The notes beneath the pieces are model-generated. The model was not told the DNA's origin. It ran no database searches and saw only the letters and a program-made list of their open reading frames with translations. DNA of 33,430 nucleotides from a virus, in the IMG/VR virus record IMGVR_UViG_3300035228_002162, positions 1-33,430 of that record; one strand, given 5' to 3'. Of this stretch, positions 1 through 33,430 are shown one piece after another. The position numbers and the translations under genes were made by a program. How positions within the stretch are numbered: the stretch's first letter is position 1; each line of letters opens with the position of its first letter.

Positions 1-1
1 T

Positions 2-949
2 GGAAGTGGCGGATCATTTAAGCCTTTAGCTTTTTTGACTGCTGGGACCGAGCGGCTGCAAATATCCAGCTCGGGCACGTCCACATTTGCGAGTACCGTT
101 CAAGTAGGTGGTAATCCATTCCCAGGTACAGCAACTGGTTTTGCTGCTTACATCGATGGTTCTATAGCTTTAAGTTCTGCTAGTGCATCTGGAACAATAT
201 TTTTTGGATACACTACAGGCAGTAGCACCCAGACCACGACTATCACGGGTGGTGGCACCGCGACATTTGCTGGCAGCGTCATTTCTGGATCATTAGCACC
301 AGGAGGAGGTGGTGGTAACTACTTATCTGTTGGTGAGGTTGCCGCTTACTCCCCAGCCGCTGGTAATCATGTTTGGAGAGGATGGAATGCTTCTAGTAGT
401 CCAAATGTCAACACTTCCCAAATTTTTGCTAATGGAAATTCTGTATTTGCTGGCACGGTCTCAGCGCAAGGCTCAGTTCTTACTTCAGATCAACGCTTCA
501 AAGAAAACATTACTGATGCAAACCCACAGCTTGTTGATGTAACTGCTCTTGGTAATAAACTGCGTAACTGGGATTGGACTGCTGACGCTCCTGTCGCTGA
601 TAAAGACACACGTTTCCTTGGTCTTGTTGCACAAGAAGCTGAAACAATCTGTCCTGGCATTGTCACTACAGTTGCACGTACAAAAGATGGCGCTGAACTA
701 ACCCCTGAGGTTGTTGTCCCTGCTGTTTATGAAACAAAAACAGTTCCGGCTGTACTTGATGACAAAGGCGAAGTTGTTAAAGCTGAAACCACTGAACAAG
801 TTCTTGTCACTGCAGAGCAAGTAACACCAGCTACTTACGAACAACTAGACGACTCCTACAAAGGAATTAAGAACGATATTCTGATTATGAAACTGCTTGG
901 AGCAGTTGCTGAACTTTCAGCCAAAGTCGCAGCTCTTGAAGCTGGCTGA
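2..949 (+). CDS. Tail fibre/tail spike C-terminal part with S74 peptidase-type chaperone domain (5' partial)
   Basis: The frame is open from the first base, so the gene begins upstream of the window. The N-terminal 150 residues seen are Gly/Ser/Thr-rich repeats typical of a beta-structured fibre shaft. They are followed by TSDQRFKENI, the hallmark start of the S74 intramolecular chaperone (endosialidase-type). A helical C-terminus follows, ending in coiled-coil-like LLGAVAELSAKVAALEAG. In this family the C-terminal domain helps trimer folding and cleaves itself off. The protein would sit on the virion and bind the host surface. An intrinsic terminator follows directly. The family call is strong; the receptor is unknown. 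Confidence 0.88.
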   Translation, partial: GSGGSFKPLAFLTAGTERLQISSSGTSTFASTVQVGGNPFPGTATGFAAYIDGSIALSSASASGTIFFGYTTGSSTQTTTITGGGTATFAGSVISGSLAPGGGGGNYLSVGEVAAYSPAAGNHVWRGWNASSSPNVNTSQIFANGNSVFAGTVSAQGSVLTSDQRFKENITDANPQLVDVTALGNKLRNWDWTADAPVADKDTRFLGLVAQEAETICPGIVTTVARTKDGAELTPEVVVPAVYETKTVPAVLDDKGEVVKAETTEQVLVTAEQVTPATYEQLDDSYKGIKNDILIMKLLGAVAELSAKVAALEAG

Positions 950-957
950 CAGTAAAC

Positions 958-983
958 CGCCCCGTGGCAACGCGGGGTTTTCG
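958..983 (+). terminator. Intrinsic terminator after tail fibre gene
   Basis: CCCCG at 960-964 pairs with CGGGG at 973-977 (U-G can extend it), followed by TTTTCG. It lies 10 bases after the tail fibre stop codon. Confidence 0.7.
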
Positions 984-1008
984 TTCGGTCTTTCTAAATT
1001 TCGCCGTT

Positions 1009-1014
1009 TATAAT
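1009..1014 (+). promoter_or_regulatory. TATAAT element 30 bases before start (candidate phage promoter)
   Basis: TATAAT lies between the fibre terminator and the ATG at 1044, with no convincing -35 hexamer. The same kind of element at the same distance precedes several other genes in this window (3068, 3394, 13862, 22257, 32739 and, on the minus strand, 5248-5253). Confidence 0.4.
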
Positions 1015-1043
1015 TAGGTGTAATCTTAGGCATCATTGTTGAT

Positions 1044-1361
1044 ATGTCTGTTTCATACGATTGGTCTATCGCAGACCTCAACAGGAAGACAGAGGACGGC
1101 TTCGTCTGTACTGTTCATTGGCGTATTGATGCGTCTAATGATGCTTATTCAGAAGGTGCTTATGGCTCCATTGGCCTAGAGCGCCCCGAATCACTTATCC
1201 CGTTCGATCAACTCACTGCTGAGCAGGTCGTGCAGTGGGTCAAAGACTATTTTGGCGAGGAGAAAGTAGCTGAAATTGAAGCCGCTTTGGCCGCCAGGAT
1301 CAGCGAAAAGCAGAATCCAACAGAAGCGTTGGGCCTGCCTTCTTCATGGGCAGCGGCCTAG
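1044..1361 (+). CDS. Conserved cyanophage hypothetical protein (DUF7936-like)
   Basis: This 105-residue acidic protein starts MSVSYDWSIADLNRK and has a VHWRIDASND segment, then a helical C-terminal half (LTAEQVVQWVKDYFGEEKVAEIEAALA). From memory it resembles a small family common in cyanophage structural regions, now called DUF7936. Its role is unknown. It is flanked by a terminator on the left and a strong hairpin on the right, so it looks like its own transcription unit. No membrane segment or signal peptide is visible. The gene is secure; the family name is from recall. Confidence 0.75.
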   Translation: MSVSYDWSIADLNRKTEDGFVCTVHWRIDASNDAYSEGAYGSIGLERPESLIPFDQLTAEQVVQWVKDYFGEEKVAEIEAALAARISEKQNPTEALGLPSSWAAA

Positions 1362-1381
1362 TCAGAATTGTCAGTTGTATG

Positions 1382-1410
1382 ACAAGCCTCGTTTGGCGAC
1401 GAGGCTTGTT
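1382..1410 (+). terminator. Strong hairpin after the DUF7936-like gene
   Basis: An 11-bp perfect stem, ACAAGCCTCGT (1382-1392) with ACGAGGCTTGT (1399-1409), encloses a 6-base loop. The T tract after it is weak (TTCC), so it may be a terminator or a transcript-stabilising hairpin. Confidence 0.55.
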
Positions 1411-1454
1411 CCTGACATGACTAAGATAGACAGTGAAAGACGACAAGCTTTATC

Positions 1455-1793
1455 GTGATCGAGCCTGGAAAATACGACATCACCATCTACCAAGGCGGCA
1501 CTTTCAAGCTGGATTTGCAATACAAAGATTCAAGCAGCAATCCAGTGAACATGACGGGCTATGTGGTCACGGCTAAATTATTTAGCCGCAAGGGAAACAA
1601 TTTATTGGCCACCTTCACCAATACCTTTACTGCGCAGTCTGACGGCAAGTTTCAGATGTCATTAACACCCGCTCAAACGTCTGCAATTACTGAACAGGGG
1701 CAATATGACGTGTTGATTCAAGAGCCTGGTGGCGACAAATACTTTCTATTGCAAGGCAATGCTTTTCTTGACATTGGGCTCTCTAGCCAGTAA
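1455..1793 (+). CDS. Putative structural protein, beta-sandwich type
   Basis: This 112-residue protein begins at GTG: MIEPGKYDITIYQGGTF, then alternating hydrophobic strands and MTGYVVTAKLFSRKG. The pattern suggests a small all-beta domain like those of phage baseplate or fibre-associated proteins. It lies between fibre-related genes on the same strand, which supports a virion role. TAAGAT at 1422-1427 is about 28 bases upstream of the start. No ATG start is available near the frame start. The function is inferred from context only. Confidence 0.7.
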   Translation: MIEPGKYDITIYQGGTFKLDLQYKDSSSNPVNMTGYVVTAKLFSRKGNNLLATFTNTFTAQSDGKFQMSLTPAQTSAITEQGQYDVLIQEPGGDKYFLLQGNAFLDIGLSSQ

Positions 1794-1828
1794 ATAGATA
1801 GCATGGAAATACTGATGACAGGGAACTA

Positions 1829-2224
1829 ATGACTACTGTCGCTTTAACTGGCCCAGTTAGATCAGTAGTAGGAGTTACTGAAGTAGTAAATCGCGTCGTA
1901 GTCTCAGATGTAAGCACTTTTGTAAGCGTTACAAAGTCAGACACATCTGTCGTTATTACGCAGCCTGTTTCTAGTAGTGTTGTTGAACTTACAGCAACAG
2001 GTCCATCAGTTGTAATTTCTCAACCATCTGATCCTAGAATTATTCAGATATCTTCAGCAGGGCCGTCTGGTCCTGCCTTTTCTGGAGTGCATTACTTTGA
2101 CTTAGACCAGTTAAGTGGACTAAGTGGAAGCGATGTAGGCAAAGTTCTCAACTGGAACGGAAACATTTTCGTCCCAACGGACGACTTGTCCGCCAATTTA
2201 ACACTTAATGGAGGAGCGTTTTAA
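1829..2224 (+). CDS. Putative tail fibre/structural protein, Val/Ser/Thr-rich
   Basis: This 131-residue protein is very rich in Val, Ser and Thr (MTTVALTGPVRSVVGVTEVV). It contains repeated beta-strand-like stretches such as SVVITQPVSSSVVELTATG. Near the end it carries LSGLSGSDVGKVLNWNGNIF, a segment type often found in phage fibre proteins. The stop codon overlaps the start of the next gene (TAATG at 2222-2226), implying co-translation. It was probably made as part of the fibre or baseplate set; this is inference from composition and neighbours. Confidence 0.7.
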   Translation: MTTVALTGPVRSVVGVTEVVNRVVVSDVSTFVSVTKSDTSVVITQPVSSSVVELTATGPSVVISQPSDPRIIQISSAGPSGPAFSGVHYFDLDQLSGLSGSDVGKVLNWNGNIFVPTDDLSANLTLNGGAF

Positions 2225-3030
2225 TGTCAGCCGTCACAATCAAGATTAAACGTAGAGCCTCCACAGGTGCCAGTGGAGCGCCAACTTCGCTTAAATCAGG
2301 TGAGTTGGCATTCAATGAAAATGTCAGTGACAAGCAGCTTTATTATGGCTATGGCGATGATGGCAGTGGCAATGCCACGAGTGTTGATGCAGTAGCAGGA
2401 AGTGTTTTTGTTCGCGGGCAAGTTTCTGCCGATTCGAGTTCTGGTGTTTCTTACGCCAGCGGAACTGGTGAGTTTAGTCTTAGCAGTATTCCAAATAGCA
2501 GCTTGGCAAATAGTGCCATCACGCTGAACGGAAGTTCTGTTTCGTTGGGCGGCACTGCCACCATTGACTCATCTTTAAATGTAAGCGACGGCAGCACTTC
2601 CTCTACTGTGGCGGGTGGGGGCACTCTTACTGTTCAGGGAACTAGCAACGAAGTCACTGTTGACAACAGCAGTAACACGCTGACTGTTGGATTGCCTGAC
2701 AACGTGACAGTTGCTGGCAACTTGATCGTTAGCGGAACTGCCACGATTAATGGTGCTGTCACGACTGTCAACAGCACCACTTTGACAGTTGATGACAAGA
2801 ATATTGAGCTTGGTTCTGTCGCCACTCCTACTGACACCACTGCCGATGGCGGAGGCTTGACTCTTCTCGGCGCCACTAACAAAACAATTAAATGGCTTAA
2901 CGCCACTGATTGCTGGACTTTTAATCAGCCAATTAATGTCACAAGTGGAGGGCTCAAGATTGGAGGCACTGAGGTAATTAATTCATCCCGCTCCCTGATT
3001 AATGTAGTCGTAGATGGCGGCACGTTTTGA
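2224..3030 (+). CDS. Tail fibre-like structural protein
   Basis: This 268-residue protein opens MSAVTIKIKRRASTGASG, then APTSLKSGELAFNE and LYYGYGDDGSGN. That is the N-terminal pattern of many phage and cyanophage fibre proteins. A Ser/Thr/Gly-rich beta-repeat body follows (LTVQGTSNEVTVDNSSNTL, then SGTATINGAVTTVNSTTLTV). A fibre shaft or virion decoration role is likely. Translation is probably coupled to the previous gene through TAATG. No C-terminal chaperone domain is present, unlike the gene at the left edge. Confidence 0.8.
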   Translation: MSAVTIKIKRRASTGASGAPTSLKSGELAFNENVSDKQLYYGYGDDGSGNATSVDAVAGSVFVRGQVSADSSSGVSYASGTGEFSLSSIPNSSLANSAITLNGSSVSLGGTATIDSSLNVSDGSTSSTVAGGGTLTVQGTSNEVTVDNSSNTLTVGLPDNVTVAGNLIVSGTATINGAVTTVNSTTLTVDDKNIELGSVATPTDTTADGGGLTLLGATNKTIKWLNATDCWTFNQPINVTSGGLKIGGTEVINSSRSLINVVVDGGTF

Positions 3031-3067
3031 AGCACAATTAAGGTTGTTGTTTGTAGCGTATTTTTCT

Positions 3068-3073
3068 TATAAT
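3068..3073 (+). promoter_or_regulatory. TATAAT element (candidate phage promoter)
   Basis: TATAAT followed by TGAC lies about 24 bases before the GTG at 3097. It overlaps the alternative TTG start at 3073, which argues that the gene starts at the GTG instead. The partial -35-like TTGTTG at 3044-3049 has 18-bp spacing. Confidence 0.4.
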
Positions 3074-3096
3074 TGACAAAGACTGCAGTTGTACTT

Positions 3097-3387
3097 GTGG
3101 AGCCAGTTTTACCAGTAAGCATCGTGCTTGGCATTGGGGCTGGCGCTCTCTCTGCCCTAGTAACTTTAGGTCGCAAGTTCGAGGGAATTGACCAAAAGCA
3201 GCAGTCTCACTTATTTCTGATGGAGAAGCGTATGGACGCCATTGAACTGCGCTTGGCTCAAGATTACGTTGATAAGACAGACTTGCAAAACATCCTTGAA
3301 CGGCTTGATGCTCGAATTGACAGGATGGATTACAAGCTTGATCAAATTTTGATTGGCTACAACAAGATGCCACCTCCTCAGATTTGA
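3097..3387 (+). CDS. Small membrane-anchored coiled-coil protein
   Basis: Started at GTG 3097 this is 96 residues: MEPVLPVSIVLGIGAGALSA, a hydrophobic membrane segment, then an amphipathic charged helix (FEGIDQKQQSHLFLMEKRMD, later DLQNILERLDARIDRMDYKL). A TTG at 3073 would add 8 residues but sits inside the TATAAT element. This N-terminal anchor plus cytoplasmic coiled-coil layout recurs in small cyanophage proteins near structural or lysis genes. A holin or spanin-like role is possible but not shown. Confidence 0.75.
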   Translation: MEPVLPVSIVLGIGAGALSALVTLGRKFEGIDQKQQSHLFLMEKRMDAIELRLAQDYVDKTDLQNILERLDARIDRMDYKLDQILIGYNKMPPPQI

Positions 3388-3393
3388 CAGGAC

Positions 3394-3399
3394 TATAAT
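3394..3399 (+). promoter_or_regulatory. TATAAT element (candidate phage promoter)
   Basis: TATAAT lies 34 bases before the ATG at 3433, in the gap after the coiled-coil gene. No -35 is visible at a normal distance; the nearby TTGACA at 3384 is only 4 bases away. Confidence 0.38.
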
Positions 3400-3432
3400 T
3401 TGGCTTGACGTATCGCAAAACTTTTAAAGTTT

Positions 3433-3573
3433 ATGGCGACTAGAACAAAAATTGGAATCAACGGCCAGAAGTTGAACGAAGTTCGACACGACAAAAAGAC
3501 CAGGCAAGGTCAAGGTCGCAACAGTCGTCCTTCGCATGGGCGCAAATTGAGCAGAGGACAAGGCAAAAGGTGA
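3433..3573 (+). CDS. Small, very basic protein
   Basis: This 46-residue gene begins MATRTKIGINGQKLNEVRHD and ends SRPSHGRKLSRGQGKR, rich in Lys, Arg and Gly. It is hydrophilic with no membrane segment. Its upstream TATAAT element and clean fit between its neighbours support it: it ends one base before the convergent gene's stop. Nucleic-acid binding is plausible from the charge, but nothing specific can be assigned. Confidence 0.65.
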   Translation: MATRTKIGINGQKLNEVRHDKKTRQGQGRNSRPSHGRKLSRGQGKR

Positions 3574-3574
3574 G

Positions 3575-3961
3575 TCAGTTTCTCTTGAACTGACCGTCAA
3601 TTCGCCATGTTATTCGCATGGGGCCTCCTAAGAGGGAGTCCCCCTCCTCCTCGATAATCACTGAAGGCACAATGGCGTCAAGCACAGGAGTGACCTTCGC
3701 TTTGGGGTACATTTCTCGTGCTTTTTTGGCAAGCTTGTTTGACATTGCATTGCGATGATCCTCCACCCATTCATGCATGAGCTGCTTGCCTTGGTTGTCA
3801 ACTGATTTCATGACATGTGCTGTTTTCCATTGCGCCCAATCAGGGCGACAATGGTTCATCATGCGACAAAACAAGGAATTGCTTTTTAGGGACTGTTTCT
3901 TTTCCAAGAAAAACAACCCCATTTGATAGCAAAATGCTCGAACCAGTCCCCAGTTAGTCAT
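3575..3961 (-). CDS. Hypothetical protein downstream of endolysin
   Basis: The ATG at 3961 overlaps the endolysin stop (ATGA), so I chose it over a longer frame. The 128-residue product starts MTNWGLVRAFCYQMGLFFLE and is basic in the middle (LAKKAREMYPKAKVTPVLDA). It ends with two beta-like segments (SVIIEEEGDSLLGGPMRITW). No known family is recognised. Coupling to the endolysin suggests a lysis or late virion role; that is context only. Confidence 0.7.
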   Translation of the reverse strand: MTNWGLVRAFCYQMGLFFLEKKQSLKSNSLFCRMMNHCRPDWAQWKTAHVMKSVDNQGKQLMHEWVEDHRNAMSNKLAKKAREMYPKAKVTPVLDAIVPSVIIEEEGDSLLGGPMRITWRIDGQFKRN

Positions 3962-5046
3962 TGCGATACAAACATTGCCCAACCATTGGACCCGCCAACG
4001 CGCCAGCGAGGAATCCAGCAACGTTTGCTGTATCGAACGGCTTTTCCGCCCGTAGCGTTTAGGTAAGAGCCATTGACGATGTCAGCCTCTCCGTAGGGGT
4101 CGTGGTGAATGAAGTCGGTTTCTGTATAGCCAATAATTACAGACCAGTGCCCTCCGCCAACAGGCTCGTGGTATGGACCGTAGTGAAGCCATCCCACAGC
4201 AACTGGACGACCTTGATCAATTTCGTCTGTAATAGCTCTTACCGTGACGGCAGTACAAAAAAGAGGCTTTAGGTCAAGTGATTGCAAAGTTTCCACTTGA
4301 GCGTTGCTATCCGTAGTGTCGCCATAGCGGCGCCTGAATAGGTTGTAATCGTCGTCAGACGTGATTGCCCCGTGAAAGGCGGCAAGCATCGCACAGGAGC
4401 TGCTGAAGCACTCTCTGAAGCCCTGTCCAGACTGATTGTCGCGCTGGCTGAAGTAAGGGACTGTTAATGGATTTTTGCTATGAGAAAACGCTGGTTTTGC
4501 AGGGCCTGCTCGATATAAGAGCGCAAACTCACTTAGCTCTTCTGGAGTAAGCCGTTCTTCAAGGTAATTCCAAGCAGCCACTTGGTGACTATCTTCTTTG
4601 TAGTACTTGGCAGCATTTGTAAGGCGAATAGGATTTCGCACTGATGAATACTCCGTTATTAAGCAGATAAGTTTTTGAGGGTAGTCAGGATCTGTTGCGT
4701 AACCTTCTGAAGACAAGGCGTAAGCAGCGTCTTCGATCGTCGAACAGTTATTGATTCCTTTATAAACCCTATAATCCTTGTACCAAATTTTTACAAGGTA
4801 TTCAATGCAGGCGGCCAAAGATGGGAAATCAATAAATCTATCTTTCAGCGTCACCCATTGACCGTCAATAAATTCTTTCGTGACACAATTAGTGCCTCCG
4901 CCTTTGAGTCCAAAGTAATTGAACTCACCTGAAACGTGTTTACCGTAGCCGCTTTCAAGAGCCCATTGAGCTGCGACCAGTTCGCCAAACTTAGCGCCCA
5001 CGCTTTCGGCGTAGGCGCTCACTCCGTCCCAAGTATTGTTAACCAT
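3958..5046 (-). CDS. Two-domain endolysin: glucosaminidase + C39-like peptidase
   Basis: The 362-residue protein cuts peptidoglycan. Residues 1-135 look like a GH73-type N-acetylglucosaminidase: AQWALESGYG holds the likely catalytic Glu31. They also contain NYFGLKGG (43-50) and SEGYATDPDYPQKL (113-126). Residues 195-362 look like a C39-type papain-fold peptidase: catalytic Cys213 in ECFSSSCAM, His300 in GGGHWSVIIGY and Asp316 in HHDPYG. No signal peptide is visible, so export would need a holin. A small membrane protein gene lies 34 bases upstream and an unknown gene overlaps the stop by 4 bases. Linked glycosidase and peptidase activities would cut both glycan and peptide parts. Confidence 0.88.
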   Translation of the reverse strand: MVNNTWDGVSAYAESVGAKFGELVAAQWALESGYGKHVSGEFNYFGLKGGGTNCVTKEFIDGQWVTLKDRFIDFPSLAACIEYLVKIWYKDYRVYKGINNCSTIEDAAYALSSEGYATDPDYPQKLICLITEYSSVRNPIRLTNAAKYYKEDSHQVAAWNYLEERLTPEELSEFALLYRAGPAKPAFSHSKNPLTVPYFSQRDNQSGQGFRECFSSSCAMLAAFHGAITSDDDYNLFRRRYGDTTDSNAQVETLQSLDLKPLFCTAVTVRAITDEIDQGRPVAVGWLHYGPYHEPVGGGHWSVIIGYTETDFIHHDPYGEADIVNGSYLNATGGKAVRYSKRCWIPRWRVGGSNGWAMFVSQ

Positions 5047-5080
5047 TAGTCAAAGGCATTCATTGAATGACGATAACAGT

Positions 5081-5227
5081 TCAGCGCTTTTGTGTTGGGA
5101 AAACACGCTTAAGGATGGAGACCAACAGTTGAACCGTGGAATTCTCCTTCATCGGAGTGACAGCAATAATGTGCTCCAAGGCTCCAACTACTACGGCGCC
5201 AACAACAAACCATTCAGCAGGGGTCAT
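5081..5227 (-). CDS. Small single-pass membrane protein, holin candidate
   Basis: The 48-residue product is MTPAEWFVVGAVVVGALEHI followed by IAVTPMKENSTVQLLVSILK and a basic tail ending FPTQKR. Residues 6-23 form one hydrophobic transmembrane segment. The conserved-looking KENSTVQLL stretch recalls small proteins of other cyanophages. It lies 34 bases before the endolysin on the same strand, the usual place of a holin. A TAGAAT element is 20 bases upstream. The holin role is inference from size, topology and position. Confidence 0.65.
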   Translation of the reverse strand: MTPAEWFVVGAVVVGALEHIIAVTPMKENSTVQLLVSILKRVFPTQKR

Positions 5228-5247
5228 AACAATAATCAAAAATGTCA

Positions 5248-5253
5248 ATTCTA
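5248..5253 (-). promoter_or_regulatory. TAGAAT element before the lysis genes
   Basis: On the minus strand TAGAAT followed by TGAC lies about 20 bases before the ATG at 5227. It is nearly the same as TATAATTGAC at 3068. No matching -35 is visible. Confidence 0.35.
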
Positions 5254-5364
5254 CGCTAGCGACAAATCTTAGCTAGTCACACAAGCTTTGAAATTGGTCG
5301 TTTATATGGTTCCCGACTTTGGCAAAAACTAAATAGATTAGATGCAACAACTGAAGAGAGCTTC

Positions 5365-5880
5365 ATGTTTGTTGCCTATGAGCCTGAAGATTATCTCAAA
5401 AGCCTCATCGAAGTCCGAAAAGCAGATGCCCGGCGATTATTCAGAAAAGCGATATATAACGACTACCCATTGCGAGGGCCAAAAAGTCAGCCAGCTTGTG
5501 CATATTGTGGAGAGTGGAATGACAATTTAACGATTGACCACATAATTCCTAAGAGCAAAGGAGGCCCTCATTTTGCGAGATGGAATTTAGCGCCAGCATG
5601 TGAAACTTGCAACTTGTCAAAAACAAACTGTCCCGTGTTTGAATGGTGGCGTCCTATGCAGTTCTGGACACCAGAAAGAGAGGAGATTTTGACTTCATGG
5701 ATTTACTGCAATAGCTTCCTTGATGCACACATGCGTCAAGCGGAGTACTGGCAGTTTCTTGCTTCTAAGCGAGTAGTGCAGAAGGCGATTAGATATACGA
5801 CAAAAATGAAAAAAGAGCCTCGTTACGGCTCCTTTTCTTTATCAGACCTGGCTCAGTTAGAGCTAGTTATGCATCATTAA
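5365..5880 (+). CDS. HNH endonuclease
   Basis: The 171-residue protein has a complete HNH core. Zinc pairs are Cys45-x-x-Cys48 and Cys79-x-x-Cys82, and the catalytic region TIDHIIPKSKGG includes Asp58 and His59, with Asn74 in ARWNLAPAC. Such enzymes nick or cut DNA in homing, packaging or host DNA breakdown. The ATG at 5365 has a purine-rich GAAGAG about 5 bases upstream. The frame stays open upstream to a stop at 5257 without a standard start codon. The 3' end overlaps the convergent DUF3310 gene by 14 bases, and a leftward terminator is embedded in its last 70 bases. Confidence 0.85.
   Translation: MFVAYEPEDYLKSLIEVRKADARRLFRKAIYNDYPLRGPKSQPACAYCGEWNDNLTIDHIIPKSKGGPHFARWNLAPACETCNLSKTNCPVFEWWRPMQFWTPEREEILTSWIYCNSFLDAHMRQAEYWQFLASKRVVQKAIRYTTKMKKEPRYGSFSLSDLAQLELVMHH
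5809..5831 (-). terminator. Leftward intrinsic terminator inside HNH coding sequence
   Basis: Read on the minus strand, GAGCC-7-GGCTC is followed by six T. It lies about 36 bases after the DUF3310 stop codon and inside the 3' end of the convergent HNH gene, so it would end the leftward nucleotide-metabolism transcript. Confidence 0.65.
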
Positions 5881-6214
5881 TAGGACTGAAATAGTCGTTG
5901 TCTTTAGAAAGATTTTGCCAAGTTTCACTCGGCCCATGTCGTACTGCTGGCATCGGGCAAAAGCCATCTCGACATTCGTCGAAAGATTCCTCTTGTCTAT
6001 TAAATTCAAGAAGTGTTTTTAAGTACCATTCAGCCTTTTCTAGGCTTTGAATGCCTCCCTTCTTTTTTTCACGCCACAAATACTTGGCGACATTACCTTT
6101 CAAGAAACCTTTGTATTCTTCTGGCGTTAGCTGAGCCTCGATAGATTCGATGCATTCGATAGGTCCAGAGGTATAGTGTTCGGGAGCGTTTACGGGATCA
6201 AAAGGCTTTGCCAT
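5867..6214 (-). CDS. DUF3310 family protein
   Basis: The ATG at 6214 gives 115 residues beginning MAKPFDPVNAPEHYTSGPIE. Longer starts at 6220 or 6232 exist but extend further into thyX. The segments PEHYTSG..IECIE, NVAKYLWREKKKGG and SLEKAEWYLKTLLE are the core of the DUF3310 family, sometimes annotated as phage nucleotide kinase-like without proof. It overlaps the thyX end by 17 bases in the same leftward operon. That places it with dNTP metabolism, but its biochemical role is not known. Confidence 0.85.
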   Translation of the reverse strand: MAKPFDPVNAPEHYTSGPIECIESIEAQLTPEEYKGFLKGNVAKYLWREKKKGGIQSLEKAEWYLKTLLEFNRQEESFDECRDGFCPMPAVRHGPSETWQNLSKDNDYFSPINDA

Positions 6215-6911
6215 TGGCATAGAAAGCGTCAAATGCTTCGGGAACTATAGACTCTCCAATCTCTGACATCAGGTCGGCATAAGCGCGGATTTCCCACTGA
6301 GCATCTTTTGGCATGCGCAAGCTGAGAAAATGTAATAGCGCTTGAAGGCTGCAGGTCCAAACGAATGTGGTGTAGTGACAAGTGGGAAGAATTCCACGAG
6401 CCTGTTCCTTGCTTACGCCTGCAGCGATAAGAGTCTTGTAGGCGTCTTTACACGCATCCAAGGCGTCAGAATAAGCCGCTTCTGCAATGGCATGCCTACG
6501 CCCTTGCACCGGCCCTGCTGAAGCTTGCTTGTTGCTTTTACTTTGCTCTCGAAATTCATTAGGAAGGTAGAACTGCTCCTCGTCAGCAACGCAATAGCGA
6601 AAACTTTTCTCGTTCCATCCCAGTTGCTCATTTGCGAACGTGCCACCAATAACATGCTTCCACCATTGCCTTGCCACAAACAATGGTGCTTTTACTTGCC
6701 ATTTAAAAACAACCCCTCGGAACGGGCTGGTGTGCTTATGGGCAACCAAATAGTTCAAGAGCTTTTGGTCTTTATCGGTAAATTCTGGGCTTTCAGCATC
6801 AAAGCTTTGACGAGCATCGTTGACAATGTCAATCGAGCTGCCCATATAGTCCAAAAGCCTTAACGAGCTGATGCCATCGCCAAGGGGATCGTAAATAGCG
6901 AAATCAGTCAC
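6198..6911 (-). CDS. thyX: Flavin-dependent thymidylate synthase ThyX
   Basis: ThyX makes dTMP from dUMP using FAD, NADPH and methylene-tetrahydrofolate. The 237-residue length fits the family. The signature region (81-106) reads RQWWKH, then 13 residues, then NEKSFRY. The second half NExSxRY is intact, but the usual RHR is KHV and the spacing is longer than in cellular ThyX. The C-terminal AQWEIRAYADLM and ALLHFLSLRM match the family. Translation starts at GTG, overlapping the upstream stop (GTGA). It sits with DUF3310 and two small genes. Degenerate signatures like this are, as far as I recall, seen in other phages. Confidence 0.88.
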   Translation of the reverse strand: MTDFAIYDPLGDGISSLRLLDYMGSSIDIVNDARQSFDAESPEFTDKDQKLLNYLVAHKHTSPFRGVVFKWQVKAPLFVARQWWKHVIGGTFANEQLGWNEKSFRYCVADEEQFYLPNEFREQSKSNKQASAGPVQGRRHAIAEAAYSDALDACKDAYKTLIAAGVSKEQARGILPTCHYTTFVWTCSLQALLHFLSLRMPKDAQWEIRAYADLMSEIGESIVPEAFDAFYANGKAF

Positions 6912-7114
6912 GGCAGGTAATCCGAGAACATTGTGCAGTCGTCATATACTTTCCTGTGATAGGTGCTGATGTCAAGAGAGACTTTCTTAAGATCTCGCAA
7001 GAGATAGTCGATGCCCATTTCTGGGCCATCACCACCCATGTATTCATCAATGCATTCCATCAAACGCTCATAGCGGTGAATCTCGTAGCTCTTGTTTGGT
7101 TGAGAGAAAGTCAT
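6908..7114 (-). CDS. Small hypothetical protein upstream of thyX
   Basis: ATG 7114 overlaps the previous stop (ATGA), giving 68 residues: MTFSQPNKSYEIHRYERLME, then CIDEYMGGDGPEMGIDYLLR and DLKKVSLDISTYHRKVYDD. It is mostly helical and acidic with no membrane segment. It is coupled at both ends, to the gene upstream by ATGA and to thyX by GTGA. It is therefore part of a tight operon. No family recognised. Confidence 0.7.
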   Translation of the reverse strand: MTFSQPNKSYEIHRYERLMECIDEYMGGDGPEMGIDYLLRDLKKVSLDISTYHRKVYDDCTMFSDYLP

Positions 7115-7422
7115 TCGGGGCGAAGCCTTGAAAGTGCATGAATACCAATGTGAGCCGGATGCGAAACACCTTTGTCCCAAGCGACTTGCGCTTTAGAGCA
7201 TTGGCGTCCACGACGATCCTTGACAGATAATAGAGACAAAATGACCCCTCGGAACCCAGAATGAATCCATCCATCTGAAGTGAGAGACAAAAGAATCACT
7301 CGTTCGCCAATTAAATATTTATGCCTCCTTGTACTGCGACGAGAGTTGTTGAACTTAGAAAACGGAAGAACCGTAAGCTTGTGTTCGGAGTTTTCACCAG
7401 GCTTCACGGCAGCAGTCAACAC
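7111..7422 (-). CDS. Conserved hypothetical protein, SH3-like possible
   Basis: The frame can begin at GTG 7422 (103 residues) or, perhaps better, at GTG 7407 (MKPGENSEHKLTVLPF). It has short beta-strand-like stretches (HKYLIGERVILLSLTSDGWI, then SGFRGVILSLLSV) and an Arg/Lys-rich segment (KDRRGRQCSKAQVAW), and ends HIGIHALSRLRPE. The pattern suggests a small barrel that may bind nucleic acid, but this is only a reading of composition. It heads the operon leading to thyX and is divergent from the gene at 7467. Confidence 0.68.
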   Translation of the reverse strand: MLTAAVKPGENSEHKLTVLPFSKFNNSRRSTRRHKYLIGERVILLSLTSDGWIHSGFRGVILSLLSVKDRRGRQCSKAQVAWDKGVSHPAHIGIHALSRLRPE

Positions 7423-7466
7423 CTGTCTAGTCAGAATTGTTTACGCTGAAACAAAGGTTAAAAAAT

Positions 7467-7835
7467 ATGGAATACAGCATTCCTGTAATCGTTAACTACG
7501 ATGGAGAGAAATATCTCTTCGACATGGGGCCATTTGAAAGAAGCTTGGAGAGAGAGTTTGCTCTTTCCATCCAACAAAAAGCCATCAAGGACTGTCGGAG
7601 CACTGAGCAGCTTCGAGATGTTTCTTTGAGCTTGCTTGAGGGCTGGAGCAACATGCAAGAAGCTTTGCAAAAACTTGTCATGGAAAACATTGAATTGCGA
7701 CAAGCCATGACTTTGCAAGATAGTGAACTGAAAGTTGCTGAAGAGTTGATGACTGAAGCTGCTAAGACGATTGAGATGCAACAAAAGCAGCAATCATCTC
7801 AATCCAAGAACGGTCCTTGGCCGTGGTCGAAGTAA
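7467..7835 (+). CDS. Conserved cyanophage coiled-coil protein
   Basis: ATG 7467 has AAAGG about 8 bases upstream, one of the few purine-rich sites here, and gives 122 residues: MEYSIPVIVNYDGEKYLFDM, then GPFERSLEREFALSIQQKA. A long amphipathic helix follows (LVMENIELRQAMTLQDSELK) and a Gln/Ser-rich tail ending NGPWPWSK. It is alone on the plus strand among leftward genes, and its last 74 bases overlap the nuclease gene that runs the other way. Function unknown. Confidence 0.75.
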   Translation: MEYSIPVIVNYDGEKYLFDMGPFERSLEREFALSIQQKAIKDCRSTEQLRDVSLSLLEGWSNMQEALQKLVMENIELRQAMTLQDSELKVAEELMTEAAKTIEMQQKQQSSQSKNGPWPWSK

Positions 7836-8130
7836 GCAAGAAAACTTTCCAGCCACTCATCATCGCCAGGTTAAATTTTCTCGCATCACGGTCGTAGCCT
7901 GATCCACTGACATGCCTGCCGCGCATATAAGTGCCTCCTTGAATTTCGATGATGCATTTGCTTGCCGGATGCGCAAAGTCAGCTCTGTAACGCTTTGAGC
8001 GCTTAGATTTGGCATATCGTTTTTGAAAATCAAGTTCCCATTCCTCGACATCACTAAACTCTCGCTCTAGTTGAATGGACGGAAATTGAGCTTGCCATAG
8101 TTCTAGGAACTGATCTTCAAGAGCGGACAC
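7762..8130 (-). CDS. Small PD-(D/E)XK-type nuclease (Vsr/DUF559-like fold)
   Basis: The 122-residue protein has YRADFAHPASKCIIEIQGG, matching a PD-(D/E)XK core: Asp in RADF and Glu-x-Gln in IEIQGG, where Gln replaces the usual Lys. It then has GSGYDRDARKFNLAMMSGWK, typical of very-short-patch/DUF559-like nucleases. It begins at GTG 8130. It would cut or resolve DNA in replication or recombination. The 3' 74 bases overlap the convergent coiled-coil gene. The fold call is fairly sure; the substrate is not known. Confidence 0.75.
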   Translation of the reverse strand: MSALEDQFLELWQAQFPSIQLEREFSDVEEWELDFQKRYAKSKRSKRYRADFAHPASKCIIEIQGGTYMRGRHVSGSGYDRDARKFNLAMMSGWKVFLLTSTTAKDRSWIEMIAAFVASQSS

Positions 8131-8149
8131 GTTGACACAAAATTACTGA

Positions 8150-8467
8150 CTACATCGTAGGCAGGTCGCGAAGAACTTCTAGCTTCTTGGCATAGGCATC
8201 CCAGTCATCTTCAGGACGACAGCCATCGTTGTAGAGATAAATCACGCCATGACTTTCGACATCTTTGTATGAGAGAAGATCGTGCTGTTCAACAGTTATC
8301 TCTTTAACGCGAGAAGAAGGAGGTGCATCTTCGAGCTTGATCTGGGCGTTGCAATCTCCTCCGAGAGGCTTGTAGCGCCTGTTCAAGACAATCCAGCCTC
8401 CGATTGCGTCGTCTTCCATTAGCAATAAGCAGTATGGAAGCATGTTTACTCTGAACGAGTTACCCAT
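8150..8467 (-). CDS. Hypothetical protein
   Basis: ATG 8467 gives 105 residues: MGNSFRVNMLPYCLLLMEDD, then AIGGWIVLNRRYKPLGGDCN and a C-terminal half with RPEDDWDAYAKKLEVLRDLP. It is mixed alpha/beta in look and has no clear motif. The leader is pyrimidine-rich (CTTCTTTTCTTT) without a Shine-Dalgarno sequence. It lies between MazG and the nuclease in the leftward cluster. No family assigned. Confidence 0.7.
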   Translation of the reverse strand: MGNSFRVNMLPYCLLLMEDDAIGGWIVLNRRYKPLGGDCNAQIKLEDAPPSSRVKEITVEQHDLLSYKDVESHGVIYLYNDGCRPEDDWDAYAKKLEVLRDLPTM

Positions 8468-8506
8468 CAAATTAAAGAAAAGAAGTTTTGCAGGAAAAGT
8501 CAGACT

Positions 8507-8854
8507 TTAGCGGTCATCGCCATTGCCTTTAATCTTGCCGCGCTGCGCTCGATCTGCCAGCTTTTCAAGGTTTTGCTGAGCAACATTGGAAAGATCGACA
8601 TTAAGTTCAGAAGCGATTTGCGCGACATACCAGAGTACATCTCCTAGTTCTTTAGAAATAGCGGCACGAGCGTCATTATCAAACACTCCATCCTTATCTC
8701 GGATGACCTTTTTAACTTTCTCTGCAACTTCACCAGCTTCGCCGGAAAGTCCCAGGGTTGGATAAGTCATGTTAGAACCTACGTTGGGATAGATGGCGGT
8801 TCTTCGAGCTTGATTCTGGTATTCGTTGATGTCTAGAGACGAACAATGAGTCAT
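8507..8854 (-). CDS. mazG: MazG-like nucleotide pyrophosphohydrolase
   Basis: ATG 8854 gives 115 residues. LGLSGEAGEVAEKVKKVIRD carries the metal-binding ExxE pattern of the all-alpha NTP pyrophosphatase superfamily, and ISKELGDVLWYVAQIASELN the second acidic helix with ExxD. The ending NLEKLADRAQRGKIKGNGDD is also typical. It would hydrolyse NTPs or dNTPs to monophosphates. In cyanophages such enzymes have been discussed as acting on nucleotide pools or (p)ppGpp. It lies among dNTP and recombination genes, with a pyrimidine-rich leader before its ATG. Confidence 0.88.
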   Translation of the reverse strand: MTHCSSLDINEYQNQARRTAIYPNVGSNMTYPTLGLSGEAGEVAEKVKKVIRDKDGVFDNDARAAISKELGDVLWYVAQIASELNVDLSNVAQQNLEKLADRAQRGKIKGNGDDR

Positions 8855-8885
8855 GGAAATTAAAGAGGACAAAGAAAGAGTGGCA

Positions 8886-8905
8886 GGGGCACCATGAGGT
8901 GCCCC
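8886..8905 (-). terminator. Hairpin after SSB-like gene
   Basis: GGGGCACC (8886-8893) pairs with GGTGCCCC (8898-8905) around ATGA. It lies just after the SSB-like stop codon. Read leftward it is followed by a mixed CT-rich tail rather than pure T, so termination may be partial. Confidence 0.55.
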
Positions 8906-8913
8906 CAAGCGAA

Positions 8914-9213
8914 TCAGAACAGATCGTCTCCTGTGTCAGCCGCAGCAGCAGTTGAAGAAGCAGGAGCAGCCACTGGCTCGCCGTTCTCGACGTTTAACCA
9001 GCACTTGCCATAGCTTTTTACTCCATTGTCGTCTCCAGGGATAGAGGCAGGGCCAGACAAGTGTGGAGCACGCTCGTTTGCTCGCTTGTCGTCGTACCAC
9101 ATTGCAACATCAACGTCGTACTTTCCTCGCTCATTTTTTCCTTTTTTTGCCAGGGCATTAAGGAACTCAGGAGTGAGATTGAAGGTGCCTTTGATTACAG
9201 GACGTGCAGACAT
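8914..9213 (-). CDS. Single-stranded-DNA-binding-like protein with acidic tail
   Basis: ATG 9213 gives 99 residues: MSARPVIKGTFNLTPEFLNA, a beta-like body with DVDVAMWYDDKRANERAP, then an Ala-rich linker and the acidic tail DTGDDLF. An acidic C-terminus ending in Phe is the partner-binding tail of bacterial and phage SSB proteins (DDIPF, or gp2.5-type). It lies directly beside a RecB-like exonuclease and an annealing protein, as SSBs do in phage recombination modules. The OB fold itself is not provable by eye. Confidence 0.6.
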   Translation of the reverse strand: MSARPVIKGTFNLTPEFLNALAKKGKNERGKYDVDVAMWYDDKRANERAPHLSGPASIPGDDNGVKSYGKCWLNVENGEPVAAPASSTAAAADTGDDLF

Positions 9214-9252
9214 GGATGAAAAAAAAGAAGTGTACAAAAGTAATGGAAAGGG

Positions 9253-10014
9253 TTATGCACCCTTATCCATTGCGATGAAGAATGGCATTCCGCCTGGATA
9301 GTGTTCTTGAAAGAACTTTTCCGTTTTAGAAGCCATTACTCCACCTTGAGCGATTAGCTCGCCTCCATCGAGGCTCACAATTTGAGCCTCTTGACCCTTC
9401 TTGGTATCAGGGTCATAAATGGAGATCGCACAATGCGCTTGATCGACTTCGATGTCATACATCTGTTCGATCGCTTGTGCGTAAGCTCCCAACTGCATTC
9501 GATAGTCCGCAAGTTGGTAGTCAGGTTTCTCCTTATAGCTGGTTTTCCAATCCAAGAGAGCAAAATTGCCATCTTTCATGGTCGCCAGCATGTCAAAAGT
9601 TCCGGCATAGCCGATTTCTCTTGACGGACAAAACCAACAGATTGCGCTTTCGACGAGCTGAGGCTCGTCAATGCGCTCAAGAAAGCTCAGAATACTCTCG
9701 TAATACGGAATGTATTGCGGGAATTGATCAAGGTGAGATTCAATATCTTCACCATTGAATTGATCTTCTAGAACTCCGTGCAGCCAGTTTCCTCGCTCCA
9801 CGGCATTTCTTGTGCGACGATTTGCCTCGGCATTGCCAACGCGCTTGCGCCAATTAATAAGCGCCATGGTCTTGCCTACAGGAGCAGTGGCCGAAGCCAC
9901 TGTTGTGACTGATGGCAGGACGAGCCCAGGCGCGACGTTTGGCATCTCATCAGCAACGTAATAACGCTTCTTGTTGATCTGCAATCGATTGGGATCGTAG
10001 CGCTTGAATTTCAT
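9253..10014 (-). CDS. Cas4/RecB-family PD-(D/E)XK exonuclease
   Basis: ATG 10014 follows the stop of the small membrane gene by 7 bases and gives 253 residues. RecB-family landmarks are visible: His79 in RGNWLHGVLE, Glu122 in LVESAICWF, Asp141 in GYAGTFDMLA and Asp155-x-Lys157 in LLDWKTS, then a Gln/Tyr motif in YRMQLGAYAQAIEQ. Such enzymes degrade DNA ends to leave single strands. With the DUF1071-type protein and the SSB-like protein, it would form a Red-like recombination set. There are no Cys residues placed like the Fe-S cluster of true Cas4. Confidence 0.85.
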   Translation of the reverse strand: MKFKRYDPNRLQINKKRYYVADEMPNVAPGLVLPSVTTVASATAPVGKTMALINWRKRVGNAEANRRTRNAVERGNWLHGVLEDQFNGEDIESHLDQFPQYIPYYESILSFLERIDEPQLVESAICWFCPSREIGYAGTFDMLATMKDGNFALLDWKTSYKEKPDYQLADYRMQLGAYAQAIEQMYDIEVDQAHCAISIYDPDTKKGQEAQIVSLDGGELIAQGGVMASKTEKFFQEHYPGGMPFFIAMDKGA

Positions 10015-10021
10015 AAGCTTT

Positions 10022-10168
10022 TCAAGTTGAATGTCGAAGCAGGCCAATAATTAATTTCCATACGTTGTAGCCAAAGACCCAGGCAGCAAACCCGCCTGCG
10101 CTAACGACCACAAATAAACCAAGTGGATCATCGGAGTAATTCTCAGAGAGGGCTAGTAAGGGGGCCAT
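10022..10168 (-). CDS. Small single-pass membrane protein
   Basis: The 48-residue product begins MAPLLALSENYSDDPLGLFV and has one hydrophobic span (about 17-34, VVVSAGGFAAWVFGYN), then WKLIIGLLRHST. It lies between the annealing protein and the exonuclease on the same strand. Its stop is 7 bases before the exonuclease start, so they may be translated together. A second hydrophobic stretch could form a hairpin in the membrane. Function unknown; a membrane protein inside a recombination operon is unexpected. Confidence 0.65.
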   Translation of the reverse strand: MAPLLALSENYSDDPLGLFVVVSAGGFAAWVFGYNVWKLIIGLLRHST

Positions 10169-10195
10169 CTTTAGGATCAAAGCAAACGGTGCCAG

Positions 10196-10218
10196 CGAAA
10201 GCCCGCGCTAAGCGGGCT
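10196..10218 (-). terminator. Terminator at end of annealing protein gene
   Basis: GCCCGC (10201-10206) pairs with GCGGGC (10212-10217). Read leftward it is followed by TTTCG. The hairpin includes the stop codon of the annealing protein gene. Confidence 0.65.
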
Positions 10219-11086
10219 GCGGCAACGTCAACTTTTTTGACAGGTAAAAAGCGGCAACAGCATTGTTAATGCCTTCCAGCCCTTCAGTCTTTGCAGTGCG
10301 AATGGCGGCAAGATCCTTGGTCATTGCGGCCTTTGTGATTTTGACACCATTGTTTTTTGTCCAAGCACTAACCAGCGTGGTAACCACGTTGAGGTAATCA
10401 TCTGTGCTTTTGATGTCACTGCCACGAGCAAGGCCGATGTTTTCCAGAGCTGATTTAACAGCGACCTGACAAGCCTTTGTATCGTCGAAGTGCAATGGAT
10501 TGGCATTGCAGAAACTCAGCAAAGCTTCCCTTCCGTCAAAGGACTCAGTAGATTTTTCCGGGCTGGGGCTTGCAACTTCTGCTGGTTTAGATGCAGTTTT
10601 GTTTGAAGCTTGCTGTTCTTCTTTAGGAATGTCTTCGCCTGCATAAAGACGAAGGCCAAGCCCTGTGAAGGTAGCAATGCACTTAACTGCAGCACGTTGA
10701 CAGTTGTCGCTAATGAAACGAGCGTCAAGCTCTTTGCATGCATTGTGCTTCCTGTCCATCAAGGGAAAGACAAGGGCAACACTGCGCCGACAACCATCAG
10801 TTAAATAGGGTCGAACGTAGTAAGCACCAGGACCACCGAAAACGACTTCCCCAATAGTTTTCTCTTCAAAAGCGACAAAGAAGGTTGGGAAGTGTTGCTT
10901 GAGGTAGCGATAAGCAAAAGGCCACGACAAGTAAGAGAGCCCCTTGTAGTCCTTCTCGATGTGAGGGGCAATGTCGGAAGTGTCATAAGCCGATTTGAAT
11001 TGATCTGCTGTGATTTCAAGCGGATTGAACAGACCGGCAAAGCGGTCAGTGAGAGTTTGTTGTGCGATTTCAGAAGTCATCGACAT
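10208..11086 (-). CDS. DUF1071 (Sak3-like) single-strand annealing protein
   Basis: ATG 11086 gives 292 residues and avoids overlap with the upstream gene; GTG/ATG options at 11113 and 11080 also exist. HIEKDYKGLSYLSWPFAYRY is the hallmark of the DUF1071/Sak3 group of annealing proteins, followed by YYVRPYLTDG and CQRAAVKCIATFTGLGLRLY. A Ser/Lys/Glu-rich linker (about 160-185) leads to a helical C-terminal domain. It would pair complementary single strands made by the neighbouring exonuclease. It ends in a terminator hairpin. Confidence 0.82.
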   Translation of the reverse strand: MSMTSEIAQQTLTDRFAGLFNPLEITADQFKSAYDTSDIAPHIEKDYKGLSYLSWPFAYRYLKQHFPTFFVAFEEKTIGEVVFGGPGAYYVRPYLTDGCRRSVALVFPLMDRKHNACKELDARFISDNCQRAAVKCIATFTGLGLRLYAGEDIPKEEQQASNKTASKPAEVASPSPEKSTESFDGREALLSFCNANPLHFDDTKACQVAVKSALENIGLARGSDIKSTDDYLNVVTTLVSAWTKNNGVKITKAAMTKDLAAIRTAKTEGLEGINNAVAAFYLSKKLTLPQPA

Positions 11087-11090
11087 TTCT

Positions 11091-11378
11091 TTAGTAATAG
11101 GTGCTTTGTCCATGACAAGCGGTTTTTTGAGGAGAGGAGGCTCGGAGTTTTTCCTGGTCGTAGAAAATTACAAGGTGCTTGGGAGTGGCTTCAGTCATAA
11201 CAAGGCTGTCTCCTGGAAGAGGCCAGTCATTAACAGACCGAATGTCGGTGACATCCTCGTACTCGCTCGAATCGAAGACATCGCCATAAACAACGCTTTC
11301 GCTAAACAGCTTGACATCACAGTCAGGATTTTGTTGCAGATAGCTCCTGAGATGCAGGGCTAGTTCAGAGACTTTCAT
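11091..11378 (-). CDS. Hypothetical protein
   Basis: ATG 11378 gives 95 residues: MKVSELALHLRSYLQQNPDC, then DVKLFSESVVYGDVFDSSEY and KHLVIFYDQEKLRASSP. An N-terminal helix followed by beta strands is suggested. It ends 5 bases before the chosen start of the annealing protein. Starting instead at 11459 would run into the ribbon-helix-helix gene. No family recognised. Confidence 0.65.
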   Translation of the reverse strand: MKVSELALHLRSYLQQNPDCDVKLFSESVVYGDVFDSSEYEDVTDIRSVNDWPLPGDSLVMTEATPKHLVIFYDQEKLRASSPQKTACHGQSTYY

Positions 11379-11385
11379 CTGAAAT

Positions 11386-11616
11386 TTAAGTGTCAGAAGG
11401 AACTGTGGATTGAGAATGATCCATGCATTCCTTCCAAGCACTGTTGGATAGAGATGCACTGCCTTCCCAGATAGGAGTGGATCGAATCAACCGTTCAAGA
11501 ATTTCGCTACATGAAAGTCGTGCTTCGTGAGCAATTTCTCCAAGGTGGACAAAAGCGGAATCAGTGAGAGTGATGTGCCGACGTTTCTTTGGTTCGCCGT
11601 GAAGATTCTTTTTCAT
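11386..11616 (-). CDS. Ribbon-helix-helix DNA-binding protein, candidate regulator
   Basis: ATG 11616 (leader CCCTTCC) gives 76 residues. Residues 13-45 (RRHITLTDSAFVHLGEIAHE and ARLSCSEILERLIRST) fit a ribbon-helix-helix fold: a short strand RHITLT, then two helices, the second starting at SCSEILERL. Such dimers bind short operators through the strand. It is the first gene of the leftward cluster, beside the 189-base divergent junction with the primase-helicase gene, which makes it a natural switch for both directions. Targets are not shown. Confidence 0.7.
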   Translation of the reverse strand: MKKNLHGEPKKRRHITLTDSAFVHLGEIAHEARLSCSEILERLIRSTPIWEGSASLSNSAWKECMDHSQSTVPSDT

Positions 11617-11805
11617 GGAAGGGCGTTTGAGCTCATTGAACTTCGCGTCTCGGCACAACATACACATCGTGGGTTGATTGGGTAGGGGGCAATTAAGTAG
11701 AAATCATAAAGCCAGTGCAACTGCCATTAAGGGGACATTAACATTCGGCCTGATTCTTGCGTGATTCCATCTAACTGCTAGAACTGCCAGGCATGACCAC
11801 TAGAT
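11617..11805. promoter_or_regulatory. Divergent intergenic region between leftward and rightward early genes
   Basis: It holds both outward promoters by position. GGGGACATTAA occurs at 11731-11741 and again at 13787-13797 after the primase-helicase gene; GACATTAAG also lies before the gene at 13892. A possible -35 TTGATT at 11674-11679 lacks a clear -10. These short repeats could be operators, but the evidence is weak. Confidence 0.4.
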
Positions 11806-13779
11806 ATGGCGTTCGACATCCGAGATCATGTTGCGAAACTTGAGGAATCCGACAAGCGCGGAAAATTCATTTGTCCAGCATGCGGCGGCAATGATTTCAC
11901 TTTCAGTGAGAGTGATGGAAGCTACAACTGTTGGAATGATCCAAGCCATAAGCACCGTGCTGAGATAAGAAACGCCCTCTCTCCTTTGAAGCGGTGGGAA
12001 CGTCCAGCCAGGATTGCATCTTCCTATAAATTTCCGTACAAGAACCGGGATGGCCAGGATGTTTTGGTTGTTTCACGAGACGACACCAGCGGCAAAAAGA
12101 TCATCCGCCAAGAGTATCCAACCATTCCTCAAGAGGCCCCTCAAAGGAAGGTCCAAATTGGTGAGTTAAGGGCAACCGTCATGCCGTATAGGTATGAAGA
12201 AGCCTTGGCTGCAGCCGCTGTTAAAAAGGCTCCTCTTTTCCTGGTCGAAGGTGAGTTGAGCTGCGACAAAATGTGGTCTGTTGGACTCCCAGCAGTCACA
12301 TTTCTTGGAGGCAGCGGCCAGTACCGCTCCAACGGTGACTACACCACTTTGTTCAAAGGACACAGAATTGTTTTGTGTCCTGATCGTGACGAGCCGGGTG
12401 TTGCCTTGATGAAAGAGGTGGCGTCAGACAATCCCGGCGCTCAATTCCTTTATGCAGAACCTGATTCTTTTGAATGGGACAATCTTCCACAACTTGGCGG
12501 ATATGACGTTGGTGATTGGATTGATGAAGGTGCTGATGAAGAGTTGATTCTTTCAAGCATTGTCTCGAAAGACAGGCATGAAGGCAAAGATGGAAAGCCT
12601 TCTTATGAAGAGATCATGACCACCCTGGAAGGGATGGTTGGCCTTTATGGCAACGACAATGCTGCGCGGATTGCATATGAAACACAGCAATGGCTGACTT
12701 CACATGGCATCAAGATGCCCACCAGTGTCGTTGACAAGATCCTTGCTGAAGCCCGAACCAGGGTTATTGGCAAGGAGGAGATGGAAGTCCTCGACGCCAA
12801 GCGCATCGCTTTATCTGGCGACACTCGCAAGTGGACTATCGCTGGCATTCTTCCAGAAAGCAGTGTCATGCTCCTGGCAGCAGCACCAGGAACGGGCAAG
12901 TCCACCATGCTTTACAACTGGGCTCTTAGCGTTGCAACTGGTCGCTCATGGAGTAAGCGACGCTGCAAGAAAGGCAAAGTTCTCATTATTCAATGCGATG
13001 AGCCTGTTGTTGATGCCGCAGAAAAGCTTGACATCATTGGTTTTGGAGAAGACGGACTTGAATATGACGACGTTGGTTTTGTTGAAGTTTGGCGCTTTGA
13101 TCAGGTGCCTCAACTGTTAGAGCGCATTAAAAAAGATCGGCCTCAATTGATCGTCATCGACAGCCTTACCTCATGTCTGGCTGGGATGGACGTGGATTTA
13201 ATTCGGTCAGATGCAGGTAACTGTATCTATGAGCTTCGCGATATCGCCAATCAATATGGTTGCAGCATTGTGATCCTGCACCACTTAAACAAAAGCGGCG
13301 GCATTCGAGACAGCAGCTCTTTCGAGGCTAATGTCTCGGAAGTTGTAAAGCTTTACAAACCTGATAACAATCCAGATCCTCATCAATTCATGCTGGAGTG
13401 GATCAAAAGTCGTTCTGGTCTTGCTGGTAAGCACTATTTGCAACGTGACGATGCGAGTTATGGATGGACATATATGGGTCCAGTCAATGGAGAAAGGAAC
13501 GATCTGGAACGACTTGTCAATGCACTAGACAATCGTCCGGGAAATCGGTTTACACGAAGTCAGGCAGCAAGTGCTATTGGCAGTTATGACAACACAACGA
13601 CGGGTCGCCTGCTTGAGCAGGCTCGCCGTCAAGGATTAATTTCTAGTTCCTGGGAAGTATCAGAAGATCGAAGAACTCGTTTATATCACTCCTGGGATTA
13701 CAAAGAAGTGGATATTACTAACGCTTTTGAAGAACAGCCCGTTTCACCAAAGAAACAAGAAGATTTCGGACTGTTTTAA
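11806..13779 (+). CDS. Primase-helicase (zinc finger, TOPRIM, RecA-like helicase)
   Basis: The 657-residue replication protein unwinds DNA and primes synthesis. A zinc-binding N-terminus has Cys23-x-x-Cys26, Cys42 and His48/His50. A TOPRIM part follows, with LFLVEGELSCDK (Glu148/150) and CPDRDEPG (Asp193, Asp195). The ATPase has Walker A APGTGKST (360-367) and Walker B QLIVIDSLTS (Asp452), like the RepA/AAA_25 group. The C-terminus (565-620, RFTRSQAASAIGSYDNTTTG) looks like a winged helix. Fusion of all three parts is typical of phage primase-helicases. A terminator follows. Confidence 0.9.
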   Translation: MAFDIRDHVAKLEESDKRGKFICPACGGNDFTFSESDGSYNCWNDPSHKHRAEIRNALSPLKRWERPARIASSYKFPYKNRDGQDVLVVSRDDTSGKKIIRQEYPTIPQEAPQRKVQIGELRATVMPYRYEEALAAAAVKKAPLFLVEGELSCDKMWSVGLPAVTFLGGSGQYRSNGDYTTLFKGHRIVLCPDRDEPGVALMKEVASDNPGAQFLYAEPDSFEWDNLPQLGGYDVGDWIDEGADEELILSSIVSKDRHEGKDGKPSYEEIMTTLEGMVGLYGNDNAARIAYETQQWLTSHGIKMPTSVVDKILAEARTRVIGKEEMEVLDAKRIALSGDTRKWTIAGILPESSVMLLAAAPGTGKSTMLYNWALSVATGRSWSKRRCKKGKVLIIQCDEPVVDAAEKLDIIGFGEDGLEYDDVGFVEVWRFDQVPQLLERIKKDRPQLIVIDSLTSCLAGMDVDLIRSDAGNCIYELRDIANQYGCSIVILHHLNKSGGIRDSSSFEANVSEVVKLYKPDNNPDPHQFMLEWIKSRSGLAGKHYLQRDDASYGWTYMGPVNGERNDLERLVNALDNRPGNRFTRSQAASAIGSYDNTTTGRLLEQARRQGLISSSWEVSEDRRTRLYHSWDYKEVDITNAFEEQPVSPKKQEDFGLF

Positions 13780-13811
13780 ATTCCAGGGGGACATTAAGCA
13801 CCATCCCCCTG

Positions 13812-13842
13812 CCCACCCCTTCGCTGCTTGGTGGGTTTTTTA
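13812..13842 (+). terminator. Intrinsic terminator after primase-helicase
   Basis: CCCACC (13812-13817) pairs with GGTGGG (13830-13835), followed by six T (13836-13841). It lies 33 bases after the stop codon. Confidence 0.75.
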
Positions 13843-13861
13843 ATTGTAATGCGAATTTAAC

Positions 13862-13867
13862 TAAAAT
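13862..13867 (+). promoter_or_regulatory. TAAAAT element before gene at 13892
   Basis: TAAAAT followed by GAC lies 25 bases before the ATG, just downstream of a terminator. It fits the TAnAAT/GAC pattern seen before other genes. Confidence 0.38.
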
Positions 13868-13891
13868 GACAAGACATTAAGATTCCTTGTC

Positions 13892-14113
13892 ATGGCGTTT
13901 GAACATCATCCCGGTTTGCATGCGCTGTGGTTGAGAAATGAACAGCAAGCATCGAAAGATCTCGTGCGAACAACGACAAAGGATCTCGTGCAAGCGACGG
14001 AAGAAGACAAGCTCGATGAGGAGGACGATGAACCTTCTGCGGAGCCTGTCGAGCTAAAAGCAAAGCGCAGAGCGCGAAGGCGCAAACCTGCTCGCGACCG
14101 TATGGACAATTGA
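13892..14113 (+). CDS. Small charged protein
   Basis: The 73-residue product begins MAFEHHPGLHALWLRNEQQA, continues with an acidic middle (ATEEDKLDEEDDEPSAEPVE) and ends with a very basic tail (LKAKRRARRRKPARDRMDN). The strong charge separation suggests a disordered protein that binds nucleic acid or a partner. It follows a terminator and a TAAAAT element, so it probably starts a new transcript. Family unknown. Confidence 0.6.
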   Translation: MAFEHHPGLHALWLRNEQQASKDLVRTTTKDLVQATEEDKLDEEDDEPSAEPVELKAKRRARRRKPARDRMDN

Positions 14114-14126
14114 ACAGTTGCCACAA

Positions 14127-14132
14127 TAGAAT
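14127..14132 (+). promoter_or_regulatory. TAGAAT element followed by TTGACA
   Basis: TAGAAT-TTGACA resembles the TAnAAT-TGAC elements at 3068 and 5253. Transcription from it would produce the structured leader at 14138-14284. Confidence 0.35.
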
Positions 14133-14137
14133 TTGAC

Positions 14138-14284
14138 ATGGGGGTGTAGACTCACGAACGAGTGAGCAACCCTCACTGAAAAGAAAGCAGATATCTATCA
14201 GCGCAGGAGCCGCCCAAAGCGGCGACGAAGCGTCTGCCAATCGCAAAATTGTCTGCCATCATATGGCATGAATCAATAAGCAGC
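14138..14284 (+). other. Structured leader or small RNA candidate
   Basis: No coding signal is seen. CTCAC (14151-14155) can pair with GTGAG (14162-14166), or AGTGAG (14161-14166) with CTCACT (14172-14177), so the two stems exclude each other. A third stem, GCCGC (14209-14213) with GCGGC (14219-14223), follows. It could be a cis-regulatory leader of the gene at 14285. Confidence 0.35.
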
Positions 14285-14518
14285 ATGATTAAAGCACCGA
14301 GAGCAGTAGATTCTCTGCCGTCGCTAGAACACAAAGGTGTTGAAATTATCTGTCGGATACATTACGGATTCTCTACTCCAACCAGAGGTCCATTGCCTGC
14401 AGCTCGACATCTTTATGGAGCCGTGAGCCCTCAAGGCGAACGGCACTGGCGAAACAGTCTTCAAGCAATTAAAGAATTGATAGATCATCGCTTTAATGTA
14501 AAAAAACAAAAATCATAA
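14285..14518 (+). CDS. Hypothetical protein
   Basis: ATG 14285 gives 77 residues; a TTG at 14249 would lengthen it by 12. It begins MIKAPRAVDSLPSLEHKGVE, with RIHYGFSTPTRGPLPAARHL then VSPQGERHWRNSLQAIKELI. The second half is helical and basic. It is followed 3 bases later by an HTH protein gene, so the two are likely one operon. No family recognised; a DNA-packaging or regulatory accessory role is possible only by context. Confidence 0.62.
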   Translation: MIKAPRAVDSLPSLEHKGVEIICRIHYGFSTPTRGPLPAARHLYGAVSPQGERHWRNSLQAIKELIDHRFNVKKQKS

Positions 14519-14521
14519 TCA

Positions 14522-15283
14522 ATGGCTCGCCCTGATATTGAATTCGACAATCCAGAAAAAGAATTAGCCTATGGAACAAAAGTCCTGCTTGAGGCAGGAC
14601 TTTCTCCAGAGGACATTGCAAAAATTCGCGAGAAGCAAAAACCTGGACTGATGCTGGGCAAAGACATGGTGGGCATGCGTCGATATATGGTGCAAGAGCT
14701 GTTAGCTGCAAAACTGAGCAACCGTCAAATCGCAAATGTTCTACAGCTTTCCAAGGAAACTGTTCATGCAGACAGAAGCCATAATCGAGCTCTCTATACG
14801 GAAAAACTTCTCGCTTCCGCAGACGTGCATCGGGCACGTCTGCTTAAAGAGCAAATGGAATTGAAGGATCAGGCTCTTCAAGGTTTTGATGAAAGCAGGC
14901 GCAGAAAGACCACCACCATCCAGGACGGTGATGAAGGTAAGTCAAGCACTTCTATTCGCATTGAAGAAAGTGCTGGTGACCACGGTTTTTTGAATGTCGC
15001 AAAAAACGCCCTGGTGGAGCAGGCCAAGCTTTTAGGGCTGCATGAATTAAAACATGAAGAGAATCAGGACAAAAGTTATAGACAGTTTTTACAAGACTTG
15101 TCTAAGACCATTGACAAAGAAAAGGAAATTAAGCAGGTCGATGACCTGAGAGAAGGGGCTCTACCTGTGGAAGCTGAAGACATTGCAGATCAAGATAGGG
15201 GTATCAGCTTTAAGCAAAGCGAAGAGCCTGACAAAGGTCCAGACGGAAAAGCTTTATCTGATCTTTCGATCAACAACTATTGA
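14522..15283 (+). CDS. HTH DNA-binding protein, possible terminase small subunit
   Basis: The 253-residue protein has a clear helix-turn-helix at about 60-92 (LLAAKLSNRQIANVLQLSKE, then TVHADRSHNRALY). Long charged helices (95-185) and a disordered acidic C-terminus follow. NVAKNALVEQAKLLGLHELK recalls the middle part of phage small terminase subunits. The large terminase is 15 kb away on the other strand, so a regulator is equally possible. The HTH itself is a confident call. Confidence 0.6.
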   Translation: MARPDIEFDNPEKELAYGTKVLLEAGLSPEDIAKIREKQKPGLMLGKDMVGMRRYMVQELLAAKLSNRQIANVLQLSKETVHADRSHNRALYTEKLLASADVHRARLLKEQMELKDQALQGFDESRRRKTTTIQDGDEGKSSTSIRIEESAGDHGFLNVAKNALVEQAKLLGLHELKHEENQDKSYRQFLQDLSKTIDKEKEIKQVDDLREGALPVEAEDIADQDRGISFKQSEEPDKGPDGKALSDLSINNY

Positions 15284-15286
15284 CGA

Positions 15287-15769
15287 ATGTCATTAAGGTT
15301 GTCAAGATACACCTGTCGCTCAAATCTTTTGTCTTCTCAATTCAGCAGTGTTGAAGACTTCCTTCGCAAAGCGAGAGAAGCCAAAACCTCACAGCGCCGT
15401 GAGGTCGAAGAACTCATTGAAGGCCACTTTGATGACCCTCACCTCATTGCAGTACCGCCAAAGCTTGGCGAGTGTTTTCAGGAACTTTCTGAAATGTATG
15501 GCGATGAAGCCTTACGGCAAATTGCATTGTTTGCTCTTGGTAAGTGGTTCGCAATGCACACCAACGTTGTTGACGACTTGATGACACAAGGCAGCCACCA
15601 TGCCGCCTTGTCAACCACGATGGACGCCACTCGCATTAGTCAGTGCATTTCCACTTTGGAAGTGGTTGGCAGCTTTAGTGGTTACGACGACTGGCGTGAA
15701 ATGGTGCGTGTTTTGGCCATTGATGCCGTTCACAATGCCCATGAACATGACGAAACGTCTGACGCCTGA
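15287..15769 (+). CDS. Hypothetical helical protein
   Basis: The 160-residue protein begins MSLRLSRYTCRSNLLSSQFS and is then helical, e.g. VEDFLRKAREAKTSQRREVE and DEALRQIALFALGKWFAMHT. It contains a His-rich stretch near the C-terminus (DAVHNAHEHDETSDA). It starts 3 bases after the HTH gene stop and probably shares its transcript. Repeats at 15776-15816 follow at once. Family unknown. Confidence 0.68.
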   Translation: MSLRLSRYTCRSNLLSSQFSSVEDFLRKAREAKTSQRREVEELIEGHFDDPHLIAVPPKLGECFQELSEMYGDEALRQIALFALGKWFAMHTNVVDDLMTQGSHHAALSTTMDATRISQCISTLEVVGSFSGYDDWREMVRVLAIDAVHNAHEHDETSDA

Positions 15770-15775
15770 CAAGAT

Positions 15776-15816
15776 CCGGCTGGCTTTATATTGAGTCCGG
15801 CTGACTTTGTATGTCA
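15776..15816 (+). repeat. Two CCGGCT direct repeats
   Basis: TCCGGCTGGCTTTATATTGA (from 15775) and TCCGGCTGACTTTGTATGTC (from 15796) repeat with 21-bp spacing. The core is shared with the four 23-bp repeats at 22541-22632. Confidence 0.7.
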
Positions 15817-15849
15817 AGCATCTTTAGTCTATTTGTTCTTTTTGTTACA

Positions 15850-15878
15850 TATCATTTGATACACATCATTTGATACAC
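15850..15878 (+). repeat. Tandem 14-bp repeat carrying a dyad operator-like site
   Basis: ATCATTTGATACAC occurs twice back to back (15851-15864 and 15865-15878). The core TATCA-TT-TGATA is an inverted repeat. CATTTGATACAC recurs at 22947-22958 and a near-complete dyad at 25559-25574. It lies 23 bases before the start at 15901. Confidence 0.65.
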
Positions 15879-15900
15879 AACCCTTTACTACGGTCGATTG

Positions 15901-16329
15901 ATGATTGACACAGGCAAGCCAGCTCCAGCTCCAGTTGCAATTTGCATCCCTCCAGTATTGGCGAAGGAGGCAGAGCGCATGGCATCAGAAGACCTCCATC
16001 CAGTTTGGACAAAATGTTACAAAAAAGGCAGACATTTTTTTGTAACAACGAACAGTCTTGATGACTTGTCTGAAATTGCGGATTTTGCTCGCGTCGAGCT
16101 TGAAGAGCCTTCGGCACCATTATCAAAGGTAAGACGGGCGGCTTGTCAAGCTCTTCTTAGCAGAACGCATCGTTTTGTTGTTTTGGAACCATTAGGTGAT
16201 GTTCATTGCATTGCCGTGAAATGGCGAGATGAACCGCTGCGAGCAATGAAGCACGCTTCGCGTCTGGTGAAACAGTTGCGAGATCAAGCTAGCTTTTTGA
16301 ATGTGACGATCTTACGCCGTCACTATTAA
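15901..16329 (+). CDS. Hypothetical protein
   Basis: ATG 15901 gives 142 residues: MIDTGKPAPAPVAICIPPVL, then AKEAERMASEDLHPVWTKCY and KKGRHFFVTTNSLDDLSEIA. The C-terminal half is basic with LSRTHRFVVLEPLGDVHCIA and a helix ending VTILRRHY. It appears alpha/beta and soluble. It follows two sets of operator-like repeats, so its expression may be regulated together with whatever lies beyond the similar repeats at 22541-22958. No family recognised. Confidence 0.68.
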   Translation: MIDTGKPAPAPVAICIPPVLAKEAERMASEDLHPVWTKCYKKGRHFFVTTNSLDDLSEIADFARVELEEPSAPLSKVRRAACQALLSRTHRFVVLEPLGDVHCIAVKWRDEPLRAMKHASRLVKQLRDQASFLNVTILRRHY

Positions 16330-16339
16330 ACCACAGAAT

Positions 16340-16513
16340 TCACTCAACAGCTTCATTGGCGTCACTTTTACGCTGTTGACAACGCTTGCGAATTTTTGCG
16401 GCACGCTTTTCGGCTTCCTTGATGAGCTTGCGAGCTTTTTTGGTATCGACAAGGATGTCCGCTTTGGTCATTAATTCCGCCAGCTTCCTGACGTGATGTT
16501 GCAAGCTTTTCAT
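16340..16513 (-). CDS. Small basic helical protein
   Basis: The 57-residue frame on the minus strand begins MKSLQHHVRKLAELMTKADI, then LVDTKKARKLIKEAEKRAAK and a basic run up to KSDANEAVE. It reads as one or two basic amphipathic helices. It is convergent with the gene at 15901, ten bases apart. The TATATATA directly before its ATG could act as a -10. It would be the only leftward gene in this region, so it could also be chance. Confidence 0.5.
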   Translation of the reverse strand: MKSLQHHVRKLAELMTKADILVDTKKARKLIKEAEKRAAKIRKRCQQRKSDANEAVE

Positions 16514-16545
16514 ATATATACCGTTTTTTTTATTGTGCCATAAAA

Positions 16546-16573
16546 AAAAGAGAGCCGTGCCAGGCTCTCTTTT
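16546..16573. terminator. Bidirectional intrinsic terminator
   Basis: AAAAGAGAGCC (16546-16556) pairs with GGCTCTCTTTT (16563-16573), with an A run on the left and T run on the right, so it can work on either strand. Confidence 0.7.
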
Positions 16574-16790
16574 TAATGTTTGTGAGCCTCCGATGAACCC
16601 TTTTCATCGTGCATGCGATGGGGAGAGCAGCCTCTTATGGTCCATGACGACCATCGTTGTCCCTCGCATTACTCAAGGAGCTGCTTGAAAACAACCTCCT
16701 CTCCAGGTCCGCTCAGCCTCGCGGCATTGTTGCAATAACAATGGGCATTTGATAATGTGCCAGAGCCGACTCACTTCAAGAGCATACACC
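16574..16790 (+). other. Noncoding stretch with two small hairpins
   Basis: No convincing gene is seen. CATCG (16605-16609) pairs with CGATG (16616-16620), and ATGGTC (16637-16642) with GACCAT (16649-16654). It may be the leader of the membrane protein gene at 16791. Confidence 0.35.
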
Positions 16791-16985
16791 ATGACCACCT
16801 CCCCGACAATCTTCCTGGTGGGAAGTTTGTCTGTGATTGCAACTCTTTTCGTTCTATTGATTCCATCCAAAGTCATGCCTGATCAGAAAGCGTATGAACG
16901 CTGCATTGAGCTGCATCCAGATCGGTATTGCCGCATCGCGAACGGTTTCTACGTTGAACCTTTGCAAAAATCTCTTGACAGGTAG
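16791..16985 (+). CDS. Small membrane protein with C-terminal Cys pair
   Basis: ATG 16791 gives 64 residues. MTTSPTIFLVGSLSVIATLF continues VLLIPSKV, one membrane span (about 7-27). A short outer part follows with two Cys in YERCIELHPDRYCRIANGFY. The same plan, one span then a Cys pair about 10 residues apart, is found in the gene at 23572. The Cys pair could form a disulfide or bind metal. Function unknown. Confidence 0.65.
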   Translation: MTTSPTIFLVGSLSVIATLFVLLIPSKVMPDQKAYERCIELHPDRYCRIANGFYVEPLQKSLDR

Positions 16986-17024
16986 GCCCTGATCCGCAAC
17001 AATTGACGGCATGTCAGAGATGGC

Positions 17025-17432
17025 ATGCAAATTTCTTCTTTTTTCGGCATGACTAAAACGCATTTCCGAGTGACGCGACGGGCCGCTGATGCCCTGGGCG
17101 TCATTCTCCTCGACACTTTGCAGCATTGCGTACTGATCCGTACCTCAAAAGGGCCACGGTTCATGGGGCGATCAAAATTTGATGAATGGGAAGTCTCCCA
17201 GCGTCGTGAACGTTCGTTGAATTGTGAAATCACGGCAAAAGGAACCAATACGTGGTACGTGGAAGATTTGTTTACCAAGAGCGGTAGTCAAACAGTCACT
17301 CTCACTGGCGCCTACTCATCGGGGGTAGAGGGTCGGTGGCAATGCACCTGTATGGATAGCCATTTCATGGTGGAACATGGTTTAACTCCGTGCTGTAAGC
17401 ACATCCTGGCTGTTAAGGAGTCTTTGGTATGA
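17025..17432 (+). CDS. SWIM zinc-finger protein
   Basis: The 135-residue protein (an ATG at 17049 is an alternative start) ends with a SWIM-type zinc site. Cys107-x-Cys109 in WQCTCMDSHF is followed 14 residues later by Cys124-x-His126 in TPCCKHILAV, i.e. CxC...CxH. SWIM domains bind DNA or proteins in recombination and ubiquitin-related systems. The N-terminal 100 residues carry basic and beta-like segments (RFMGRSKFDEWEVSQRRERS). Its stop overlaps the next start (ATGA). The zinc motif is clear; the role is not. Confidence 0.72.
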   Translation: MQISSFFGMTKTHFRVTRRAADALGVILLDTLQHCVLIRTSKGPRFMGRSKFDEWEVSQRRERSLNCEITAKGTNTWYVEDLFTKSGSQTVTLTGAYSSGVEGRWQCTCMDSHFMVEHGLTPCCKHILAVKESLV

Positions 17433-17722
17433 GCAACAAATTCACAAGAAAAGCAGGAGCGTTTGATCGTTTCAATTCTTTTCAAGTTGATGGAGAGGGC
17501 CATCGAGTGCTGTCTCGTGATCCAGCGACGAGGCATGACGAGATTCGGGATATATATGCACGCAACGATGCTGCCAACAGGAATCGTGTGATACGCATGG
17601 AACGTGAATTGGTTCGTCAACAAATGCATAAAGAACAACAGCTTGTTCGGGTGGCTTTAAAAGCTGAGTACAAACGCATGATTAAGGAGGCGACGGAGCA
17701 AGGCTTTTTGTCTAACGACTAG
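17429..17722 (+). CDS. Hypothetical charged helical protein
   Basis: The 97-residue protein begins MSNKFTRKAGAFDRFNSFQV and is dominated by charged helix: AANRNRVIRMERELVRQQMH then KEQQLVRVALKAEYKRMIKE. It is translated with the SWIM gene through ATGA. Partnering with that protein is plausible. It is followed by three and a half tandem 9-bp repeats. Confidence 0.7.
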   Translation: MSNKFTRKAGAFDRFNSFQVDGEGHRVLSRDPATRHDEIRDIYARNDAANRNRVIRMERELVRQQMHKEQQLVRVALKAEYKRMIKEATEQGFLSND

Positions 17723-17731
17723 ATCACCTCC

Positions 17732-17762
17732 TCCGAAGCGTCCGAAGCGTCCGAAGCGTCCG
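17732..17762 (+). repeat. Tandem 9-bp repeat
   Basis: TCCGAAGCG occurs at 17732, 17741 and 17750, with a partial fourth copy (TCCGG) at 17759. It lies in the 65-base gap between two small genes. Confidence 0.85.
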
Positions 17763-17787
17763 GCAGCAAGGATTTTCTTTTTAAACA

Positions 17788-17952
17788 ATGAAAAACAAAC
17801 TCACAGTCACAATTCCTAAAGTCATCTGGTCAGGGGATCGAGAGCATTACAAGCAGTGGTGCTGGGACACTTACGGCAGGTATTTGAAGGACCGCAACGG
17901 TTCAGATCAAGAGTTTGCCGTTGAGTTGAATATCAAGTTTGCCAGGTGGTAA
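17788..17952 (+). CDS. Small hypothetical protein
   Basis: The 54-residue frame begins MKNKLTVTIPKVIWSGDREH, then YKQWCWDTYGRYLKDRNGSD and ends QEFAVELNIKFARW. It is soluble, mixed charge and Trp-rich. The preceding leader is pyrimidine-rich (TTTTCTTTTT). Its spacing between neighbours is regular. No family recognised. Confidence 0.55.
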   Translation: MKNKLTVTIPKVIWSGDREHYKQWCWDTYGRYLKDRNGSDQEFAVELNIKFARW

Positions 17953-17995
17953 AAGCAGTCACCCAGGAAACTGTTACAGCTTTGTCAGGAAAATC

Positions 17996-18025
17996 TTGAC
18001 AGAGCTTCTTCCCCTCCTGTACCTT
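17996..18025 (+). promoter_or_regulatory. Sigma70-like promoter candidate before AAA+ gene
   Basis: TTGACA (17996-18001) is followed 18 bases later by TACCTT (18020-18025), about 50 bases before the ATG at 18078. It is the best host-type -35 in this part of the window. Confidence 0.45.
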
Positions 18026-18077
18026 TATTGGTGTCGAAGGTCAGCGATGGCCGCGACGGTTTCTTTTCTGCAATCTC

Positions 18078-19337
18078 ATGACAGTCTCTAATTTTCCCCA
18101 CATCCAAAACCTTCTGACCGAGGCACTGGCTTCCCGTAATGACAAAGGCGACATGCCTGATGGCTCTGGCCAAATAACAAGCATGAGCGGCGAACTGCGG
18201 ACTGCAGCTCGCAGACTCGCCAAGGAACTGGGCTTTGATAGCGCCACTGTCAGCAGCAGCGTCCTCAAAAGCCTCCTCGCTTGCGGCGCCCAGCACGGCC
18301 CTTCCATGATGGTTGAGCGTTACGCACAAGGCTTTAGTGGTGTCGAAGAAGTTGTCGAAGAGGCTCCTCAAAGACCTCTTGCTGTTCTGCCAGAGCGTGA
18401 AGTTGATCAGCCTTTAGTTCAAGCCGTTGTTCCTGCAGGCAAACAAGCCGTCATTCAACAGATGCAAGAGCTAATGGCTCAGGCCCTGGCCCCTGACAAC
18501 ACTGCCTCTGGTATCACTGAAAAGGAAGTGATTGCCCTAATCGAAACCTACGCTCACAAGCCTGCCGAAAAGCACATCATCGTCTCCTTGCCCACTGGCA
18601 AGCGTGATATGGGTGAGAAGCTGGTTCATGAGCAGTTTGATTCAGTACTCAAGGCTGTTGCCGCTGATGTGGCTGTCATGCTCGTCGGTCCTGCTGGTTC
18701 TGGCAAAACCACCCTCTGTGAGCAGGTGGCTGAGGCCCTCAACCTTCGTTTCTATTTCACTGGCGCTGTTGCGTCTGAGTACAAACTGTCCGGCTTTGTC
18801 GATGCTCAGGGTCGAGTGGTTTCCACTGCTTTCCGGGATGCATACACCAATGGTGGTTTGTTCCTGTTCGATGAGGTGGACGCCTCCATGCCCCAGGCAA
18901 TCATGGCTTTCAATGCTGCTCTGTCAAACGGCCACTGCGACTTCCCTGGCGACATCGAACCTACCAAGCGCCACCCTGATTTCAGAGTGATCGCTGCAGC
19001 CAATACGTTTGGTCGTGGTGCTGATCGTCAATATGTCGGTCGCAACCAACTCGATGCAGCTTCATTAGACCGCTTCGTTGTTGTCAACATGGACTACGAC
19101 AACGTCCTAGAGCGAGCCCTGGCTGGTAACCGCGACTGGACCAAGCGTGTGCAGCGCATCCGTCGCGAGATCCAGAAGCAGCAGATTCGTCACATCGTCA
19201 GCCCTCGCGCCTCCATACAAGGTGCCAAGTTGCTCGCTGTTGGCTTCTCGATCGATGAGGTGCTGGATGCGACTGTCTGGAAGGGCTTGGACGCAGATAC
19301 CAAAAGCCGCATCATCTCGGCAACTGCTGCGACATAA
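18078..19337 (+). CDS. MoxR/CobS-like AAA+ ATPase
   Basis: The 419-residue protein has a helical N-terminal region (1-160), then an AAA_5-type ATPase. It has Walker A GPAGSGKT (204-211), Walker B LFLFDEVDAS (Asp265, Glu266), sensor-1 Asn309 in AAANTFG and a likely Arg finger Arg332 in AASLDRF. MoxR and CobS-type ATPases remodel a partner that carries a VWA domain. The gene at 19448 is such a partner candidate. Genes of this kind are often annotated cobS in cyanophages, but a role in cobalamin synthesis is not shown. A hairpin region separates it from the partner. Confidence 0.85.
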   Translation: MTVSNFPHIQNLLTEALASRNDKGDMPDGSGQITSMSGELRTAARRLAKELGFDSATVSSSVLKSLLACGAQHGPSMMVERYAQGFSGVEEVVEEAPQRPLAVLPEREVDQPLVQAVVPAGKQAVIQQMQELMAQALAPDNTASGITEKEVIALIETYAHKPAEKHIIVSLPTGKRDMGEKLVHEQFDSVLKAVAADVAVMLVGPAGSGKTTLCEQVAEALNLRFYFTGAVASEYKLSGFVDAQGRVVSTAFRDAYTNGGLFLFDEVDASMPQAIMAFNAALSNGHCDFPGDIEPTKRHPDFRVIAAANTFGRGADRQYVGRNQLDAASLDRFVVVNMDYDNVLERALAGNRDWTKRVQRIRREIQKQQIRHIVSPRASIQGAKLLAVGFSIDEVLDATVWKGLDADTKSRIISATAAT

Positions 19338-19339
19338 AC

Positions 19340-19392
19340 CGATATATATATCGATTCAAGAAAGGGCCTTGCCAAATCAGCAAGGCCCGTTT
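19340..19392 (+). terminator. Palindrome plus terminator-like hairpin
   Basis: CGATATATATATCG (19340-19353) is a perfect palindrome. GGGCCTTGC (19364-19372) then pairs with GCAAGGCCC (19380-19388), followed by GTTTACCTTT. The T tract is imperfect, so read-through to the partner gene is likely. Confidence 0.55.
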
Positions 19393-19447
19393 ACCTTTGC
19401 ATTGTTCCTGGAGACAGGACAACGCTTCTCTTTTTTTGTTTTCAACT

Positions 19448-20359
19448 ATGACAATCTCGTATTCCGAGCCCGTTCGTCAACGCATAGAACAATCTGGCGG
19501 CAGCATTATTCATCGCCATTGGTTTGAGGGCCTGATGCAGGTCACAGCCTGGGCTGGTGATTTAAAAGCTGAGCGTTGGTCAATGTGTTCGAGTCACACT
19601 GAAGGTACCCATCGAAAGCGCTTTTCTGGCACTACGAGTTTTCCTGAAGCCGCCAAGCTTGTGAACAAAGGCTGGAAAAAAGGCCGATCTCAGTTGGTCT
19701 CTCAGGTTGAGACCCTTGCTTTTAGGAAAGACCTTGTGTCATCTCCGACGTTTCTGTATGACGTTGCAGGCGCTCGTCCCGAAGTGCCGTTGGCTATAGC
19801 TGGCGATCCCTGCTGCATGTGGGACATCAATCCTGTAATGGAAAGCAAGTCTCCCACCTATCGCCTGTTTATCAATATATCTGCCTCTGCTCGATGGGAG
19901 GCTCGTCAGCTCATGAACTGGGGCGCCTGCATTCTGAGCGTTGTAGACAGCCTGGAGGCTCAGGGGGATTGCAGTATTGAAATCAATGTCTGCCAAGCCA
20001 ATACTGATGGCGATGGGCTTACCAGTGAATTCATTATTCGACTGAAAGATGCTGGTCAACACTTGGATTTTGACGTGATGGCCTTTGCCATTGCTCACCC
20101 TGCCATGCTCAGGCGGGTGATGTTTGGTTGCATGGAGCGAGTGATTGCTGATGATGCAGAAACTCGCATGGGCTCGGGCTATGGCCGCCCTGCCGAGTTG
20201 GATTGCGATGTCCTGGGTGGTGAACTGTACGTTCCAGGAGTTGGCAATTCCGGCATCCCTCAGCATTATTTCGACAGATCTGTTGAATCCTTGTTTCCGC
20301 ATGTGATGGATGGCTTCAAGCGTCTAATGGATGGCCGTCCTTTTGCTCAGCAGTCATGA
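19448..20359 (+). CDS. VWA-like partner protein (DUF7192/CobT-like) of the AAA+ ATPase
   Basis: ATG 19448, after a pyrimidine-rich leader (CTTCTCTTTTTTTG), gives 303 residues. RLFINISASARWEARQLMNW contains NxSxS (143-147), which looks like a VWA metal-site DxSxS with Asp replaced by Asn. It is followed by the helix/strand order of that fold (SVVDSLEAQGDCSIEINVCQ). The N-terminal half has no known motif. Pairing with the AAA+ gene resembles CobS-CobT and MoxR-VWA systems. The stop overlaps the HicA-like gene (ATGA). Family call is moderate; the function is inferred. Confidence 0.62.
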   Translation: MTISYSEPVRQRIEQSGGSIIHRHWFEGLMQVTAWAGDLKAERWSMCSSHTEGTHRKRFSGTTSFPEAAKLVNKGWKKGRSQLVSQVETLAFRKDLVSSPTFLYDVAGARPEVPLAIAGDPCCMWDINPVMESKSPTYRLFINISASARWEARQLMNWGACILSVVDSLEAQGDCSIEINVCQANTDGDGLTSEFIIRLKDAGQHLDFDVMAFAIAHPAMLRRVMFGCMERVIADDAETRMGSGYGRPAELDCDVLGGELYVPGVGNSGIPQHYFDRSVESLFPHVMDGFKRLMDGRPFAQQS

Positions 20360-20559
20360 GTAAAAACAGAATTCAGCAAAAAGCGAAAGCCGCCATCGCG
20401 GTGGCTCATCGCTATGGCTTTTGCTTGGTCAGGCATAAGCATCATCTCGTGTTCAGGCATCCTTCTGGCGTCCAGTCCGTCACTTCTCTCACGACTAGCG
20501 ACAGAAGGTCTTTGAAAAACTTTGAACACGATCTTCGTCGAAAGCTTGACAGCCTCTGA
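20356..20559 (+). CDS. HicA-like small protein
   Basis: The 67-residue basic protein reads MSKNRIQQKAKAAIAVAHRY, then GFCLVRHKHHLVFRHPSGVQ and a C-terminal helix (SLTTSDRRSLKNFEHDLRRK). A GF-x-RHKHH-x-FRHP pattern with a nearby Ser/Thr strand fits the HicA/YcfA double-strand-RNA-binding fold, whose conserved His is usual in mRNA-cutting toxins. No HicB-like antitoxin follows. It is translationally coupled to the VWA-like gene. Whether it cuts RNA is unknown. Confidence 0.68.
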   Translation: MSKNRIQQKAKAAIAVAHRYGFCLVRHKHHLVFRHPSGVQSVTSLTTSDRRSLKNFEHDLRRKLDSL

Positions 20560-20621
20560 CATCTGCATATATATTGCTTTTTGTGGGTCGCGATGTCCCA
20601 CTCCCTTTCTGGTTCAAACTC

Positions 20622-20801
20622 ATGACACAAACAACTCTCCATCAATATCAAGTCATTCGTCTCCATGATGATGGCGAAGGATTCGATGTGCTGACTTCTT
20701 ATCGCACTTATGAATCGGCTGACGCCTCTCTGGATCGTTGGTGCAATCGTTTTCAGAACGCTTGGATCGAGATCAACAAAGGCACTTTGAGGTTCGGATG
20801 A
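20622..20801 (+). CDS. Small hypothetical protein
   Basis: ATG 20622 (leader ACTCCCTTTCTGG) gives 59 residues: MTQTTLHQYQVIRLHDDGEG, then FDVLTSYRTYESADASLDRW and a strand-rich end (NAWIEINKGTLRFG). It is soluble and acidic, possibly a small alpha/beta fold. Its stop overlaps the next start (ATGA). No family recognised. Confidence 0.65.
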   Translation: MTQTTLHQYQVIRLHDDGEGFDVLTSYRTYESADASLDRWCNRFQNAWIEINKGTLRFG

Positions 20802-21079
20802 AAGGCTTCAAATTTCCCGTCACCTATGCAGACCTTGATGCTGCGCCATGGTGTGCTCGCTACAAGCGTCTCACCCGTGACTCCGCATCAGGCTGGAGCG
20901 TTGGCACTTTCATTTACGTGGGATGGGAATGGCTCCCGCATAATCCCACAGGCCAACTCGCTGAAATCCACGGTGACACCCTTTCCGAAGCTTTGCTCAA
21001 TCTTCGCGAACTTTGGGATAACTACATGCATCCACCTCTAACAACAGACAATGACCGAAGCCCGTCAAGTATTGATTGA
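20798..21079 (+). CDS. Hypothetical protein
   Basis: ATG 20798 overlaps the previous stop and gives 93 residues: MKGFKFPVTYADLDAAPWCA, then SGWSVGTFIYVGWEWLPHNP and a helix (HGDTLSEALLNLRELWDNYM). It is aromatic-rich and soluble. It overlaps the next gene by 29 bases. Function unknown. Confidence 0.65.
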   Translation: MKGFKFPVTYADLDAAPWCARYKRLTRDSASGWSVGTFIYVGWEWLPHNPTGQLAEIHGDTLSEALLNLRELWDNYMHPPLTTDNDRSPSSID

Positions 21080-21236
21080 AGCCGTGTCAAAAAAAGGCAC
21101 CGCTCGCATTGGCCTCAAGCCCGTTTCCGCAATCATCGAACAAGATCAAGATCAGCGCTGTTTTGTTGTTTTCCCGCAACTCAATCAATGTCGTTGGATT
21201 CTTAAAACAAGTGACCCCAATTTTCGCATTCTCTAA
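21051..21236 (+). CDS. Small hypothetical protein
   Basis: The 61-residue product begins MTEARQVLIEAVSKKGTARI, then GLKPVSAIIEQDQDQRCFVV and ends LKTSDPNFRIL. Beta-strand-like stretches dominate. Its TAA stop overlaps the next ATG (TAATG at 21234-21238), so translation is probably coupled. No family recognised. Confidence 0.6.
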   Translation: MTEARQVLIEAVSKKGTARIGLKPVSAIIEQDQDQRCFVVFPQLNQCRWILKTSDPNFRIL

Positions 21237-21361
21237 TGTCCATCAATCCAAATTTCGCTATTGAATTGACTCTCAGGCAATTAATGGCAAAACATGGAAT
21301 TTCTCGCTCTCGTGCGATCCTGCTTTACCTCAAGCAACTCAAGGAAACTCCTTTACTCTGA
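21236..21361 (+). CDS. Very small HTH-like protein
   Basis: The 41-residue frame reads MSINPNFAIELTLRQLMAKH, then GISRSRAILLYLKQLKETPL. The order helix, GISRSRAI, helix resembles a minimal helix-turn-helix or recognition helix. It is packed between coupled neighbours (TAATG start, 5-base gap to the next ATG), which supports it as a gene. DNA binding is only a guess from the pattern. Confidence 0.5.
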   Translation: MSINPNFAIELTLRQLMAKHGISRSRAILLYLKQLKETPLL

Positions 21362-21366
21362 TTCTG

Positions 21367-21669
21367 ATGCATTACGTCACTCACTATCAAGACAACGGCC
21401 CTTACTTTTCTCCAACGAGAGATAGGTGGGAAATCCATTGCTTTCGTGATTTGTTATTCCATGTTCGTCGATGCATGGAAGATCATGATGATTACGTTGC
21501 TGTTTATCAAGGCGACAGATGTGCAGCAATCTGGAGCCGTGAGTCTGACATCCAAAGCGATGGCGAAGGTGGTATGGAATCTGCTGGCGAATGGTACGAA
21601 ATGCACCGACCAGGCAGCCTCAGCCCTGGGCTGTGGAACATAATGGAGAAAAGGTGTCGTGTCGGGTGA
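21367..21669 (+). CDS. Hypothetical protein
   Basis: The 100-residue protein begins MHYVTHYQDNGPYFSPTRDR, then WEIHCFRDLLFHVRRCMEDH and AVYQGDRCAAIWSRESDIQS. It is rich in His, Trp and Cys but has no clear metal motif. The stop overlaps the oxygenase-like gene start (GTGA). No family recognised. Confidence 0.65.
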   Translation: MHYVTHYQDNGPYFSPTRDRWEIHCFRDLLFHVRRCMEDHDDYVAVYQGDRCAAIWSRESDIQSDGEGGMESAGEWYEMHRPGSLSPGLWNIMEKRCRVG

Positions 21670-22193
21670 ACTTTTACAGACTCGGAAAGCTTGAAGAAAT
21701 GCCAGGGTTCAGCCCTGGCTCTTTAATTACAAGCTTTGGAGAAGTGATCGATGATGAATTCAAAGGCATCAATTATCGGGATGCATTTGTTCAATTTTCA
21801 AATACATTCAGTGATTTCGTGCTCATTGATGCATTTAAAAATGCACGAAAAACAGTGATGACGATCAATAGGGAAATACCTCCTCATACCGATAGTGGCG
21901 TCCAGTGCGTGATCAACATCTACACACGAACGAGTGATTGCCTCACCCAGTTTTATGACATCGTGGGCGAGCCTGGCGGGTTTCAAATAAAGAATCAGAC
22001 GGATGGTCAGATTTTTGATCTCAGATCCCTGGAGCCTGCCGACAGTTTCGTGGCAGAAGTGGGCGACGTAATTCTGTTGAATGTCAAAACGCCACATTCT
22101 GTCAAGCCTTTGACAAGTGCTCCAGTAGATCGTGAAGCGCTTTGCTTTCAGATTTGCTTGCTTTCCTTTGATCAGATACTCGCATTGCTCTAA
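21666..22193 (+). CDS. 2-oxoglutarate/Fe(II)-dependent oxygenase-like protein
   Basis: GTG 21666 overlaps the previous stop (GTGA), gives 175 residues and has GAGAAAAGG about 12 bases upstream. A longer start at 21591 would overlap that gene by 79 bases. Iron ligands fit HxD...H: His74-x-Asp76 in IPPHTDSG and His144 in NVKTPHSV, with Arg156 in DREALCFQI placed to bind 2-oxoglutarate. The strands between (CVINIYTRTSDCLTQFYDI) match a jelly-roll core, close to asparaginyl/aspartyl beta-hydroxylase-like types. Substrate unknown. A hairpin and then hli follow. Confidence 0.68.
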   Translation: MNFYRLGKLEEMPGFSPGSLITSFGEVIDDEFKGINYRDAFVQFSNTFSDFVLIDAFKNARKTVMTINREIPPHTDSGVQCVINIYTRTSDCLTQFYDIVGEPGGFQIKNQTDGQIFDLRSLEPADSFVAEVGDVILLNVKTPHSVKPLTSAPVDREALCFQICLLSFDQILALL

Positions 22194-22208
22194 AGGCGAT
22201 AGCTGGAA

Positions 22209-22257
22209 GGCCGTTTCGCCCCCAAAGGCGGAACAGGCCGATTCGCAGTCTTTTGTT
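22209..22257 (+). terminator. Long hairpin after oxygenase-like gene
   Basis: GGCCGTTTCGCC (22209-22220) pairs with GGCGGAACAGGCC (22227-22239) with one bulge. TTTTGTT follows at 22251. Confidence 0.6.
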
Positions 22258-22262
22258 AAAAT
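22257..22262 (+). promoter_or_regulatory. TAAAAT element before hli
   Basis: TAAAATTG lies 27 bases before the hli ATG, directly after a terminator-like hairpin. Confidence 0.38.
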
Positions 22263-22289
22263 TGTTTAATAATTCATTCGTTTTTTCTG

Positions 22290-22430
22290 ATGTCTGACAA
22301 CCCTCGCTTCGGTTTTTTTGCTTTTGCTGAAACCTGGAATGGACGCTTGGCGATGATGGGTTTTGTCATTGGCCTCAGCACTGAAGCCTTGACGGGCCAG
22401 GGAATTCTCGCTCAAATCGGTCTTGGTTGA
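22290..22430 (+). CDS. hli: High-light-inducible protein (Hli), chlorophyll-binding
   Basis: The 46-residue protein has the chlorophyll a/b-binding motif ExxNxRxAMxG: Glu14, Asn17, Arg19 and AMMG (21-24) in AETWNGRLAMMGFVIGLSTE. One membrane span follows. Hli proteins bind chlorophyll in the thylakoid and protect photosystems from excess light. Cyanophages carry them to keep photosynthesis running during infection. The length is typical of phage copies. A TAAAAT element lies upstream. The large repeat region begins 111 bases after the stop. This is the best evidence for a cyanobacterial host. Confidence 0.93.
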   Translation: MSDNPRFGFFAFAETWNGRLAMMGFVIGLSTEALTGQGILAQIGLG

Positions 22431-22457
22431 TCTAATACTTCACTCTGACCAATAGAA

Positions 22458-22571
22458 ATGAATGCATACGTTGCTTTGACTTATCTGCCTTATAGGTGCC
22501 CCTGGGCTTATTACGCAACGTTACTAAAGAGGCTTCGGACCCGGCTAGGATCGTATCTTGAAACCGGCTAG
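22458..22571 (+). CDS. Doubtful very small reading frame
   Basis: The 37-residue frame reads MNAYVALTYLPYRCPWAYYA then TLLKRLRTRLGSYLETG. It runs into the second 23-bp repeat, so the end would be encoded by regulatory repeats. The Tyr/Leu-rich start is not typical noise, but no homology or start signal supports it. Confidence 0.22.
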   Translation: MNAYVALTYLPYRCPWAYYATLLKRLRTRLGSYLETG

Positions 22572-22632
22572 GGTCGTATTTTAGATCCGGCTAGGGTCGT
22601 ATTAAGGGTCCGGCTAGGGTCGTATTAAGGGC
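22541..22632 (+). repeat. Four tandem 23-bp repeats
   Basis: CCGGCTAGGGTCGTATT (first copy CCGGCTAGGATCGTATC) begins at 22541, 22564, 22587 and 22610, exactly 23 bp apart. The core is shared with the two repeats at 15776 and 15797. On the minus strand it reads AATACGACCCTAGCCGG. Confidence 0.9.
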
Positions 22633-22648
22633 GAAGGGGGGATTTTGG

Positions 22649-22901
22649 TGATAATGATTCTCATTCTCAATAAAAAATGATAATGATTCTCATTCTCAAT
22701 AATTATTGATAATGATTCTCAATTGCAATAAGAAGTGATAATGATTCTCATTCTCAATAAATCGTGTGCCAGTTGCAAAATTGTCACAATGATAATGATT
22801 CTCATTCTCAGTAAGCTTGTTGATAATGATTCTCAATTGCAATAGATGAAGCTGTATGGTGACTTGGTATTTTTATTGACAATGATTCTCAATTGCAATA
22901 G
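22649..22901 (+). promoter_or_regulatory. Array of seven Fur-family box-like elements
   Basis: TGATAATGATTCTCA begins at 22649, 22678, 22707, 22736, 22790 and 22821; a variant, TGACAATGATTCTCA, at 22877. It is a 7-1-7 dyad (TGATAAT-G-ATTCTCA) one base away from the symmetrical Fur consensus. Copies 1, 2, 4 and 5 are followed by TTCTCAATAA or a close variant, which adds a further ATTCTCA hexamer. Copies 3, 6 and 7 carry ATTGCAATA instead. Spacings are 29, 29, 29, 54, 31 and 56 bp. The same box also fits reported cyanobacterial Zur sites, so the regulator could be Fur or Zur. Confidence 0.8.
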
Positions 22902-22932
22902 ATGAAGCTGTATGGTGACTTGGTATTCTTTT
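22821..22932 (+). repeat. 56-bp tandem duplication carrying boxes 6 and 7
   Basis: 22821-22876 and 22877-22932 are almost identical, including GATGAAGCTGTATGGTGACT after each box. Only a few bases differ (e.g. TGATAATG versus TGACAATG), pointing to a recent duplication. Confidence 0.9.
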
Positions 22933-23571
22933 ATGTCACTTTGTAACATTTGATACACTCTATTCTTTATACTTTTGTCCTGAACTATTTGGTTTAAGTG
23001 TTGCCTACCGTTTCGCCGTAGTGTGTCACGATGCCACGCTAAAACGTGGCGGCGATGACACAAACTGATCATGCAGTTTATGATAACAATGCCGCAGAAT
23101 TTAGCAAGACAAAGTAAAGAGAAAAAAGCATTTTTAGTCGTATCAATGGCGCCGGAATGATTAGCAGAACTGATCACTGCTGAGAGGCTCCTAAGAGCCT
23201 CTGCAAGGGCTTCGACCCTCTTTCGAGTGCTACCCCACCTAGCAAGCATTTCAGCCGATCGCCAGTGATGGCAAGGTATCTCAGCCGTTAATGTTCGCAG
23301 TGATACCAAAAATGGATTTCTTGACAGAATCCCACAAGCCGTGGTATTTCGCGCGGCCGCGTTTCCTTTTATCCCTGAGACAGTCACAGCAGCAGAATCA
23401 GCAGCCCATACCATCCCCCATCCGATCTCGTCAAGTCAACGAAGCGCATCGATGGACACTTAGAAAGGTGTACCCGGATTGGGATCGTTGCCGTTTCAGC
23501 GACTGTTTTTGCTGTATTGTTCATCCAACGGCGCAGCGATGCACCGGCCAACCTCTCAAACCTCTTCAGTC
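22933..23571 (+). other. Noncoding region with several strong hairpins
   Basis: No convincing gene is seen; frames on both strands look like chance. It starts with TTTGTAACATTTGATACAC (22940-22958), then TATACT at 22968. A long stem joins GTGTCA (23023-23028) to TGACAC (23056-23061), with inner GCCACG/CGTGGC (23033-23038/23045-23050). AGAGGCTC (23183-23190) pairs with GAGCCTCT (23195-23202), and AGGG/CCCT follows at 23206-23219. It may hold RNA genes or an origin. Confidence 0.45.
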
Positions 23572-23748
23572 ATGACAAACACAACAGCACTTAAGGCAAG
23601 CTTCGCAGCGCTTGTGATCGGCTTTCTAGCTCCTTTAGGCGTGATCTTCCTCGCTTCATTAGCCGCAGAGGATCAAAGAGCATTTTTAGCCTGTCGCCAG
23701 TCTGGCCAGTCCACTGACGCTTGCATACTTCAAATTCACGGCCGCTGA
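23572..23748 (+). CDS. Small membrane protein with C-terminal Cys pair
   Basis: ATG 23572 (leader CAAACCTCTTCAGTC) gives 58 residues: MTNTTALKASFAALVIGFLA, then PLGVIFLASLAAEDQRAFLA, one membrane span (about 10-31), then CRQSGQSTDACILQIHGR with two Cys ten residues apart. The plan matches the gene at 16791. It would be the first gene downstream of the box array. Function unknown. Confidence 0.68.
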   Translation: MTNTTALKASFAALVIGFLAPLGVIFLASLAAEDQRAFLACRQSGQSTDACILQIHGR

Positions 23749-23788
23749 TTAACATTTAACTCCGCAAACTTTACCTTTCTTCCTTAAC

Positions 23789-24667
23789 ATGTTCACACCA
23801 TACAACTCCCGCGCGGTTCTTCCTGGTCACCTGAAACTACTTGAGAGAACTTACAAGATCAACCCTAGAAACATTTTTTCGACTAATCCCAAGACCGAGA
23901 AATCAGCGGTTCAAACCTATATTTTGCATCTCTCCCCTGCTAGTACTTCCGGCGTTAATGTATGTGAAAATGCAAAGAATTGTGCAAAGATATGTTTGCA
24001 TTTTGCAGGGAATCCAGCCTATCTAAATGTGAAACAACAGGCTCGAATTCGTCGAACTTTAGCATTCGCCAACAATCAAGAGGCATTCATGCTGTTACTT
24101 GTTTGCGCAATTCTTGGCTTGATTAATAAAAACTTAGGCGAAGAAATAGCGATTAGGCTTAACGGGACTTCAGATATTCGCTATGAAGAAATCGATTTTA
24201 CAATCACGCCAGAATTCGCATCATTCTGCCGGGCAAAGTATGGGGCAATTCTTCCTATTGGCAAGCGTAACATCTTCGAAGTGTTTAATTACCTTAAAGA
24301 GAATACAGGGGAGTTAGTAACATTTTATGACTACACAAAACTTGAGAGGAATTGGGCAGAATGTGCGCGTCTTGGTTATCATTTAACGTTTAGTTTTGAC
24401 GGTCATAACAATAGGCAAAATGACAAAATAGCGAAGAAAGCACTCGCTAGCGGCGTTAACGTGGCCGCCGCTTTTAACATCAAACGGAGCCAATCCCTGC
24501 CGATTGAGTGGACTTGGCAGGGTGAAAAGCGGGAGGTCTTAGACGGTGACTTGTCAGACTTCCGCGTGGATGACAAACAAGGTGGGCACATCGTGGGGCT
24601 ACGTTTCAAACTACCGCACGGTATGAAATGGTCACAATCAGAGCGCGACTTATTCTGTATGGCTTAA
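23789..24667 (+). CDS. Gp88-family phage protein (DUF7227-like)
   Basis: The 292-residue protein contains YILHLSPASTSGVNVCENAK, then NCAKICLHFAGNPAYLNVKQ and IAIRLNGTSDIRYEEIDFTI. I recognise these as the core of the gene product 88 family first named in mycobacteriophage L5. The Cys cluster (CENAKNCAKIC) is well placed for a metal or Fe-S site. The biochemical role is unknown to me. It lies in an AT-richer block with shared leader sequences before each gene. Confidence 0.75.
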   Translation: MFTPYNSRAVLPGHLKLLERTYKINPRNIFSTNPKTEKSAVQTYILHLSPASTSGVNVCENAKNCAKICLHFAGNPAYLNVKQQARIRRTLAFANNQEAFMLLLVCAILGLINKNLGEEIAIRLNGTSDIRYEEIDFTITPEFASFCRAKYGAILPIGKRNIFEVFNYLKENTGELVTFYDYTKLERNWAECARLGYHLTFSFDGHNNRQNDKIAKKALASGVNVAAAFNIKRSQSLPIEWTWQGEKREVLDGDLSDFRVDDKQGGHIVGLRFKLPHGMKWSQSERDLFCMA

Positions 24668-24707
24668 ACTTTACCGCTTCAATTGTTCCTTTTAAATCTT
24701 CTTCATC

Positions 24708-24893
24708 ATGAAACTTTACGCTCGCAAATTGTCACCCTCTGCCCTAAAAACATTCGGCGAGATCATCAGCAAGGCAAACATTACCGCCTTGATTGATAAC
24801 GACCGCGACAAGATCGACGACATTGGGGAGATTTACTCCCTCTACGTTGCGGCCAATTGTGGCAATCCTGACGCCACTGAATGGGAAGACTAA
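24708..24893 (+). CDS. Small hypothetical protein
   Basis: The 61-residue acidic product reads MKLYARKLSPSALKTFGEII, then SKANITALIDNDRDKIDDIG and EIYSLYVAANCGNPDATEWE. It is mainly helical. The leader TTCCTTTTAAATCTTCTTC resembles those of its two neighbours. No family recognised. Confidence 0.65.
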   Translation: MKLYARKLSPSALKTFGEIISKANITALIDNDRDKIDDIGEIYSLYVAANCGNPDATEWED

Positions 24894-24932
24894 TAACATT
24901 TAACCCTGTACTTTTCATCCTTTTAAATTCTC

Positions 24933-25232
24933 ATGACTGCTCCACTTTTTGACATTGATTATGTCGAACCTACCAAAGATCTTAAATTAAAGTTCTATCA
25001 ATTCATCTACTTATCAGACCCAATGTGTGACGGCGACATAAAAGTTGGGAGTATAACTGTTGACCATGGAATCACTTCTGTTCCCTATTGTTTACGGTGG
25101 GAGAATGTTTCGACCGTTGTTCCTATCATCCGTTCAATCGTCCACTTTGAAACATTGGAAGAACTGCAAGATTATGTGTCATCAAACATTCATATCTGGT
25201 GGACTTATTGTGGACCTGAGATCGAAGAATAG
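24933..25232 (+). CDS. Hypothetical protein
   Basis: The 99-residue acidic protein begins MTAPLFDIDYVEPTKDLKLK, then FYQFIYLSDPMCDGDIKVGS and SIVHFETLEELQDYVSSNIH. A small alpha/beta fold is suggested. The leader CATCCTTTTAAATTCTC is close to that of the gene before. No family recognised. Confidence 0.65.
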   Translation: MTAPLFDIDYVEPTKDLKLKFYQFIYLSDPMCDGDIKVGSITVDHGITSVPYCLRWENVSTVVPIIRSIVHFETLEELQDYVSSNIHIWWTYCGPEIEE

Positions 25233-25269
25233 CCTCGCTAACTAACACTAACTCATAGGATCGCCTCCC

Positions 25270-25656
25270 ATGCCTCCCGCCATCCCTGCCGATAGTCTCC
25301 CCTCTAGTCACAAAATCGGGCCGTCTGAGACGGTCACAGGTTGCTGTCAGAGGATCCCACGGGATCCCTGCCATTACTCGGAATCTGACAAAGTGGGGTA
25401 TCAGGATTTTTCGATTGTGGATCACATTGCCTGTCAAATGTCAAGACTTTACGACACATTGCGTTGTAACATTTTTAACACCCTTAACACTTGCCAAAAT
25501 TGGGCATGGTGTGCGAGAATTCAGGAGAACCGCAACCGATCACGACCAAACCTGACACTGTATCATTTGCTACAGCGCAGTAACCCGGCCTTGCGAGAAT
25601 TTCTTCCGGCGGCTACCCCTCCGAAATGTGGCGCAATTTTTGACAGTTTTTTTTAG
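25270..25656 (+). CDS. Doubtful reading frame over hairpin-rich DNA
   Basis: A 128-residue frame is open here, but its product is Cys-rich and looks random (GCCQRIPRDPCHYSESDK). The DNA instead holds CCGTC-TGA-GACGG (25321-25333), GGATCCC-AC-GGGATCC (25352-25367) and a TGTATCATTTGCTACA dyad (25559-25574). A noncoding region is at least as likely. It is convergent with the endonuclease gene and overlaps it by 4 bases. Confidence 0.25.
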   Translation: MPPAIPADSLPSSHKIGPSETVTGCCQRIPRDPCHYSESDKVGYQDFSIVDHIACQMSRLYDTLRCNIFNTLNTCQNWAWCARIQENRNRSRPNLTLYHLLQRSNPALREFLPAATPPKCGAIFDSFF

Positions 25657-26171
25657 AGAGAGTCCAGATAATTTTCCATTATTTTTGAGAACACTGCGTC
25701 TGAGACAAGTTTTAGCTCTTCAGGGGTGGCATCGTTTTTGATGGTATTCATTCGATATGAAATAATCCAGATATTGTCAGGGGTGTAGCCACGGGAGGAG
25801 TCAATGCGATCAAGGGAGGGCGAGTCTGGATGCGCCTTTGTTTTTTTATTAGCTTCGCAAATAAAAGAGCGCCAGACAAAAGGTCGTTGAGAGATGGGGC
25901 AGAGAGGTTCCTTCGCTAATACAAGGAGGCATTGCAATGTCAAGTTGAATTCGCGATTATGCTTTGCTGCTCTTTCCCTAGCTGAATATAACATGCGAGT
26001 GCATCTATAAAGCACTGGATCTTGATTAATAGCCTGCTGCTTATGTGCTTTATCAATCTTTTTCTTGCAGGTTTTACAGGTGTACATCTGATGCAGCCAA
26101 AACGAAGGGTACACATTGCTGTCATCTAGCAGCACGTTGCATTTATTGCAGTGTTTAGGCAAGTCAGCCAT
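25653..26171 (-). CDS. HNH/endonuclease VII-like protein with zinc pairs
   Basis: The 172-residue protein has Cys8-x-x-Cys11 and Cys32-x-x-Cys35 near the N-terminus. Near the end it has SLDRIDSSRGYTPDNIWIIS then YRMNTIKNDATPEEL. The LDRID..GYTPDNIW..S..MN..K pattern is typical of phage His-Me finger nucleases and homing-type endonucleases. It stands alone between noncoding stretches, as mobile nuclease genes often do. Substrate unknown. Confidence 0.72.
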   Translation of the reverse strand: MADLPKHCNKCNVLLDDSNVYPSFWLHQMYTCKTCKKKIDKAHKQQAINQDPVLYRCTRMLYSARERAAKHNREFNLTLQCLLVLAKEPLCPISQRPFVWRSFICEANKKTKAHPDSPSLDRIDSSRGYTPDNIWIISYRMNTIKNDATPEELKLVSDAVFSKIMENYLDSL

Positions 26172-26214
26172 TTTGCATTGACTACTTTGGCAATATTAGT
26201 AAGCGAAATAAGCG

Positions 26215-26245
26215 TAGGCGCCTCAAGCGCCTAAGCGTTATTGAG
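26215..26245. terminator. Terminator-like double hairpin
   Basis: TAGGCGC (26215-26221) pairs with GCGCCTA (26227-26233). AGCG...GCGCTTTT follows on the plus strand. Direction is uncertain. Confidence 0.45.
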
Positions 26246-26250
26246 CGCTT

Positions 26251-26475
26251 TTAGCTTGTTCTTCCACTCAATAACCCTCTTGATGCACCTTCTTCCGGGA
26301 AATCACGGGGTCTGGATTCAATGCTACTTTTTCCACCAGACACTCGTTCATGAGCTTGAAAAGATGCTCGTTTATAGCGATGCCTAAAAATATCAGGTAG
26401 CCAGTAGGTTTCTATCCAGTCAATAGTTGGATTTAGTTTAATGTGATGCTCAAGGGAATGAGACATTGCTCCCAT
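26251..26475 (-). CDS. Doubtful reading frame
   Basis: Started at 26475 this is 74 residues: MGAMSHSLEHHIKLNPTIDW, then IETYWLPDIFRHRYKRASFQ and a Ser/Arg/Gly-rich tail. A longer frame starts at 26613. The first half could be real; the tail looks like untranslated sequence. It may be a fragment of a mobile element protein, but no motif is complete. Confidence 0.3.
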   Translation of the reverse strand: MGAMSHSLEHHIKLNPTIDWIETYWLPDIFRHRYKRASFQAHERVSGGKSSIESRPRDFPEEGASRGLLSGRTS

Positions 26476-26613
26476 TTGGATGTAGCCATCATGAGAAACA
26501 CAAGTGTTGTCGCTGCTTCTGTATAGATATAAGGTTTTCACTAATGCCTGTTTTAACAAAAGCTTAGCAGGAGTTAAACGATTTAAATACTGAACCAGCG
26601 CCGATGGGCACAA

Positions 26614-26930
26614 TTTCCCCTTGCATTGTTAGGACATTTGCCAGCCCGATTAAATAGCGCTCGGTACGCCGCACTTAGGGGCGGCTCCCCTCGCATTTCA
26701 GAAGAGAGCGCTTTTCATGAGGGCGTTAAAGCTTATCGCTGCAGTATTTAGCCGCTGCGCCATGCATAGCATAACGTGAACCGCGAGTGTTCTGCGACGT
26801 AAACACTGGGATGTGAGCGAGAAGGGTGGTAAAGCTTTTGTTTATTTAAAGAATTCCATACATTGAGAATGGTTGCACGTTTTTTGCAATTCTTTATGTA
26901 GCGTGCATAGTCAGTCTTCAATGCAACGCC
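26614..26930. other. Noncoding stretch
   Basis: Only short frames are present. AGGGG-CGGCT-CCCCT forms a hairpin at about 26677-26691. No repeat, tRNA or clear promoter was found. Confidence 0.4.
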
Positions 26931-27119
26931 ATGTGGAATGATTTACCTACGCCTCAGACAGTTGGCTCTTTAAAGATTTGGCCAGTTCATAGTCGTCCTG
27001 ATTATCAGTATTTCATTGCATACGAATCAAAACCTTATTATTTCCGAAGCTATAGCGAGGCTGTCGCCTTTGTCAGAGACAAAGAAGGGGTGGAAAAAGA
27101 GGAAAAGTCTGAAGACTAA
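26931..27119 (+). CDS. Small hypothetical protein
   Basis: The 62-residue protein reads MWNDLPTPQTVGSLKIWPVH, then SRPDYQYFIAYESKPYYFRS and a charged helical end (EAVAFVRDKEGVEKEEKSED). It is aromatic-rich with a beta-like centre. A strong terminator follows 48 bases after the stop and separates it from nrdA. No family recognised. Confidence 0.62.
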   Translation: MWNDLPTPQTVGSLKIWPVHSRPDYQYFIAYESKPYYFRSYSEAVAFVRDKEGVEKEEKSED

Positions 27120-27167
27120 AAAACCTTACTCTTCGCATTGAATTTCCCAGCTAGCGTGAGCACGCAA

Positions 27168-27203
27168 GAGCCGCCTCCTCGAAGGAGGGCGGCTCGTTTG
27201 TTT
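27168..27203 (+). terminator. Strong terminator before nrdA
   Basis: GAGCCGCCTCCT (27168-27179) pairs with AGGAGGGCGGCTC (27183-27195) with one bulge, followed by GTTTGTTT. It would insulate nrdA from upstream transcription. Confidence 0.75.
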
Positions 27204-27219
27204 CTACGCATTTGAAAAG

Positions 27220-28647
27220 ATGAAGGAAAAGCTTGCCCGCACAGGGCGTGTTCAGAGTTGGATTGATGATCCCTCTGGGCGTCTCCCCGTGAGTTGTACA
27301 GTCTTCCAGGTGGAAGATTCGATTCAAGGTGATGACGGAATCGAGGCGTCGTGGCGCTTCGTGAGTCACGGATTAAGACATGGAGCGGGGGTTGCAGTGC
27401 ATCTGTCAAAACTGCGTCCAAAGGGCTCTGAGAACGGCAAAGGGCTTGTCGCCAGCGGTCCTGTGAGCTTTGGCAAGATTTATAGCGTCTTAAATGAAAT
27501 TTTACGACGGGGTGGGCGTTATAAAAACGGTGCGATAGTTTTGCACTGCGATTATACCTGTGAAGACGCACTTGAGTTTGTAGAAGCTACACGAGCAAGC
27601 CTACCTTGGGTGAAGCGTTGTTTAAATGTAGACGAGAATTTTCTTACAAACGCATCGTCAGAATTAATTGAAGCCACATTAAAAGGCATTGGCAGTGGTG
27701 ACATTTGGCTGAACAAGATGCGCTGGGATGACAAGGGTGATCGCATTTTGCCGAACGTGTGTTTGGAGGTCTATTTACCTCACAGGGGCACTTGTTTGCT
27801 GGAACATATCAACGCTGCGGCATGCACTGTTGAAGATTTAGAGACTGTATTTGCAGAAGGCATGACAGAATTGTGCGAATTGCACGGCAAAACAGGAGTT
27901 GGTGACAGTGGAGAGTACCTGCCTGCCATCATTGATCGTCAAGTTGGGCTGGGAATTTTAGGACTTTCTAATTTCTTGCGTCAGGCTGGCACTTCGTATG
28001 AAAGCTTTGGCTTTGCATTGGAAGCTTTTTTCGGAGCGCCTGCTGATTGGGTGCGTTGGGAGGAGACAATTCCAGGGCGAATCGTAGAATCAATGAACAA
28101 AGGTATTCAGCTTGCCGCTCAAGTAGCTCGTGAGCATAACATGGTGAGGGCTTTTGCTATTGCACCAACCGCATCGTGTTCTTATCGATATACAGATTTA
28201 GATGGATTTACGGCAACTCCTGAGATTGCTCCTCCTATTGGTCGTTATGTGGACAGGGATAGTGGGACATTTGGTGTTCAAACTTATGATTATGGCGCGG
28301 TAGAAACGGCTGCAGATGTGGGCTGGGAGAATTACAAGCGCGTAGCAAATGGAATCGTTCGGTTGTACCAATCAACAGGCTTGTTTCATGGTTATTCTTA
28401 CAATTCGTGGAGCGATGTCGTTGAATATGACCATGAATTCTTGAAGGATTGGCTAGAGTGTCCTCAGACGAGTCTCTATTATTCGCTGCAAGTCCTACCG
28501 GACACTCAGCGTAAAGATGACGCCTATGCGGCGTTAGATGACGATTTCAAGGGTCTTTTCGGAATTGGCGAGGAGTCAAGTTCCGAGGAGGCTGATTTGT
28601 CGTCTTGTGATATCGAGGCCGGATTCTGCGCTGCATGTGCGGAGTAA
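27220..28647 (+). CDS. nrdA: Class I ribonucleotide reductase large subunit (short phage form)
   Basis: It reduces ribonucleotides to deoxyribonucleotides with NrdB. The 475 residues keep the catalytic core and lack the N-terminal ATP-cone seen in longer NrdA. Visible: Cys26 in PVSCTVF (redox Cys), PNVCLEV with Asn179, thiyl-radical Cys181 and Glu183, Cys192 in GTCLLEH (partner Cys), APTASCSY in the phosphate-binding loop, and LYYSLQV with the paired Tyr of the radical path. The redox-shuttle tail has Cys470-x-x-Cys473. The short length matches cyanophage enzymes. nrdB follows 25 bases later. Confidence 0.93.
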   Translation: MKEKLARTGRVQSWIDDPSGRLPVSCTVFQVEDSIQGDDGIEASWRFVSHGLRHGAGVAVHLSKLRPKGSENGKGLVASGPVSFGKIYSVLNEILRRGGRYKNGAIVLHCDYTCEDALEFVEATRASLPWVKRCLNVDENFLTNASSELIEATLKGIGSGDIWLNKMRWDDKGDRILPNVCLEVYLPHRGTCLLEHINAAACTVEDLETVFAEGMTELCELHGKTGVGDSGEYLPAIIDRQVGLGILGLSNFLRQAGTSYESFGFALEAFFGAPADWVRWEETIPGRIVESMNKGIQLAAQVAREHNMVRAFAIAPTASCSYRYTDLDGFTATPEIAPPIGRYVDRDSGTFGVQTYDYGAVETAADVGWENYKRVANGIVRLYQSTGLFHGYSYNSWSDVVEYDHEFLKDWLECPQTSLYYSLQVLPDTQRKDDAYAALDDDFKGLFGIGEESSSEEADLSSCDIEAGFCAACAE

Positions 28648-28672
28648 TTTTCATCTCTTTTTTGCTGATTAA

Positions 28673-29407
28673 ATGAAGACAAAATCTCCTTATCTGAACA
28701 TGCTGTCCAAGAAGCGTCCTTGGCAGGCTGTGCCTATTGATCAAGGGAAGCTGGTTGAAGGTGGTGAATCCACGTTGTTCCGCGCATTGGCTCTACGGCA
28801 CCTAGAACTGCCTGTCAAGGACTTTCTTCAACAGGGTCTAGAAAAGGAGCTTCCCAGCACCCCTGGAGTGCTGGAAGCTCTTCTGGACAACCAGAAAGAC
28901 GAAGAGCGTCATGACCAAGCGTTGAATTACATCGCTGCAGCTCATGGCGTTAATGAACAAGCAGAAAAAGAGGCTCAAAACATCTTGCAGGCATGGCTTG
29001 AGCATCCTGCTCATCCTATTTTGAAAGCATCAATTCTTGAACGATCCATCTTCTTCGTCATCCTCCCCTTCATGCGATTTAATGGAGACGTGGGTATTCG
29101 CACGGTCAGTGCGGACATTAGTCGTGATGAAATTAGCCACGTCGGGATCCACTCGTTGGTCGCACGCGAACTTAATGAAACTGCGGGAGAGTCTTTAAAC
29201 AAGCTGCGTCGTGCAACAGCCCTATGGATTTTTGATGAGCTTGGAGATTCAGAAAATAAGTGGCAGAATAAAAGCTTCTGGTTGCGCCAGAGTGACCACT
29301 TGTTTTCAAAAGGCAGAGCCGAAGAGCTGGCCGAAACGCAACGCAGTCGTATGCCAGCGTTTTTTGAAGCTCCAAACACTTCACTTCCTTCGTATGGACG
29401 CGCATAG
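28673..29407 (+). CDS. nrdB: Class I ribonucleotide reductase small subunit
   Basis: The 244-residue ferritin-like subunit supplies the radical to NrdA. Six metal ligands can be placed: Glu45 (HLELP), Glu77 and His80 (DEERHD), Glu123 (ILERSIFF), Glu153 and His156 (RDEISHVG). The stable-radical Tyr normally lies four residues after the first ligand His; here that position is Leu84, with Tyr86 nearby. Tyr241, four residues from the C-terminus (SLPSYGRA), could be the radical-path Tyr. It is short for the family but typical of cyanophages. Loss of the radical Tyr suggests a Mn/Fe or other non-tyrosyl cofactor. Confidence 0.88.
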   Translation: MKTKSPYLNMLSKKRPWQAVPIDQGKLVEGGESTLFRALALRHLELPVKDFLQQGLEKELPSTPGVLEALLDNQKDEERHDQALNYIAAAHGVNEQAEKEAQNILQAWLEHPAHPILKASILERSIFFVILPFMRFNGDVGIRTVSADISRDEISHVGIHSLVARELNETAGESLNKLRRATALWIFDELGDSENKWQNKSFWLRQSDHLFSKGRAEELAETQRSRMPAFFEAPNTSLPSYGRA

Positions 29408-29588
29408 TGACGAAACTGTCGTCACATTCTCTTACAACATTGATGCATTGCATTTGGAATACAAGACCACTTGCGATGCATTGAGAAACTGGGCCGGTGG
29501 AGATGCCAGGGAACAAGAATTCCTAGTGTTTAAAAAGCAAGAGCTTTTTCGAGCATTGGTTGAGCAGTCCCTGCATCTCCCTGACTAG
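29394..29588 (+). CDS. Small conserved protein downstream of nrdB
   Basis: ATG 29394 overlaps nrdB by 14 bases and gives 64 residues: MDAHSDETVVTFSYNIDALH, then LEYKTTCDALRNWAGGDARE and QEFLVFKKQELFRALVEQSL. From recall, similar small proteins sit next to reductase genes in other cyanophages. It appears helical. There is no CxxC, so it is not a glutaredoxin. Coupling suggests that it serves the reductase or DNA precursor supply. Confidence 0.68.
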   Translation: MDAHSDETVVTFSYNIDALHLEYKTTCDALRNWAGGDAREQEFLVFKKQELFRALVEQSLHLPD

Positions 29589-29589
29589 C

Positions 29590-29690
29590 CGTTAAGATAT
29601 TGCTTCCGTCTCCGAGGAAAGGACGGTTTAAGGAAGAGCAGGAGTCCTTTGCCTGCCGAGAGGAAGCGAAAGCTTCCTCTTTTTTTTTGC
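29590..29690 (+). ncRNA. Structured small RNA or 3' leader candidate ending in a terminator
   Basis: Three stems follow in series: CCGTC (29606-29610) with GACGG (29622-29626), GCAGG (29638-29642) with CCTGC (29652-29656), and AGAGGAAGC (29659-29667) with GCTTCCTCT (29672-29680) around a GAAA tetraloop, followed by eight more T. TAAGAT at 29593-29598 could be a -10. It may be an RNA of its own or the 3' end of the nrd transcript. Confidence 0.45.
29659..29688 (+). terminator. Near-ideal intrinsic terminator
   Basis: A 9-bp stem with GAAA tetraloop and about nine T ends the nrd transcription unit. Confidence 0.9.
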
Positions 29691-29693
29691 CTA

Positions 29694-29721
29694 GAAAAAA
29701 AGGGCCTAATGGCCCTTTTTG
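29694..29721. terminator. Bidirectional terminator
   Basis: A run of A leads AGGGCC (29701-29706), which pairs with GGCCCT (29711-29716) around TAAT, followed by TTTTG. It works on either strand. Confidence 0.8.
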
Positions 29722-29814
29722 TTCCTATCCGTACATCTTGTGTTTTTACACGATGCCGATAGCTATGTTGCCAGGAGGGGAAATAAAGCAGCCCCGTGTC
29801 GTGAGAACACTAAG

Positions 29815-29846
29815 GAGCGGGATCAACACTCCCGCTCTTTTTTTTC
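29815..29846 (+). terminator. Third intrinsic terminator
   Basis: GAGCGGGA (29815-29822) pairs with TCCCGCTC (29830-29837), followed by nine T. The 93 bases between this and the second terminator (29722-29814) carry GGGG...CCCC and GTGT...ACAC stems and no clear gene, so they may encode a short RNA. Confidence 0.85.
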
Positions 29847-30009
29847 ACATTGTCTTAATATAAGGCACACCGCGATACACAAGCGAAGCTTTGCGAGCTT
29901 CCTTTAAGCGCTGGCTTTTTGTCTTCTGAGCCTTGATGATTGCAAGAACGTTCATTGTCTTAACCGAAACGCCAGACCCCGTTCCCTGTCTGGTTTCAAT
30001 GCAGCCCAT
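29845..30009 (-). CDS. Small basic protein
   Basis: ATG 30009 gives 54 residues: MGCIETRQGTGSGVSVKTMN, then VLAIIKAQKTKSQRLKEARK and ASLVYRGVPYIKTM. A later ATG at 29952 is possible. The basic helix plus YRGVPY end recalls small conserved cyanophage proteins. TATACT on the minus strand (30031-30036) lies 22 bases before the start and just downstream of a terminator, so it is its own transcription unit. Function unknown. Confidence 0.58.
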   Translation of the reverse strand: MGCIETRQGTGSGVSVKTMNVLAIIKAQKTKSQRLKEARKASLVYRGVPYIKTM

Positions 30010-30030
30010 AGTGAGGCCGAACGTGTCTTC

Positions 30031-30036
30031 AGTATA
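30031..30036 (-). promoter_or_regulatory. TATACT element before the small basic gene
   Basis: On the minus strand, TATACT followed by GAAGAC lies 22 bases before the ATG at 30009 and just after a terminator. Confidence 0.4.
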
Positions 30037-30045
30037 AAAGAAGAC

Positions 30046-30083
30046 AAAAAAAAAGAGACTGGCCTGAATCAGTCTCTTTTTTC
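30046..30083. terminator. Bidirectional terminator
   Basis: AGAGACTG (30054-30061) pairs with CAGTCTCT (30070-30077), with A-run on the left and T-run on the right. Confidence 0.8.
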
Positions 30084-30141
30084 CTCCTCGACTAAACCAT
30101 CGGTAGCAATGGTTTCCCGACAAAAAGTCTTAAGCCTCTTT

Positions 30142-30194
30142 GTTGGTTATGCGCTGTTTGAGAGGCATCCTTAAAACCTCTCAAATCTCCCAAC
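30142..30194 (-). other. Long nested hairpin
   Basis: TTTGAGAGG (30157-30165) pairs perfectly with CCTCTCAAA (30177-30185). GTTGG (30142-30146) with CCAAC (30190-30194) can close it from outside. It lies between the 30234 gene end and a terminator and may be a small RNA or 3' structure. Confidence 0.45.
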
Positions 30195-30233
30195 GCAAGA
30201 AGAGCACCGCGTATGCACTGAAAGTATAGAGGG

Positions 30234-30362
30234 TCAGACGCACTCCGTCCAGTAAACAACAGCACCTTGTGCCTCTAGCTGGCGGCGAAGATATTTAGCT
30301 TCCTTCAGCTCCACCAAGCGCTCGTAATGATGACCATTGAGTTTGTAGCGCATGAAAATCAT
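30234..30362 (-). CDS. Small hypothetical protein
   Basis: The 42-residue frame reads MIFMRYKLNGHHYERLVELK, then EAKYLRRQLEAQGAVVYWTE and CV; an ATG at 30353 (MRYKLNG) is an alternative start. It begins three bases after the stop of the gene at 30366. It looks like one helix then a strand. Support is its tight fit and plausible composition. Confidence 0.55.
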   Translation of the reverse strand: MIFMRYKLNGHHYERLVELKEAKYLRRQLEAQGAVVYWTECV

Positions 30363-30365
30363 GGA

Positions 30366-30587
30366 TCAACAGTCGTAAACTCGGCACTCGGGCTGCCAGA
30401 AGCCTTCTGCTGAGCAAAATTCCTCCCAATGCCTCTCACGCTTCCAGGTGGCAAAGTGATCGTTGTAAGTGGTGAAAGCTTTTTTAGCCTGCATGCTGTC
30501 TCGACCAAAAAGGTGAATAGCTTTTCCATAGCTATCCGAACTTTCAACGACCTTCTGGAATAAAACGTGTAGAGCTTCGCCATCCAT
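30366..30587 (-). CDS. Hypothetical protein
   Basis: The 73-residue protein reads MDGEALHVLFQKVVESSDSY, then GKAIHLFGRDSMQAKKAFTT and a Trp/Glu-rich end (RHWEEFCSAEGFWQPECRVY). I preferred this frame over an overlapping one because its composition is protein-like and it fits the next gene start. No family recognised. Confidence 0.62.
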   Translation of the reverse strand: MDGEALHVLFQKVVESSDSYGKAIHLFGRDSMQAKKAFTTYNDHFATWKRERHWEEFCSAEGFWQPECRVYDC

Positions 30588-30622
30588 TTTGAAACTAATG
30601 CTGTGACCTTCAGGCTACAGAA

Positions 30623-30838
30623 TTAGTTGTCACTAGACCTTGGATTCTGTTTTTTCTTCAGCGTATGCTCAAGTTTCTGCAGTTTTGGTAAAAGATTTGG
30701 CTTGTATAAATGCTCTGCGTTGAGCAGTTGTAAAGCCGTCTGGTTGCCAACGTTCAGCAAGGCTACAAGAAATTTGGCCTCCTGATATGTGATTTCAATG
30801 TTTGCCACGAAAGCATTGCTGCATATGATTCTCGACAA
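30623..30838 (-). CDS. Small hypothetical helical protein
   Basis: The 71-residue product begins MSRIICSNAFVANIEITYQE, then AKFLVALLNVGNQTALQLLN and a basic helix (LYKPNLLPKLQKLEHTLKKK). It starts two bases after the TerL stop, so it is in the packaging transcript. No family recognised. Confidence 0.62.
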   Translation of the reverse strand: MSRIICSNAFVANIEITYQEAKFLVALLNVGNQTALQLLNAEHLYKPNLLPKLQKLEHTLKKKQNPRSSDN

Positions 30839-30840
30839 TA

Positions 30841-32205
30841 CTAGATGAATTGTTCGAGCCAGTTCACGTCGTCTTCTTTATTTGCTGCATGAATAGCTGC
30901 TGCCATTGCAAAAGCATGATCATCAATTCCAGTTTGCTTGCCACCGCTGACTGACCACTGTCCTCCAGACTTATAAACAACAGTAAGGTTTTTAATTTCG
31001 TTTAAAGCTTTTTCGTGATTGTAAATATTAATCAATCCTGCATTGAACAATTCACGCATTTTTGAGAATGCTTTAATCTTGGACCCTACTGTCCATGTGA
31101 GTTCTTCAATGGGGAACTCCCCTGCTAGCGCTTGAATTGTTCCAGCACTGTTGTACTGGTCCATGACGATCTTGTCAAAAATGTATAATTTATGCTGCTC
31201 TTTTATCCAGTCCTCAACTGCGCCAATGTTTACTTCTTTTCGTCCATTAATCTCAAAATCAGCAGCGAAAGTGTGAAACTTATCGACTACAAGGGTTGAG
31301 TGTTCAAAATGAACAATACAAGCGGTGTAATTATCTCGACCAACGCCTCCACGAGCCGGGTCAAGAGCCAAGACGTAACTACCTTGACTGTCAGCAGATG
31401 GTGGAAGAGCGTGTCGCTTGTCATCAACGCATGCATCGACAATGTCGCTAGCAATAAGAGCGGAAAGATTAGCGGCAAATTGAGCGCCATATTCAACGTT
31501 GAACTTGTCAGGATCACGCTCCCTTTCCATTGCAAGGAAGTCTTTGCTGATCGTGGGGTTCATTTCCCACGTTGGCAAATTCACGGCTTGCAGATATGGG
31601 AAGCGTCCTGAAGACGCTTCCTTGAAATGCTGGTAGAAGAGGCCGTCAGTGAGCCATGGCGATGAAAGTTCCAGGATTTTGCCGTGACCACCAAACTGAG
31701 CTACTGCTGGCGAAAGTGCGTCATAAATGCCCTTACCACCGCTGTTTGCATCTCCATCAACTGCAAACGCAAGCTCGTCGAACACACAAGCACAACAAGC
31801 AAGACCCCTAGCAGCTCGTCCCGAAGTGGGGATCGCTTTGAAAACACAGCCATTTGACATTTCCAGTTGATCAGCAGTTTCGCGCACAATTTCTTGAGCG
31901 AAAGGACTGTCGAGAATTAGTTGACGAATGTTATTGAGAGCAATGCGACTCTGGTCCTGACTGTTTGCAACAGTGAGGACGTACCACTTTTCGCCCTTTC
32001 TCACTCGTTTTTTGTACTTATCTTCAAGGACAAAGCAGATGTACACACAAGCAACTGCCGCCATTAAGGTCTTGCCGCTTCTTCGACCCAAGGCCCAGGT
32101 GGCCTGCGTGTAACTGCCAGAGAAAAAGCTATCAAGAACTTCCGATTGCTTGGGATATAGCTCAAGCTTTAGAGCGTGTTTAGCAAAATCAGAACAAGAG
32201 AGCAT
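30841..32205 (-). CDS. terL: Terminase large subunit
   Basis: The 454-residue packaging motor drives DNA into the prohead with ATP and cuts it. The ATPase has Walker A GRRSGKT (40-46) and Walker B VFDE (141-144, Asp143 and Glu144). The nuclease domain has acidic residues in VLALDPARGG (Asp282), IVMDQYNSAG (Asp349) and GIDDHAFAMA (Asp428/429). The length is normal. It is read leftward, divergent from the portal gene, and overlaps the upstream nuclease-like gene by 17 bases. No nearby small subunit is obvious. Confidence 0.93.
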   Translation of the reverse strand: MLSCSDFAKHALKLELYPKQSEVLDSFFSGSYTQATWALGRRSGKTLMAAVACVYICFVLEDKYKKRVRKGEKWYVLTVANSQDQSRIALNNIRQLILDSPFAQEIVRETADQLEMSNGCVFKAIPTSGRAARGLACCACVFDELAFAVDGDANSGGKGIYDALSPAVAQFGGHGKILELSSPWLTDGLFYQHFKEASSGRFPYLQAVNLPTWEMNPTISKDFLAMERERDPDKFNVEYGAQFAANLSALIASDIVDACVDDKRHALPPSADSQGSYVLALDPARGGVGRDNYTACIVHFEHSTLVVDKFHTFAADFEINGRKEVNIGAVEDWIKEQHKLYIFDKIVMDQYNSAGTIQALAGEFPIEELTWTVGSKIKAFSKMRELFNAGLINIYNHEKALNEIKNLTVVYKSGGQWSVSGGKQTGIDDHAFAMAAAIHAANKEDDVNWLEQFI

Positions 32206-32707
32206 TGTCTACATAGCCTTTCAAAGATTGTATCGGCCTTAAGTATTCTTTTGGCATGAAGTAGCAAGGGCGACCCTTTACATACTCCTGCCTCCACTTT
32301 TCTTGCATCGCTTCCGAGGCTTTTGTCCAACCTTGAAGAATCACTCGCTTTCGTTCGACAGTGACTAGCACAAGCGTTTTCGAGGGTTTCTCGTCAAGCT
32401 GACAAATCAAGTCATAGCGATGAAAAGGTCGAGTCTTCACGTCAATGTCAGGAGGAAGGTCGTGCGAACCACGACTTGCTACGACATCGCCAAAGACTTT
32501 GTCTTTGAGGTTGAGGTAGCTGGCTACTGCCATTTCGCCACCTGCTCCAAGTACATGCATTCGTAAGGCCAATGGGCCTTTCTCTGCTCCTTTATTACGT
32601 CCTTTAAGGTTTTGACGCTCATTCACTGACTGCCTCCTTTGAGCTTCGGCGTGAATTGCGCTCACCTCCTCTGCAGTTAACTGCCATTGCAGACCCATTG
32701 TGTGCAT
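32189..32707 (-). CDS. PD-(D/E)XK-like protein upstream of TerL
   Basis: The 172-residue protein carries LGAGGEMAVASYLNL (Glu), then LPPDIDVKTRPFHRYDLICQ, with D-x-D-x-K like the PD-(D/E)XK core. A Lys/Arg-rich N-terminal helix precedes it. Such proteins next to terL may cut or hold DNA in packaging or act as a small-terminase substitute. An ATG at 32698 is an alternative start. The family is not named with certainty. Confidence 0.65.
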   Translation of the reverse strand: MHTMGLQWQLTAEEVSAIHAEAQRRQSVNERQNLKGRNKGAEKGPLALRMHVLGAGGEMAVASYLNLKDKVFGDVVASRGSHDLPPDIDVKTRPFHRYDLICQLDEKPSKTLVLVTVERKRVILQGWTKASEAMQEKWRQEYVKGRPCYFMPKEYLRPIQSLKGYVDNALLF

Positions 32708-32738
32708 GTTGTGCTGTCAATTAAACATAAACACGACG

Positions 32739-32744
32739 TAGAAT
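32739..32744 (+). promoter_or_regulatory. TAGAAT element before the portal gene
   Basis: TAGAAT lies 25 bases before the portal ATG with no clear -35. On the opposite strand, TTTAATTGAC (rc of 32716-32725) may serve the leftward TerL operon. Confidence 0.35.
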
Positions 32745-32768
32745 ATGTCAAGGAATTATTGATTAAAA

Positions 32769-33430
32769 ATGGCGGAAATTACGGGAAGTGATGCTGTGAA
32801 TCTGGGCCATAACGGTCAGGCCGACGTGCGAGCTGACGGCTTGCAGAACGTTTTTACAGGCATGGGCACCAGTCGTGACAAGACGACAAGAACCACTGTC
32901 CAGTCTGTAGATTTCATGAACAAGGAAGACCTTGAGGGTCTTTATTCCAATTGGCTGATGCGCCGCATTGTGGACCTAGTGGCCAACGAATGCACCAGGG
33001 AAGGTTTTGAGATTCTGTTTGGTGGGGAAGGTGTTAATGCTCAGACGCTTTCTGGCGTTGAGCAGTCAATCGAGGACATGGAAATCCTGCAATATTTCAA
33101 CGAAGCAGCTAAAACTTCAAGGCTGTACGGCGGCAGTACTTTAATTTTGTACATAGACGACGGTCGTCCGGCAGAATTTCCTGTTGATATTGAAAATATT
33201 CGAGCAGTGGAGGGAATGGAATGCCTAGACAGGCATCAGATTGCTCCAGTAATTAAAGAAGAAAGCCTGTATGACTACTCGAAAGCCACTCTTTACGAGA
33301 TTATTTCAGGAGATTTAATTCAGCAGCCAAACCTATCTCGTATTCACAAAGATCGCATTTTGCGCTTTGATGGTTTGTGGATGCCATATCGAGTGAGGCA
33401 GAAGAACTATGGCTGGGGAATGTCAGTGCT
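32769..33430 (+). CDS. Portal protein, DUF1073-type (3' partial)
   Basis: The frame starts MAEITGSDAVNLGHNGQADV and runs off the window. NKEDLEGLYSNWLMRRIVDL, then VANECTREGFEI and AAKTSRLYGGSTLILYID, match the N-terminal part of DUF1073-type portal proteins (YxxNWLxRRIVD..A..xTREG, then A..RLYGGS). The portal forms the ring through which TerL packages DNA. It is divergent from terL, with 61 bases between the start codons. Confidence 0.85.
   Translation, partial: MAEITGSDAVNLGHNGQADVRADGLQNVFTGMGTSRDKTTRTTVQSVDFMNKEDLEGLYSNWLMRRIVDLVANECTREGFEILFGGEGVNAQTLSGVEQSIEDMEILQYFNEAAKTSRLYGGSTLILYIDDGRPAEFPVDIENIRAVEGMECLDRHQIAPVIKEESLYDYSKATLYEIISGDLIQQPNLSRIHKDRILRFDGLWMPYRVRQKNYGWGMSV

Follow-up and report, generated by a model that had tools for sequence, protein, structure and literature searches.

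An array of seven Fur-family-type boxes in a cyanophage of the S-CBS4 kind, a candidate decoy for the host regulator Zur

The Zur boxes of marine Synechococcus, described by the 23-nt consensus NTNANAATGATNATCATTNTNAN, lie in the znuA/znuC and bmtA promoters (PMC9337993), with one or two boxes per chromosomal promoter beside zinc genes. That Fur boxes in multiple copies titrate their repressor is an established laboratory effect, known from FURTA (PMC3145626), and in synthetic DNA sponges (PMC7686491) many operator copies likewise bind a repressor and derepress host genes; these are laboratory plasmids, whereas the locus described here is a natural part of a phage genome. Cyanobacterial LexA boxes follow the consensus RGTACNNNDGTWCB (PMC3091678). 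Among phages, an element that comes close is the injection stop signal of T5, in which DnaA boxes are described together with repeats and palindromes and which may interact with host components (PMC13250531). Boxes of the Fur/Zur type, the titration of repressors and the repeat-rich stop signal of T5 were thus already known separately, and in the open-licence PMC full texts we found no report of a natural phage locus composed of host-repressor operator arrays.

The DNA analysed here, referred to as the window, is a linear virus record of 33,430 bases. The initial annotation had taken it for a cyanophage, which is borne out by a terminase with 85.5% identity to Synechococcus phage S-CBS4 (host Synechococcus CB0101) and by the presence of a high-light-inducible gene. 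Because of these two features, we assign the window by its sequence to a cyanophage of the S-CBS4 kind; its host, deduced from the relatives of the phage, is presumably a picocyanobacterium.

Architecture of the array and its surroundings

The 15-mer TGATAATGATTCTCA is present in six exact copies and one variant, TGACAATGATTCTCA, all on the + strand between 22649 and 22891. The repeat unit reaches 22901, and the last 15-mer stops at 22891. The boxes are:

22649-22669, + strand: box 1, full 21-mer TGATAATGATTCTCATTCTCA, exact 15-mer, 1 mismatch to the cyanobacterial Zur consensus
22678-22698, + strand: box 2, full 21-mer, exact 15-mer
22707-22727, + strand: box 3, exact 15-mer, right extension ATTGCA, 3 mismatches to the Zur consensus over 21 nt
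22736-22756, + strand: box 4, full 21-mer, exact 15-mer
22790-22810, + strand: box 5, full 21-mer, exact 15-mer
22821-22841, + strand: box 6, exact 15-mer, right extension ATTGCA, copy missing in the relative L036
22877-22897, + strand: box 7, variant TGACAATGATTCTCA

Their starts are 29, 29, 29, 54, 31 and 56 nt apart. The seven copies in non-coding DNA reported by the initial annotation were confirmed, and no copy appeared in 5000 dinucleotide shuffles of 22400-23300. The hexamer chain that it had read in the repeat (GAGAAT-GAGAAT-C-ATTATC) is complete in the copies starting at 22649, 22678, 22736 and 22790; the other three have GCAATT-GAGAAT-C-ATTATC or its variant. All boxes except the four full 21-mers end in ATTGCA. 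TGATAATGATTCTCATTCTCA, the 21-mer of the four full copies, is an imperfect 10-1-10 palindrome that contains two overlapping 7-1-7 boxes. The arms pair at 6 of 7 positions in every copy, with the inverted 7-1-7 repeat close to TGATAATNATTATCA, and six copies match TGAKAATNATTMTCA exactly. The full 21-mer differs from the E. coli Fur 19-mer at 2 positions. Matches with up to 3 mismatches numbered 20 in the window, compared with a mean of 1.4 and a maximum of 5 in shuffled windows (each palindrome is counted twice). The proposed identity as Fur-family operators thus agrees with the pairing and with the exact TGAKAATNATTMTCA matches, and we conclude from sequence likeness that the boxes are operators of this family.

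The array is embedded in further repeats and conserved DNA, between small genes:

21367-21669, + strand: small conserved ORF, 100 aa, which bounds the interval on the left in relatives
22290-22430, + strand: high-light-inducible protein gene (hli), 46 aa (phrog_178, E 4.5e-10), left neighbour
22538-22626, no strand assigned: second array, four ~23-nt repeats around CCGGCTAGGGTCGTAT, just left of the boxes
22817-22928, no strand assigned: two copies, 95% identical, of a 56-nt unit containing boxes 6 and 7 and AGATGAAGCTGTATGGTGACTTGGTATT
22930-23170, no strand assigned: conserved non-coding DNA, 91% identical overall to L036, containing two inverted repeats able to form hairpins, GCCACGCTAAAACGTGGC and AAACTGATCATGCAGTTT
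23572-23748, + strand: small ORF, 58 aa, nearest conserved gene rightward, 83% identical in L036
23789-24667, + strand: GP88-family gene, 292 aa (PF17338, E 2.2e-18), right boundary gene in relatives

The second array and the conserved DNA to the right of the boxes had both gone unrecorded in the initial annotation. Repeats of the CCGGCTAGGGGCGTATC type (~23 nt, CCGGCT...GTAT) precede the operator arrays in the window, L036, L057, L059 and L064, though the boxes themselves differ, and GAAGCTGTA..GT.ACTTGGT comes directly after the boxes in L008 as well as in the window. To the right, ~240 nt of non-coding DNA are strongly conserved, with 93-97% identity to L036 at 22910-23089; the part at 22930-23090 possibly represents an RNA or further protein-binding sites. 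Rfam gave no family above threshold for 22930-23170, the sole match near the array being RsmV at 23179-23382, below threshold. Folding of 22900-23200 gave z values of -1.6 (+ strand) and -2.6 (- strand), which are suggestive at most. We also considered a minus-strand ORF across the array (22833-23414), which has a similar length in L036. Its comparison with L036 revealed compensating one-base gaps and changes at all three codon positions (22, 19 and 32), and since this speaks against a coding function, the ORF was rejected.

The array begins 218 nt past the hli gene, and ~680 nt separate its last box from the next conserved ORF. Its neighbours are hli, small ORFs and the GP88 gene, none of them with a known role in zinc metabolism; the array therefore consists of DNA that resembles Zur boxes but stands outside a zinc regulon. 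The GP88 protein has an invariant C-X5-C-X3-C motif. Its predicted structure (pLDDT 85) had no significant Foldseek match, and in a second structural comparison radical-SAM proteins ranked first with Z values of 5-7, too weak for an assignment; GP88 may be an iron-sulfur enzyme.

Relation to the Zur and Fur boxes of the host

Compared with NTNANAATGATNATCATTNTNAN, the four full 21-mers have 1 mismatch and the other three copies have 3. The phage boxes thus share the architecture of the marine Synechococcus Zur boxes but differ from them in number, seven in one place, and in having no zinc gene nearby. To see how such boxes are used in hosts, we searched 350 Cyanobiaceae genomes; a PsbA query served solely to reach cyanobacterial genomes. 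Exact G/C-centred boxes, the sites to which this count is confined, were rare: they occurred at least once in 61 genomes and at most four times in one genome, whereas the control matched in 8. At least 15 of the 32 sites inspected adjoin ZnuA- or ZnuC-like genes, and the sites often flank znuA, znuC or CobW genes; Pfam analysis of representatives beside the boxes confirmed ZnuA, an ABC ATPase, CobW (COG0523-type) and a FUR-family regulator. The exact 15-mer of the array adjoins znu-type genes in two stretches (L197 and L204). A/T-centred host boxes, which adjoin a Crp-like regulator near ferritin genes, are probably Fur sites.

Since the G/C-centred box marks zinc-uptake genes in picocyanobacteria, the host partner of the array is likely to be Zur rather than Fur. 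The earlier proposal of Fur or Zur thus holds for the family and is sharpened to Zur, with the reservation that sequence alone cannot decide between the two, because the boxes of Fur-family proteins overlap so much. A search for FUR-family genes found none, either in the window or in 21 further records, which include array-bearing and control phages and of which several are fragments; for this reason the partner is probably a host protein.

Conservation in relatives and recurrence in unrelated phages

In L036, which keeps six of the copies, 126 of 126 box bases are identical to the window. Identity falls to 95% between the boxes, 78% in the left array and 63% at four-fold degenerate sites of GP88. 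Because the boxes are invariant while four-fold sites of the nearby GP88 gene have changed, the pattern is that of purifying selection on the boxes. Part of this conservation signal may belong to another element, since the stretch following the array is also kept, to ~23089 (93-98%).

In a dozen relatives with GP88 identities of 26-90%, the interval that holds the box has the same flanking genes, the homolog of ORF 21367-21669 on one side and GP88 on the other. These relatives carry one to seven boxes, and the box is present even where GP88 is only 26-40% identical. Several of these loci were retrieved with the exact 21-mer, which biases the sample towards positives; the box is absent from those relatives to which only GP88 had led (L056-L065). 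The initial annotation had named conservation in related phages as a point to check: the box is indeed found at the same place in many of them, though one clade, with GP88 ~63% identical, has no Fur/Zur-like box.

Other palindromes occupy the interval in the relatives found through GP88. LexA-like AGTACNNNNGTACT repeats are present in place of the box in L056-L058, L060-L063 and L065. L059 (2342-2481) and L064 (4887-4973) have an array of the palindromic TGATCATGATGCGTATTCGTATCA type with the 29-nt spacing of the window; in 121 host genomes this palindrome gave two weak matches only. Other types of palindromic repeat also occur there. LexA-like and Fur/Zur-like boxes occur together in L008, L016, L025, L039 and L049. 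LexA-like arrays of three boxes were found in 34 stretches, with a Fur/Zur-like box within 400 nt in 10 of these, some of the ten being interrelated. The likeness to the cyanobacterial LexA box thus lies in AGTACNNNNGTACT arrays beside the Fur/Zur-like boxes of the relatives, whereas the window's own array has no LexA-like box. As a separate observation, AGTACNNNNGTACT stands close to Fur/Zur-like boxes in L008, L016, L025, L039, L041, L049 and L084 and also in L261, L262, L264, L270, L272 and L281.

A search of IMG/VR for three boxes with spacers of 8-38 nt gave 29 stretches, compared with 0 for the reversed control pattern; they range in GC content from 0.33 to 0.64 and belong to several phage groups. 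In Justusliebigvirus, which infects E. coli, four to five Fur-type boxes stand in ~110 nt of non-coding DNA. This resembles the window in having several boxes in short non-coding DNA and differs in the phage group, in the presence of both box orientations and in the position between convergent genes. Clusters were also found in the T5 group (Salmonella phage SP01, SPC35 and T5). In T5 (L243), the cluster at ~9550-9710 lies inside the annotated injection stop signal, beside DnaA-type sequences, and is flanked by the convergent genes T5.017 and T5.018; similar DNA is present in 555 phage records. The T5-type boxes are more degenerate, most having 0-2 mismatches to the 7-1-7 pattern. Like the locus in the window, the stop signal is a non-coding repeat region that carries a Fur-box cluster, but its flanking genes are unrelated and T5 adds the DnaA-type sequences and a two-step injection. 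Since both the Justusliebigvirus and the T5 cluster lie between convergent genes, neither is the promoter of an annotated gene. In these E. coli and Salmonella phages, Fur is the best candidate for the binding protein.

Possible functions of the array

The reading we favour, with a probability of about 0.45, is that the array acts as a decoy ("sponge") of operator sites for a Fur-family metalloregulator of the host, most likely Zur. When the phage genome enters the cell and is copied, each genome would bring seven sites, and each full 21-mer could hold up to two dimers. The phage sites would then outnumber the few sites on the host chromosome, and the repressor would be drawn off the zinc-uptake promoters. 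Binding of Zur, its titration, the derepression and a benefit to the phage are steps that we infer. The decoy, already put forward in the initial annotation, gains support from the unusual copy number, with seven boxes per phage genome while no host genome had more than four exact G/C-centred sites. Conservation, the similar arrays of unrelated phages and the LexA-like neighbours in relatives speak for it as well. It would explain why so many high-quality sites stand where no promoter is close, and why the clusters in two groups of E. coli phages lie between convergent genes. The locus could be viewed as a variable operator cassette, in which LexA-like boxes alongside or instead of the Fur/Zur-like ones would fit a general interference with host repressors. 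Against this stands that the seven sites of a single genome entering the cell may titrate only little repressor, and that relatives with one or two boxes are poorly explained by titration. The clade with GP88 ~63% identical has no box, two of its members having a different array with 29-nt spacing, and the conservation of the DNA on the right points to a further function in cis.

Such a function could be control of phage transcription by host Zur, or by LexA in relatives, from a start within the array or next to it. The transcript could, for example, be an RNA encoded by the conserved non-coding stretch or that of the small ORF-GP88 genes, and the phage would in this way sense the metal or damage state of the cell. 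We consider this unlikely, yet it deserves attention: the ~240 nt right of the array are more similar to L036 (93-98%) than coding third positions are, three boxes overlap with a -35-like TTGATA/TTGACA, the boxes of the window, L036 and L008 are followed by GAAGCTGTA..ACTTGGT, and the cysteine motif of GP88 with its weak likeness to the radical-SAM fold would suit metal control. Promoter-like sites are, however, at most slightly above chance (5 compared with 2.6, s.d. 1.8), the next conserved ORF is ~680 nt away, seven operators are many for a single promoter, and the genes on either side of the T5 and Justusliebigvirus clusters are convergent. It is quite improbable that the boxes are iterons, that is, origin sites bound by a phage protein of replication or partition, with a likeness to Fur boxes that is due to chance or descent. 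Direct repeats with a regular 29-nt spacing speak for iterons, as do the adjoining 23-nt repeat array and inverted repeats, and the different palindrome with the same spacing in part of the sister clade would fit a co-evolving phage protein. The GC content is locally lower at the direct repeats. Iterons are countered by the recurrence of the Fur-type consensus in phages that are unrelated and infect E. coli, Salmonella and cyanobacteria, by the absence of a DnaA box from the region, by a skew without a clear switch and by relatives that carry a single box.

The position of the T5 cluster inside the injection stop signal raises another explanation, namely that host proteins on the array retain the phage DNA or make it pause during entry or packaging, as proposed for that signal, which may interact with host components (PMC13250531). 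The record of S-CBS4 ends at the array interval, which would agree with this, but no terminal repeat was found for the window, and we judge the chance of this explanation to be slim. To our knowledge, two-step injection has not been described for Justusliebigvirus or for these cyanophages. Neutral repeat expansion without function is the least probable explanation and would be surprising. The 56-nt tandem duplication indicates that box copies arise by duplication, and copy number differs among relatives; yet the boxes are invariant despite changed synonymous sites nearby, and they recur in unrelated phages while the control pattern does not occur at all.

The decoy reading could extend beyond this phage. 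Unrelated lytic phages would then have acquired, independently of one another, arrays of operators for host repressors (Zur/Fur, in some cyanophages also LexA) at dedicated loci in non-coding DNA, and these arrays would serve as protein-free decoys by which the metal uptake and the damage response of the host are reprogrammed. We propose this tentatively, as an idea somewhat more apt to fail than to hold. If it is true, a phage takes over host regulation without any protein, and infection is directly linked to the trace-metal nutrition of picocyanobacteria. It would also give a possible meaning to repeat-rich non-coding phage loci such as the T5 injection stop signal, and the T5 cluster brings it within immediate reach of E. 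coli genetics, with fur mutants and reporter constructs.

S-CBS4 was initially considered as a relative without the array and was rejected in this role. Its record (HQ698895) ends (end of L053) within the homolog of ORF 21367 and starts (start of L052) at the homolog of 26931, and so lacks the entire interval that carries the array in relatives. Since the record breaks exactly there, S-CBS4 cannot be counted as array-less, and its published genome may be incomplete at this interval. In 12 of the 26 whole contigs with the exact 21-mer, no more than 600 nt separate a box from the end of the contig (~4 expected, counted by hand); the arrays are therefore situated at breaks in the assembly or close to the ends of genomes.
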